NCBI GenBank assembly: GCA_937871295.1 | Contig: CALMRE010000267.1 | Span: forward strand, 1 to 47,932 | DNA from: an uncultured bacterium | GTDB taxonomy: Bacteria; UBP6; UBA1177; JAKLFG01 | Direction: 5' to 3' | Length of the DNA: 47,932 bases | Shown here: positions 1 to 47,932 of the stretch, one piece after another | Position numbering within the stretch: the first letter of the stretch is position 1 | How the letters are laid out: every line of letters starts with the position of its first letter | Program-made: the position numbers and the translations under genes | The notes under the pieces: generated by a model | Told to the model about the DNA's origin: nothing | The model's database searches: none | Seen by the model: only the letters and a program-made list of their open reading frames with translations

Positions 1-1
1 T

Positions 2-2416
2 GACGGAGTCTACAAACAAGACACTTGGGAATGGAACGGATCTAGCTGGAAATTGATAATACCAACCGATCTTGAAGGCGATGGGAACCCAGCTCCTAGG
101 TCAAATCACACTATAGTCTTCGACTCCATCAGAGGAAAGATATTGCTTTGGGGGGGAGCAGCAACGAACACGTCACGATACGATGACTTCTGGGAGTGGA
201 ACGGCGTGCGTTGGAAAAAAATCCAGCCCGCCGACCCTGATGGAGATGGAAACCCCGCGCCGAGATTGAGCCATGCCATGAGTTACGACATTAGTAGCAA
301 GAAAGCCATTCTGTTTGGCGGTAGTACATGGGATGGTAATCTTTCAGATACTTGGGAATGGGACAGCGGAGCCAATGGCCGGCCCGCCCACCTCATGGAA
401 ACCGTTTTCGCCTCATCGGGCGCCAGCACATCCGAAACCACCCTCATGTCCATCACCGGGACCTTCTACGCCGGCGGAACCGGCTATTCCGGCCCCAACT
501 GCGGCGCGATAAACGGCGCCAAAATGATGGTCTGGAACACCGCCTACAAAAACGGCGCATGGCTCGATATCGCCGCCAATACCGCCACCAGTACCACCCC
601 CCAGAAAATATCCTTCACCACCACCGACCCCTCCCTCATGAACCACCTCTTCTTCGGCGACAATCGCTCCATCAACATCGCCGTCGCACCCATCTCCACG
701 AACGGCTGCGGCACCGACATGGGCTCCATCTCTACCGACTACGCTGAAGTGACCGTTCGTTACTCCATCGACCCGGAAGCCCTACCGCCCGATGTAGAGC
801 CATCGGACCACTACTACATCAGCCCCGACACCAAGACATGGCAGAATGCACGCCAGACCTGCCGGAACATGGGCGGCGATCTGGTCATCATCAACAGCGA
901 CCTCGAACAACGCAACCTTGAGACCCTCCTTGATCCCACTGTTAATTACTGGATCGGCGCTACCGATTCGGCGACAGAGGGCGATTGGCGTTGGGTTGAC
1001 GGCACACGATTCTGGCTGGGGACTGCATCGGGAACCGCCTACGGTTATCAGAATTGGTATCCAGCCCAACCTGATGATTATTCCGCTGTTCAAGATCATG
1101 CAAGAATATGGGCGAATCTGGGGTTCAAGTGGGATGATGCCGATGGTAACGGATCGGCCTACTACATCTGTGAGTTCTCCGACGAATTCCTGACCTGCGG
1201 CGATGGCATCCGGCAGGAATACGAGGAATGCGATGACGGGAACACCGATAACACCGATGACTGCGTAAGTTGCAAAAATGCATTCTGCGGTGACGGCCAC
1301 CTTCAAGCCGGCGTTGAGGAATGCGATGACGGGAACACCGTCAATACCGACGCCTGCGTACAATGTAAGCCCGCCGCCTGCGGTGACGGTTTTGTCTGGG
1401 CGGGCAACGAGCAGTGCGATGACGGGAACGATATCGACACCGACGCGTGTATCTCTTGCGTGACTGCGATCTGCGGAGATGGCATCATCCGAACCGGCGT
1501 CGAAGAGTGCGATGACGCCAATATCGATAACAGTGACGACTGTGTTGCCCCGTGCAAGATCGCGGTTTGCGGCGACGGATATCGCTGGGAAAGCATGGAA
1601 ACCTGTGACGACGGAAACACGGTGGACGGCGATTACTGTAACAGCGACTGTAGCAATTATTTGATCCCGACCAACAAGATCATTGTGACTGCATTCGGAG
1701 ATATCAATCGAGACGGATGGGCACCAACCGAGGATATCTGTCCCGGCCTTGTCGATCTGACCGGAAAACTTTGTAGTCCCGATGATTATAGCGAAACGAA
1801 TACCGAATACTACATCGCCGCAAAACAGGCGTATGTATTCTTCGACTCAAACAATTTTAACAATTTCTATGGATTCAGTATAATACAAAATGGCACGGCA
1901 ATCATTCAATATCCTCCGTATGATGGATCATATCCTAGTTCTTCAGAGCAACTCTGGGTGCTCGATGCGAACAACGACATCGGAAACATAACTGTGCGGA
2001 TATTGGAGAATGGTATAGAGTACGATCCCTCTTGCGTGAAGGATTATCTCCGCATCTTTACCTGTAATTCTTTTTCTCACGGACCGGTACCTTCCAATTG
2101 CAACATCGAAGCAAGATATCAAGGCAGCGAACTTCCCGCAAGCGTCAACTATCCAACCAACCATATGGGGACACGATTCATTTCGGATACAACTAACACA
2201 TATGATGGATTTAAGCTGTTGGCAAATGGTGTGACGTATATGTCTGATCCCTTTAACGACTATTTAAATGATATGGATCAGTACCTAGATATTGTTTCTC
2301 AGCAATCACCAACTAACATTTCCTTTCAAATACTTTCTCTTGAACATCAATTCTATTATTTGCCAACATCACGAACCGGCGATTATCTATTCCTCTACAG
2401 TTGTCCGCCGCAATGA
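2..2416 (+). CDS. Partial mosaic surface protein: Kelch, C-type lectin, Myxococcus Cys-rich repeats
   Basis: The reading frame is open to the left edge (D-G-V-Y-K-Q-D-T-W-E-W-N...), so the start lies upstream. The TTG at 53 is only an internal Leu. Kelch-type blades recur at the N-terminus (GNPAPR..H...., LLWGG/ILFGG, DFWEWNG, DTWEWDSG). A Gly/Ser/Thr-rich beta region follows. A C-type lectin fold lies at about nt 806-1188 (WIGATD, W-V-D-G, QNWYPAQPDD, KWDDADG...YYICEF). Five CGDG-x(5-8)-ECDDGN-type cysteine-rich repeats (DUF4215, known from myxobacterial surface proteins) span about nt 1195-1655. The C-terminal 250 residues are unassigned and AT-richer. The role is probably a secreted or surface-attached binding protein; the ligand is unknown. 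Domain calls are from visible motifs; the whole-protein function is inference. Confidence 0.85.
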   Translation, partial: DGVYKQDTWEWNGSSWKLIIPTDLEGDGNPAPRSNHTIVFDSIRGKILLWGGAATNTSRYDDFWEWNGVRWKKIQPADPDGDGNPAPRLSHAMSYDISSKKAILFGGSTWDGNLSDTWEWDSGANGRPAHLMETVFASSGASTSETTLMSITGTFYAGGTGYSGPNCGAINGAKMMVWNTAYKNGAWLDIAANTATSTTPQKISFTTTDPSLMNHLFFGDNRSINIAVAPISTNGCGTDMGSISTDYAEVTVRYSIDPEALPPDVEPSDHYYISPDTKTWQNARQTCRNMGGDLVIINSDLEQRNLETLLDPTVNYWIGATDSATEGDWRWVDGTRFWLGTASGTAYGYQNWYPAQPDDYSAVQDHARIWANLGFKWDDADGNGSAYYICEFSDEFLTCGDGIRQEYEECDDGNTDNTDDCVSCKNAFCGDGHLQAGVEECDDGNTVNTDACVQCKPAACGDGFVWAGNEQCDDGNDIDTDACISCVTAICGDGIIRTGVEECDDANIDNSDDCVAPCKIAVCGDGYRWESMETCDDGNTVDGDYCNSDCSNYLIPTNKIIVTAFGDINRDGWAPTEDICPGLVDLTGKLCSPDDYSETNTEYYIAAKQAYVFFDSNNFNNFYGFSIIQNGTAIIQYPPYDGSYPSSSEQLWVLDANNDIGNITVRILENGIEYDPSCVKDYLRIFTCNSFSHGPVPSNCNIEARYQGSELPASVNYPTNHMGTRFISDTTNTYDGFKLLANGVTYMSDPFNDYLNDMDQYLDIVSQQSPTNISFQILSLEHQFYYLPTSRTGDYLFLYSCPPQ

Positions 2417-2438
2417 CCATTATTTCGAGGTGTCCGCT

Positions 2439-3164
2439 ATGAAAATCCTCTTCATCACTCCCCACAAAGGCGAATCGGCGAAGAACGCCGTTACACTGCC
2501 CCCGTTCGACGGCACGGTGACGGTCGACACGCTCGACCTGCGCGGCGACGACCTCAACGCGATGCCGTTTTCCGCGGTGCGGGCGCTCCTTGAGAAGCAC
2601 CGCGACCGGATCGCGGCGGCCGACATCCTCCATTCGTTCAGCGCCGTCGCACTTATCCTGCGGCCCCTTTTCCCGACGACGCTCATCGTGACGCTTCCCG
2701 ACACGAAGACGGTCGCCTCCTTCCTCCCCCACCCCGGCGAACCGGGTATCGAGTTGCTTCCCGCCGCCGAATGCCGCGACGCCGCGACACTGACCACCCA
2801 CTACACCCGTATCCTCAACAACAAGAAACGGCGCGACAAACGGCCGTGGGGTTCGTGGGAATCGCTCCGGCTCATGGATGACCATAAAGTGAAGCATATT
2901 TATGTCGCCCCCGGCGAGAAACTGTCGCTTCAACTGCACCACCGCCGCAGCGAGGTCTGGACCGTCGTCGCCGGGTCCGGCACCATCACCGTCGGCGATC
3001 AGGCGCTTCCGGCCGTACCCGGCACGGTCTTCATCATCGGCAAAGAGCAGGTTCACCGCGCCGAGGGGGGCCCCGACGGGCTCCATTTTATCGAAGTGCA
3101 GACCGGCGACTATCTGGGCGAGGATGACATAGTCCGTCTCGAGGACCGGTACGGCCGCTCCTGA
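2439..3164 (+). CDS. Rossmann-like N-terminus fused to type II mannose-6-phosphate isomerase cupin
   Basis: A 241-residue protein. The ATG at 2439 is preceded by GAGG at 2427-2430, which favours it over upstream in-frame starts inside the previous gene. Residues from about 134 match the C-terminal cupin of bifunctional ManC/AlgA enzymes (PWGSWE, VKHIYVAPGEKLSLQLHHRR, EVWTVV, VHR, EVQTGDYLGEDDIVRLEDRY). That domain interconverts fructose-6-P and mannose-6-P using a metal held by Gln/His/Glu/His. Here it is split from the guanylyltransferase, which is encoded alone at 19291-20340. Residues 1-130 begin MKILFITPHKG and look like a glycosyltransferase N-terminal Rossmann half, but no donor-binding half follows. 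The isomerase fold is clear; its substrate and the role of the N-terminal half are inferred. Confidence 0.85.
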   Translation: MKILFITPHKGESAKNAVTLPPFDGTVTVDTLDLRGDDLNAMPFSAVRALLEKHRDRIAAADILHSFSAVALILRPLFPTTLIVTLPDTKTVASFLPHPGEPGIELLPAAECRDAATLTTHYTRILNNKKRRDKRPWGSWESLRLMDDHKVKHIYVAPGEKLSLQLHHRRSEVWTVVAGSGTITVGDQALPAVPGTVFIIGKEQVHRAEGGPDGLHFIEVQTGDYLGEDDIVRLEDRYGRS

Positions 3165-3211
3165 ATCGCCCTCCCGAAACCACGAAAACACCCGAAATGT
3201 GAAGAAAAAAC

Positions 3212-3240
3212 TTGACGAAAGACCCTATTATAATTAACTC
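3212..3240 (+). promoter_or_regulatory. Candidate promoter of the EF-G-2/DsbA operon
   Basis: TTGACG at 3212-3217 lies 17 nt before TAACTC (3235-3240), while a perfect TATAAT (3229-3234) sits only 11 nt after the TTGACG. One of these must be the real -10, and the geometry is unusual. A GGAGGA ribosome site follows at 3274-3279. Confidence 0.45.
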
Positions 3241-3283
3241 TAGGTGCTTGCGATTTTAAGCGCTACGATCATCGGAGGAACGT

Positions 3284-5350
3284 ATGGCATTTTACACGAG
3301 TGACAAGTTACGGAATGTGTGCGTCGCCGGACACGGCACCTCGGGCAAGACCACCCTCGTCGAGTCGCTACTGTTCCAGAGCGGCATCATCAACCGTCAG
3401 GGGACGGTCGAGACGGGCAACACGGTGTCCGATTTCACCGAAGAGGAGACCAACCGGGGCATCTCGATATCGGCGGCGGTCTGTTCGGTCGAATATCGCA
3501 AGAACCTCATCTGTCTGGTCGATGTGCCGGGCTACTTCGACTTCGCGGGCGAGCAGGCGGCGGTCATGCCGTTCTGCGAGTCGGCCCTGCTGACGGTCAA
3601 AGGGACCTCGGGGATCGATGTCGGGACCGAGAAGGCGTTCAACCTCGCGCGCCGCTACGACCGGTCGGTCGCCTTTTTCGTCAACGAGATGGATAAAGAG
3701 AACCTCGCGATGGACGAAGCCATCGACGGCATCGAATCGACGCTGGGCATCCATGTCGCCCCGATGAGTTTCCCCGCCGCGGTCGGCCCCAACGCCGATT
3801 CGGTGGTCGACGTGCTCAGAGGCAAGGTATTCAAATATGTCGACGGCAAACGGGCGGGCGAAAGCGCTCTTTCGGGCGACGCCGCGAACATGGCGGCCGA
3901 ATACAAGACCAAACTCATGGAGGCGGTCGCCGAAAGCGACGAGGCGCTCATGGAGAAATATTTCGCCGACGGCGCGCTCACCGACGAAGAGGTCACCACC
4001 GGTCTGGTCAAGGCCTTCGCCAAGGGGACGCTGTTCCCGCTCTTCTTCGGCGCCCCGAACAAGGGGATCGGCACCGATCTGGTGCTCGAGGCCATTTCCG
4101 ATTTCTTCCCCACCCCGGACAACAAGAAGGATATCACCTACCCCGAAGCGACCGTCACCTTGAACCCGGCCGAGCCGCCGCGCGCCATCGTATTCAAGGT
4201 CAATGTCATCCCGCAGTTCGGCGAGGTCTTCCTCTTCAAGGTCCTCTCCGGCGAGATCGACGAGGCGACCGAATATTATAATGTCAACTCGTCCTCCTCC
4301 GAAAAATTCGGCCAGTTGTTCGTGGTGCGCGGCAAGGATCGCGTCGCGGTCAACAAGGCGGTCGCCGGCCAGATCGCGGCCACCGTGAAACTCAAGAGCA
4401 CCAAGACGGGCGACCAGTTCGTCAAGGACAAGAACGCCCAGCCGATAACGACCAAGCTCATCGAATGGCCCGAAGCGATAGTCCGCGGCGCCTTCGTCGG
4501 CGAATCGAAAGAGGACGCCGACAAGGTGGCGACCAACCTGCGCAAGATGCAGGTCGAGGACGCATCGTTCCGCCTGATCGCCGATCCGGAACTCAAACAG
4601 CTGTTCGTCGACGGACTCGGGGAACTCCACCTCGACGTACTCGCGCGGAAACTGCGCAACCAGTACAAACTCAGTGTCCGCATCGAAGAACCGAAGATAC
4701 CCTACCGCGAGACGATACGCGGCAACGCCGAGACCAGTTACCGCCACAAAAAGCAGACGGGCGGGTCGGGTCAGTTCGCCGAGGTCCATCTGCGCGTCGA
4801 ACCGAATCCGGAAGGGTTCGAGTTCGTCAACGCCATCGTCGGCGGCGTCATCTCCGGCCGCTTCATCCCGGCGGTCGAAAAGGGCGTCCGCGAGGTGATG
4901 GAGGACGGCGTGTTCGCCGGGTACAAATTCATCAACTGCCGCACCACCCTGTTCTTCGGCAAGGAGCACGAGGTCGATTCGAACGAAATGGCGTTCAAGA
5001 TAGCGGCCTCGCAGGCCTTCAAGGACGCCATCATGAAGGCGAAGCCGATACTGCTCGAACCGATCTATATCATCGAGATAACGGTGCCCGATGAATACGC
5101 CGGGGCGATCATGGGAGACATCTCCAGCCGCCGCGGCAAACCGCAGGGGATGGAGGCGCGCGGCAAACAGCAGACCATCAAGGCGCTCATCCCGCTCAAG
5201 GAGATCCACGGCTACTCGACGCAACTCCGCTCCATGACCAACGGCCGCGGCGTCTACACCATCACCTTCTCCCACTACGATCCGGTGCCGCCGGACATCC
5301 AGCAGCGCCTCATGGACGAATATCAGAAATCGCGTTCTCAGCAGGGTTGA
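3284..5350 (+). CDS. Elongation factor G-2 type translational GTPase
   Basis: A 688-residue protein, close to the usual EF-G length. The ATG has GGAGGA 5 nt upstream. G1 is GHGTSGKTT (residues 16-24). G2 contains RGISI (58-62). G3 is DVPGYFDF (80-87), where canonical EF-G has DTPGH. G4 is NEMD (134-137) instead of NKMD. Domain IV/V signatures are present (KKQTGGSGQFAEV, SHYDPVPP). The Tyr in place of the catalytic His is shared with the EF-G-2 subfamily (Thermus EF-G-2 as I recall it). So it is a paralogue of the main EF-G, acting on the ribosome in the cytoplasm, with weaker or different GTPase behaviour expected. It is followed 40 nt later by the thioredoxin-fold protein on the same strand. 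The GTPase family is certain; the exact step in translation is not. Confidence 0.92.
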   Translation: MAFYTSDKLRNVCVAGHGTSGKTTLVESLLFQSGIINRQGTVETGNTVSDFTEEETNRGISISAAVCSVEYRKNLICLVDVPGYFDFAGEQAAVMPFCESALLTVKGTSGIDVGTEKAFNLARRYDRSVAFFVNEMDKENLAMDEAIDGIESTLGIHVAPMSFPAAVGPNADSVVDVLRGKVFKYVDGKRAGESALSGDAANMAAEYKTKLMEAVAESDEALMEKYFADGALTDEEVTTGLVKAFAKGTLFPLFFGAPNKGIGTDLVLEAISDFFPTPDNKKDITYPEATVTLNPAEPPRAIVFKVNVIPQFGEVFLFKVLSGEIDEATEYYNVNSSSSEKFGQLFVVRGKDRVAVNKAVAGQIAATVKLKSTKTGDQFVKDKNAQPITTKLIEWPEAIVRGAFVGESKEDADKVATNLRKMQVEDASFRLIADPELKQLFVDGLGELHLDVLARKLRNQYKLSVRIEEPKIPYRETIRGNAETSYRHKKQTGGSGQFAEVHLRVEPNPEGFEFVNAIVGGVISGRFIPAVEKGVREVMEDGVFAGYKFINCRTTLFFGKEHEVDSNEMAFKIAASQAFKDAIMKAKPILLEPIYIIEITVPDEYAGAIMGDISSRRGKPQGMEARGKQQTIKALIPLKEIHGYSTQLRSMTNGRGVYTITFSHYDPVPPDIQQRLMDEYQKSRSQQG

Positions 5351-5390
5351 TCCTTTTTCACGGCATTTTTGACGGAGGGGTCCGGTGAAC

Positions 5391-7337
5391 ATGCGGCGCC
5401 TTTGGTTCGTTCCTCTCTGCGGCCTGCTGGCCGCGAGCCTTATCTCCACCGCCTGCAGGAAGAAGACCGACGAGGAGCCGGCGCCCGGCGCGGCGGAACC
5501 GGAAAAAGAGAAGAAAGAGGAGGTCTACAACATCGAGATCGCCTCCTCTCCCGTCGTCGGTATCCCCGATGCGCCGGTGACCGTCTTCAATTTCTCCGAC
5601 TTCGAGTGTCCTTTTTCCAAGCGCACCTTCGACACGATGGAGCGCCTGCTCAAGAAATACGACGGGCGGATCGCCTATGTCTACAAGCACTACCCGCTCG
5701 CCACCCACAAGGAGGCGCGCCGCGCCGCCAAAGCGGCCATCGCCGCCGCGAAACAGGACAAGTTCATCGAGATGTACCGGAAACTCTTCGAGAACGGTCA
5801 GTCGATAAGCGCGGACAATCTCACCCTCTGGGCACAGGAACTGGGACTCGATACCGAACGGTTCGCCAAGGACTACGCCGACCCCGACAGCGACCGCCTG
5901 CTTCATGAGGATGTCACGCAGGGGAACATCTTCGGCGTCCGCGGCACCCCCACTCTGTTCATCAACGGCCGCCGTCTTTCGGGCGCCAATTCGCAGCAAC
6001 TCGAACAGCTCGTCGAAGAGGAACTGGAAAAGGGAGAGGCGCTCGCGAAGCGGGGCATCAAGAACATCTACGGCGAACTGACGCGCGAAGGACTTTCCCG
6101 CTATGTGCCGCCCAAACGGCCGCTGCCGGTCGTGCCCGCCGATGTCTACGCGGTCGATCTGCCGCCGCACGCGCCGGTATGGGGCCCGCCGGATGCGCCG
6201 GTGACGGTGGTGCTGTTCACCGATTTCGAATGTCCGTTCTGCGGCCGCATGCACGAGACCTTCACCCAACTGAAAAAGGATTTTGACGGCATGCTGCGGA
6301 TAGTGTTCGTCAACCTGCCGCTCAAATTCCACAACCTCGCGGTGCCGGCCGCCAAAGCGGCGCTGGCCGCCGGACAGCAGGAAAAGTTCTGGGAGATGCA
6401 CGACCGGCTTTTCGCCGATCAGGTCGAGTGGAAGAAAGGGACCAATTTCGATATGTACCTCGACGGTCTGGCGCAGGAACTGAAGATCGATGTGGTGAAG
6501 TTCAAGAAGGACATGGAAGACCCGCGCACCATGGAGATCATCCATCGCGATCTCGCCTTCGCCGATACCGTCGGCGTCCGCGGCACCCCCGGCATCTTCA
6601 TCAACGGCCGCTACGCGAGCGGCGCCTTCCCGCTGGAGACCTTCCAGAAGACCATCCGCGAGGAATTGGAACGGGCGCGGCCGCTTATGGAAAAAGGGCT
6701 GAAGGGCGATCCGCTGTACTACGAACTCATCCGGGAAGGCAAAGCATCGGTCTTCATCAGTCAGCCCGTCCCGGAAGACCCCGACCGGATATACACGGTC
6801 AAAGTGACCGGGCAGGAACCATCGGCCGGGAAAAAGAATGCGCCGGTCACTCTGATAGAATTCACCGATCTTCAGTGCACCCACTGCGCCGCCGCCGCCG
6901 CCGCGGTCGACGCGCTGCAGAAAGAATACCGTGATTCGGTCCGCGTTATCTACAAACAATTCCCGCTCGGCCGGCAGCACCCCGCCGCCGAACCGGCGGC
7001 GCGTCTGCTGCTCGCGGTCAAAAGGCTGTACGGCGACGACCGCTATCAGACGCTCCGCGCCAAACTGCTCGCCGCCCGGACGGAATGGATCGTCGCGGCG
7101 CCGGCCCCGTTTTTCGAGAAGTATGCGAAGGAGATGAAACTCGACTGGTCGAAGATACAGCCGGAGACCGCTTCGGCCGCCGTCGACGAACTGCTCAAGG
7201 AAGATCGCGCCGAAGCGGCCAAGAACGGCGTCCGCGCCGCGCCGACGCTTTTCATCAACGGCCGGAAACTCAACGGTCCGCAATCGCCGGAACGGCTCAA
7301 AGCGCTCGTCGAGCAGTTGCACACACCGAAAAAATAA
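5391..7337 (+). CDS. Lipoprotein-like protein with three tandem DsbA/thioredoxin folds
   Basis: A 648-residue protein. ATG 5391 lies 10 nt after GGAGGGG; GTG 5385 is too close. The N-terminus is a signal sequence ending ISTAC, a plausible lipobox (weak at -3), so it may be anchored in the periplasm. Three DSBA/thioredoxin_4 domains follow. The first has CPFS at residues 73-76, the second CPFC at 281-284, the third CTHC at 496-499. Each has a cis-proline loop and the FINGR motif (GTPTLFINGR, GTPGIFINGR, APTLFINGR). The first domain lacks its second cysteine, so only two are full redox centres. Expected role: thiol-disulfide oxidation or isomerisation of envelope proteins. Three fused DsbA units in one chain is unusual. 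Convergent with the FHA gene. Confidence 0.9.
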   Translation: MRRLWFVPLCGLLAASLISTACRKKTDEEPAPGAAEPEKEKKEEVYNIEIASSPVVGIPDAPVTVFNFSDFECPFSKRTFDTMERLLKKYDGRIAYVYKHYPLATHKEARRAAKAAIAAAKQDKFIEMYRKLFENGQSISADNLTLWAQELGLDTERFAKDYADPDSDRLLHEDVTQGNIFGVRGTPTLFINGRRLSGANSQQLEQLVEEELEKGEALAKRGIKNIYGELTREGLSRYVPPKRPLPVVPADVYAVDLPPHAPVWGPPDAPVTVVLFTDFECPFCGRMHETFTQLKKDFDGMLRIVFVNLPLKFHNLAVPAAKAALAAGQQEKFWEMHDRLFADQVEWKKGTNFDMYLDGLAQELKIDVVKFKKDMEDPRTMEIIHRDLAFADTVGVRGTPGIFINGRYASGAFPLETFQKTIREELERARPLMEKGLKGDPLYYELIREGKASVFISQPVPEDPDRIYTVKVTGQEPSAGKKNAPVTLIEFTDLQCTHCAAAAAAVDALQKEYRDSVRVIYKQFPLGRQHPAAEPAARLLLAVKRLYGDDRYQTLRAKLLAARTEWIVAAPAPFFEKYAKEMKLDWSKIQPETASAAVDELLKEDRAEAAKNGVRAAPTLFINGRKLNGPQSPERLKALVEQLHTPKK

Positions 7338-7354
7338 CTGATACGCCGGGGGTC

Positions 7355-7370
7355 CGCGGGATCATCCGCG
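7355..7370. terminator. Weak hairpin between convergent genes
   Basis: CGCGG-GATCAT-CCGCG forms a 5 bp stem in the 52-nt gap between two convergent genes. There is no T-run on either side, so a termination role is uncertain. Confidence 0.25.
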
Positions 7371-7389
7371 CAGATACCGAGATGCGCTC

Positions 7390-9303
7390 TTACTTGAGCG
7401 CCTTCTTCGATTTCTTGTAGTATTTGTTGTCTTCCGGAACGAGCGTCATGACCTCTTTGAACTTCTCCTTCGCCTTGTCGGGATCGGTCTCCTTGAGCGA
7501 CACCGCCTCCATATAGAGCGTCTTGGCCTTGGCCTCGTCGTAGTCGCCGCCGCCCGAGGCTTTCTTTGATCCAGAATCGCCGCCGCCGGAGGCGAATTCA
7601 TCTTCGCCGCCCGAGGCTTTCTTCGAACCGCCGCCGTCCTTTTTGAGTTCGGCCAGTTCGTCCTTCAGTTTGCCGCCCGATATCTGTTTATCGAAAATGA
7701 TGGCCTTCTTGCTGTCCTTGTCTTCATAGGCCTTCTTGAATTTCTTTATCCGCTCGATGAGGTCCTTCGCCTTTTTGGAGACCTTTTTGTCGGCACCGCC
7801 GGCGACGAGTTCAAGGCGGGAAACGGCGCCGTCGAAGTCCTTCGAGAGGTAGGTGTCCACCGCGCCCTGAATGTCGTCCATCGTGTATTCGGTCTTGGCC
7901 TCGACGATCGGTTCGGGCTTGGGTTCCGGTTTTTTCACAACGACCGGACGGGGTTTCGGTTTCGCCTTTATCTTACCCTTGCTGATGAGCTCCTGCTTGC
8001 GCTTCTCGCGTTCGGCCTGTTCTTTGGCCTGTTCTTTTTTCTTCTCCTCTTTCTCTTTCGCGACGGTCGTCTGGATGGTCTCGACCTTCTGCGCGCCGAC
8101 CTGCGCCTTGAGCGACGCCATCAGTTCGTTCGCCTTCTTACTGGTGGGATCCTCGACCAGCAGGGCCGATATCCGGCGGACCGCGTCGTCGCTCTTGCCG
8201 TTCTTGATGAGTTCTTCGATGGCCGTTATCTCCCAACTCTCGACCTTCTCCTTGCCGACCAGCGCAATCATCTCAGGGTAGAACAGCGAATCGTCGGGTA
8301 TCTTCCTGAAGGCGGCATCCGAATCTTCGATCTTGTTCTCCAGCATGAGTTTCCGGCCCTGTTCGAAGTTGGCCGAATGGACCTTCTCCTTCTGCGCCAG
8401 TTCTTTGTTCTTGGTCACCTCGCGGGTCTTGACGCCCGGATATTTGAAGATGAAGGCGTCTATCAGTTTCTCCGCCTCGGCGAAACCGTTCTCTTCCAGC
8501 AGTTTGTCGATGCTGTCAAGCATATCTTCCTGCTCAAGTTTGAGCTGGAGCTGTTTCTGCTGCTGCTGTTGGGTGTAGAACAGGTAGGAGCCGCCGCCGC
8601 CGACGATGAGCACCATCAGGATCGCGACCCACGCGACCACCGGCGTGCGCGATTTGACGATGACCTCGCCGCCCTCGGCCGCGAGTATGGTCTTGCGGGA
8701 ATACTTTTCCTTGAGGTTCGCATTCATTATCTCGAACCGTATGGTGCGCGCTCCGGCGGTGATCAGGTCGCCGTCGAAAAGGACCACGGAGGTCTCCTTC
8801 TTGCCGTTGACGCGGATACCGTTGCCGCTTCCCATGTCCTCGGCCTTGAAACCGTCGGTGTCGCGGACGATCTTGAAATGTTTGCGGGACACCGAGATAT
8901 CGCTGATGACGAAATCGTTGTCGAGACTGCGGCCGGCGACGACCTCGTCACGGGTGAGTTCAAGCGCCTTGCCCTCATCCTTGCCGTCGATGATGATGAT
9001 GCGGGCGTCGGCGTTCTGCCCCGAAAGCGAGGCGAGATCGATGATGGCGGTCTTTTCGGCGGCCATCCCCTCACCTTCGTCCTCATCCTCGTCACCGAGC
9101 ATCGGGATGCCTCCCGCCGGCGCCGCCGGGGGCTTCTGCGCCGCGGTGGGACGGGGGGGCGGCGGCGGGGGCGGCGTCATAGGGGAAGGTTCGGCGGCGA
9201 GCCCTTCTTTTTTGGCTTTCTCCGCCTTTATCTTTTCGGCCAGTTTTTTGAGATACTCTTTGTCGATGGCCGGCTTGCCGCCTTCCACTTTCTTTTCATC
9301 CAT
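7390..9303 (-). CDS. FHA-domain membrane protein with coiled-coil/TPR tail
   Basis: A 637-residue protein. ATG 9303 is preceded by AGAGAGG; an in-frame TTG 24 nt upstream lacks a site. Order: charged N-terminus, Pro-rich linker (about 43-65), FHA domain (about 98-190, with GRSLDNDF and SRKHF, the phosphothreonine-binding loops), one transmembrane helix (about 221-243), then a Lys/Glu-rich coiled-coil region with TPR-like repeats. The FHA lies cytoplasmic and the tail across the membrane if it follows the positive-inside rule. The C-terminal 45 residues (LYMEAVSL, ...PEDNKYYKK) closely match the end of the TPR protein at 11380-15423. FHA domains read Ser/Thr-kinase phosphorylation; no kinase lies in this window. 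Function is unknown beyond signalling or scaffolding. Confidence 0.85.
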   Translation of the reverse strand: MDEKKVEGGKPAIDKEYLKKLAEKIKAEKAKKEGLAAEPSPMTPPPPPPPRPTAAQKPPAAPAGGIPMLGDEDEDEGEGMAAEKTAIIDLASLSGQNADARIIIIDGKDEGKALELTRDEVVAGRSLDNDFVISDISVSRKHFKIVRDTDGFKAEDMGSGNGIRVNGKKETSVVLFDGDLITAGARTIRFEIMNANLKEKYSRKTILAAEGGEVIVKSRTPVVAWVAILMVLIVGGGGSYLFYTQQQQQKQLQLKLEQEDMLDSIDKLLEENGFAEAEKLIDAFIFKYPGVKTREVTKNKELAQKEKVHSANFEQGRKLMLENKIEDSDAAFRKIPDDSLFYPEMIALVGKEKVESWEITAIEELIKNGKSDDAVRRISALLVEDPTSKKANELMASLKAQVGAQKVETIQTTVAKEKEEKKKEQAKEQAEREKRKQELISKGKIKAKPKPRPVVVKKPEPKPEPIVEAKTEYTMDDIQGAVDTYLSKDFDGAVSRLELVAGGADKKVSKKAKDLIERIKKFKKAYEDKDSKKAIIFDKQISGGKLKDELAELKKDGGGSKKASGGEDEFASGGGDSGSKKASGGGDYDEAKAKTLYMEAVSLKETDPDKAKEKFKEVMTLVPEDNKYYKKSKKALK

Positions 9304-9456
9304 GGTCAGACCTCTCTTTCGGTTCAATTTGATACAACAGTCGCCGCTATTTTTCAGAAAGAATCCTGAAAGTCAACAATTTGCCGAATAATTATAGAGT
9401 GCTCAACGACCGGCGACGGCTCGAATAATTTTTTTACCGATACCGGCTCGGGAAAA

Positions 9457-9485
9457 TTGCCAATCGCGCGGGTACGATATATAAT
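9457..9485 (+). promoter_or_regulatory. Sigma-70 promoter of the coaBC operon
   Basis: TTGCCA (9457-9462), a 17-nt spacer and TATAAT (9480-9485). Transcription would start near 9492, 18 nt before the coaBC ATG, with GAGG at 9498-9501 as ribosome site. Confidence 0.75.
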
Positions 9486-9509
9486 CGGCGCGCATTAGAG
9501 GTGTCGGAC

Positions 9510-10712
9510 ATGAAAGGAAAACACATCACCCTCGCCGTCACGGGAGCGATAGCCGCCTACAAGGCGGTCTTTCTGCTCCGCCTTCTTCGATCGGCGGGCG
9601 CCGAGGTACAGGTCATCGGCACCGCGAACTCTCTGCGCTTCGTGGGCCGCGAGACCTGGGAGGCTCTTTCGGGACGCCCCCCTCTTTTCGATCTCTGGGA
9701 AACGCCCGATCCCTCCAAGATCCCCCATATCATGCTGGCGCAGGAGGTCGATCTGGTCGTGGTCGCCCCGGCCACCGCCAACATTCTCGCCAAGGCGGCG
9801 GGCGGCATAGCCGACGATCTGGTCTCGACGGTGCTGCTGGCCGCGACGGTCCCGGTGCTCTTCGCCCCCTCCATGAATACCGCGATGTATGAAAGCCCCG
9901 CCACCCGGCGCAATATCGCGCTGCTTGCGGAGCAGGAACGCATCCATTTCATCGACTGCGCCTCGGGGTCGTTGGCCTGCGGCTCCGCGGGAAAAGGGCG
10001 CATGGCCGAACCGGAGACCATCTTCGGCCGCATACGCTATCTGCTGACACCCAAACGGTCCGAGAAACTGCGCTGGCTCATCGCCGCGGGAGCGACCCGC
10101 GAATACCTCGATCCGATACGCTTCATCACCAACGGCGCCAACGGCGCCACCGGCCGCGCCATAGCCGACGCCGCGTGGCGGCAGGGCGCCGAGGTAACGC
10201 TCGTCGCCGGGAACATGCCCGCGCCGCTTCCTTCCGACTATGCGGTGCGCCCCGTCACCAGCGCCGCCGATATGCACGCGGCGGTGACCGGACTCGCCCC
10301 GTTGTGCGATGTGCTGGTCATGAGCGCCGCGGTGGCCGACTACGCGCCGGTAAAAAGCGCCTCCAAATTGAAAAAGGGCGACCGGACGAAGGAGCTCTCG
10401 CTGGAAAGCACTCCCGATATACTTCTGGAGACGCTGCCGCTCATGGAGCGGCGCGCCCTCCGGGTCGGCTTCGCCGCCGAGACCGAGAACCTGCTGGAAA
10501 ACGCCCGCGGCAAAATGGAGCGCAAAGCGCTCGATCTGATCGTCGCCAATCGGGTCTCCGCCTCGCACGATCCTTTCGGCGCACCCGATAACCGCGTCGT
10601 GCTGGTGACGCCGGGCGGCAACGAGGAACTCCCCCTCATGGATAAGGAGACGCTGGGGGAACTCATCGCCGACCGCATATATGATCTGGCCTTGCAGAAA
10701 AGGAGTCGCTGA
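9510..10712 (+). CDS. coaBC: Bifunctional phosphopantothenoylcysteine decarboxylase/phosphopantothenate-cysteine ligase
   Basis: A 400-residue cytoplasmic enzyme of coenzyme A synthesis. It joins cysteine to 4'-phosphopantothenate (CoaB) and decarboxylates the product to 4'-phosphopantetheine (CoaC). The N-terminal flavoprotein half shows GAIAAYKA, ATANILAKAAGGIADDL, PSMNTAMY and ACGSAGKGRMAEP. The C-terminal half shows AGATREYLDPIRFITN, MSAAVADY and ANRVSASHDPFG. ATG 9510 with GAGG 8 nt upstream is chosen over GTG 9501, which would sit on that ribosome site. The stop overlaps the next start (TGATG), so it is translationally coupled to the Crp-like gene. Confidence 0.96.
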   Translation: MKGKHITLAVTGAIAAYKAVFLLRLLRSAGAEVQVIGTANSLRFVGRETWEALSGRPPLFDLWETPDPSKIPHIMLAQEVDLVVVAPATANILAKAAGGIADDLVSTVLLAATVPVLFAPSMNTAMYESPATRRNIALLAEQERIHFIDCASGSLACGSAGKGRMAEPETIFGRIRYLLTPKRSEKLRWLIAAGATREYLDPIRFITNGANGATGRAIADAAWRQGAEVTLVAGNMPAPLPSDYAVRPVTSAADMHAAVTGLAPLCDVLVMSAAVADYAPVKSASKLKKGDRTKELSLESTPDILLETLPLMERRALRVGFAAETENLLENARGKMERKALDLIVANRVSASHDPFGAPDNRVVLVTPGGNEELPLMDKETLGELIADRIYDLALQKRSR

Positions 10713-11383
10713 TGGAACGCCATTTCGCGGCGGGCGAGATAATCATCCGGCGCGACGAGATCGCCCCGCAACTGGTCCGGATACGCTCCGGCAAGGTGCG
10801 GTTCGAACTGCCGGGGCGGGCATGGGATCTTTCGGACGGGGATTTCTTCGGCGAAGAGGGCGTTTTTCTCAAAAAACCGGCCCCCTACACCGCCGCCGCC
10901 GCGATCGAGACCACGGTGGAATTGCTGGCTGAAGATGAAGCGGCCGCCTACCTCGCCGGTAATCCCGCCGCCGCACTGCTCGCGGTCCAGCGCACCGTCG
11001 CGCGACTTCACGAACCGACCGGCCCCCTGCTACCCGACAACCCGCGCTATCTGCGACTGCTCGGTCTGCTGCTGCCGCATGTCTCCGAGCAGGGAGAGCC
11101 CGGCGCCTTCTCAAAACTCTCGGTCACCTTACCGGATGTCGCCGCTCTTCTCGAGACCACGACCGAATCGGTCCGGACGCTGATCGCCGAGGCGGCCGCC
11201 TTGGGCGATCTGAAGCTCGACGCCGACACGATATCGGCCAGAGGAGCGGAACACCTTCGCGACCGCATCGCCGGGGTCCGCAACGCCTCCTATTTTCCTC
11301 CGGGTCCGCTTCGCCGTTTCGGCATCGGTCACTATAATTTGTTAAGTAGGATAGACCTGAAACAGGAAGGAACGACACCATGA
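10712..11383 (+). CDS. Crp/Fnr-like regulator with altered effector pocket
   Basis: A 223-residue protein. The N-terminal half is a cyclic-nucleotide-binding-type beta-roll (GDFFGEEGVF). The C-terminal half contains a probable winged helix (LPDVAALLETTTESVRTLI). The phosphate-binding cassette of cAMP receptors (FGE...RSA) is only half kept: after FGEEGVFLKKP the sequence is YTAAAA, without the Arg-Ser that holds the cyclic phosphate. It probably senses something else or nothing. The start overlaps the coaBC stop by 1 nt and the stop overlaps the TPR gene start by 4 nt (ATGA), so it is made with them. There is a 35-residue tail past the HTH. The target genes are unknown. Confidence 0.75.
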   Translation: MERHFAAGEIIIRRDEIAPQLVRIRSGKVRFELPGRAWDLSDGDFFGEEGVFLKKPAPYTAAAAIETTVELLAEDEAAAYLAGNPAAALLAVQRTVARLHEPTGPLLPDNPRYLRLLGLLLPHVSEQGEPGAFSKLSVTLPDVAALLETTTESVRTLIAEAAALGDLKLDADTISARGAEHLRDRIAGVRNASYFPPGPLRRFGIGHYNLLSRIDLKQEGTTP

Positions 11384-14300
11384 AGATCCTCTGCCCTGCA
11401 TGCAGCAGACAGTACACGATCGATGACAAGAACATACCCGAAAAGGGGTTGCTCGTGAAATGTTCGGTCTGCGGCGCCGAATTCCGCGCCCAGAAGGGCG
11501 GCGGGACCCCCGCGCCGGCGCCGGGCCCGGCGACGACCCTGACCCCCGAACCCGCCGCCGCTCCCGCGCCGGCTTCCCCGGGCGGCGACATCCCTTTGAG
11601 CGATCCGCTCGACGACCTTTTCAGCGGGATCGGCGACGACCCGGGCGGCGCGGAGGAACAGGAGAAACATACCAACGCCTCGATAGACCTCGACGCCCTG
11701 CGCCGCAAATACACCGATATCGTTTCCGACCGGGCGGAATCGCCCGCCGAAACGACCGGACAGAAGCGCATCGAAAAACCGGTGACGCGGACCGGCGACG
11801 CCACTATTCCCACCGCGACGGTCGATGATGCGGTCGATTCCCTCATCGAGCGGAACGAGGATTACGCTGCCGAACCGGCCCGGCCCGCTGCCGCCCCGAC
11901 GACGCCCCTGCCGGCCGCCGCCGCGCCCAAAGAGGCAAACACCGCCGCGCCGCAGAAGGATCTCATCGACAGCCTTTTCGACGATATGGAAGGCGGCGTG
12001 GATGTCGATCAGGAGAAGACCCGGAATTACAACATGGACGCCATCTCCGCCCCGACCGAACCGAAACCGGCCGCAACGCGGATAGAAAAGAAAAGCGCGG
12101 AGAAACTGGCGCGGGCGCCGGAAGGCGTCGGCGCCGCGAAGAACGACGCGATGAGCGATCTGTTCAACGACATGTCCTCCGACGATCTCGAAAGGAGACT
12201 CATCGAAAAAAGCGTCATCATGGAGGCCGACGACCTTTCCGCCCTGCCCGCCGCCGGCACAGACGCGGAAAAGGCGGAAAAAGAGATATACCTGCGGAAA
12301 CGGCAGACCAACGAAACGATCGGTCCCTTCCCCGAAAAGGAACTGGCCGCCATGATCGCGCGGCGCGAGGTGGGGAAGAACGATTTCATCAGTTACGACG
12401 GCATACGGTGGGAACCGTTACGCGACGCCGGCCCCGGCACCTTCGGCCAGAGCATCACCGCTTCGACCCAGCAGCCGGTGGAATCGGGCATGCGCGATCT
12501 CGACGACGCCCCGCAGGGCGGTATACGCCTCGCGATGTCCGACGGTTTCGCCTCAAAGAAGAAAGCGGCCCCTGCTCCGGCGGCGAGTTCCGGCGCCGAC
12601 CTTTTCAACGATTCGATATCCACCTTTGACGAGGAATTGCTGAAAAAGCGCGACGCGATCGAACATACCATGATCCCCGAAACGCAGGGGGCCCTTTTCG
12701 ACGTCACCGGACCGGGCACCACCCAGCCGGGGCCCGAGCGCAAGAAAAAGAAAAAGAAACGCAACCGCGCGCTGTTCGCCGTTAAGATAGCGGCGATGCT
12801 CGTCGTGGTCACTTCGGTCGCGACCGCCACCGCGTGGTGGTACAAGAACCGCAAACCGAAGGCCGATGTCCTTGAACGCATCAGCGAGACCATCGCCGAA
12901 ACGACCGGCACCCTTTCCGATGTCCGCGAGGCGATCACCCGCGATTCGCGTCAGGATTACCTGAAGAGTCTCGGCATACTCAAGCAGTACATGCGCACCG
13001 AGGAGGTGCCGCCGGCGGTCGCCGGACTCGACGCTCAGGTCAAAATGCACCTGCTCCTTTCGTATCAGAAAAAGACCGAACCGGTCGAAACGGTCGCCGA
13101 ACGGATAGATATCCTGTCCGACAAGCATCGCGACGACCCCGATCTGCTGAAGGCTCGCGCGCTCATCGCGCTGGCCCGCAAGGATGCGACCCGGGCGGTC
13201 GAGATCGTACAGCCCTTCAGCGAAAAGAACGATCCCGACATCATGTACATTCTGGGCATGGCCGCACAGGAACGCAAGGATCTGAAGAACGCCGAGACCT
13301 TCCTTAACGCCGGCTATATCGCGTCGGACGGCAAAAGCAACAAACTGGCCTACGCGCTCGCCGATCTCAAACTCTCGCAGGGCGATACCGAAGGCGCCGT
13401 CGCCTTCCTCAACAAGATCATCTCCAAGAGTCCCTATTACACCCGGGCCTACCTTAAAAAAGCGGAGGCGCTCGCCTACGAGAAAAAGAACATCGAGGAG
13501 GCGATAAAGTTCCTCGCCTCGATCGACGCGAACGTCCTTTCGCAGGCCGACGAGAACGAAAAGGCCCGCTACTACGCCATGCTCGCTGAAATGAATTACC
13601 GTCAGGGAAAGGTCGCCGACGCGATAGAGAACTATAAGCGCGTCATAGCCATCGAACGGGAGAATGTCCACTACCTCTGCGAATTGGCCGGGATCTATCA
13701 GGAGACCAATCAGGCCTCGCTCGCCCTCGAACACTACGAGAAGGCGCTCGCGGTCGATAACCGCTACATCCCCGCCATCATCGGCAAAGCCGAGATCTTC
13801 GTCCGCCTCAAGAAATACAACGAGGCCTTTCTCGAGATAGCCAAGATAGACATCGAAGCCAGCAAGGACCCCCGTCACCTCCTGCGGCTCGGCAATCTCT
13901 TCAACCAACAGCACGAACGCGAAAAAGCGCTCCAGCTTTATGAAAAGGCCATCAAACTCGACCCGGCGCTCATCGACGCCTATCTCGGCCGCATCTTCGT
14001 CTATCTGGAGATGAATATGCTGGCGGAGATCCGCAAGATCGTCGAGGATATCGGCGAACTCAACAAGGAGACCTACAGTTACTACCTCATCAAGGGTATC
14101 ATCTACCATGCCGACGGCGAATACAAGAAGGCCGAAGAGGTCTTTCAGCGCTCACTGGAACTCAACCGGCAGGAGGATCCGCGCGTTTATTATTACTACG
14201 GACGATTCCTGCATGACCGCCAACTGTTCCCGAAGGCGTCCGAATATTTCGCGCTGGCCGTCGAACGCTCTCCCGACGATCCCGAATACCGCGTTTCTCT

Positions 14301-15423
14301 CGCGCGGTCGCTGGAACAGCAGAAGCTCCACAAGCAGATGCTGGCGGTGCTCGAGCCGGTAGAGGGAAACCAGAAGACCCACGCGAAGGCCTTCCAACTG
14401 CGCGCCGAGGCCAATCTGCGGCTGGGGAATCACGACGAGGCGCTCAAGTGGATAGACAAGGCGATACCCATCGACGCAAAGAACGCCTTCTTCTTCTTCA
14501 AAAAAGGAGAGATACTCTACCACCGCGAGGAATACAACCCCGCCATAGCGGCGATAGACACCGCGCTGCTGCTCGACATCAAGAGTTTCGACAGTTATGT
14601 CCTGTACGCGAAGATACTGCTCAAGCGGGGCGACTTCAAAACGGCGGTCGAGAAACTCGAAGAGGCGGAGCGCATAGACGCGACCAACCAGCAGGTCTTC
14701 CTGCTCAAGGGGATACTCTACAAGAATCTCGACAACTATCCCGAAGCGTTGCGCAACTTCCGCAGGATAAAGAAAAATCCCGAACTCGAAAGGGAGGCGC
14801 TGCTCGAGATCGGCGAATGCTACCTGAACCTCGAAAAGCCCGACGAGGCGATGAAATACTTTCTCAAAGCGGTTCAGGCGGGCAACAAGGCGGGCTATCG
14901 TTTCCTCGCCCGCATTTATTACGACCGCGGCAATCTGGACAAGGCGGCCACCTACTACCGTCAGGTCCTTTCGTCGTTCCCCGACGATCCAGAACCGATA
15001 AAACAGCTCGCCTACATCTTCAAGGAGCGCCAGAAATACGCCAAGGCGCGTTCCTATTTCAAGCGCTATCTTAAAACGCTCAAACCGGGCGACGCCGAAC
15101 GGCAGATGATACAGGACGAGATCTATTACAGCGAAAAGAACATCGGCGGCGCGAAACTCTCGAAGATACGCAAGGAGGAGGAGGAGGAGGAACGGGTCGA
15201 GATACAGGAAGAAAAGGGAGATCCCTTTGAAGAGGAATCGGCAAGCGATATCGAAGAGGCGAAGAGACTCTACATGGAGGCCGTATCGCTGGTCGAATCG
15301 GACAAAAAGGGGGCGGAGCGTCTATTGAAGAGAGCCATGAAACTCTCCCCGGAAAGCAACCGCTACCACATAAAGGCGCGTAAACTCATCAAGAAAATGA
15401 AAGAGGACGAGGAGGATATCTGA
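11380..15423 (+). CDS. Giant zinc-ribbon/GYF/transmembrane/TPR protein
   Basis: A 1347-residue protein. It opens with an MJ0042-type zinc ribbon (C5, C8, C28, C31). A long Ala/Pro and acidic linker follows, then a GYF_2-type domain at about 302-352 (IGPFPEKELAAMI, DGIRWEPL), a basic stretch (KKKKKKR), one transmembrane helix at about 464-488, and some 20 TPR units to about residue 1290 with an acidic end. By positive-inside the ribbon and GYF are cytoplasmic and the TPR superhelix periplasmic. Similar layouts occur in myxobacterial protein-assembly and motility complexes, but no specific function can be assigned. Its last 50 residues (LYMEAVSL...SPESNRYHIKARK) match the C-terminus of the FHA protein at 7390-9303. 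ATGA overlap with the Crp-like gene indicates coupling. Confidence 0.9.
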   Translation: MKILCPACSRQYTIDDKNIPEKGLLVKCSVCGAEFRAQKGGGTPAPAPGPATTLTPEPAAAPAPASPGGDIPLSDPLDDLFSGIGDDPGGAEEQEKHTNASIDLDALRRKYTDIVSDRAESPAETTGQKRIEKPVTRTGDATIPTATVDDAVDSLIERNEDYAAEPARPAAAPTTPLPAAAAPKEANTAAPQKDLIDSLFDDMEGGVDVDQEKTRNYNMDAISAPTEPKPAATRIEKKSAEKLARAPEGVGAAKNDAMSDLFNDMSSDDLERRLIEKSVIMEADDLSALPAAGTDAEKAEKEIYLRKRQTNETIGPFPEKELAAMIARREVGKNDFISYDGIRWEPLRDAGPGTFGQSITASTQQPVESGMRDLDDAPQGGIRLAMSDGFASKKKAAPAPAASSGADLFNDSISTFDEELLKKRDAIEHTMIPETQGALFDVTGPGTTQPGPERKKKKKKRNRALFAVKIAAMLVVVTSVATATAWWYKNRKPKADVLERISETIAETTGTLSDVREAITRDSRQDYLKSLGILKQYMRTEEVPPAVAGLDAQVKMHLLLSYQKKTEPVETVAERIDILSDKHRDDPDLLKARALIALARKDATRAVEIVQPFSEKNDPDIMYILGMAAQERKDLKNAETFLNAGYIASDGKSNKLAYALADLKLSQGDTEGAVAFLNKIISKSPYYTRAYLKKAEALAYEKKNIEEAIKFLASIDANVLSQADENEKARYYAMLAEMNYRQGKVADAIENYKRVIAIERENVHYLCELAGIYQETNQASLALEHYEKALAVDNRYIPAIIGKAEIFVRLKKYNEAFLEIAKIDIEASKDPRHLLRLGNLFNQQHEREKALQLYEKAIKLDPALIDAYLGRIFVYLEMNMLAEIRKIVEDIGELNKETYSYYLIKGIIYHADGEYKKAEEVFQRSLELNRQEDPRVYYYYGRFLHDRQLFPKASEYFALAVERSPDDPEYRVSLARSLEQQKLHKQMLAVLEPVEGNQKTHAKAFQLRAEANLRLGNHDEALKWIDKAIPIDAKNAFFFFKKGEILYHREEYNPAIAAIDTALLLDIKSFDSYVLYAKILLKRGDFKTAVEKLEEAERIDATNQQVFLLKGILYKNLDNYPEALRNFRRIKKNPELEREALLEIGECYLNLEKPDEAMKYFLKAVQAGNKAGYRFLARIYYDRGNLDKAATYYRQVLSSFPDDPEPIKQLAYIFKERQKYAKARSYFKRYLKTLKPGDAERQMIQDEIYYSEKNIGGAKLSKIRKEEEEEERVEIQEEKGDPFEEESASDIEEAKRLYMEAVSLVESDKKGAERLLKRAMKLSPESNRYHIKARKLIKKMKEDEEDI

Positions 15424-15451
15424 CCTCCCGCCCGTCCGTCACGGGACCTTT

Positions 15452-17812
15452 TCAGGACAATCGGCGAACATACAGAAAAGAGGCGGCGGCGTAGAGCGCC
15501 AGCGCGATCAGGAACACGGCGGTGAACCCCTGATTGATGCTGATGAGTACCGTCAGCACCGACGCGACCACCGAGAAAAAGCCGTTCACTCCCCAATAGA
15601 CCGGCACCTCCGCTTCGGCGCTGCGCGCTATCAGAGCGGGGAACGGCATCCCCATAAAGAAGGCGAGCGTGCCGGTGAACAGCAGGGTCACCGCGAACCG
15701 TACCGCAAAGCCCTGATGCAGGGTCGCCGAAAGGACCGGGGGCATGAGCAGGATCGCCGCGAGCACGACCAGCGGCAGCAGAAGAATGAATCGACGACGC
15801 ATCGCCGAGCTCAAACGGCCGCAGACGATACTGCCGATCCCCGACAACAGGAGCATCGAGAAGAGCACCACCGAAAGCGCGTAGACCGGGTGTCCCAGAT
15901 AGAGCACCAGTTTCTGGGAAAGGGCTATTTCAATGGACATGAACGCAAGGCCGATGAACGAGAAATAGACAAGGGCGGCGGGCCGGGGCCGCGCCGTACC
16001 CCGCCGCGCGACGATGCGCAGCGGCACCAGCACCAACAGCAGGCCGAGCACCGCAAGTTCGGCAAGCAGCGCCAGCAATATCATCTGCCCCGACAATTCG
16101 TTGAAGGGGGCGACCGGACTGTAGATGCCCGTCAGCAGCGTCGAGAAACGCCGTATCTCGAAATAGAACGGATTATCGTCGGTCGGCGGTTCTACATTAT
16201 AGGGATATTCGGCAACCATCCGCGAGAAATCGGCCGGCGGCGCATAGAGGAACTCCTCGAAGGTACGGGCCCACCCGAACTGACGGCCGGGCACTATGAT
16301 CGGAAGGAATTTATTCTTTTCTATGAAACCCATGCCCCGCGCGATCTCTTCCCCGGTGAACCGTCCCTTCTTTATGGTGAGCACGGTGTAGTTCTGCGCC
16401 ACGAAGTAGAAGATAGTGCCCTCAACGCCGGCGCCGAGACGGGCAAGCGCCTCGCGCGCGAGATTGAGCAGGCGCAGTTCATACCGCAGATTCAGTTTTT
16501 CGTCCGGCGCGAACCAGCGGGTCATCGTGAGCATACCCCCCTCGTTCAACTTGCCGTAATAGGAAAGGAACGCCTCGACGGTGTAGAGATTGTTCTCCGA
16601 AAGGGCGAAGGCCCCCGCCTGCGTCGACGAATAGGTATCCACTCCCGACAGTTGTATGAGGTCCCACGAACGCTCGGCCCGTTCAACGAAATGACGCCCC
16701 TCGTCGATGAATATCTCGACGCCCGGCATCCCGCCGCTGTAGATGCCGCCCGCATAGTCGGCGAATTTCCCGGCGACCGTGTCGACGATGACCGGGTTGA
16801 TCTCGACCCCCTGCACCGAACGGACGCCGTAATGCCGCGCCGCGAGCAGGTCGAGCCCGCCGCCCGCGCCGATGTGAAGCGACGAATCGAAATCGCGCAG
16901 GGCGTAGGCGAAGGTGGTCGGCATATAGTCGTAGAACGAAAGATCCTGCGGGTATTTCATCATCGATGTATAGGCCCACGAATCGATGACGATGCCCTGC
17001 CGTTCGGGCCACGGGCGTCCTTCGGCGGTGAACCGTTCCGCGATGCCCCACAGTCCGCAGCCCGCGGCGAGCGTGCTGTCGGGGTCGCGGACGAAATCGA
17101 CCTTGGAGAGGGAACTCCAGCCGGTGTGGGTGAGGGCGGTCGCCGGATCCTGCACATACCCGAGCATCTTGTCGCGCGGCGGATCGAGCGGAAAGGCGCC
17201 CGGCACGAAAAGAAGCGGCAGCAGCACCACGATACCCGCGGAGGCGGCGAGACGTTCCTGCGGCCGCCCGGCGCCGATGAGCGCGGCGGCGAACATCAAC
17301 AGGACATTGATCGGCACCGCGAGCTGTCCGGGAAAATTATCGAAGAGGAACAGGAACAGAAAGGCCCCGAGCGCCGAACCGATGAGATTGGCGCCGTAGT
17401 AGAGGCCCGCCTCGCTCCGTTTGAGCGTGATGACGCGGGCGACCACCAGCCCGAGGAAGAAGAAGGGAAGGAACAGCAGCAGGACGATGACCGCCATTTC
17501 CATTATCTTCACGGCGTTGAGCAGACGCGACGGGAAGAGCAGTTCGCTCGCCGCCGCGACGCGGGTCATGAGCATATAAGCGCACCCCGTCGCGCCTCCC
17601 GCGAGGAGCATGAGCACGGGGGGGGCGGCGATGGGCCGGTCGCCGCGCAACGCCAGATAGACGCCCGCCACCGCGAAACCGAGCATCGCGGTGCTGATGA
17701 TAAGAAAGCCGAAATGATACCAGAGGATCACGGAAAACACCTTGGTGAAGGAGAGTTCCACCGAAAGTATCGCCGTGGAGAACAGGAAAAAGGCGGTCAG
17801 TTCGCGACGCAT
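15452..17812 (-). CDS. Polytopic membrane protein with spermidine synthase-like methyltransferase fold
   Basis: A 786-residue protein. ATG 17812 is preceded by a strong GGAGGTGA. About seven hydrophobic helices (residues 1-230) precede a soluble Rossmann domain with IGAGGGLDLLAA (near 310) and GVEINP, the SAM-binding signature shared by spermidine synthases. The region WDLIQLSGVDTYSSTQAGAF occupies the active-site segment. A second bundle of about seven helices forms the C-terminus. Large membrane SpeE-like proteins of this kind are widespread and mostly of unknown substrate. It is last in an operon with GDP-mannose pyrophosphorylase and a GT-C glycosyltransferase, 22 nt after the latter, which hints at a role in glycan or lipid metabolism rather than polyamine synthesis. 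That link is inference. Confidence 0.85.
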   Translation of the reverse strand: MRRELTAFFLFSTAILSVELSFTKVFSVILWYHFGFLIISTAMLGFAVAGVYLALRGDRPIAAPPVLMLLAGGATGCAYMLMTRVAAASELLFPSRLLNAVKIMEMAVIVLLLFLPFFFLGLVVARVITLKRSEAGLYYGANLIGSALGAFLFLFLFDNFPGQLAVPINVLLMFAAALIGAGRPQERLAASAGIVVLLPLLFVPGAFPLDPPRDKMLGYVQDPATALTHTGWSSLSKVDFVRDPDSTLAAGCGLWGIAERFTAEGRPWPERQGIVIDSWAYTSMMKYPQDLSFYDYMPTTFAYALRDFDSSLHIGAGGGLDLLAARHYGVRSVQGVEINPVIVDTVAGKFADYAGGIYSGGMPGVEIFIDEGRHFVERAERSWDLIQLSGVDTYSSTQAGAFALSENNLYTVEAFLSYYGKLNEGGMLTMTRWFAPDEKLNLRYELRLLNLAREALARLGAGVEGTIFYFVAQNYTVLTIKKGRFTGEEIARGMGFIEKNKFLPIIVPGRQFGWARTFEEFLYAPPADFSRMVAEYPYNVEPPTDDNPFYFEIRRFSTLLTGIYSPVAPFNELSGQMILLALLAELAVLGLLLVLVPLRIVARRGTARPRPAALVYFSFIGLAFMSIEIALSQKLVLYLGHPVYALSVVLFSMLLLSGIGSIVCGRLSSAMRRRFILLLPLVVLAAILLMPPVLSATLHQGFAVRFAVTLLFTGTLAFFMGMPFPALIARSAEAEVPVYWGVNGFFSVVASVLTVLISINQGFTAVFLIALALYAAASFLYVRRLS

Positions 17813-17834
17813 GCGGTGTCACCTCCGATAACGG

Positions 17835-19289
17835 TCAGCGGAATTCGTCTGCCCGCGGCCCGAGCCGGTAAAGCCGGAGACCGCGTCTTTCATCTACCAT
17901 ATCCATGGACCCCAGAACGCGCAGAAAGGTTTCGTGATCGCACCGTTCATCGATGAGCGGCCATGCGGTGCAGAACAGTATCTTGAGCCAGTCCTCGTGT
18001 TCGACGAAATAATCGCTGCCGTGGAAACAGCCCCGCGCCGACCCGTGACAGGAATAGCGCTGCAATTCGACGATGTGGATCGGCATCCCGTCGCGTTCCG
18101 CCAGATATTCGCCGCTCCGGGGCAGCGTCATCGCCACACGCGCCCCCGGCTTCTCCCGGGCCGCCTGCGCGAGTATCTCGCGCAGCGCGATGGTGTCCTC
18201 CCGGAAGGAGGCGAACCCCTGCATGGCCCAGAGCGAAAGGAGCAGCATCACGGCGGTCGCCGCGATCGCCGTCCGCGGCCGCTCCGCCAGAAAGCGGGCA
18301 ACGAACACCAGCAGAAAAAGCGACAACGGTATCAGATAATAATCGAACTTGCGGGGGAAATAGAGGAAAAAGAGGCTCCAGACCGCGACCGAGAGGAGCG
18401 AGAAGGCGAGAAAAGGATCGGCCGTCACCGTTTTCCGGTCGAGCGAACGGAAGGAGGCCGCGACCAGCAGCGCGAAGGCGACGGCGATCGCGTAGCCGAA
18501 CCCGAACAGGCGCGCCGGCTCTATGGCGAACTGTTTGAGCAGATTCAGGAGCAGGGCGTCGGGGAACAGGCCGGTGAAAAGTATGACCGGCGTGGTCACC
18601 TCATAGAAAAGATCGTAGGTATGCGGCAGAAGGGTCTGCACGAAAAGAGGGAGCAGCAGCAGCAGCAACAGCACGCCCGCGCGGAAGGCGAGCCGCCGTT
18701 CGCCCCGGAAGAACCAGAGCACGAGGAACAGGGGAATGAACCCGAGGGCCGTCTCCTTGATCCATACCGCCGCGGCCAGAAGCAGCGCGCTTCCCCCCGC
18801 CCGCCAACGCTCATCGGCGCCGGAAAAAGCGACATAACCGGCGGCCAGCACCGCACAGAGCATCGGCAGTTCCACCTGCCCCACCGCGGAATAGGAGGCT
18901 TTCACCGGCATGAGAAGGGCCCACGGGACGGCTATCCACGCCGCGCGCCTGCCGATATGACGCCGCATCAGCAGGAAGAACAGCGTATTGACCCCGGCGC
19001 CGGCCACCACCGCGATAAGGCGCACCGCGGCCAGACGCTCCGCTCCGAGCGCGATGAGCGCGCCGGCAAGATAATTGAACAGCGGCGGAAAGAAGAACAG
19101 ATCGCCGCTGCCGTAGAGGTCCAGCCAACCGCCCTGTTCCGCAAGACGCCGGGCCGTCGCCGCGTAGGCCACTTCGTCGTAACTGATGACGGGAAAACGG
19201 TAGGTCCACCACGCAACGGCGCCGTAGGCGATCAGCGAAACGAAGAACACCGCGACGGCTTCGGCCGCCCCTTTCCTTTCGCGGATCAT
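17835..19289 (-). CDS. GT-C family glycosyltransferase (PMT/ArnT-like)
   Basis: A 484-residue integral membrane protein with some 10-12 transmembrane helices. It opens with the first helix and then SYDEVAYAATARRL, whose Asp38-Glu39 in the first periplasmic loop is the catalytic DE pair of GT39/GT83 enzymes. Such enzymes move a sugar from a polyprenyl-phosphate carrier to protein, lipid A or glycan outside the inner membrane. The C-terminal soluble tail contains a Cys-rich stretch (CHGSARGCF). The ATG is 1 nt after the stop of the GDP-mannose pyrophosphorylase gene, so it is surely co-translated. A mannose-based donor is plausible from that context but not shown by the sequence. Confidence 0.85.
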   Translation of the reverse strand: MIRERKGAAEAVAVFFVSLIAYGAVAWWTYRFPVISYDEVAYAATARRLAEQGGWLDLYGSGDLFFFPPLFNYLAGALIALGAERLAAVRLIAVVAGAGVNTLFFLLMRRHIGRRAAWIAVPWALLMPVKASYSAVGQVELPMLCAVLAAGYVAFSGADERWRAGGSALLLAAAVWIKETALGFIPLFLVLWFFRGERRLAFRAGVLLLLLLLPLFVQTLLPHTYDLFYEVTTPVILFTGLFPDALLLNLLKQFAIEPARLFGFGYAIAVAFALLVAASFRSLDRKTVTADPFLAFSLLSVAVWSLFFLYFPRKFDYYLIPLSLFLLVFVARFLAERPRTAIAATAVMLLLSLWAMQGFASFREDTIALREILAQAAREKPGARVAMTLPRSGEYLAERDGMPIHIVELQRYSCHGSARGCFHGSDYFVEHEDWLKILFCTAWPLIDERCDHETFLRVLGSMDMVDERRGLRLYRLGPRADEFR

Positions 19290-19290
19290 G

Positions 19291-20340
19291 TCATAATAAC
19301 TTTTTAAGGCCGTTCTTTTCGAGATATTCGGTCACCCGCCGCACCTCCTGATGATCGGCCAGATCGGCGGTGAAGAAGACATCGTCGGTGACAACGACCA
19401 GTTGTCCTTTCTTCCGTAATATATAGACCGGCCGGTCGGTCAGATTGACCACGAGGTTGCCGCTACTTTCAATGAAATGGACCGGGCCGCGCGTAGCATT
19501 ATCCAGCGCGTCCTTGGGAAGCAGATCATAGTAGCCGGCCCAACTGCCGATGTCGTTCCAGCCGAAATCACCCGCCACCGAGAATATCGGCGCCGCGGTA
19601 TGCTCCATGACCGCATAGTCTATCGAGATGGAGCGGACCGCGCCGTACTGCGCCGCCGCGATATCATCCAGATCGGTTATCGCATCCACGCCGGTGACGA
19701 TGTCGGGAACCAGCGTCGTCAACTCGCGCGCCATGGTCGCCTGACGGAACAGGAAGATGCCGCCGTTCCACAGATAGTTCCCGCTCTTCACGAAGTTCTC
19801 GGCGCGCGCCCGGTCGGGCTTTTCCTCGAACCGTTTCACCGATAGAACGCCCGGGCTCAGCGGCTCACCGGTGTTGATGTAGCCGTACCCGGTCTCGGGG
19901 CGATCGGGACGGATCCCGATGGTGCCGATGCCGTCGACCGCATCGAGCGTCGCGAGCGCCGTCCGTATCGCGGCGCGGAAATCGTCGGGCCGCGCGATGT
20001 GATGATCGGCGGGCAGGACGATGACCCGATTATCCGTACCCCAATGTTTCTCGATGGCCCGCAGAGCGAGTGCGATACAGGGGGCGGTGTTGCGGCCGAC
20101 CGGCTCGAAAAGCGTCCGGACACCCTCATAACGCCGCGCGTCGGCGAGGATGTGTGCGCGCTGTTTGACCGACGATACGATGAGGATATCGCGCGTCACC
20201 GGCATTATCCGTTCTATCGTCTCGGCCAGAAGGGTCTTTTCCGAAAAGAGCGCCAGTGACTGCTTCGCCCGATCCTCGCGTGAAAGCGGCCAGAACCGTT
20301 TGCCGCTGCCGCCCGCCATGATGACCGCGATGATGGCCAT
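19291..20340 (-). CDS. manC: Mannose-1-phosphate guanylyltransferase (GDP-mannose pyrophosphorylase)
   Basis: A 349-residue cytoplasmic nucleotidyltransferase making GDP-mannose from GTP and mannose-1-P. Signatures: IMAGGSGKRFWPLSRE (nucleotide loop), PVGRNTAPCIALA, LPADHHI, GYGYI, VKRFEEKPD, SGNYLWNGGIFLF and GDFGWNDIGSW. It lacks the C-terminal isomerase cupin of bifunctional ManC; a cupin of that type is encoded separately at 2439-3164. ATG 20340 has AGAGGTGA upstream. A frame extension to 20409 would run into the tRNA-Leu gene and is rejected. It is first in a three-gene minus-strand operon and lies 25 nt downstream of tRNA-Leu(CAA), so it may share that promoter. Name manC is by family. 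Confidence 0.93.
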   Translation of the reverse strand: MAIIAVIMAGGSGKRFWPLSREDRAKQSLALFSEKTLLAETIERIMPVTRDILIVSSVKQRAHILADARRYEGVRTLFEPVGRNTAPCIALALRAIEKHWGTDNRVIVLPADHHIARPDDFRAAIRTALATLDAVDGIGTIGIRPDRPETGYGYINTGEPLSPGVLSVKRFEEKPDRARAENFVKSGNYLWNGGIFLFRQATMARELTTLVPDIVTGVDAITDLDDIAAAQYGAVRSISIDYAVMEHTAAPIFSVAGDFGWNDIGSWAGYYDLLPKDALDNATRGPVHFIESSGNLVVNLTDRPVYILRKKGQLVVVTDDVFFTADLADHQEVRRVTEYLEKNGLKKLL

Positions 20341-20365
20341 GGTGTCACCTCTAGTAAAAAAGAAA

Positions 20366-20452
20366 TGGTGCCGGGGGTCGGACTCGAACCGACATGGTGT
20401 CACCACCACCGGATTTTGAGTCCGGCGCGTCTACCAATTTCACCACTCCGGC
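20366..20452 (-). tRNA. tRNA-Leu (anticodon CAA)
   Basis: An 87-nt class II tRNA with encoded CCA (20366-20368). The acceptor arm GCCGGAG/CCCCGGC has one A-C mismatch at pair 6. The D-arm is of Leu type (AAATTGGTAGAC), the anticodon stem is CCGGA/TCCGG with loop CTCAAAA, the variable arm is long, and the T-arm is GTCGG-TTCGAGT-CCGAC. It reads UUG. A T-rich run follows at 20351-20365. Confidence 0.96.
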
Positions 20453-20467
20453 ACCAACGGGCTCCCG

Positions 20468-20495
20468 ATTGTATGGCCGCACCGGGTGTTGTCAA
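20468..20495 (-). promoter_or_regulatory. Promoter of tRNA-Leu(CAA) and possibly the manC operon
   Basis: On the minus strand, TTGACA (20490-20495) is followed after 16 nt by TACAAT (20468-20473). The start point would fall about 9 nt before the mature tRNA 5' end. Confidence 0.75.
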
Positions 20496-20516
20496 CTTTT
20501 TCGAATTTTCAAAAAT

Positions 20517-20544
20517 TTGCTTTTTCACCTGTTTTCACTAGAAT
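20517..20544 (+). promoter_or_regulatory. Promoter of the chaperone-like operon
   Basis: TTGCTT (20517-20522), 16 nt, TAGAAT (20539-20544), about 45 nt before the start at 20589. It is divergent from the tRNA promoter. Confidence 0.55.
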
Positions 20545-20588
20545 GCCCCCGGCTTGATTGGTTGTTTAGAAAAGTCAAGAGGTTAGCC

Positions 20589-21707
20589 ATGTTCACCGAC
20601 TTGCGGAAGAAAAGCGGTTCGCTTATCATTTACCTTATGTTCGCCGCCATCATCGTCACTTTCGTCATCAGTTTCGGTCCCGGCGATCAAGGCTGTCAGG
20701 CTCAGCCGAACTGGGTGGTCACGGTCAACGGCGACACCATCACGCAGGCCGAGTTCCGCTTCACCTATAATAATTACTACGACTACCATCAGCGCATCGC
20801 GGCGATGATGAATCAGGAATTCAACGCCAAGACCGCCAAGGAGATGAACCTTTCCCAGAAGGCGCTCGACAGCCTCATCGAGGTCATGCTGATGGCGCAG
20901 GACGCCGACAAACTCGGGTTCGTCGCGACCGACGACGAGGTCCGCAAAGAGATAACCGACACCCCCTACTTCCAACAGAACGGCGCGTTCGACCGCGATC
21001 AGTACAACCGCTTCGTGCAGTTCCAGATGGGGATGACGGTATCGAGTTACGAAGAAAAAGTGCGCCGCGACCTGCTGGCCCAGAAACTGCACCGCTTTCT
21101 CACCGATTCGGCCGATATCTCCGAAGTGGAACTGAAGGAAGAGTTCATCAAGAGCAACGAAACGGTCGACGCGCGGCTCCTCGTTTTCGGCGAGGCGCAG
21201 ATGAAACCCGAAGCGCGCGAAAAACTCAAAAGCGGCGATACGATCGATAAGGAGCGGCTCGCCGCGCTGATAAAGGCCGACGCCGCCAAGGCCCGGTCGC
21301 TTCTGGCCGACCCGGCCTACAAGGAGGAGAACCTGAAAAAAGATCTCCCCGACTGGGAGCCGGCGATAAAGGAACAGAACGGCATCCGCAAGAACGCGAC
21401 CTATCTGCCCGATATCGGCATAACGCCCGACTTGATCGCCCGTCTTTTCGCGCAGAAGGAGATCCCCGGCTACCTTGAGGGACCGGTGATGGTGGACGAC
21501 AAGGCGGTCGTGGCGCAGGTGGTGAAACACACCCCCGCCGACATGGCCAGATTCGAACTTGAAAAAGACAAGATCCGCCGCAGCCTGCAGTCCGAGAAGT
21601 CGCGGGCGGTGATCGACGCCCATACCAAACAACTCCGCGCAAAGGCGGCTCTGGACACCAACGAATACTGGCTTTCCGCTTTCCGGCAGAACGGCGGCGA
21701 CCAGTAA
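20589..21707 (+). CDS. SurA/PpiD N-domain-like membrane-anchored chaperone without rotamase domain
   Basis: A 372-residue protein; ATG 20589 has AAGAGGT upstream. A short cytoplasmic lead (MFTDLRKKSGS) is followed by one transmembrane helix (about 12-31), as in PpiD. The periplasmic part begins VVTVNGDTITQAEF, the typical SurA_N/PpiD start. It continues with the helical chaperone region (LIEVMLMAQDADKLG, DDEVRKEI, F-DRDQYNRF). No parvulin PPIase block is visible where PpiD/SurA have one. The rest is a Lys/Glu-rich region plus a short C-terminal segment (VVAQVVKHTPA) like the end of SurA proteins. Likely a periplasmic folding helper for outer-membrane proteins. It leads an operon with the next two genes. 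Confidence 0.82.
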   Translation: MFTDLRKKSGSLIIYLMFAAIIVTFVISFGPGDQGCQAQPNWVVTVNGDTITQAEFRFTYNNYYDYHQRIAAMMNQEFNAKTAKEMNLSQKALDSLIEVMLMAQDADKLGFVATDDEVRKEITDTPYFQQNGAFDRDQYNRFVQFQMGMTVSSYEEKVRRDLLAQKLHRFLTDSADISEVELKEEFIKSNETVDARLLVFGEAQMKPEAREKLKSGDTIDKERLAALIKADAAKARSLLADPAYKEENLKKDLPDWEPAIKEQNGIRKNATYLPDIGITPDLIARLFAQKEIPGYLEGPVMVDDKAVVAQVVKHTPADMARFELEKDKIRRSLQSEKSRAVIDAHTKQLRAKAALDTNEYWLSAFRQNGGDQ

Positions 21708-21723
21708 GCCGCGGTATCGGCCG

Positions 21724-22644
21724 ATGCTCACCGCGGACCGGCTTCTCAAGTTCGTGAGCGGCGCGCTGCTCGGCGCCTTCATCCTTTTCTCCCTTATCGT
21801 CACGATACGCGAACTTATGCGGTCGCGCGACCCGCTCAACCGCCTCGTTTCGGAACACTGCCTGACGCTCGCCGCGTTCGGAAGCGACGCCCCTCCCGGC
21901 GCACAGTTCCTGCCGCGCGCGCCGGCGACCCCCGAGGAGTTGACCGGGAACGGCGCCGCCTGTCTGTTTTTCGACGCCTCCGCGCGCGACGCCACCCCGC
22001 TGACACAGGCTTTGTTCAAGCGGACGCCGGTGTCGGGCTGGGACCATCTCTACCTCGGCCCGCGCGGCGCGCTTCTGATCCGCGATGAGCGGACCTTCGC
22101 CGCCGAAGCGGAACTTCTGCGCTCCTGCCTGCGCGACCGGGCCTGCGCCGCCGGCGATACGGGCCTTGCGAACCGGTCCGTTACCCTTTCGCTGGTCGAT
22201 GCCGCGGGCCGACGGCCGGTGAATCTTTCGTTTTACGACGAAGCGCTCGGCGACATACTTGCCAAGATGCCCGGGCTTCTCAACGAAATGAGCACCGTGA
22301 AAAAGATCGATCCGGCGGCGCTCACGCTGGAAACCGCCTTTCACCGTCACTACGCGCTTCTCGCACAGCCCGACGAACCGTCGGTCGCGACGCTCGCCGC
22401 ACCGGGCCGCGACGGCCTGATGATCGCCTCACGCGGTCCCAAGATACGCCTCCTGCCGTGGGAATACGGCAAAAATCCCCTGCGCCGCCTCATGGCGAAG
22501 GGCTCACAGTACGGGCTGGACAAAGACGAGTATAAAAAGGACAACGCCGCCGTCACGATCTTCGCGACCGTCCGTTTCCGCGAAGAAAAAGGGGCGATGC
22601 GGGAGATCGTCCCCGGGCCGGAGGCGGCCGCCGATGGCCGGTAA
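21724..22644 (+). CDS. Membrane-anchored hypothetical protein, possible divergent AMMECR1-like C-terminus
   Basis: A 306-residue protein with one N-terminal transmembrane helix (about 8-29). It starts 16 nt after the chaperone-like gene; the ribosome site is weak, suggesting coupling. I do not recognise the family securely. The segment PGRDGLMIASRG...LLPWEYGKNP...IFATVRFRE resembles the second half of AMMECR1 proteins (PGxDGLxL...LLPQV...F...F.E). A preceding region could be the first half. The cysteines C75 and the pair near 139-145 are scattered, with no metal motif. It overlaps the next gene by 11 nt. Role unknown; the AMMECR1 idea is tentative. Confidence 0.7.
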   Translation: MLTADRLLKFVSGALLGAFILFSLIVTIRELMRSRDPLNRLVSEHCLTLAAFGSDAPPGAQFLPRAPATPEELTGNGAACLFFDASARDATPLTQALFKRTPVSGWDHLYLGPRGALLIRDERTFAAEAELLRSCLRDRACAAGDTGLANRSVTLSLVDAAGRRPVNLSFYDEALGDILAKMPGLLNEMSTVKKIDPAALTLETAFHRHYALLAQPDEPSVATLAAPGRDGLMIASRGPKIRLLPWEYGKNPLRRLMAKGSQYGLDKDEYKKDNAAVTIFATVRFREEKGAMREIVPGPEAAADGR

Positions 22645-23161
22645 ACCCTACGCCTGCCGCCGCTGCGGCGCCTGCTGTACCGGCGACGGCTCGGTCTTCC
22701 TCTATCCCGACGACCTGCCTGCGCTCGCCGCGCACCTCGGCATTACCCTGCAGACGCTGATCGACCGCCATACCGACTATCTCATCCTCGAACTGCCCGA
22801 CGGGGTGAACGGCTGGCTCTACCTCCCCTACCTGACCCTCAGAAAGGAGGCGAAGGAGCGTTGTGTGTTCCTCAAGGGCGAGCTCTGTTCGGTGCACGCC
22901 GCCAAACCGGCGCAGTGCCGCGAGACCCCTTTCGTCGAAGAATTCTTCAGCGACGATGAGTGGAACGCCGCGGTCCGCCGCAACTGCCCCGGCCTGCGCG
23001 ACACCGATCCGGCGACCCTGCCCAAGAGCGCCGCTCCCGGCGCCGCCGACCGCGAACGGCGCTATCTCGAACTCCTGCGGGAGAACAGTTACAGCCTTGA
23101 AAAGATACTCGGCGTCACCCTTCCCGCGCCGCGCATCCTGACCCACCGCGAACTCGCTTGA
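22634..23161 (+). CDS. YkgJ-family cysteine cluster protein
   Basis: A 175-residue cytoplasmic protein of the CxxCGxCC family (UPF0153/YkgJ), thought to bind Zn or an Fe-S cluster. The N-terminal cluster is CRRCGACC (residues 8-15). Further cysteines lie in ERCVFLKGELCSVH, KPAQCRETP and RRNCPG, spaced as in the family. The start overlaps the end of the previous gene by 11 nt, with GGAGG inside that gene as ribosome site. Members are suggested to act in protein or RNA modification, but no reaction is established. Confidence 0.88.
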   Translation: MAGKPYACRRCGACCTGDGSVFLYPDDLPALAAHLGITLQTLIDRHTDYLILELPDGVNGWLYLPYLTLRKEAKERCVFLKGELCSVHAAKPAQCRETPFVEEFFSDDEWNAAVRRNCPGLRDTDPATLPKSAAPGAADRERRYLELLRENSYSLEKILGVTLPAPRILTHRELA

Positions 23162-23167
23162 AATTTT

Positions 23168-23196
23168 TTGACACCCTTTCCTTATAATGCTATGGT
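23168..23196 (+). promoter_or_regulatory. Promoter of the ACT/outer-membrane-protein operon
   Basis: A perfect TTGACA (23168-23173) is followed after 17 nt by TATGGT (23191-23196). A perfect TATAAT (23183-23188) also lies 9 nt after the TTGACA and 19 nt after TTGAAA (23158-23163), so two overlapping promoters are possible. Confidence 0.65.
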
Positions 23197-23220
23197 GTCC
23201 CGTACTTTAGGGAGGCTATC

Positions 23221-23646
23221 ATGAGAGTAGAGCAGATCTCGATCCTGCTACGGAACGAACCGGGCGTCCTGAGCCGCATTCTCGAGAACTTCGATCGCGC
23301 GAATGTCAACATCCTCGGCCTCACCATCAACGAGACGGCCAACTTCGGCGAACTGCGCATCGTCGTGGACAAATGCGCGCTGGCCAAAGATATCCTCAAA
23401 GAGATGGCGGTCTCCTACAATGTCGTGAAGATCATTGTGGTGAAACTGGAGAACAAGCCGGGCGAACTGCTGAAGATCGCCCACCTGATGAGCAAGAACG
23501 ACATCAACATCGACTACATCTACACCCTTGCGTCGATAGACAAGGGCGCCCTCATCGCCGTTAAGACCTGGAACATGGCCGAGACCGAGAAGATACTGGG
23601 AGAGAACCACCTTGAGATGGTCGACCTTGACAAGTTCGGTCTCTGA
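23221..23646 (+). CDS. Tandem ACT-domain protein
   Basis: A 141-residue protein made of two ACT domains. The first (residues 1-70) has QISILLRNEPGVLSRILENF and the second (71-141) has IIVVKLENKPGELLKIAHLM. ACT domains bind amino acids or similar ligands and control enzymes. Stand-alone double-ACT proteins of this size are common, often annotated as amino-acid-binding proteins. The ATG is preceded by AGGGAGG and a strong promoter lies at 23168. It is 31 nt from the outer-membrane protein gene. The ligand and partner are unknown. Confidence 0.9.
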   Translation: MRVEQISILLRNEPGVLSRILENFDRANVNILGLTINETANFGELRIVVDKCALAKDILKEMAVSYNVVKIIVVKLENKPGELLKIAHLMSKNDINIDYIYTLASIDKGALIAVKTWNMAETEKILGENHLEMVDLDKFGL

Positions 23647-23677
23647 TCGTTATTTGAATATCCCCACCGGAGGTCAT

Positions 23678-25465
23678 ATGCGTTCATTTTTTCTCGTAGC
23701 GCTCATGTTGCTTCTGCCGCTCCTGACGGCGTTCGCTCAGGATCAGGCCGCGGAGGAGCAGGCGCCGGCCGAAACGCCCGCCGCAGTCGCGGACACCGCC
23801 GCGGAAGAGGCGGAAGAAGAGGATACCGAAGAGTCCGCCGCGCCGGAGACGGCTCCCGCCCCGGCGGCAGAACCGGGACCGGCGGCCCCCGTCGAGGCGA
23901 CGGCGCACGAGTTGAAGCCGGAGGATAAGACCGCCGCGCCGCAGGAAGAACCGGCCGCAGAGAAGCCCGCCGCACCCGCGCAGAGCACCGGGATCAATGT
24001 CAGCGGCCGCCCGGTGAAATTCTTCGAACTCTACGGTTTCTTCGCCGTCAACCATTACTTCACCTACAACCTCTTCATGGACGGCAACAACCCCTACCTG
24101 CCCGCCACCCCGCTCGCCAACGCAAAGGAACGCGGAGAAAAGATACTCTCGTGGGGCGGCGTGAAACTTCATCTCGAACCGATCATCAATGTCGCCGAGA
24201 CGATGGAGATCCATTCGAAACTCACCCTGATGGCCAGCCGGCTGGTCGGCACCGATAATGTCCTGCCCGACACGAAGGAGAACGGTCTGCTCCCCGGCAC
24301 TCAACTGGAGGTCGATCCGTCGATACGGGTCGAGGGGCTTTGGGGCACGCTCGATACCCCCATCGGCGAACTGCGGGTCGGCCGGATGCCGTTCCACTGG
24401 GGACTCGGCATGCTCTACAACGACGCCAACACCGTCGACTCCAATACGACGGGCGACCATCTCGATCGCGTGATGTTCATCGTGCCGGTCATGGGCTTCA
24501 AGATCATACCGGCGTTCGATTATATCAGCGAAGGAGCGATGCTCCGCTACAACGATCATTTCATCGACGCCTCGTCGCGCGACGACGGCTGGCAGGTCGC
24601 CCTCATGTTCACCATGCAGGAGGAGGACCCGGCGGTGCTCGAGGAGAAACTGCTCAAGGAGAACACCGTCTATGAATTCGGTTTCTTCGGCTCCTACAGC
24701 TGGAAAAGCGACAAAGCGACGGAAGTGACCACTCCCTACGCCGACACGCCGATCGACGGCAACATCATCGACCCGGCCAAAACCTACACCCTCTCGGAAC
24801 AGGACGCCCGGATGCTCACCCTCGATCTGTGGGGCAACATCTACTACAAAAACTTCTCGATCAAGGCGGAACTCGCCTTCATGGACGGCAAACTGGGCCG
24901 CTTCCGGAACGACGACATCTCCAGCCGCGTATCGGCGCAGATGTTCGGCGCCGCTCTTGAAATGCAGTGGAAATATATCCCGCGCAAACTCCACTTCACC
25001 CTGCTGGGCGGTATGGCCACGGGCGACAAGGGCAATGGCGTACAGGGCGATTCGATGACCATCCCCGGCCGGGCGATAGACACCGCGCTCGGGCTCGACA
25101 TGAAGGTCGAGAACTTCCGTTTTCACCGCGACTACAACATCAATTCCTTCATCTGGCGCGAAGTGCTCGGCCGCTTCACTTCGGGCTACTACGCGAGTTT
25201 CGACACCCAGTATTTCTTCCGCGACGATATCTCGATGCGCGGCGGTCTGACCTATTCGGGCGCGTGGTTCGCCAAGCAGACCCCCGGCGGCAAAGGGACC
25301 CCCATCGCGCTCGAACCCTTCGTCGGCGCCTACTACTCCGGCGACAGCGGCCTGCGCGCCGGTCTCACCTTCCAGTTGGCGGTGCCGTTCGACGGCCTCA
25401 ACACCGCGGCACGCAACACCACCATCCTCTTCGACATCCACACCTATATGGGCTTCGTGTTCTAA
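23678..25465 (+). CDS. Outer-membrane beta-barrel protein
   Basis: A 595-residue protein. ATG 23678 has CGGAGGT upstream. A signal peptide (residues 1-20, LLTAFAQ) is followed by an Ala/Glu/Pro-rich linker (about 21-105) and a C-terminal barrel region. That region has alternating hydrophobic and aromatic strands, for example ELYGFFAVNHYFTYNLF, GELRVGRMPFHWGLGMLYN and YYASFDTQYFFRDD. The last residues IHTYMGFVF end in Phe, the usual signal for outer-membrane assembly. The RVGRMPFHWG pattern recalls porin-like or alginate-porin-type barrels, but I cannot name the substrate. It is second in an operon with the ACT protein. A strong palindromic terminator-like region follows. Confidence 0.85.
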   Translation: MRSFFLVALMLLLPLLTAFAQDQAAEEQAPAETPAAVADTAAEEAEEEDTEESAAPETAPAPAAEPGPAAPVEATAHELKPEDKTAAPQEEPAAEKPAAPAQSTGINVSGRPVKFFELYGFFAVNHYFTYNLFMDGNNPYLPATPLANAKERGEKILSWGGVKLHLEPIINVAETMEIHSKLTLMASRLVGTDNVLPDTKENGLLPGTQLEVDPSIRVEGLWGTLDTPIGELRVGRMPFHWGLGMLYNDANTVDSNTTGDHLDRVMFIVPVMGFKIIPAFDYISEGAMLRYNDHFIDASSRDDGWQVALMFTMQEEDPAVLEEKLLKENTVYEFGFFGSYSWKSDKATEVTTPYADTPIDGNIIDPAKTYTLSEQDARMLTLDLWGNIYYKNFSIKAELAFMDGKLGRFRNDDISSRVSAQMFGAALEMQWKYIPRKLHFTLLGGMATGDKGNGVQGDSMTIPGRAIDTALGLDMKVENFRFHRDYNINSFIWREVLGRFTSGYYASFDTQYFFRDDISMRGGLTYSGAWFAKQTPGGKGTPIALEPFVGAYYSGDSGLRAGLTFQLAVPFDGLNTAARNTTILFDIHTYMGFVF

Positions 25466-25467
25466 AC

Positions 25468-25537
25468 CCGCCCTACCCTCCCTTGACAGGGCGGGATAGC
25501 GGTCGTCCCCCTGTCAAGGGGGATTGAGGGGGTTTTG
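25468..25537. repeat. Palindromic repeat cluster, likely bidirectional terminator
   Basis: Two hairpins: CCCGCCCT...AGGGCGGG (25468-25495) and CCCCC-TGTCAA-GGGGG (25507-25522). The inner arms CCCTTGACAGGG (25480-25491) and CCCTGTCAAGGG (25509-25520) are exact inverted copies. A further G-run and then GTTTTGTCTTTT follow on the plus strand. It separates convergent genes and lies at the left edge of the defence island. Confidence 0.75.
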
Positions 25538-25541
25538 TCTT

Positions 25542-26468
25542 TTATCCTACTTGGTAACTGAGTGTCTTTGCCTCGGCGTCCATCGTCGCTGACACACCGA
25601 GCAGGAACGCCATATTCTTCGTGCCGTGACCGACGGGGAACTCGCTCATGACCGGTATCTTCGCGTCGATGCCGCTGCGCTCCACGATCATCCGCGCATC
25701 GACCTGCTTCTCGACCGGCGGATGGTTCTCCTTGTAAGAACAATCGCCGATGATGAGCCCTTGTATCTTCGCGAACTTTCCGGCGAGTTTGAGCTGCGTC
25801 ACGAGCCGGTCGACGCGGTACGGCACCTCCCCCACCTCCTCGATGACGACGATACAGCCGTCGAAGTCCGGTTCCCACGGCGTCCCGAGCAGTGACGCGA
25901 TCGTCGCGAGGTTGCCCCCCTTGACCACCCCCTTCGCCGTCCCCGGTTGGAGCGGCCGGATGTGGCGGTCGCCGATGCGGAACGCCTCGTTCTTCCCCTG
26001 CACCAGCCGCGTTATCTGGTTCTTCGAATGGTGGTCCAGTTGCTCCAGCGTCGTGATATTGGGGCCGTGGATCGCCACCATGCCGCACTTCTCTATGAGG
26101 AAACTGTGCAGTATCGTCACATCGGAAAAGCCGATGAGCGTCTTGGGCGTTTTCTTGAGTTCCGCGATGTGCTTGTCGAGCAACGGCAGGAGCTGGAGCG
26201 CGCCGTAGCCGCCGCGGGCGGCCCAGATCGCCTCGACCTCGGGGTCGGCGAAGGCTTTGAGCAGTTGCGCGGCGCGGTGGTCGGCGGCGCCGGCGAGATA
26301 ACCGGTGCGGGCGTAGGCGGCGGTGTCGTACCACGGGCGCAGTTTATTCTGTTTGAGGAAGGATAGCCCGGCGTTGAACAGTTGTTTGTCGAAGGGACCG
26401 GAGGTCGCGACGACCTGTATCTTCCCCCGGAAACTCACCGGCCTGAACTCTTTCACCCGCTGTTCCAT
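25542..26468 (-). CDS. ldcA: LD-carboxypeptidase (muramoyltetrapeptide carboxypeptidase)
   Basis: A 308-residue cytoplasmic Ser peptidase (family S66) that removes the terminal D-Ala from murein tetrapeptides during cell-wall recycling. The catalytic Ser115 lies in GFSD, the general Glu in VVIEEVGE (210/211) and His281 in FPVGHGTKN. AARGGYGALQLLP and GGNLATIASLLGTP are family signatures. ATG 26468 follows AGGAAT by 7 nt; a GTG one codon upstream is less well spaced. It begins 8 nt after the stop of the small PIN partner gene, so a housekeeping recycling enzyme is read from a toxin-like operon with promoter at 27207-27235. Confidence 0.93.
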   Translation of the reverse strand: MEQRVKEFRPVSFRGKIQVVATSGPFDKQLFNAGLSFLKQNKLRPWYDTAAYARTGYLAGAADHRAAQLLKAFADPEVEAIWAARGGYGALQLLPLLDKHIAELKKTPKTLIGFSDVTILHSFLIEKCGMVAIHGPNITTLEQLDHHSKNQITRLVQGKNEAFRIGDRHIRPLQPGTAKGVVKGGNLATIASLLGTPWEPDFDGCIVVIEEVGEVPYRVDRLVTQLKLAGKFAKIQGLIIGDCSYKENHPPVEKQVDARMIVERSGIDAKIPVMSEFPVGHGTKNMAFLLGVSATMDAEAKTLSYQVG

Positions 26469-26476
26469 CACGATTC

Positions 26477-26719
26477 CTATCTTTTTCCGTAAGAGGCTTT
26501 CTTCTCGGCCACCATCGAGGGTTGGGCCGCCCTCCCTTGAGGGCCGGCTTTGGCCGCTTTGAAGGCCAGAACAACATATTGTAAGTAGGTAAGTCCTAGC
26601 GTTTTCGCTTTTTCCGCGATGAGTTTCCGCGCAATATGCACCTGTTGAAGCGCGTCATCTTCGGGAAATTCAAGAGCGACCTCTTTCTTGATCCTGTCCA
26701 GTTCTTTCTTGTTCATCAT
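26477..26719 (-). CDS. Small helical partner of PIN-domain protein, putative antitoxin
   Basis: An 80-residue protein. ATG 26719 overlaps the PIN stop (ATGA), with GGGAGAG 5 nt upstream. The N-terminal 55 residues are charged and helical (MNKKELDRIKKEVALEFPED, LQQVHIARKLIAEKAKTLG). I do not recognise the family. Being coupled to a PIN gene it is a candidate antitoxin, though antitoxins usually come first. From about residue 56 (AGPQGRAAQPS) the sequence is low in structure and encoded partly by a palindrome (26529-26544). This suggests that a repeat replaced the original end. No classical DNA-binding motif is obvious. Confidence 0.7.
   Translation of the reverse strand: MMNKKELDRIKKEVALEFPEDDALQQVHIARKLIAEKAKTLGLTYLQYVVLAFKAAKAGPQGRAAQPSMVAEKKASYGKR
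26529..26544. repeat. Palindrome inside the small PIN-partner gene
   Basis: GCCCTC-CCTT-GAGGGC, a 6 bp stem. The 10-mer CCTCCCTTGA within it also occurs in the repeat at 25468-25537, suggesting one repeat family. Confidence 0.55.
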
Positions 26720-27174
26720 AGCAACTCTCCCGGCGACACGATGTCGGTTTGGGCCAACCCGCGCATGGAGTTGACGATCTTTACGATATCTTTTGTCTTC
26801 TTGCGGACGATATGCCGGAAATTCCAACTCACCACATACTCGATACGATTGACCGACGCCACCGCTATGTGATAAGCGTCTTCGCGGTAGTCCTCGGGGA
26901 CGGCTTGATAACGGATATACTCATTCACCAAGGCTTCGACCTCGGTGTCGATCTCCAATATCTGGAAGGGCTCGATGAAGGCGGCCATTTTCTTTCTCAA
27001 CGAGGCATCCGGCGTGTTTTGCACTTCCAAGATGGTGATGGAAGAAACGGACACTTCATACTTGTCGCTTGCGGCAAAGAACTCTTCGGTCAACTTTTGT
27101 CGTTCGGGGTTCCTTTCGTCAAAGAGCGCCGAAACAACCGATGTGTCGAGGTACACGCGCGGGATGCGTTTCAT
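26716..27174 (-). CDS. PIN-domain ribonuclease, VapC-like toxin
   Basis: A 152-residue protein. ATG 27174 lies 6 nt after GGAGGAGGAGC; an earlier TTG at 27180 is too close to that site. The PIN fold's acidic residues are visible: Asp10 in YLDTSVVSALFDE, Glu in SITILEVQNT, Asp in YREDAYHIAVAS, and the terminal motif WNFRHIV. Such proteins cut RNA with Mg2+ and usually act as toxins of type II toxin-antitoxin pairs. It is first in an operon with a small helical protein and ldcA, under a near-consensus promoter. Toxicity is inferred from the family. Confidence 0.88.
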   Translation of the reverse strand: MKRIPRVYLDTSVVSALFDERNPERQKLTEEFFAASDKYEVSVSSITILEVQNTPDASLRKKMAAFIEPFQILEIDTEVEALVNEYIRYQAVPEDYREDAYHIAVASVNRIEYVVSWNFRHIVRKKTKDIVKIVNSMRGLAQTDIVSPGELL

Positions 27175-27206
27175 GTGCAAGCTCCTCCTCCCTAACGAAC
27201 AAAGGC

Positions 27207-27235
27207 ATAATACTTTATCGGCGGGCGGGTGTCAA
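27207..27235 (-). promoter_or_regulatory. Strong promoter of the PIN-partner-ldcA operon
   Basis: On the minus strand TTGACA (27230-27235), a 17-nt spacer and TATTAT (27207-27212), about 35 nt before the PIN start. Confidence 0.8.
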
Positions 27236-27267
27236 TATCAATAGATAGCGGCGACTATCCGGCTCTC

Positions 27268-30200
27268 TTACTTGGTCGTTTCGTAGGTCATCGCGAAGAC
27301 CGTGTCTTTCAGCCAGCGGCCGAACGACTCGTTCTCGCTGAACTGCTTGTAGAGTTCGGTGTCGTCTTTCATGAGCGAAAGCATGACGCGCAGTATCGCC
27401 TTGTCGTGTTCGATGCGGGCATTCTGCCGGTCGGAGTTCTTCATGGCGTTCTGGTAGGCGATATCGGCCGACACCTTTGCCGGAATCTCTTCGGTCACTA
27501 TACGACGGATACGGTCGGCGTCGCCCCATTCTATGTTGCCGAATTGTTCGTTGAAGGTCTTCAGGATATTACTGAGCCGGTCCAGTTCCACTTCCGGCTT
27601 CCTGCCACCGCTAACCGTTGAGATCGGACTGATCTCAGCATCCTCATCGGGCAACATGATCTTCATAGTACTCTTTTTTTCTACTCGATAGCTGTCCATG
27701 TCGATAGTTTCGAGTATCCCTTTTGCGAGGTCCTCTTCCTTGGGAGCAGGGAGCTTGGGCAGCAGGAAATTAAGGAATATCGACAGCTTTTCCCATTCAA
27801 CCGAGTTGTAGGGCAACAACGAGGAAAGAAATCCGTAGGCGCGGACAAAGGTCTTGGCCTTTCCCTTGAAATCGACTTGACCGTCCTCGTCGAGCTGTTC
27901 CTTGTAGGTCGCCACGCAGGCATCAAGTATCGGGTCGAGCGTTTCACGGCTCTCCCCCTTGAGATAGCGTTCCACAAAAGATTCTATCACTGCCGGAGCA
28001 TACACTTGATATGCGTCCAACTTCGACTTGAGATCATGTAGCTTATTCGGATCGGTCTCTTCGCTGAGAATGGTCGTGCGGTAGTAATCGGCGAACGATT
28101 CCTTGATCACTTCGACATCATTCATAAAGTCGAGGACAAAGACATCATGTTTGGCCGGATGAGCACGGTTAAGTCGCGAGAGCGTCTGTACCGCCTGAAT
28201 CCCGGCGAGCATCTTGTCGACATACATGGTGTGCAGAAGCGGTTCGTCGTATCCGGTCTGGAATTTATCGGCACAGACCAGAAAACGGTACGGGTCACCC
28301 TGTATCTTATCGGCGATCTGGTTGCTGGGAAATCCATTAAGCGACGCTTCGCTTACTTTGGCTCCGTTATAGGTATGTTCACCGGAAAAGGCGACTATGG
28401 CGCGATAGGGACTTTTCCGTTCGACGAGATAATCGCTGATCGCATGGTAATACTGTATGGCACGCTCTATGCCGGAGGTCACTACCATCGCCCGAGCCTG
28501 TCCGCCGATCTTGTTATACCCGAGAACCTGTTCGTGGAAATGATCGACCATGATCTCGGCCTTGAGACGGATGGCGTGATCCTGCGATTCGATATAGCGC
28601 CGGAGCTTCTTATTCGCTTTCTTGGTATCGAAGTACGGATCGTCCTCCACCTTTTTTACCAGCTTATAATAGCTCTTAACGGGCGTATAGTGTTTCAAGA
28701 CATCGAGGATGAATCCTTCCTGTATCGCCTGTTTCATGGTGTAGCTGTGGAACGGACGCCGCTTTATCTCACCGTCGATCTCGACCGGGTCACCGAAGAG
28801 TTCCAGCGTCTTATTCTTCGGCGTGGCGGTAAAGGCAAAGTAACTGGCGTTCGACAGCATCTTATGCGCTTCCATGAGACGATTGATGATGTCCTCGACC
28901 GATTCATCTTCTCCGGCGGCTCCCTTTTCCGAAAGGGCCATGGACATCGCGGCGGTCGCCTTGCCTCCCTGACTCGAATGAGCCTCGTCGATGATAATGG
29001 CGAACTTGCGGGAGCGCGATTCTTTGCCGATCTCCGCAAGGATATAGGGGAATTTCTGGACCGTGGTAATGATGATCTTTTTGCCTTCTTCGATGAATTT
29101 CTTGAGGTCGCCCGAATGTTCCGCGTGCCCTATCGTTGATGCGACCTGCGCGAACTTCTTTATGGTGTTGCGTATCTGTTGGTCGAGAATGCGCCGGTCG
29201 GTCACCACGATAATTGAGTCAAAGACCATCTTGTCGCGGCGCGTGAGGGTGATCAGTTGGTGGGCCAGCCATGCAATGGAATTCGACTTGCCGCTCCCCG
29301 CCGAATGCTGGATGAGGTAACGCTTCCCGCATCCATGTTCCTTTGCATCGGCCAACAGTTTCCGCACGACATCGAGCTGATGGTATCGCGGAAATATCTG
29401 AACCCGTTTCTTTCTGCCGGTCTTCTCATCCTTTTCTTCTATGAGCTGGGCGTAGTTCTCGATAATATCGGTGAGACCGCGTGGTGTCAGCACCTCCTTC
29501 CAGAGATAGTCGGTCTTCACTCCCTGCGGATTGGGCGGATTCCCCGCGCCGTCGTCCCATCCTTTGTTGAACGGCAGGAACCATGAAGCCTTTCCTTTCA
29601 GGTGGGTGCAGAAAGAAACCTCACCGTCGTCCATCGCGAAGTGGACCATGCACCGGCCGAACTGAAAGATGAGCTCACGCTGATCGCGGTCGCGCTTGTA
29701 CTGTTCCACCGCATCGGCTACCGTCTGCTTGGTCAGGCTGTTCTTGAGTTCAAAGGTCGCCACCGGCAAACCGTTGATGAACAGACCGAGATCCAGCGCC
29801 AACGCCGATCCGTCCCGGGCATAGCGCAGTTGCCGCGTGACGCTGAACCGGTTCTTTGCGTAGAGCTCGGCCGCCTTTTCGTTGCCGGGTGTCGGCGTTC
29901 CGTAGAAAAGCGATAGGGCCAGCGGGCCATGTTTGATGCCGTTTCGGAGAACTTCGATGATGCCGCTACTCGTTATTTCGCCTTGCAGGCGGGCAAGGAA
30001 CTTATGCCGCACCGGCGAATCGTGGAGAATGTCGACCGCATCGGCCACCTGCGGCTGCGTTGCCTTGAGAAATTCGGTGAGTTGTAACAGGTCGACGGCA
30101 TATTCGCGGTTGTAGGTTTCCCATTGACCGAGAATCCAACCGGTTCCGCCGTAGAGTCTTGCGGGGCCGCTTGAACCATCTTCGCCTAGCGGCAGCGCTC

Positions 30201-30270
30201 TCCCGGGTTCTCCGGTCATCGCCGTTACGATGAGACTTTCAAGCCCTTTTTCGCTGGTATCGGTCGGCAT
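27268..30270 (-). CDS. hsdR: Type I restriction enzyme, R subunit
   Basis: A 1000-residue motor and nuclease subunit that translocates and cuts unmodified DNA after HsdS recognition. The N-terminal PD-(D/E)XK nuclease shows ALDLGLFINGLP...FELKNS and the downstream DAVEQY (QxxxY type). The SF2 helicase has Walker A SAGSGKSNS, Walker B IIDEAHSSQGG, FTATPKNK, FQTGYDEP and QTLSRLNRAHP. All key motifs are intact. The ATG is 6 nt after the darG stop with a poor ribosome site, so translation is likely coupled. It is last in the hsd operon. Length and motif order are normal for HsdR. Confidence 0.96.
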   Translation of the reverse strand: MPTDTSEKGLESLIVTAMTGEPGRALPLGEDGSSGPARLYGGTGWILGQWETYNREYAVDLLQLTEFLKATQPQVADAVDILHDSPVRHKFLARLQGEITSSGIIEVLRNGIKHGPLALSLFYGTPTPGNEKAAELYAKNRFSVTRQLRYARDGSALALDLGLFINGLPVATFELKNSLTKQTVADAVEQYKRDRDQRELIFQFGRCMVHFAMDDGEVSFCTHLKGKASWFLPFNKGWDDGAGNPPNPQGVKTDYLWKEVLTPRGLTDIIENYAQLIEEKDEKTGRKKRVQIFPRYHQLDVVRKLLADAKEHGCGKRYLIQHSAGSGKSNSIAWLAHQLITLTRRDKMVFDSIIVVTDRRILDQQIRNTIKKFAQVASTIGHAEHSGDLKKFIEEGKKIIITTVQKFPYILAEIGKESRSRKFAIIIDEAHSSQGGKATAAMSMALSEKGAAGEDESVEDIINRLMEAHKMLSNASYFAFTATPKNKTLELFGDPVEIDGEIKRRPFHSYTMKQAIQEGFILDVLKHYTPVKSYYKLVKKVEDDPYFDTKKANKKLRRYIESQDHAIRLKAEIMVDHFHEQVLGYNKIGGQARAMVVTSGIERAIQYYHAISDYLVERKSPYRAIVAFSGEHTYNGAKVSEASLNGFPSNQIADKIQGDPYRFLVCADKFQTGYDEPLLHTMYVDKMLAGIQAVQTLSRLNRAHPAKHDVFVLDFMNDVEVIKESFADYYRTTILSEETDPNKLHDLKSKLDAYQVYAPAVIESFVERYLKGESRETLDPILDACVATYKEQLDEDGQVDFKGKAKTFVRAYGFLSSLLPYNSVEWEKLSIFLNFLLPKLPAPKEEDLAKGILETIDMDSYRVEKKSTMKIMLPDEDAEISPISTVSGGRKPEVELDRLSNILKTFNEQFGNIEWGDADRIRRIVTEEIPAKVSADIAYQNAMKNSDRQNARIEHDKAILRVMLSLMKDDTELYKQFSENESFGRWLKDTVFAMTYETTK

Positions 30271-30276
30271 GAGCAG

Positions 30277-31311
30277 CTATATCCACGCTTTCTGTTTGAG
30301 TACATCCCACGCGACGCGGATATGTTCTTCAGGGAACATCCTCTTGCGGTCGTTCCAATCGTAGGTCTTGCGGATCGCCGCTTCCGGCGTGGCGGCGCCT
30401 TCGTTCTTCGCCACCCAATGCACCGTGGAAAGCAACTCCATTCCATAAGACGACTCAAACCCGCCGATCAGATCGACCACCCGGTTAAATCTTTTTTTAG
30501 TGTCAACCGTTTGTTCAAGATATTCAGATGCCTTTTCGAGCATATCCGGAATTATCTCGATATGCTTGCCGGGTTTATCGACCGCATCTTCGTATCCCTT
30601 GATGAAATGGCCATTTATCGCGTTGAGCACATGCCGCAGGTTTTCGGCGTAGGGACCATACAACGCTTTCTTATACTCAAGCCGTAACGGTTCTCCCGCT
30701 TCCTGCATGAAGTACATGAGCTTGTGCACCTCCAACAGCGTCACGAAGGGGTCCATGACCGCCGCGAGATACTTGCGCATCAGGCACAGGAGTACGGAGC
30801 GACCGGGGGTTAGTGACGGGATTTTCGTCGGTTTGACCAAGCTTTCGAGCGGGGCCGTTTCATCGGGCTCGAACAGGAACACCGTCACCTCGGGCAACTC
30901 GTTCAACACCATCTCTATGACCGGGCGGACCTTTTTCCATTCCAGCCCTCCTGACCCACAACCGAGCGGCGGAACGGCGACCGACCTAATGCCGCGCTCC
31001 CGCAGTTCCCGCACCAGAGAGACAAGCCCCGTCTCTATGTACTCCATGCGGCTTTTTTCTTTCCAGTGTTTCTTTGTAGGGAAGTTGATGAGATATTTCG
31101 GGTTTTTCGGCCAATGTGTTTCATACACTTGAACCTTCCCCACTGTTATCTCGCCAAGGGCGCAGGCAGACTGATACTTGTTGAACATGTCGGGGAATGT
31201 CTTCTTGAATTGCAGGGCGATTCCGCGCCCCATGATGCCGACGCAGTTGACGGTATTGACGAGCGCCTCGGCGTCGGTCGCAAGGATGTTGCCTTTTTTT
31301 ACCTCGATCAT
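30277..31311 (-). CDS. darG: DarG: macrodomain antitoxin of DarTG
   Basis: A 344-residue protein. The N-terminal macrodomain (1-155) has KKGNILATDAEALVNTVNC, GIMGRGIALQF, TKKHWKEKS (the Lys region of TARG1/DarG-type hydrolases) and PPLGCGSGGL. It is expected to remove ADP-ribose from thymidine in DNA. The C-terminal half (about 180-344), with LEVHKLMYFMQEAG and KALYGPYAENLRHVL, matches the DarT-neutralising part of DarG. ATG 31311 has the strong site GGGAGGA just after the darT stop, 11 nt away. This could allow more antitoxin than toxin to be made. It lies between darT and hsdR inside the restriction operon. Confidence 0.93.
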   Translation of the reverse strand: MIEVKKGNILATDAEALVNTVNCVGIMGRGIALQFKKTFPDMFNKYQSACALGEITVGKVQVYETHWPKNPKYLINFPTKKHWKEKSRMEYIETGLVSLVRELRERGIRSVAVPPLGCGSGGLEWKKVRPVIEMVLNELPEVTVFLFEPDETAPLESLVKPTKIPSLTPGRSVLLCLMRKYLAAVMDPFVTLLEVHKLMYFMQEAGEPLRLEYKKALYGPYAENLRHVLNAINGHFIKGYEDAVDKPGKHIEIIPDMLEKASEYLEQTVDTKKRFNRVVDLIGGFESSYGMELLSTVHWVAKNEGAATPEAAIRKTYDWNDRKRMFPEEHIRVAWDVLKQKAWI

Positions 31312-31322
31312 ATCGTCCTCCC

Positions 31323-31967
31323 TTAATAATACCAAGTCGGTTCCACGCGGATTGTCGGCCGCGCTGCGCCGTTCAACGCCTGCCGCACCTGCGTCTCGAT
31401 GCCTGCGTTATGAACGCCGATGTGTTCCACTAAGTGCCACGGAAAGGAATCGTACAGAAGGAACTCGGCCTGCTTCTTTTCAAGAATCGTTGACAAGGAA
31501 AAATCATGAGAAACAACCGCGTCCCAATTGACCTTATCAAGCATCCTGAAGTCATTGTAGAAATTAGTATAGAATGCTCCGGCATTTCTATCCGAAAAAG
31601 CCCATTTCTTTTCATCGGCATCGGCCCATGCCACAACCGCCCGCAAATCAGCTTGCAAGTGTACTATGGGCCCCTGTCCTCCTTTGTATGTAATATCGGG
31701 ATGATTACCTTTGTACATCATATAAAGCATTATGGAGCGAGGGCAGAAATAAAAAGGCACATATTCGCCGACCATCGTGCCGGGATGACAGGTGACCCCG
31801 ATTCTATTTAAGCGGCGTTGCTTGATTTCGCTCATGCCGATAGTTGTGTGTGGCGTGGCGTTTGCGATCACTTTGGCATCAGACGACAGATGGCCGGTTT
31901 GCATGATGGAAGGGAGATTGTCCACATGGGTTATGTGGTAGATTTTCGGGTTTTCCGGTACGGCCAT
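31323..31967 (-). CDS. darT: DarT: DNA thymidine ADP-ribosyltransferase toxin
   Basis: A 214-residue DUF4433 toxin that uses NAD+ to ADP-ribosylate thymidine in single-stranded DNA, blocking replication. Motifs: KIYHITHVDNLPSIM (NAD-binding His), Arg51-Arg52 in KQRRLN, EYVPFYFCPRSIMLYMMYKG, and the catalytic Glu168 in KKQAEFLLYD. ATG 31967 is 4 nt after the hsdS stop and gives the standard DarT N-terminus; a 57-residue extension back into hsdS is rejected. Its ribosome site is weak compared with darG's. All catalytic residues appear intact, so it should be active. DarTG pairs act in anti-phage defence. Confidence 0.94.
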   Translation of the reverse strand: MAVPENPKIYHITHVDNLPSIMQTGHLSSDAKVIANATPHTTIGMSEIKQRRLNRIGVTCHPGTMVGEYVPFYFCPRSIMLYMMYKGNHPDITYKGGQGPIVHLQADLRAVVAWADADEKKWAFSDRNAGAFYTNFYNDFRMLDKVNWDAVVSHDFSLSTILEKKQAEFLLYDSFPWHLVEHIGVHNAGIETQVRQALNGAARPTIRVEPTWYY

Positions 31968-31971
31968 GGTG

Positions 31972-33429
31972 TTACTCGGTTCCCTCGTCGACTTCGGCAT
32001 TATCCACGATTTCGTCTTCAATAGCAAGTTCGTCGGTGCCCTCTTCGGGCGCTTCGGTTTCTTCCGGCTCGATTGGTTCGTCGGGGAGGTTCTTAGCCGC
32101 TTCGCGGACATCGAGTTTGCCGGTGACGACATCGGCAATCAGGCGGATGCGGTATTCGCGGAGGAGAGAGATTTCGCGGTGAGCGCGGTCGATAGTAGCC
32201 TCCAACTTTGCAATACTATCGCCAATGAAATCAAGAATCGCAGATTGTTCGGTCAACGATGGTAAAAATAGCGGGCATGACGAAATAACATCTTGAGCAA
32301 TGGTAGCCATTGTCACGATATTTGCTCGTGATATAAGATGGTGTCTCAAACCAAATGAGTTGAGTTGAATAGCCAGAAAACGAGGATCAACCCTACGGGG
32401 GTTAGGACGCCCCTGCACAAGGTGACATTCAAAAACCGTCTCTGGTTCACAATCGATAATGACCGCTGAGCGTCCTGTGCCCTCTAATTTCAGAGAAGAC
32501 CTGACAAAAAACACATCTCCGGGCTGAACTTGATAGGTCCGTATCTCTTCCGGGGTGGCTTGAACTCGATCAAGCGTGGTGGTCTCGACTTGGAAGTTTT
32601 CACGATAAATGTCGGCAACATTGATCAACGAGACTCCACTGCCAAATGACTCCTTCTTTTTGAACAAGCCATTACGAATGGGTCTGGATAAAACAGACTT
32701 TAATCTATTATTGGCCCAATGCTCCGGCACCTCTCCGAGCCATTCCACACCGGAGGGTTTGTAGGCGGGATAGGGGTTGCCGGTGCGGACATCGATCTGG
32801 CCGGTGACGGCGCGATGGATGATGGACTGCTTCTGTTCTTCCAGCAGTTTTATGAGTTTCAGCTTGGCCTTGATGTACTTCTTGATCTTGCGGTCATAGT
32901 GGTCGAGGAACTTGACGATGGCGGATTGTTCAAGAAGGGGGGGAAAAGGTAGCGCTGATCGACCAAGTTTCTCGTAGTCTATGTTCTGTCCCTGCCTGAT
33001 TCCTGTAACATAAAGTGTCAGGTTTTCAATATACGGTTTCGACTTAAATAGCCTCGCCAAGAAACCATGGATTCTCGTATCAGATGGATACAAGATCGTG
33101 TAGGCGGGACTGATGATGCCTTGCTCGCGTGCGTACTCGATGCCACCCTGAAATGAACGCAGACTTATCACGAAGTCGCCCATTCTCACCAATTTAAGTA
33201 GATGCAAATCCTTTTGTGCAAGCACCGTCCTGTTCTCAAACTGTTCCTTCCGCACAACTCCTTTCATTTGCGTTGCCGCAAGCAAGGGTTCATCAGGGAA
33301 CCCCTTTTCAACCCGTTCGCGCAGCAAGGTCTTTGTGCGCCGAAGGCTCCAATGCTCCGGCACCTTCCCTAGCCACGGCAAACCGGAGTCTTTGCATGTG
33401 GAGTAGGGTTTAAGGTTGGCGATCATCAT
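31972..33429 (-). CDS. hsdS: Type I restriction-modification specificity subunit
   Basis: A 485-residue DNA-recognition subunit with two target-recognition domains. Each begins with the same type of segment: SGLPWLGKVPEHW near the N-terminus and SGVEWLGEVPEHW near residue 230. Each ends in a conserved helical spacer: LEQSAIVKFLDHYDRKIKKY...VTGQIDVR and TEQSAILDFIGDSIAKLEAT...VTGKLDVR. A bipartite target is therefore expected, but its sequence cannot be read here. An acidic 35-residue tail ends the protein. ATG 33429 overlaps the TIGR02391 gene stop (ATGA). A second ATG follows directly. Confidence 0.95.
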   Translation of the reverse strand: MMIANLKPYSTCKDSGLPWLGKVPEHWSLRRTKTLLRERVEKGFPDEPLLAATQMKGVVRKEQFENRTVLAQKDLHLLKLVRMGDFVISLRSFQGGIEYAREQGIISPAYTILYPSDTRIHGFLARLFKSKPYIENLTLYVTGIRQGQNIDYEKLGRSALPFPPLLEQSAIVKFLDHYDRKIKKYIKAKLKLIKLLEEQKQSIIHRAVTGQIDVRTGNPYPAYKPSGVEWLGEVPEHWANNRLKSVLSRPIRNGLFKKKESFGSGVSLINVADIYRENFQVETTTLDRVQATPEEIRTYQVQPGDVFFVRSSLKLEGTGRSAVIIDCEPETVFECHLVQGRPNPRRVDPRFLAIQLNSFGLRHHLISRANIVTMATIAQDVISSCPLFLPSLTEQSAILDFIGDSIAKLEATIDRAHREISLLREYRIRLIADVVTGKLDVREAAKNLPDEPIEPEETEAPEEGTDELAIEDEIVDNAEVDEGTE

Positions 33430-34229
33430 TGTCTCCCAAGTCGCGTCGGGACGCAATCGTCTAGTTTGCGATGCAGTAAGGAAATGAGGGAAAGGTAGTC
33501 TGCTGCATCATCCTCACCATCCCAAAGGATTTTCGGTTCATGCGCCAAAGGATTCCTGACAGCCGCAAAACAACCTTTCAACAATGTCGCAAATCCTTTA
33601 TGTTCACTCTTTTCTGTTTCGGTTCGCAGAGTATTGATGGCAAGAAGCGGCTTTTCAATAGAGAATACTTGGTCCACAAGGGCTGCGCCGTCAGCTTCAA
33701 CCCCGGACAATTCGCGTATTCGTTGCGCAAGTCCTTTGGCTGCCTCAAAGACGGCGTGGAAGTAATTATCTTGAAGTAATTCCGTGCGACAGTACTTCAG
33801 CACTTCAGAGTGAATGCGCCTGCCTTGGAACTTTGCCCGAATCGTGCGTGACCTCTTCTCGGCCTCATCTATTGTTTGAGCCGCCGTACATTGCCGGAAC
33901 CGGCCATCGGCACCATATTCGAGTCCGGAAAAAGCTAGAATGGTATTGAGTTCTTGGCGACGCTTCTCAAACTCTTCACCCCTACCAACGAATCGAGCCG
34001 GCGCAAGGAAAGACTGTATAAAGTCGAGTACCTGATTGGCGCACCCATGTTGACTCTGAGAAGTTAAGAAGATTCTGTAAAGCCGTCGCCATTTTGTAGC
34101 TTCGCCAGAATTGTCATTGAGTCCGCGATCGTGTAGGACACGAGAAATATCTGAACCCGAACCACATTCACCAAGCACTCTGGCAATTGATTCTATCTGG
34201 CCTTCTGGAAATGATGGCACACTACTCAT
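33426..34229 (-). CDS. TIGR02391 (Ymh) family protein with HEPN-like Rx4H motif
   Basis: A 267-residue protein. The C-terminal part (about 145-260) matches the TIGR02391/Ymh family: YFHAVFEAAKGLAQRIRELS, DQVFSIEKPLLAIN, and VRNPLAHEPK followed by DAADYLSLISLLHRKLD. Arg225 and His230 in RNPLAH form the Rx4-6H motif of HEPN nucleases, so an RNase role is possible. The N-terminal 100 residues are an unassigned helical region. It overlaps both hsdM and hsdS by ATGA junctions, so it is made stoichiometrically with the modification complex. The family is often seen near restriction systems. Whether it is a nuclease, an adaptor or an antitoxin-like partner is unknown. Confidence 0.85.
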   Translation of the reverse strand: MSSVPSFPEGQIESIARVLGECGSGSDISRVLHDRGLNDNSGEATKWRRLYRIFLTSQSQHGCANQVLDFIQSFLAPARFVGRGEEFEKRRQELNTILAFSGLEYGADGRFRQCTAAQTIDEAEKRSRTIRAKFQGRRIHSEVLKYCRTELLQDNYFHAVFEAAKGLAQRIRELSGVEADGAALVDQVFSIEKPLLAINTLRTETEKSEHKGFATLLKGCFAAVRNPLAHEPKILWDGEDDAADYLSLISLLHRKLDDCVPTRLGRQ

Positions 34230-36208
34230 TTCGCGGCACCGCCAATAATTTCTCCCAATAACCCTTCCGTCTCCTTCTCCAACGCCAGTATGTCGGCGCG
34301 TATCTCTTCAAGCGTCCGGAGCGGTTGCGGCTTGTAGAAGTAGCGGGTAAAACTTATTTCGTAGCCGGTCTTCACGCTCTCCGGCACATACCACGCATCG
34401 CCCGCATACGGCAACACCTCGCGCCTGATGAACGCCTCAATGCCGCCCTCTTCCAACAGCGGCACCTGCTCCGTGTCGCGCAGATCGCTGTCGGGCTCAT
34501 ACTCCACGACGCACTTCTTTCCATCCACCACTGCCTCGAAAAGTCCGCGCACCGGATCGGCAACCGCGCCTTTCTTGTGTATCTTCTTGATGACCGCCGG
34601 CGCATCCTCGGCCCGTTCCGCCGTATCCTTGAGCGCCTTTATCTCTTTCGCGGCATAGGCGCGGTTCGGGTCGATGCCTGCCAGTCGGAGCGGCCGTTCG
34701 ACCGTGACCTTCCAATAGCCGAGCGCTTCATTGGGGAATATCTTCGACTGTTCGGTCTCCTCGAACTTCAGGAAAACATCACAGATACGCTGAATATCAT
34801 CATCGGAGAGTTCGCAGTTCTTCTTGCCGAGATTCTTGCGGAGCGGCTTGAACCATTGCGTGGCATCAATGAGTTGGACTTTGCCTTTGCGGTGTTCCGC
34901 CTTGCGGTTGGAGAGTACCCAGATGTAGGTCGCGATGCCGGTGTTGTAGAACATATTGAGCGGCAGCGCCACGATGGCGTCGAGCCAGTCGTTCTCGATG
35001 ATCCAGCGGCGGATATTGCTTTCGCCCTGCCCGGCGTCACCGGTGAAAAGCGAAGATCCGTTATGGACTTCGGCGATGCGGCTGCCGAGTTTCGTGTTGC
35101 GTTTCATCTTGGAAAGCATGTTGGCGAGGAAGAGCATCTGCCCGTCGCTCGACCGGGTGATCAGCGAATATTCGGGGTCGTCGGCATGATTGATGAGAAA
35201 GCGCGGGTCTTTGATGGACCCTTTGCCGCCCATCCGTTCAAGGTCGCTTTTCCAGCTTTTGCCGTAGGGCGGGTTGCTGAGCATGAAGTCGAACTCGCGC
35301 GAGGGGAAGGCATCGTTGGCAAGCGTCGAGTGTTCCGGACCGCCGATGATGTTGTCGGCCGCGTCGCCTTCACCTTTGAGCAGCAGGTCCGCCTTGCAGA
35401 TGGCATAGGTTTCGGCATTTATCTCCTGACCGAACAGATGAACCGACACCTTTTTCTTCTGTTTCGCGGCAAGTTCTTTCAGCGTATCCTCGGCAACGGT
35501 CAACATGCCGCCGGTGCCGCACGCTCCGTCATAGAGCAGGTAGGTGCCGTCGTTGATCTTGTCGGCTATCGGGTCGAAGATAAGCCGCGCCATCAACTTA
35601 ACCGCATCGCGCGGGGTCCAGTGTTCCCCCGCTTCTTCGTTGTTCTCTTCGTTGAACCGGCGGACCAGCTCTTCGAATACCGTTCCCATCGCGTGGTTGT
35701 CGAGACCCGGATATTTGACCGAACCATCGCCATTGAGCACGGGCTCGGGGCTTATGTTGATCGCCGGGTCGAGCAGTTTTTCGATGAGGGTACCAAGCGC
35801 ATCGGCCTTGGAAAGACGCGGTATCTGGTTACGAAACTCGAAGTTGTCGAGTATTTCCTGAACATTGGGCGAGAAGCCATCAAGATATGCCTCGAAGTCG
35901 GCCTTGAGTTGCTGCTGGCTTGCGCGGTTCTTGAGATCGCGGAGGGTGAACGGCGAGGTGTTGTAGAACGACTGCTGGGCCGCCTGCCGGAGTACCGCAT
36001 CCTGATTGGTGATACCCGCCTTATCAAGCATCGCCTTTTGATCCAGAACCGCCTTTTTGGTCGGCTCCAACACCGCATCGAAGCGGCGAAGCACCGCCAT
36101 CGGCAGGATGACATCACGATACTTGCCCCGCACATAAAGGTCGCGGAGCACATCGTCGGCGATGCCCCAGATGAAATTAACGATCCAGCTTAACTGCTCT
36201 TGCGCCAT
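34226..36208 (-). CDS. hsdM: Type I restriction-modification methyltransferase subunit
   Basis: A 660-residue N6-adenine methyltransferase. The N-terminal HsdM domain (LSWIVNFIWGIADDVLRD) is followed by the target region HWTPRDAVKLMARL, SAM motif DGACGTGGM (about 224) and catalytic SNPPYGKSW (about 312). The long C-terminal region (about 530-660) may hold HsdS contacts. ATG 36208 has GAGGTC upstream. It is the first gene of the operon, with a promoter at 36241-36269. The stop overlaps the TIGR02391 gene start (ATGA). With HsdS it methylates host DNA; with HsdR it forms the restriction complex. Confidence 0.96.
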   Translation of the reverse strand: MAQEQLSWIVNFIWGIADDVLRDLYVRGKYRDVILPMAVLRRFDAVLEPTKKAVLDQKAMLDKAGITNQDAVLRQAAQQSFYNTSPFTLRDLKNRASQQQLKADFEAYLDGFSPNVQEILDNFEFRNQIPRLSKADALGTLIEKLLDPAINISPEPVLNGDGSVKYPGLDNHAMGTVFEELVRRFNEENNEEAGEHWTPRDAVKLMARLIFDPIADKINDGTYLLYDGACGTGGMLTVAEDTLKELAAKQKKKVSVHLFGQEINAETYAICKADLLLKGEGDAADNIIGGPEHSTLANDAFPSREFDFMLSNPPYGKSWKSDLERMGGKGSIKDPRFLINHADDPEYSLITRSSDGQMLFLANMLSKMKRNTKLGSRIAEVHNGSSLFTGDAGQGESNIRRWIIENDWLDAIVALPLNMFYNTGIATYIWVLSNRKAEHRKGKVQLIDATQWFKPLRKNLGKKNCELSDDDIQRICDVFLKFEETEQSKIFPNEALGYWKVTVERPLRLAGIDPNRAYAAKEIKALKDTAERAEDAPAVIKKIHKKGAVADPVRGLFEAVVDGKKCVVEYEPDSDLRDTEQVPLLEEGGIEAFIRREVLPYAGDAWYVPESVKTGYEISFTRYFYKPQPLRTLEEIRADILALEKETEGLLGEIIGGAAK

Positions 36209-36240
36209 AAAGAAGACCTCTCGTAACTTAAAGACGCCCC

Positions 36241-36269
36241 ATCCTACCCCTTTTCAAATCCCGCGTCAA
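36241..36269 (-). promoter_or_regulatory. Promoter of the hsdM-HEPN-hsdS-darT-darG-hsdR operon
   Basis: On the minus strand TTGACG (36264-36269), a 17-nt spacer and TAGGAT (36241-36246), 33 nt before hsdM. I saw no equally good promoter further inside the operon. Confidence 0.7.
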
Positions 36270-36292
36270 AAAAAGCGGGGGAAAAGGCAAAC

Positions 36293-36320
36293 GGGCGGAC
36301 ACATCGGTCCGCACCCTACA
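36293..36320. repeat. Palindromic repeat with CCCTACA tail
   Basis: GCGGAC-ACATCG-GTCCGC with outer GG/CCC followed by TACA. It shares its layout with the repeat at 47042-47067 and lies at the right edge of the defence island. Confidence 0.6.
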
Positions 36321-36363
36321 TTATATATAAGGAAAGGGACGCCGCGCATCCCCGGCTATTTAA

Positions 36364-36390
36364 TTGCAAAACCGACGGAATCCGTATAGT
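36364..36390 (+). promoter_or_regulatory. Weak candidate promoter of the TPR/GH57 operon
   Basis: TTGCAA (36364-36369), 15 nt, TATAGT (36385-36390). The spacer is short; the -10 is good. Confidence 0.4.
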
Positions 36391-36421
36391 ATTGCGCGTT
36401 CTAACGGGGAGTTGAGCCCGC

Positions 36422-37333
36422 ATGACCGACCCGCGCGACCTTCGAGAAACGCCCGAACAGGGCAAAACAGCCAGTGACATCAAGGAACTGCGCAAACTCG
36501 TCATCCAGTCGCTCAATACCATCAACGCGGTCGATTCGGGCCTGCGCAACGTCGCCGCGAAGGTCAACCAGAAGGATAAATCGGAACTCAACAAGTCGTT
36601 CTTCCTGCTGGTCCTGCTGTCGGTGGTGGTGGTGCTCGCCTTTTTCTTCTACTTCCGCGCCGAGGTGACCCACTTCAAGGAGAAACTGGGAACCTCTCAG
36701 AAGCAGAACGAGTACATCCAGAAGGAGATAAAGGAACTCAAGGACAAGATAGCGGCGACCGAGAACACCGACATCAAGGCGTTCAACCTCTATCTCGCCT
36801 TCAAGGAGGGGGACCCCGATCAGGCGATCAAAAAGTACGGCGAATTCAATCTGTCGGCGCTGTCGCGGCTCGAGCGGTTCGTCATCGAGACCGAGGTGAA
36901 CCAGATAAAGCAGAAGGCGGCGCTCAAGAAGTACGACGAGGGGATGACGCTGTTCGACCGCAAGAGTTACCTCGCGGCGGTCGAGAAGTTCGACGAGAGT
37001 CTCAAGATATCGGGCGTCGGCAAGCATGTATCGTCGCTGTTCTACTACATGTCGATGGCCTACTACCGCGCGGGCGAGATCGAGAAGGCCTCCATCGCCT
37101 TCGAGCGGTATCTGTTCATCAACACCGAGAAGGGGCTTACCAAGGACAAGGCGGAACTGCTGCTGGGTGTCTGCTACGAGCGGATGAAACAGTACGACCG
37201 CGCCGTCAATTTCTACCGGCAGGTGATACAGGACAACAAGTATTCGCGCTTCGGCCCCACCATCCGCGACCGTCTGCGCAACATCCTCAAGAAGATCGAG
37301 AAACAGAAATCGACCGACGAGAAACGGATATGA
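36422..37333 (+). CDS. Membrane-anchored coiled-coil TPR protein
   Basis: A 303-residue protein. GGGGAG lies about 11 nt before the ATG. A cytoplasmic helical lead (1-57) precedes one transmembrane helix (about 58-78, FFLLVLLSVVVVLAFFFYF). A coiled coil (about 80-115) and TPR units follow (KYDEGMTLFDRKSYLAAVEK, YYMSMAYYRAGEIEKA, LLLGVCYERMKQYDRAV). The layout is like CpoB/YbgF-type proteins but inverted in topology by its internal anchor. The stop overlaps the GH57 gene start by 4 nt (ATGA). Probably a scaffold; partners unknown. Confidence 0.85.
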   Translation: MTDPRDLRETPEQGKTASDIKELRKLVIQSLNTINAVDSGLRNVAAKVNQKDKSELNKSFFLLVLLSVVVVLAFFFYFRAEVTHFKEKLGTSQKQNEYIQKEIKELKDKIAATENTDIKAFNLYLAFKEGDPDQAIKKYGEFNLSALSRLERFVIETEVNQIKQKAALKKYDEGMTLFDRKSYLAAVEKFDESLKISGVGKHVSSLFYYMSMAYYRAGEIEKASIAFERYLFINTEKGLTKDKAELLLGVCYERMKQYDRAVNFYRQVIQDNKYSRFGPTIRDRLRNILKKIEKQKSTDEKRI

Positions 37334-39522
37334 CCGATCGACCGCTCTCCATTCTTTTTCTCTGGCATATGCATCAGCCGTTCTACAAAGACTCGCAGAG
37401 CGGCACCTACATCATGCCGTGGGTACGCCTCCACGCGACCAAAGGGTACTACGATGTGCCGCAGGTGATGGAGCGGTGGGGCGTGAAGGGGTGCATCAAC
37501 GTGGTGCCGTCGCTTCTCGAACAGATCGAGGACCATGTGAAGAACGCCGTCACCGACCGCTGGAAGACGCTCACTCTCAAACGGCCCGAAGAGATGGACG
37601 AGGAGGAGAAGGCCTTCGTCATCCGGAATTTCTTCATGCTCTGCTGGGACCGGCTGGTGAAGACCTCGCCGCGTTACTGGGAGATACTTTCGAAGCGCGA
37701 ACGGTTCGTCGGGAAACTCTCGTGGACCGAGATGACGCGCTTCTTCACCCCCGACGAGATACTCGATCTGCAGGTGCTTTTCAACCTCAAGTGGTTCGGC
37801 TTCACGGCGCGCGACCGCTACCCGTTCCTGAAAAAACTCGACCTCAAGGACCGCCGCTTCACCCATGAAGAAAAGATGGAGATGATGCGGATACAGGATG
37901 AGATCGTGCGCGAACTGATACCGATGTACCGGCGGCTGGCCGACGCGGGAGCCATCGAACTTTCCTTCACCCCCTTCTACCACCCGATATTCCCGCTGGT
38001 CCACGATACCGATATATCGAAACGGTCGGCCCCCTCCGCGCCGATGCCGCCCCGTTTCTCCCGTCCCGACGACGCGCAGTGGCAACTCTGCGAAGGTAAA
38101 CGCTACGCCGAAGGCATCTGGGACCGCGAACTGACCGGCATGTGGCCCGCCGAAGGGGCCGTCTCGCCCGAACTGATACCGGTGGCCGCATCGAGCGGGG
38201 TCACGTGGCTCGCGACCGACGAGGGGATACTGTTCCGGTCGCTCAATTCGGCCGACAAGAAGCAGATACTCTACCATCCGTGGCGCGCCGGACAGGAAGG
38301 GAAAGAATGCGCGCTTTTTTTTCGCGACAAATATCTCTCCGACCTTATCGGCTTCTCGTTCGCCAAGATGGATACCGATAAGGCGGTCGAAAGTTTTCTG
38401 AACCATGTCCGCGCCGTGAGGTACGCCATCCCCGGCTCCGAAGAGGCACCGGCCCTCTCCATCATCCTCGACGGCGAGAATGCGTGGGAGAACTATCCCG
38501 ACAACGGCCGCGATTTTCTCAACGGCCTGTGCAAGTCGCTTTCCGAGGCGACCGATCTGCGCACCGACACCTTTTCGGGCTATCTCGAGAAGAACCCGCC
38601 GGAGCGTTACCCGCTGCTCCCCGCGCTCCACAGCGGTTCGTGGATACAGAGCGACTATATGATCTGGATAGGGAACGACGAGGACAATACGGCGTGGGAA
38701 CACCTCCGCCGGGCCCGCGCCTTTCTCGACGACCATCTGCGCCGCCACCCCGACACCCCCGACGAGACCCGCCGCGAGGCGCTCCGCGCCATCTACCGCG
38801 CCGAGGGGAGCGACTGGTTCTGGTGGTACGGCCCGCAGTTCCAGACCGAGAACGATTATCTGTTCGATCGTCTTTTCCGCCGGCATCTGCGCCGCGTCTA
38901 CGCCGTGCTGGGGGCGCCGCATCCCACGGCGCTGGACCTGCCGATAAAGGCATCGGCCGCCGTCGAGACCGGCACGCTGCCCGCCGCGCTGGTCGCGCCG
39001 CGCATGACGGGCCGGGCCGACGCCTTTTACGATTGGGCGGGGGCGGGCATTTTCGACAACACCAAGCGTCCCGGCGGGGCGATGTATAACAGCGTCCGCA
39101 TCGTCAGCCGCCTGCGGTACGGGTTCGACCTCAAGAATCTCTACTTCCGCGTCGACCTTATCGATCCGCTCGCCATCCACGAATATAAACGGGCCTCGAT
39201 ACGGTTCTATCTCGTTGACGGCGCGGGGATAGATCTTCAACTGCCGGTCGCCCGTTTCGCGGCGACCCCCTTCCCGATAACGCTCAGCAACGAAACGGGC
39301 AAGGTGGGAGAGGTGATGGACGCCGGCGTCGCCGCCTTCGCCGATGTGCTCGAGGTGAAACTGGCGCTCGAAAAGGCGGGGATCAGGAAAGGACGCAAAC
39401 TTTCCTTCCATCTCAAAGTGGTATCGCAGGAGGGGATCGAACTGGAACGGATCCCGGAGGTCGGCACGCTGAGCATCACCGTGCCCGACGACCGCGCCGC
39501 GGCCGCTTTCTGGGATGTCTGA
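37330..39522 (+). CDS. Glycoside hydrolase family 57 enzyme
   Basis: A 730-residue cytoplasmic enzyme acting on alpha-glucans (amylase, glucanotransferase or similar). GH57 motifs in order: HMHQPFY near the start, SFTPFYHPIFPL, MWPAEGAVS with nucleophile Glu275, and ILDGENAWE with Asp381 as general acid. The C-terminal 230 residues form a beta-rich extension. No signal peptide is seen. It overlaps the TPR gene and is followed after 21 nt by the GalT-like gene. The cluster suggests storage-glucan or maltodextrin use. The precise bond specificity cannot be told from the sequence. Confidence 0.93.
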   Translation: MTDRPLSILFLWHMHQPFYKDSQSGTYIMPWVRLHATKGYYDVPQVMERWGVKGCINVVPSLLEQIEDHVKNAVTDRWKTLTLKRPEEMDEEEKAFVIRNFFMLCWDRLVKTSPRYWEILSKRERFVGKLSWTEMTRFFTPDEILDLQVLFNLKWFGFTARDRYPFLKKLDLKDRRFTHEEKMEMMRIQDEIVRELIPMYRRLADAGAIELSFTPFYHPIFPLVHDTDISKRSAPSAPMPPRFSRPDDAQWQLCEGKRYAEGIWDRELTGMWPAEGAVSPELIPVAASSGVTWLATDEGILFRSLNSADKKQILYHPWRAGQEGKECALFFRDKYLSDLIGFSFAKMDTDKAVESFLNHVRAVRYAIPGSEEAPALSIILDGENAWENYPDNGRDFLNGLCKSLSEATDLRTDTFSGYLEKNPPERYPLLPALHSGSWIQSDYMIWIGNDEDNTAWEHLRRARAFLDDHLRRHPDTPDETRREALRAIYRAEGSDWFWWYGPQFQTENDYLFDRLFRRHLRRVYAVLGAPHPTALDLPIKASAAVETGTLPAALVAPRMTGRADAFYDWAGAGIFDNTKRPGGAMYNSVRIVSRLRYGFDLKNLYFRVDLIDPLAIHEYKRASIRFYLVDGAGIDLQLPVARFAATPFPITLSNETGKVGEVMDAGVAAFADVLEVKLALEKAGIRKGRKLSFHLKVVSQEGIELERIPEVGTLSITVPDDRAAAAFWDV

Positions 39523-39543
39523 AACGGAACGGGAGATATAGAC

Positions 39544-40560
39544 ATGCAGGGAACGATCCGACGCGATCCGGTATCGCACCGGTGGACCATCTTCGCCCCC
39601 GAAAAGGCGCAGGTCATCATACGCGACTCTTCGGAGACCGAACCGCTCCTCCCCGAAACGCCGGGGGCGTGCCCCTTCTGTCCCGGCGGCGAACACGCCA
39701 CCGAGAAGGAGATCCTGCGCTACAACAGTTTTCCCCATCTCAACAACGGCTGGTCGCTGCGCGTATTCCCGGCCCGCAATCCGCTCCTGCGCATCGAAGA
39801 GGATCCGACGCCGGGCGGTCACGGGATGTACGACACCATGTCGCGGCTCGGCGCGCATGAAGTGGTAGTCGAAACACCGCGTCACGGCGGCTATCTCGAC
39901 GAACTGACCCCCGAGGAGATACGGGACATCTTCCGTGCATGGCGCGACCGCTGCGCCGATCTGCAGGGAGACCGCCGTTTCAAATACATCATGCTGTTCA
40001 AGAATCGCGGCAAAGAGGCGGGCGGCACGGTGAACCATCACTATTCCGAACTGGTGGCCTTCCCCTTCCTCCCCTCCTTCGTCGAGGCGCGCTGCCATCA
40101 CGCGTCGGACTATTATTCGTTCCGCCGCCGCTGCGTGTTCTGCGATATCCTCGCGCAGGAACTTCAGGAAAAGGCCCGCATCGTCGAAGAGAACGAGGAT
40201 TTCGTCGCCTTCTGTCCCTATGCCGGCCGTTTCCCCTTCGAGGTCTGGATCATGCCCAAACGCCACCTGCTCTACTTCAGCGACACCCCGTATGATCTCC
40301 TGCCGGGCCTCTCGCGGCTCTACCGCAGCGTCATGGGCCGCATCCGCACGGCGCTCGGCGCGCCGGCCTATAACCTTACCGTCTACAACGGACCGTCGAA
40401 CTACGACGACTTCACGAAAAATCCGCTGCAGTTCTTCCACTGGCATATCGAGATCATTCCCCGGATAGCGGGGATGAACGCCATCGCGCTGGGCGGCGGC
40501 GGCTACCTTAATCCGACCCTGCCGGAAGAGGCGGCCGCGTTCCTGCGGAAAGCGGGATAA
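39544..40560 (+). CDS. galT: Galactose-1-phosphate uridylyltransferase homologue lacking the nucleophilic His
   Basis: A 338-residue HIT-superfamily protein of the GalT family. CPFC (43-46) binds metal, IYDTM-like YDTMSRLGAHEVVVETP is the nucleotide region, and HWHIEIIPR (299-307) the C-terminal site. In normal GalT the active site reads H-x-H-x-Q, where the second His takes the UMP. Here it reads His165-His166-Tyr167-Ser168-Glu169, so Tyr replaces the nucleophile and Glu the Gln. The protein may act as a phosphorylase-type enzyme on another nucleotide sugar, or have lost transfer. Context with GH57 suggests glucan metabolism. It converges with the GNAT gene, 2 nt apart. The symbol reflects family only. 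Confidence 0.85.
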   Translation: MQGTIRRDPVSHRWTIFAPEKAQVIIRDSSETEPLLPETPGACPFCPGGEHATEKEILRYNSFPHLNNGWSLRVFPARNPLLRIEEDPTPGGHGMYDTMSRLGAHEVVVETPRHGGYLDELTPEEIRDIFRAWRDRCADLQGDRRFKYIMLFKNRGKEAGGTVNHHYSELVAFPFLPSFVEARCHHASDYYSFRRRCVFCDILAQELQEKARIVEENEDFVAFCPYAGRFPFEVWIMPKRHLLYFSDTPYDLLPGLSRLYRSVMGRIRTALGAPAYNLTVYNGPSNYDDFTKNPLQFFHWHIEIIPRIAGMNAIALGGGGYLNPTLPEEAAAFLRKAG

Positions 40561-40562
40561 CC

Positions 40563-40991
40563 CTACAGTTCCCTGATGATATAAACGTCGTAATCGCCCA
40601 GATAGGCGAACCCGTTCTTCTTGTAGAGCGTCGTCGCCCGCACATTCTCGCGGTGCACCTCGAGTTTGCACTGATAGCCCATCTCGCGCGCCGCGATGAG
40701 CGTCGCCGCCATGAGATCGTTGGCGAGTTTCTTCCCCTGATAGCCGGGGAGTATCCCGAAGTGATGGAGATAACTGCGCCGGTTATCGTGGGTAAGCCAC
40801 GCGGAACCGACCACCTCGCCGGTGTCGCGCCGTTCCATCACCAGCAGGCGCGCCCCGCCGTCGAGTGTCTTCTGCACCACTTCGGCGGTGTCGCCGCGGT
40901 AACTGCCCCCCATCCCGGTCGCCACCCAGAGCGCCTCGACCGCCCCCCAGTCGCCGGTACGGTAATCGCGGATGATGTAGCCTTCCTGCAT
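40563..40991 (-). CDS. GNAT family N-acetyltransferase
   Basis: A 142-residue acetyl-CoA-dependent acetyltransferase. The core motif A is visible as FGILPGYQGKKLANDLMAA (CoA pyrophosphate loop), followed by the C-terminal strand pattern LEVHRENVRATTLYKKNGF. ATG 40991 follows GGAGGAG by about 5 nt, with a good promoter upstream. The substrate cannot be inferred. Monocistronic. Confidence 0.9.
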   Translation of the reverse strand: MQEGYIIRDYRTGDWGAVEALWVATGMGGSYRGDTAEVVQKTLDGGARLLVMERRDTGEVVGSAWLTHDNRRSYLHHFGILPGYQGKKLANDLMAATLIAAREMGYQCKLEVHRENVRATTLYKKNGFAYLGDYDVYIIREL

Positions 40992-41016
40992 GTTCTCCTC
41001 CGATAGGACCCGAAGC

Positions 41017-41044
41017 AGTGTAACCGGTGTTGCGGGGTTGTCAA
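41017..41044 (-). promoter_or_regulatory. Promoter of the GNAT gene
   Basis: On the minus strand TTGACA (41039-41044), 16 nt, TACACT (41017-41022), about 26 nt before the ATG. Confidence 0.75.
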
Positions 41045-41075
41045 TTTCAAAAGGAGGCTCGAACCGCCGCTGCTG

Positions 41076-41103
41076 TTGACTCCCTGCGCCGCCGCGCTAT
41101 AAT
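41076..41103 (+). promoter_or_regulatory. Promoter of the AraC-type regulator/helicase operon
   Basis: TTGACT (41076-41081), 16 nt, TATAAT (41098-41103), followed by GGGGAG at 41120-41125. It is divergent from the GNAT promoter. Confidence 0.8.
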
Positions 41104-41130
41104 CGTCCGTTCCTTCTTTGGGGAGATGCG

Positions 41131-42309
41131 ATGACCGGGGCGTTGACCGTGACACTGCTTTTCGGCGCGGCGATAGGGCTGTTCCTCGCCTTTGCGTTCC
41201 TCTTCAAGCGGGAACGGGGCGTCGGCGAGACGCTGCTGGCGCTGACGCTGCTCACGCTGGCGATCGAACTGGCGCTTCAGTGCTACCTGCGGACGGGGCT
41301 GTACCGCACCTTCCCCTATCTGCTGGGGTTCGACCGGTCGCTCCCGCTCCTCTACGGCCCGGCGCTCTACCTGTTGGCCGGTGCGGCGACCGGCACGATC
41401 CGCCGTCTGCGCCCGGCGCAACTCGTGCACCTGCTACCCTTCTCGCTGCATTTCCTTCTCATGCTCCCCTTCCACATAAAGAGTCCCGCGACCAAGATAT
41501 TTCTGCAGGAACAGTTCATCCCGGGGGTCGCGAGCATCGAACCCCACCCGGCGCCGCTTTTCATCGTCAAACTGCTTGTGCTCCTCTGCTACCTCATCGC
41601 CGCCTTCGTCGCGGTCGGCCGCCACGAACGGCTGATACGCGAATTCTTCTCGGCGATAGAGCGCTACGAGCTGTCGTGGTTCCGCCTCCTGCTCCTCGTC
41701 CCGGCGGCGCAGATCGTCATCCTGCTGGCAACCATCGTCACCTACGGATTCTTCCAGCCCGGCTTCGTCCGCGTCGAGATGCCCGACGGCTACTTCGTCG
41801 CGCTGATTCTCTTCATCGTTACCGCCGGGATACAGATCATCCGGACGCCGGGGCTCTGGCGCTCGGCGGTCGACATCGAGACGCTGTTCGACCCGCCGCC
41901 GGTCGACCAGACGGACGACGGCGACGCGAAATACCAGAAGACGCGCATCGACCCGGCGCTCGCCGAGCAGTACAAAAAGCGGCTGCTGGCCTACATGGAT
42001 GCCGAGCGCCCCTACAAGGACCCGCTCCTCACCCTGCCGCAACTCGCCAAACGGCTGAACGCGCCGGCCCACCACCTCTCGCAGGTCATCAACGGGCTGG
42101 TGGGGCAGAACTTCTACGCCTTCGTCAACGGCTACCGTATCGAGTACGCCAAACAGATACTCGCGCAGGGGGGCCCGGCGGCCGAAAATATCCTCGCCGT
42201 CGCCTACGAGTCGGGCTTCAACTCGAAGTCGGCCTTCAACACCTACTTCCGCAAACAGACCGGCGTCACCCCGAGCGAATTCAAGCGCTCCGCCGCGAAG
42301 AGCGGTTGA
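41131..42309 (+). CDS. Membrane-bound AraC-family transcriptional regulator
   Basis: A 392-residue protein. The N-terminal 230 residues form about seven transmembrane helices. The C-terminal 110 residues are an AraC/XylS DNA-binding domain with two helix-turn-helix units: LTLPQLAKRLNAPAHHLSQV and ILAVAYESGFNSKSAFNTYF, followed by the family's end motif KQTGVTPSEFKR. Such proteins sense a signal in or across the membrane and bind DNA directly. It is followed after 3 nt by the helicase gene on the same transcript. Target genes and ligand unknown. Confidence 0.92.
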   Translation: MTGALTVTLLFGAAIGLFLAFAFLFKRERGVGETLLALTLLTLAIELALQCYLRTGLYRTFPYLLGFDRSLPLLYGPALYLLAGAATGTIRRLRPAQLVHLLPFSLHFLLMLPFHIKSPATKIFLQEQFIPGVASIEPHPAPLFIVKLLVLLCYLIAAFVAVGRHERLIREFFSAIERYELSWFRLLLLVPAAQIVILLATIVTYGFFQPGFVRVEMPDGYFVALILFIVTAGIQIIRTPGLWRSAVDIETLFDPPPVDQTDDGDAKYQKTRIDPALAEQYKKRLLAYMDAERPYKDPLLTLPQLAKRLNAPAHHLSQVINGLVGQNFYAFVNGYRIEYAKQILAQGGPAAENILAVAYESGFNSKSAFNTYFRKQTGVTPSEFKRSAAKSG

Positions 42310-42312
42310 CCC

Positions 42313-44508
42313 ATGGTCCGCCGGTATGTCCCGCTGGACGACGATCTCTCTCCCGAGGAACCGCCGCGTAAAAAAAGCAAACACGCCGAGTTGCCTGCCG
42401 AGTATGAAGCCGACCTCGCGGTCGATTTCGAGAGCGCTTTCATCGCGCCTGCCGAACGGCGCCACACCCCCGCGGCGCCGCGCCGGTATGCAACGCCGCC
42501 CATGCCGCCCGATACCGAGGAACGGATACGCCGCCTACAGGAACTGGCCGCCTCCATCGGGACGCGCATCCTCACCGACGCCGACGCACCGGCGGCCGAT
42601 ACCGAGATCATGCGGCGCTACCGCGATCTTCTCAACCCGGCGCAGTTCCTCGCCGCGACCTATACCGGCGGCCCGGTGCTGGTCATCGCCGGGGCAGGAA
42701 GCGGCAAGACCCGGACGCTGGTCCACCGCACCGCGTGGCTCATCGAGAACGGCGTGGAACCCGAATCGATACTGCTCCTCACCTTCACCCGCAAGGCGGC
42801 GCAGGAGATGTCGCGCCGCGCCGTGGGGCTCGTCGGCCGCGGCGAAGGGAGCCGCATCACCGCCGGGACCTTTCACAGTTTCGCGAGCTTTCTGCTCCGC
42901 CGCTACGGCACGCTCACCGGCGCGCCGCCCGCCTTCACCATCGCCGACCAGTCCGATGCGGAGGATATCGTCGATCTCATCCGGCGCGAACTGAAACTCG
43001 ACAAGAAGGACCGCAAATTCCCGCGCAAAGGACCGATCTCCGAGACGCTCTCGCGGTCGCGGAACCTCGACCTGCCGCTCGCCGAAACGATAGACCGCTT
43101 TTCTCCCGCCCTGCGTGAATTCACCGGCGACATCGCCCTCATCGCCGAGATGTATGTCAAATTCAAGACGGCCCACCGGATACTCGACTACGACGATCTG
43201 CTCGATTATCTCTACCGGGCGCTGCAGCAACAGCCTGAATTCCTCGCCTTGGTACAGGACCGCTGGCGGCACATCATGGTGGACGAATTTCAGGACACCA
43301 ACATCGTCCAGAAACGGATAGTCGACCTCATCGCGGCGCGCGACCGCAACATCATGGTGGTCGGCGACGACGCGCAGAGCATCTACGCCTTCCGCGGCGC
43401 GAACTTCGAGAACATCCTCCGTTTCCCCGAGACCTACCCCGACTGTCGCATCATCCGGCTCGAACGGAACTACCGCAGTACGCAGGAGATACTCGACCTC
43501 GCCAACGCCGTCATCGACGGGGCGCTCATCGGCTATCCCAAGCGGCTCTACTCCGACGACACCGCGCCGGGCCGCCCGCTCATCAAGACCTTCGCCGATC
43601 AGGAATCCGAGGCGGGTTTCATCGTTTCGGAGATCGTAGCGCTTTCGTCACAGGTGCCGCTCTCCGATATCGCGGTCCTCTACCGCGCCAGTTTCCACGG
43701 CAACTTCATACAGGCCGAACTGATGCGGCGTGGCATCCCGTTCGTCGTCTACGGCGGGCTCAAGTTCGTCGAGCGGCGCCATATTAAAGATATCCTTTCT
43801 TATCTGCGCATCGTCGTGAACCGCTTCGACGCCGTCGCGTGGAATCGCGTCCTGACGCTCCTGCCGGGGATCGGCGGGATGACGGCGGGACAGGTGATCG
43901 CCTGCGTGATGGAACACGAAGGACGGCTGGAATTCAAACAGTTCAAGGGACGCAAGTTCCACCCCTATCTCGAAACGCTCGCGACGGTGCTGGAAACGGC
44001 GCGCGACGGACGCCTCTCGCCCCTGCAGCAGCTTGAGGTGGTCAAGAGCCACTACCTGCCGCTCCTCAAAGAGATAGAGGCCGACTGGGAGGAGCGCCTG
44101 CGCGACCTCGAGGTGCTCGAACAGATAGCGGGCGGCTACGAAGAACTCGAAAAGTTCCTCGCCGACTTCGCGCTCGAACCTCCGTCGCGCCGCTTATCCA
44201 CCAATGACCGGCCGCCCGATGAGAACGAGGAGGAACCGCTCGTCCTCTCGACCGTCCACTCGGCAAAGGGGCTCGAATGGCATACCGTCTTCGTGCCGCA
44301 TCTGCTCGACGGCCTCTTCCCGGCCGACCGGTCGCTTAAACGGATAGAGGATATTGAAGAAGAGCGGCGACTGTTCTATGTCGCCTGTTCACGGGCGAAG
44401 CGGCGGCTCTACCTGACGCTCCCCGCACAGATAGCGTTCTGGGGCGGCGTACTGCACCTGCCCAGCCGCTTCATCGCCGACCTGCGCGATGACCTTTACG
44501 AGAGTTGA
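42313..44508 (+). CDS. UvrD/PcrA-type SF1A DNA helicase
   Basis: A 731-residue ATP-dependent 3'-5' helicase. Motifs: Q-like LNPAQFLAA, Walker A GAGSGKTRT (from residue 127), TFTRKAAQEM, GTFHSF, Walker B VDEFQDTN, GDDAQSIYAFRGA, RNYRST, STVHSAKGLEW and YVACSRAKRRLYLT. All are intact. There is an unusual N-terminal extension of about 105 residues, charged and Pro-rich, before the helicase core. The 2B domain is normal in length. Its role is DNA repair or recombination. It sits 3 nt after a membrane AraC-type gene without its own good ribosome site. Confidence 0.94.
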   Translation: MVRRYVPLDDDLSPEEPPRKKSKHAELPAEYEADLAVDFESAFIAPAERRHTPAAPRRYATPPMPPDTEERIRRLQELAASIGTRILTDADAPAADTEIMRRYRDLLNPAQFLAATYTGGPVLVIAGAGSGKTRTLVHRTAWLIENGVEPESILLLTFTRKAAQEMSRRAVGLVGRGEGSRITAGTFHSFASFLLRRYGTLTGAPPAFTIADQSDAEDIVDLIRRELKLDKKDRKFPRKGPISETLSRSRNLDLPLAETIDRFSPALREFTGDIALIAEMYVKFKTAHRILDYDDLLDYLYRALQQQPEFLALVQDRWRHIMVDEFQDTNIVQKRIVDLIAARDRNIMVVGDDAQSIYAFRGANFENILRFPETYPDCRIIRLERNYRSTQEILDLANAVIDGALIGYPKRLYSDDTAPGRPLIKTFADQESEAGFIVSEIVALSSQVPLSDIAVLYRASFHGNFIQAELMRRGIPFVVYGGLKFVERRHIKDILSYLRIVVNRFDAVAWNRVLTLLPGIGGMTAGQVIACVMEHEGRLEFKQFKGRKFHPYLETLATVLETARDGRLSPLQQLEVVKSHYLPLLKEIEADWEERLRDLEVLEQIAGGYEELEKFLADFALEPPSRRLSTNDRPPDENEEEPLVLSTVHSAKGLEWHTVFVPHLLDGLFPADRSLKRIEDIEEERRLFYVACSRAKRRLYLTLPAQIAFWGGVLHLPSRFIADLRDDLYES

Positions 44509-44519
44509 TAATCCTAACC

Positions 44520-44536
44520 TCTGCTAAAATAGCAGA
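44520..44536. terminator. Hairpin between convergent genes
   Basis: TCTGCTA-AAA-TAGCAGA, a perfect 7 bp stem, 11 nt after the helicase stop. There is no clear T-run, so it may serve both strands weakly. Confidence 0.45.
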
Positions 44537-44545
44537 CTGAGAAAT

Positions 44546-45124
44546 TTAATATTCTTGTTTTTGGTGGTTCATTATACAAAGAAAAATCTCTATATGATAA
44601 GGTGGCAAACTGTTTAACGGAGATGGAAAAACGGCGGCTTCCACACATCTTCTACCTCGAATATCTTCTTTCCTGAGAAGTAACATAGCGCCCTTTTTTG
44701 TCCCAGCATGAAGATAAACCTTTTCTGGCTCAAGTTTACAACTCAATCCTACCCTGAATGCAAAATCATATTCAGCAAGGTCGCCAATTCCGGGTATTTC
44801 TTTTCTCAAGGAATGGGATATGGCAAATAATTCTGAGAAGCTATTGCACTTCCGAAGCTCGTCTTTTCGATTTTTTGCTTTTCTTATCATCTCCTGTATT
44901 GCCGTCTCTTTAAGTCTTACTTGGTGGCCATGTCTTTTCCCATCTTTTCGTTTTGCCCAATTCTGAATTGCTTCATCAAATGATCTTTGTCTATAAAACA
45001 GTAGTCCCTTTTCGTCATCACAGCAGGAATCATCCAACAAAATTGAGGCTGTTTTAGTATTTCCTGACATAAAGCACTTCTTGTAATCTGCCACAGACTT
45101 TTTTAATTCTTCTTGGTTAATCAT
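44546..45124 (-). CDS. AT-rich hypothetical protein with GIG/HhH-like segment
   Basis: A 192-residue protein. ATG 45124 lies 6 nt after AAGG; an ATG at 45130 abuts that site and is less likely. Lys-rich helical N-terminal half. The central segment IPGIGDLAEYDFAFRVG...PEKVYLHAGTKKGAMLL contains a GIG turn like a helix-hairpin-helix. I recall this pattern from uncharacterised proteins but cannot name a family. It follows the PEGA/DUF1566 gene by 24 nt and is likely on its transcript. Base composition is far lower in G+C than the genome norm, suggesting recent transfer. Confidence 0.7.
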   Translation of the reverse strand: MINQEELKKSVADYKKCFMSGNTKTASILLDDSCCDDEKGLLFYRQRSFDEAIQNWAKRKDGKRHGHQVRLKETAIQEMIRKAKNRKDELRKCNSFSELFAISHSLRKEIPGIGDLAEYDFAFRVGLSCKLEPEKVYLHAGTKKGAMLLLRKEDIRGRRCVEAAVFPSPLNSLPPYHIEIFLCIMNHQKQEY

Positions 45125-45148
45125 AGTCATCCTTATTATTAAATCTTT

Positions 45149-46972
45149 TTAACGAGTCCTAACACAGCGGGCGCTTGCCTTCCCGGAGAAACCGCCGTAT
45201 CCATCCCCGAAGTAACCAAAATAAATAAACGCTCCACCATTTACATCCTTATTAATATAAGCTACTCCTTCGGCACGATTCTCTTTATACTGGACAAAAA
45301 TATTAGGGGAAGACCCAAAACTAATGAGCCATGACCAAGAGGTATCGTCTGCTCTTTTAGTCGATGACCAAAACCAACCTTCAGGGTCGCCGTGGTGCCC
45401 CCACTTCGCCCGCTCTGGATCATCTTGATTATAGTCAAAATTCCAAACCCCCGGCTGCCAATAGAATCCGTTTTCTCCGGGACCTTCACCTGACTTGCAG
45501 TAACAGTCCTTACTCCAACAATTCTTTTCAGAATAAATGGATGGATAGTTGGCGCAAGTGTCCGTTACCTTACAGGCGCCTCCCTTTGCACTGCCAGCAC
45601 ATCCAACTATCAAAGTGCGCAACTCAGAAATAGTGGGAAGTCGCCAGTCGGAATATTTACCTATTTCTAGCTCGGCACAATACTTCTGCGCACCTTCTCG
45701 ATCTAACCCCGCTTGATTACCTCGTTGCCACATCAGCCGAGATTCCGAATCTACGACTATTTCGTCTTTTGCTTCAAAACGCTCTTTCGACTTGAGAATC
45801 GCAACTACTTCAAACAACTTTTTCTCTTTAAGGGAAAGATTTTCTTTGTAAGTGGATTTTCCTGTTTCCACTTTGAGTTCTTTAGAACACAATGGAATTT
45901 TATATTTTCCGGGCGTTGTTCCAATTTTTTGGTCGTCCACAATGACATCAGCTTCAATGTCGTTGCCGTCCTTATCTTGCGCCGATACCTTGATGCCCGC
46001 CTCTTTCGGCTTGGCCTCCAAGCGGAGGTTCTTCGACTCGCCCCGTTTCGTCGTGAACTTCTCGCCGGTCTGGTAGTAGCAAGCGTCGCTCGTTTCGACC
46101 TGATGCGCTCCCGGCGACAATGAAACCTTCTCGACCGGCGTCTTGCCGATGCTCTTGCCGTCAAGCAAAACCTCAATGCCCGCCGGTTCAGACTCGACCG
46201 ACAGATAACCGAAGTCGGGTTCCAACTCGGCAGAAACCGGCTTGCGCCCCTTCACGATGTCGAACACCTTCGTCTTGGGCAGATAGTTCTCCTTTTGTAT
46301 CGTTATCTCATGCTTCCCTTGCGTCAGCATCTTCGAGCACGGCGTCGCCTGACACAGTATTTTGCCGTCAACCATTACCACCGCGCCGTCCGGCTTCGAC
46401 TCGAACTTGACGATGGTCTCTTCCCCCTGCCCTATCTCCCAGTCTTCAACCTGTTCGCCTATCTTCCCTTCCTTGAACGAGGAACCGCCGCCCGCTCTTT
46501 TCACTCCGGTCACTTGCGCGGCGATGCTCTTGATCGCATCGGCAAGTCCTTCTTCGGTGCCGTCGAATTCGGCCTTCGCCCCTTTCACCGTCGCCTCTTT
46601 GGCAAGGTCGATGATCTCCACCGTCAGCGTGTATTTCTTCCCGAAGTAGGTCACGATGCCGGTCATGATATTGTCGGCGGTGAGCGCCTGCCCGAGTTGG
46701 ATGCGGCACGACTGGTCGTAGCATTCCTTCCAACTTTCCTTCTTTTCCCCCTTTATCATCGCCTTTCTCTGGCGATCCTTCGAGATAACGATGAACTTGT
46801 TGGAGGCGACCAGTTCGGTGCGGAGCGCCTCGGCCGCCGTTTCGAGGAGTTTCTTGGAGAGTTTGCCCGATTGGTCGTCTATCTCCATGACCGCCAGTTT
46901 CGTCTGGCGCTCCTGCGCCCCGAGGAACACGGTAACGACGGCGACAAGAACGAAGAGCGTGAACTTACGCAT
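45149..46972 (-). CDS. Exported PEGA-repeat protein with DUF1566 C-terminal domain
   Basis: A 607-residue protein with signal peptide (residues 1-19, ending FLGAQ). An N-terminal domain (about 25-155) resembles CsgG-like or TolB-N-like periplasmic folds (KLAVMEIDDQSG, LRTELVASNKFIVI). Two clear PEGA domains follow: FESKPDGAVVMVDGK at about 190 and VESEPAGIEVLLDGKSIGKTP at about 258. A third is degenerate at about 325-393. A DUF1566 domain (about 403-607) has MWQRGN, WRLPTISELRTLI and FWSSTK. DUF1566 is common in surface proteins of complex bacteria. The part before about nt 45960 is G+C-rich and the rest AT-rich, so the gene looks like a fusion of two sources. Function unknown. Confidence 0.88.
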   Translation of the reverse strand: MRKFTLFVLVAVVTVFLGAQERQTKLAVMEIDDQSGKLSKKLLETAAEALRTELVASNKFIVISKDRQRKAMIKGEKKESWKECYDQSCRIQLGQALTADNIMTGIVTYFGKKYTLTVEIIDLAKEATVKGAKAEFDGTEEGLADAIKSIAAQVTGVKRAGGGSSFKEGKIGEQVEDWEIGQGEETIVKFESKPDGAVVMVDGKILCQATPCSKMLTQGKHEITIQKENYLPKTKVFDIVKGRKPVSAELEPDFGYLSVESEPAGIEVLLDGKSIGKTPVEKVSLSPGAHQVETSDACYYQTGEKFTTKRGESKNLRLEAKPKEAGIKVSAQDKDGNDIEADVIVDDQKIGTTPGKYKIPLCSKELKVETGKSTYKENLSLKEKKLFEVVAILKSKERFEAKDEIVVDSESRLMWQRGNQAGLDREGAQKYCAELEIGKYSDWRLPTISELRTLIVGCAGSAKGGACKVTDTCANYPSIYSEKNCWSKDCYCKSGEGPGENGFYWQPGVWNFDYNQDDPERAKWGHHGDPEGWFWSSTKRADDTSWSWLISFGSSPNIFVQYKENRAEGVAYINKDVNGGAFIYFGYFGDGYGGFSGKASARCVRTR

Positions 46973-47005
46973 GACGGCACCCCGGTTGAAAGAAAGATTC
47001 GGGTG

Positions 47006-47034
47006 ATTTTAAAAGAAAGACGGCGGGATATCAA
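47006..47034 (-). promoter_or_regulatory. Promoter of the PEGA/DUF1566 operon
   Basis: On the minus strand TTGATA (47029-47034), 17 nt, TAAAAT (47006-47011), 34 nt before the start at 46972. Confidence 0.75.
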
Positions 47035-47041
47035 GAAAAGA

Positions 47042-47067
47042 GGGCGCGATAAATCGCGGCCCCTACA
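47042..47067. repeat. Palindromic repeat with CCCCTACA tail
   Basis: GGG-CGCGAT-AA-ATCGCG-G-CCCC followed by TACA. It has the same layout as the element at 36293-36320. Confidence 0.6.
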
Positions 47068-47072
47068 ACAAC

Positions 47073-47159
47073 ACCTCACCCGCCGCTTCGCGTCGACCTC
47101 TCCAGAATGGCGAGGTAAATGCATCGCCCTCTCCACACTGGAGAGGGTTGGGGTGAGGT
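47073..47159. repeat. Nested inverted repeat, REP/MITE-like
   Basis: Outer arms ACCTCACCC (47073-47081) and GGGTGAGGT (47151-47159) enclose a perfect hairpin CCCTCTCC-ACACT-GGAGAGGG (47127-47147). CTCACCC/GGAGAGGG repeats of this kind are widespread non-coding elements. Confidence 0.7.
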
Positions 47160-47203
47160 TTGAGAGGGCGAGGAAGCAACAATGTATCCTAGATAAAAAA
47201 AGA

Positions 47204-47288
47204 TGGTGCAGAAGGGGGGAGTCGAACCCCCATACCTCTCGGCACAAGATCCTTAGTCTTGCGTGTCTGCCAATTCCACCACTTCTGC
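47204..47288 (-). tRNA. tRNA-Leu (anticodon AAG)
   Basis: An 85-nt class II tRNA with encoded CCA (47204-47206) and a perfect acceptor stem GCAGAAG/CTTCTGC. The anticodon stem is CAAGA/TCTTG with 7-nt loop CTAAGGA, giving U33, A34-A35-G36 and G37. T-arm GGGGG-TTCGACT-CCCCC. A34 is rare in bacteria and implies inosine editing. It lies 50 nt after secG, the position of a tRNA-Leu in many bacteria (leuU in E. coli). A run of T follows at 47194-47203. Confidence 0.95.
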
Positions 47289-47295
47289 ACCTTTC

Positions 47296-47310
47296 GGTGA
47301 TATGATCACC
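47296..47310. other. Small hairpin between secG and tRNA-Leu
   Basis: GGTGAT-ATG-ATCACC, a 6 bp stem with 3-nt loop, 7 nt from the mature tRNA 5' end. It may be an RNA-processing signal or weak attenuator on a secG-tRNA transcript. Confidence 0.4.
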
Positions 47311-47338
47311 TGTAAAAGAACCGGGAACCGTTAAAAGC

Positions 47339-47722
47339 TTACTGTTGGGCCGGGGCTTCCGCAGGAGCCGGAGCGGGCGCCGGGGCCGGGGCCGGGGCCG
47401 GGGCCGGCGCTTCCACCGGAGCGGGAGCGGGTGCCGGAGCGGGCTCTTCGGTCTTGGCGCTGGTCATCTCGGTCGTGGTCTTGTCGACGACCGACTTCTT
47501 GCTGCTCGACAGATGGGCCAGCCATATCGAGTTCAGGAAGAAGAGGATCGCGAGCACCGTGGTGACCCGCGCAAGGATATTGGCCGCGCCGCGGGCGCCG
47601 AAAATGGAACTCGACGAACCGCCGAATATCGCGCCCATACCCTTTTTGCCTTCCTGCAGAAGGATGACCGTTATCATAAGTACCGAAATGATAACCTGTA
47701 ATACCGAGAATACCGTGAACAT
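47339..47722 (-). CDS. secG: Preprotein translocase subunit SecG
   Basis: A 127-residue inner-membrane subunit of SecYEG that supports protein export. Two transmembrane helices (about 3-22 and 50-70) flank the conserved loop LLQEGKKGMGAIFGGSSSSIFG. ATG 47722 has GGGGAG 6 nt upstream. An in-frame ATG at 47752 would sit at the expected transcription start and is rejected. The C-terminus is a Pro-Ala tail of about 35 residues (PAPAPAP repeats, nt 47345-47450), longer than usual SecG. tRNA-Leu follows, as in many bacteria. Confidence 0.95.
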   Translation of the reverse strand: MFTVFSVLQVIISVLMITVILLQEGKKGMGAIFGGSSSSIFGARGAANILARVTTVLAILFFLNSIWLAHLSSSKKSVVDKTTTEMTSAKTEEPAPAPAPAPVEAPAPAPAPAPAPAPAPAEAPAQQ

Positions 47723-47758
47723 TTGCGCTCCCCAACGGGGTTCATAAAACACCCGCGA

Positions 47759-47786
47759 TATATAGCGGTTTTTCGCCTCTTGTCAA
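47759..47786 (-). promoter_or_regulatory. Promoter of secG-tRNA-Leu
   Basis: On the minus strand TTGACA (47781-47786), 16 nt, TATATA (47759-47764). The start point falls near 47752, giving a 30-nt leader. Confidence 0.8.
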
Positions 47787-47866
47787 CATTTTTCTCTCGC
47801 CCGCTGGAAAAAGCGGGGCGATTGTGATAGCGTGGGGCGTACTCGGGAACGACCACGGAGGAGCGC

Positions 47867-47932
47867 ATGAAAGGATATGTCGCCGGTATCGATCTGGGCG
47901 GGACGAAAATATACACCGCCGTCGCCCGCAGC
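47867..47932 (+). CDS. Partial ROK-family sugar kinase, N-terminus only
   Basis: The first 22 codons before the right edge. GGAGGAG (47857-47863) precedes the ATG, and the protein begins MKGYVAGIDLGGTKIYTAVA. DLGGTK is the ATP phosphate-binding motif of ROK kinases such as glucokinase, which phosphorylate sugars. ROK repressors usually carry an N-terminal HTH, which is absent here, so an enzyme is likely. Which sugar cannot be told. Confidence 0.85.
   Translation, partial: MKGYVAGIDLGGTKIYTAVARS

Follow-up and report, generated by a model that had tools for sequence, protein, structure and literature searches.

A leucine tRNA gene with anticodon AAG downstream of secG in an uncultured UBP6 bacterium, a probable replacement of tRNA-Leu(GAG)

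The tRNA-Leu(AAG) gene and its surroundings

The analysed stretch of DNA, called the window here, is 47,932 nucleotides long and carries a leucine tRNA gene with anticodon AAG on its minus strand (47204..47288), which was identified by ARAGORN and scores 54.8 bits against the Rfam tRNA model RF00005, for which the cut-off is 29. The gene is intact: its product has a leucine tRNA fold with AAG in a 7-base loop, the 3′ CCA is encoded, and the gene is kept across the order. Its anticodon arm, GACUAAGGAUC, consists of the 5′ stem strand CAAGA (47261-47257), the loop CUAAGGA (47250..47256) and the 3′ stem strand UCUUG (47249-47245), all on the minus strand, and both ARAGORN and the sequence itself place the anticodon at 47252..47254, with A34 at 47254 (position 35 of the gene).

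Directly upstream, on the same strand, lies secG (47339..47722, minus strand; Pfam PF03840, E 3.8e-20), with a spacing of 50 bases between it and the downstream tRNA gene. The ARAGORN, Rfam and SecG Pfam matches together confirm the original prediction of a tRNA-Leu with an AAG anticodon at secG. Scans for promoters and terminators around the tRNA gene gave nothing decisive. In Escherichia coli the gene that follows secG is leuU, which encodes tRNA-Leu(GAG), and AAG therefore occupies the site at which GAG would be expected. The arrangement is widespread: secG adjoins the tRNA gene in 112 records of AAG genes, in which some genomes are counted twice and several unrelated families are represented.

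The rest of the window holds a second leucine tRNA gene, tRNA-Leu(CAA), found by ARAGORN at 20366..20452 on the minus strand, and a type I restriction-modification locus (27268-36208, minus strand) whose HsdM, HsdS and HsdR were recognised by reading the sequence. Between the genes of the restriction locus lie a DarT toxin gene (31323-32138; Pfam DarT, E 8e-65), a gene resembling macro-domain antitoxins (30277-31335) and a gene for a Hypoth_Ymh protein (33426-34229), so that a DarTG-like pair appears to be nested within 27268-36208. On the plus strand, 5385-7337 encodes a 650 aa protein with three DsbA/thioredoxin-like domains in tandem.

Leucine tRNAs and TadA of the host genome

The host genome is 3.45 Mb long, 99% complete and divided into 271 contigs, and its tRNA matches were typed from searches and short stretches. 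The leucine isoacceptors found are CAA, UAA, UAG, CAG and AAG, and no Leu(GAG) gene is present among the typed tRNA matches of this 99% complete genome. The genome-wide search that had been proposed for a missing Leu(GAG) or Leu(UAG) shows that GAG is missing and UAG is present, and the host does not have the complete normal leucine set. The suggestion that the UAG tRNA itself had been changed to AAG is unsupported, given that GAG is the missing gene and that Leu(UAG) (L037) has been kept in a cluster of its own, together with tRNAs for Pro, Arg, His and Lys (order Pro-Arg-His-Lys-Leu). Since GAG is missing, UAG is present and the site next to secG is that of GAG in E. coli, AAG stands in for GAG, and it is GAG, not UAG, that is replaced in the host genome.

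Only two A34 tRNAs were found in the host genome, Leu(AAG) and Arg(ACG), which bears out the proposed extension of A34 beyond Arg(ACG) to a leucine tRNA. Such a tRNA had been expected to need the action of TadA, an expectation supported by the single intact TadA that the genome encodes, a 161 aa protein that carries the HAE and PCxxC motifs and, among proteins of solved structure, matches tRNA adenosine deaminases best. A second deaminase match (L082) resembles dCMP deaminase when its sequence is read. The loop of the host Arg(ACG) is CUACGGA, as it is in all seven genes for this tRNA that were typed across the order, and it differs from the Leu(AAG) loop CUAAGGA solely at nucleotide 35. As PMC11472039 describes the structure of Staphylococcus aureus TadA with RNA, one hydrogen bond joins the enzyme to C35, which is splayed outwards. 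Because the loop departs from the Arg(ACG) substrate at this nucleotide only, and because C35 is held in this way, recognition of Leu(AAG) by TadA should be easy.

Some further observations were made on the tRNAs of this genome. Ala(CGC) was the only alanine tRNA found and Ile(GAT) was not found either; the other Ala tRNAs and Ile(GAT) were probably lost along with unassembled rRNA operons. A tRNA-SeC gene (L039, G000:C44:49749-49840) lies at a contig end and scores just under the Rfam tRNA cut-off; its presence suggests the use of selenocysteine in the host.

Distribution and origin of the AAG gene

Within UBP6, AAG was found in 24 of the 28 genomes and the GAG pattern in none (0/28), the remaining four having partial matches; in two genomes of another UBP6 family, in which the long tRNAs were typed, AAG is likewise present and GAG absent. 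In Cloacimonadota (the phylum of G167, the set including the Cloacimonadota record DFOM01000026, G304), 96/125 genomes match a pattern that permits either A34 or G34, and A34 is found in 96/96; it is this pattern that provides an unbiased count, since the named AAG loci share the arm by construction of their pattern. The arm is the same in the order of the host and in all 96 of these Cloacimonadota genomes. Leu(AAG) is thus apparently fixed in both UBP6 and Cloacimonadota. Two tRNA-Leu(AAG) copies lie beside secG in two Cloacimonadota genomes (L180 3303-3897; L135 6300-6514), and in one of the two the gene flanks secG on both sides. Candidatus Syntrophosphaera thermopropionivorans W5, an available Cloacimonadota strain, also carries the AAG gene (L181).

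In a spread of 358 bacterial genomes outside UBP6, two of them from Cloacimonadota, AAG was found in 18, GAG in 227 and both in none. The 18 AAG genomes fall in 14 families outside UBP6, one of which is Cloacimonadota, and the hypergeometric probability of such an exclusion is ~6e-9 by genome and ~5e-7 by the 14 families. The scan for GAG allowed either base at position 32, where GAG loops have U32; the patterns miss some tRNAs, and a single absence means little. The mutual exclusion of AAG and GAG is clear. One apparent overlap, in G227, was rejected, as the match concerned (L095) is not a tRNA. The switch between the two seems to be recent in places, because AAG and GAG alternate inside one genus (g189, with AAG in G344 and GAG in G212) and inside one family (f15, G186 versus G038 and G325).

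That the window gene could be an artefact of sequencing or binning, or a silent pseudogene, might be thought of in view of the fragmented host assembly (271 contigs), and is nevertheless so improbable as to be negligible. Another species of the genus, an independent genome, has the gene with 100% identity, two genomes of the family have it with 98%, and AAG is read in 21/21 orthologous genes typed in the order; sequencing error is excluded by the identical gene of the second species and by A34 in all the genes typed. In addition, the covariance score is good and an alternative GAG gene is absent. The ancestry of the gene is a more serious question. A possible history, to which we give rather less than even chances, is that the gene or its anticodon arm is a duplicated Leu(UAG) that changed from U34 to A34 and displaced or converted leuU(GAG) at secG, with identical decoding as the outcome. 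The U34-to-A34 change of the original prediction survives in this form only in part: the original Leu(UAG) was not lost, and yet the arm GACUAAGGAUC does resemble bacterial Leu(UAG) arms with A34, being the same as typical UAG arms except at position 34. Specifically, the inner GA/UC pairs occur in 28/30 UAG genes and C32 in 21/30, whereas GAG genes have U32 in 31/31 and other inner pairs in at least 30 of 31; outside the arm, the genes of the order have a mean body-profile score of −3.5 bits, on the UAG side, although this profile separates the GAG and UAG classes poorly and placed 19/30 GAG genes correctly. Against such a history stand the position at secG, which is that of leuU(GAG), and the D-arm stretch (nucleotides 8-28), where one nucleotide separates the window gene from E. 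coli leuU and three separate it from the UAG gene of the host. It also fits badly with G025-G027, from another UBP6 family, which have a GAG-like arm (CACGU-UUAAGGG-GCGUG) and a body score of +3.2. These belong to a second group of AAG genes (also including families f17 and f106) in which GAG-like arms with U32 point to plain G34-to-A34 changes.

Decoding and comparison with known systems

Among the genes of the window, CTC is the commonest leucine codon, accounting for 40.4% of 1397 leucine codons (CTT for 14.5%); C-ending codons are also favoured in other boxes, for instance Val with GTC at 49%. Leucine codon usage in these genes gives no obvious sign of recoding, and UBP6 offers no relative with GAG for comparison. 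As Leu(GAG) is missing, CUC needs either I34 or an unusual wobble by Leu(UAG), and with the commonest leucine codon lacking a G34 reader, deamination of A34 by TadA is likely. Leu(AAG) would then be a functional substitute for the standard secG-linked tRNA-Leu(GAG), the resident TadA would act beyond its usual target tRNA-Arg(ACG) and deaminate A34 of Leu(AAG) to inosine, and the resulting tRNA-Leu(IAG) would read CUU and CUC (and, redundantly, CUA), the task of Leu(GAG) elsewhere. In vitro, IAG reads CUU and CUC at similar speed (PMC13249217). The deamination, the enzyme responsible and the decoding are each likely on the present analysis, and we hold the explanation as a whole, from the replacement of the secG-linked GAG by AAG to the reading of CUU/CUC by IAG, with strong confidence.

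If A34 stayed unmodified, the tRNA would read CUU only (and CUC weakly), and CUC would be read mainly by Leu(UAG), with its U34 modified or not. Precedents for this exist, since Oenococcus oeni has A34 Thr and Ser tRNAs without I34 (PMC8072771), and TadA enzymes differ in what they accept: that of Streptococcus pyogenes edits its Leu(AAG) fully, whereas that of E. coli rejects it (PMC11472039). An adaptive signature in TadA, moreover, was not found, as none of its residues separates AAG from GAG genomes when 16 AAG family representatives are compared with 23 for GAG; the lowest P in 1114 Fisher tests was 0.005, which loses significance on correction. We nonetheless regard an unmodified A34 as unlikely; CTC, the commonest leucine codon, would then depend on four-way wobble, which is rare, the loop hardly differs from that of the canonical TadA substrate, and wherever AAG is present a GAG gene was not found.

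The inosine reading has direct counterparts, and the novelty of Leu(AAG) was at first overestimated: earlier papers describe tRNA-Leu(AAG) with I34 from Streptococcus and Oenococcus (PMC11472039, PMC13249217, PMC8072771). Its editing by TadA is proven in S. pyogenes, and tRNA-seq supports it in Streptococcus mutans (PMC11472039, PMC13249217); the mechanism in the UBP6 host is most likely the same. In Lactobacillales, Leu(AAG) replaces Leu(GAG), the two being exclusive between families and reported together in none, and bacterial Leu(AAG) genes are stated to lie almost only in Bacilli (PMC13249217). Searches of open-access papers found none on Leu(AAG) in Cloacimonadota or UBP6. Three points are new here: Leu(AAG) seems to be fixed in two uncultured phyla, outside UBP6 it is scattered over 14 families, and the loop described above agrees with that of Arg(ACG) at every base but one. 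We lean, by a modest degree, towards the broader view that Cloacimonadota, UBP6 and more than ten other families have permanently moved CUU/CUC decoding from G34 to I34, one large group by means of a loop that mimics Arg(ACG) at every nucleotide but 35 and is accepted for that reason by a TadA that has changed little or not at all. If this is true, inosine at the wobble position of tRNAs other than Arg would be an ancient state that bacteria have evolved repeatedly, and not a speciality of lactic-acid bacteria. The spread of Leu(AAG) through two uncultured phyla and scattered families, always in place of Leu(GAG), offers many natural replicates for asking how a second tRNA becomes a substrate of TadA and what selective effect I34 has on the use of leucine codons, including in G+C-rich genomes.

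The closest parallel is provided by Lactobacillales (Streptococcaceae and Lactobacillaceae), in which an A34 leucine tRNA likewise replaces GAG, UAG is kept and TadA is present (PMC13249217, PMC11472039). The present case differs in belonging to another phylum and in being G+C-rich and CTC-rich, where Lactobacillales are A+T-rich, and I34 is here predicted from the gene set. The leucine and arginine loops of S. pyogenes differ at nucleotides 35 and 37 (PMC11472039), those of the UBP6 host at 35 only. O. oeni resembles the host in having an A34 tRNA-Leu, which in O. oeni is edited to I34 (PMC8072771); it has A34 Thr and Ser tRNAs as well, while among the tRNAs found in the host A34 occurs in Arg and Leu only. 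With E. coli leuU(GAG), finally, the window gene shares the site directly after secG and a very similar body, and it departs from leuU in the anticodon arm, which is CUACC-UUGAGGU-GGUAG with G34 in E. coli and CAAGA-CUAAGGA-UCUUG in the window gene.
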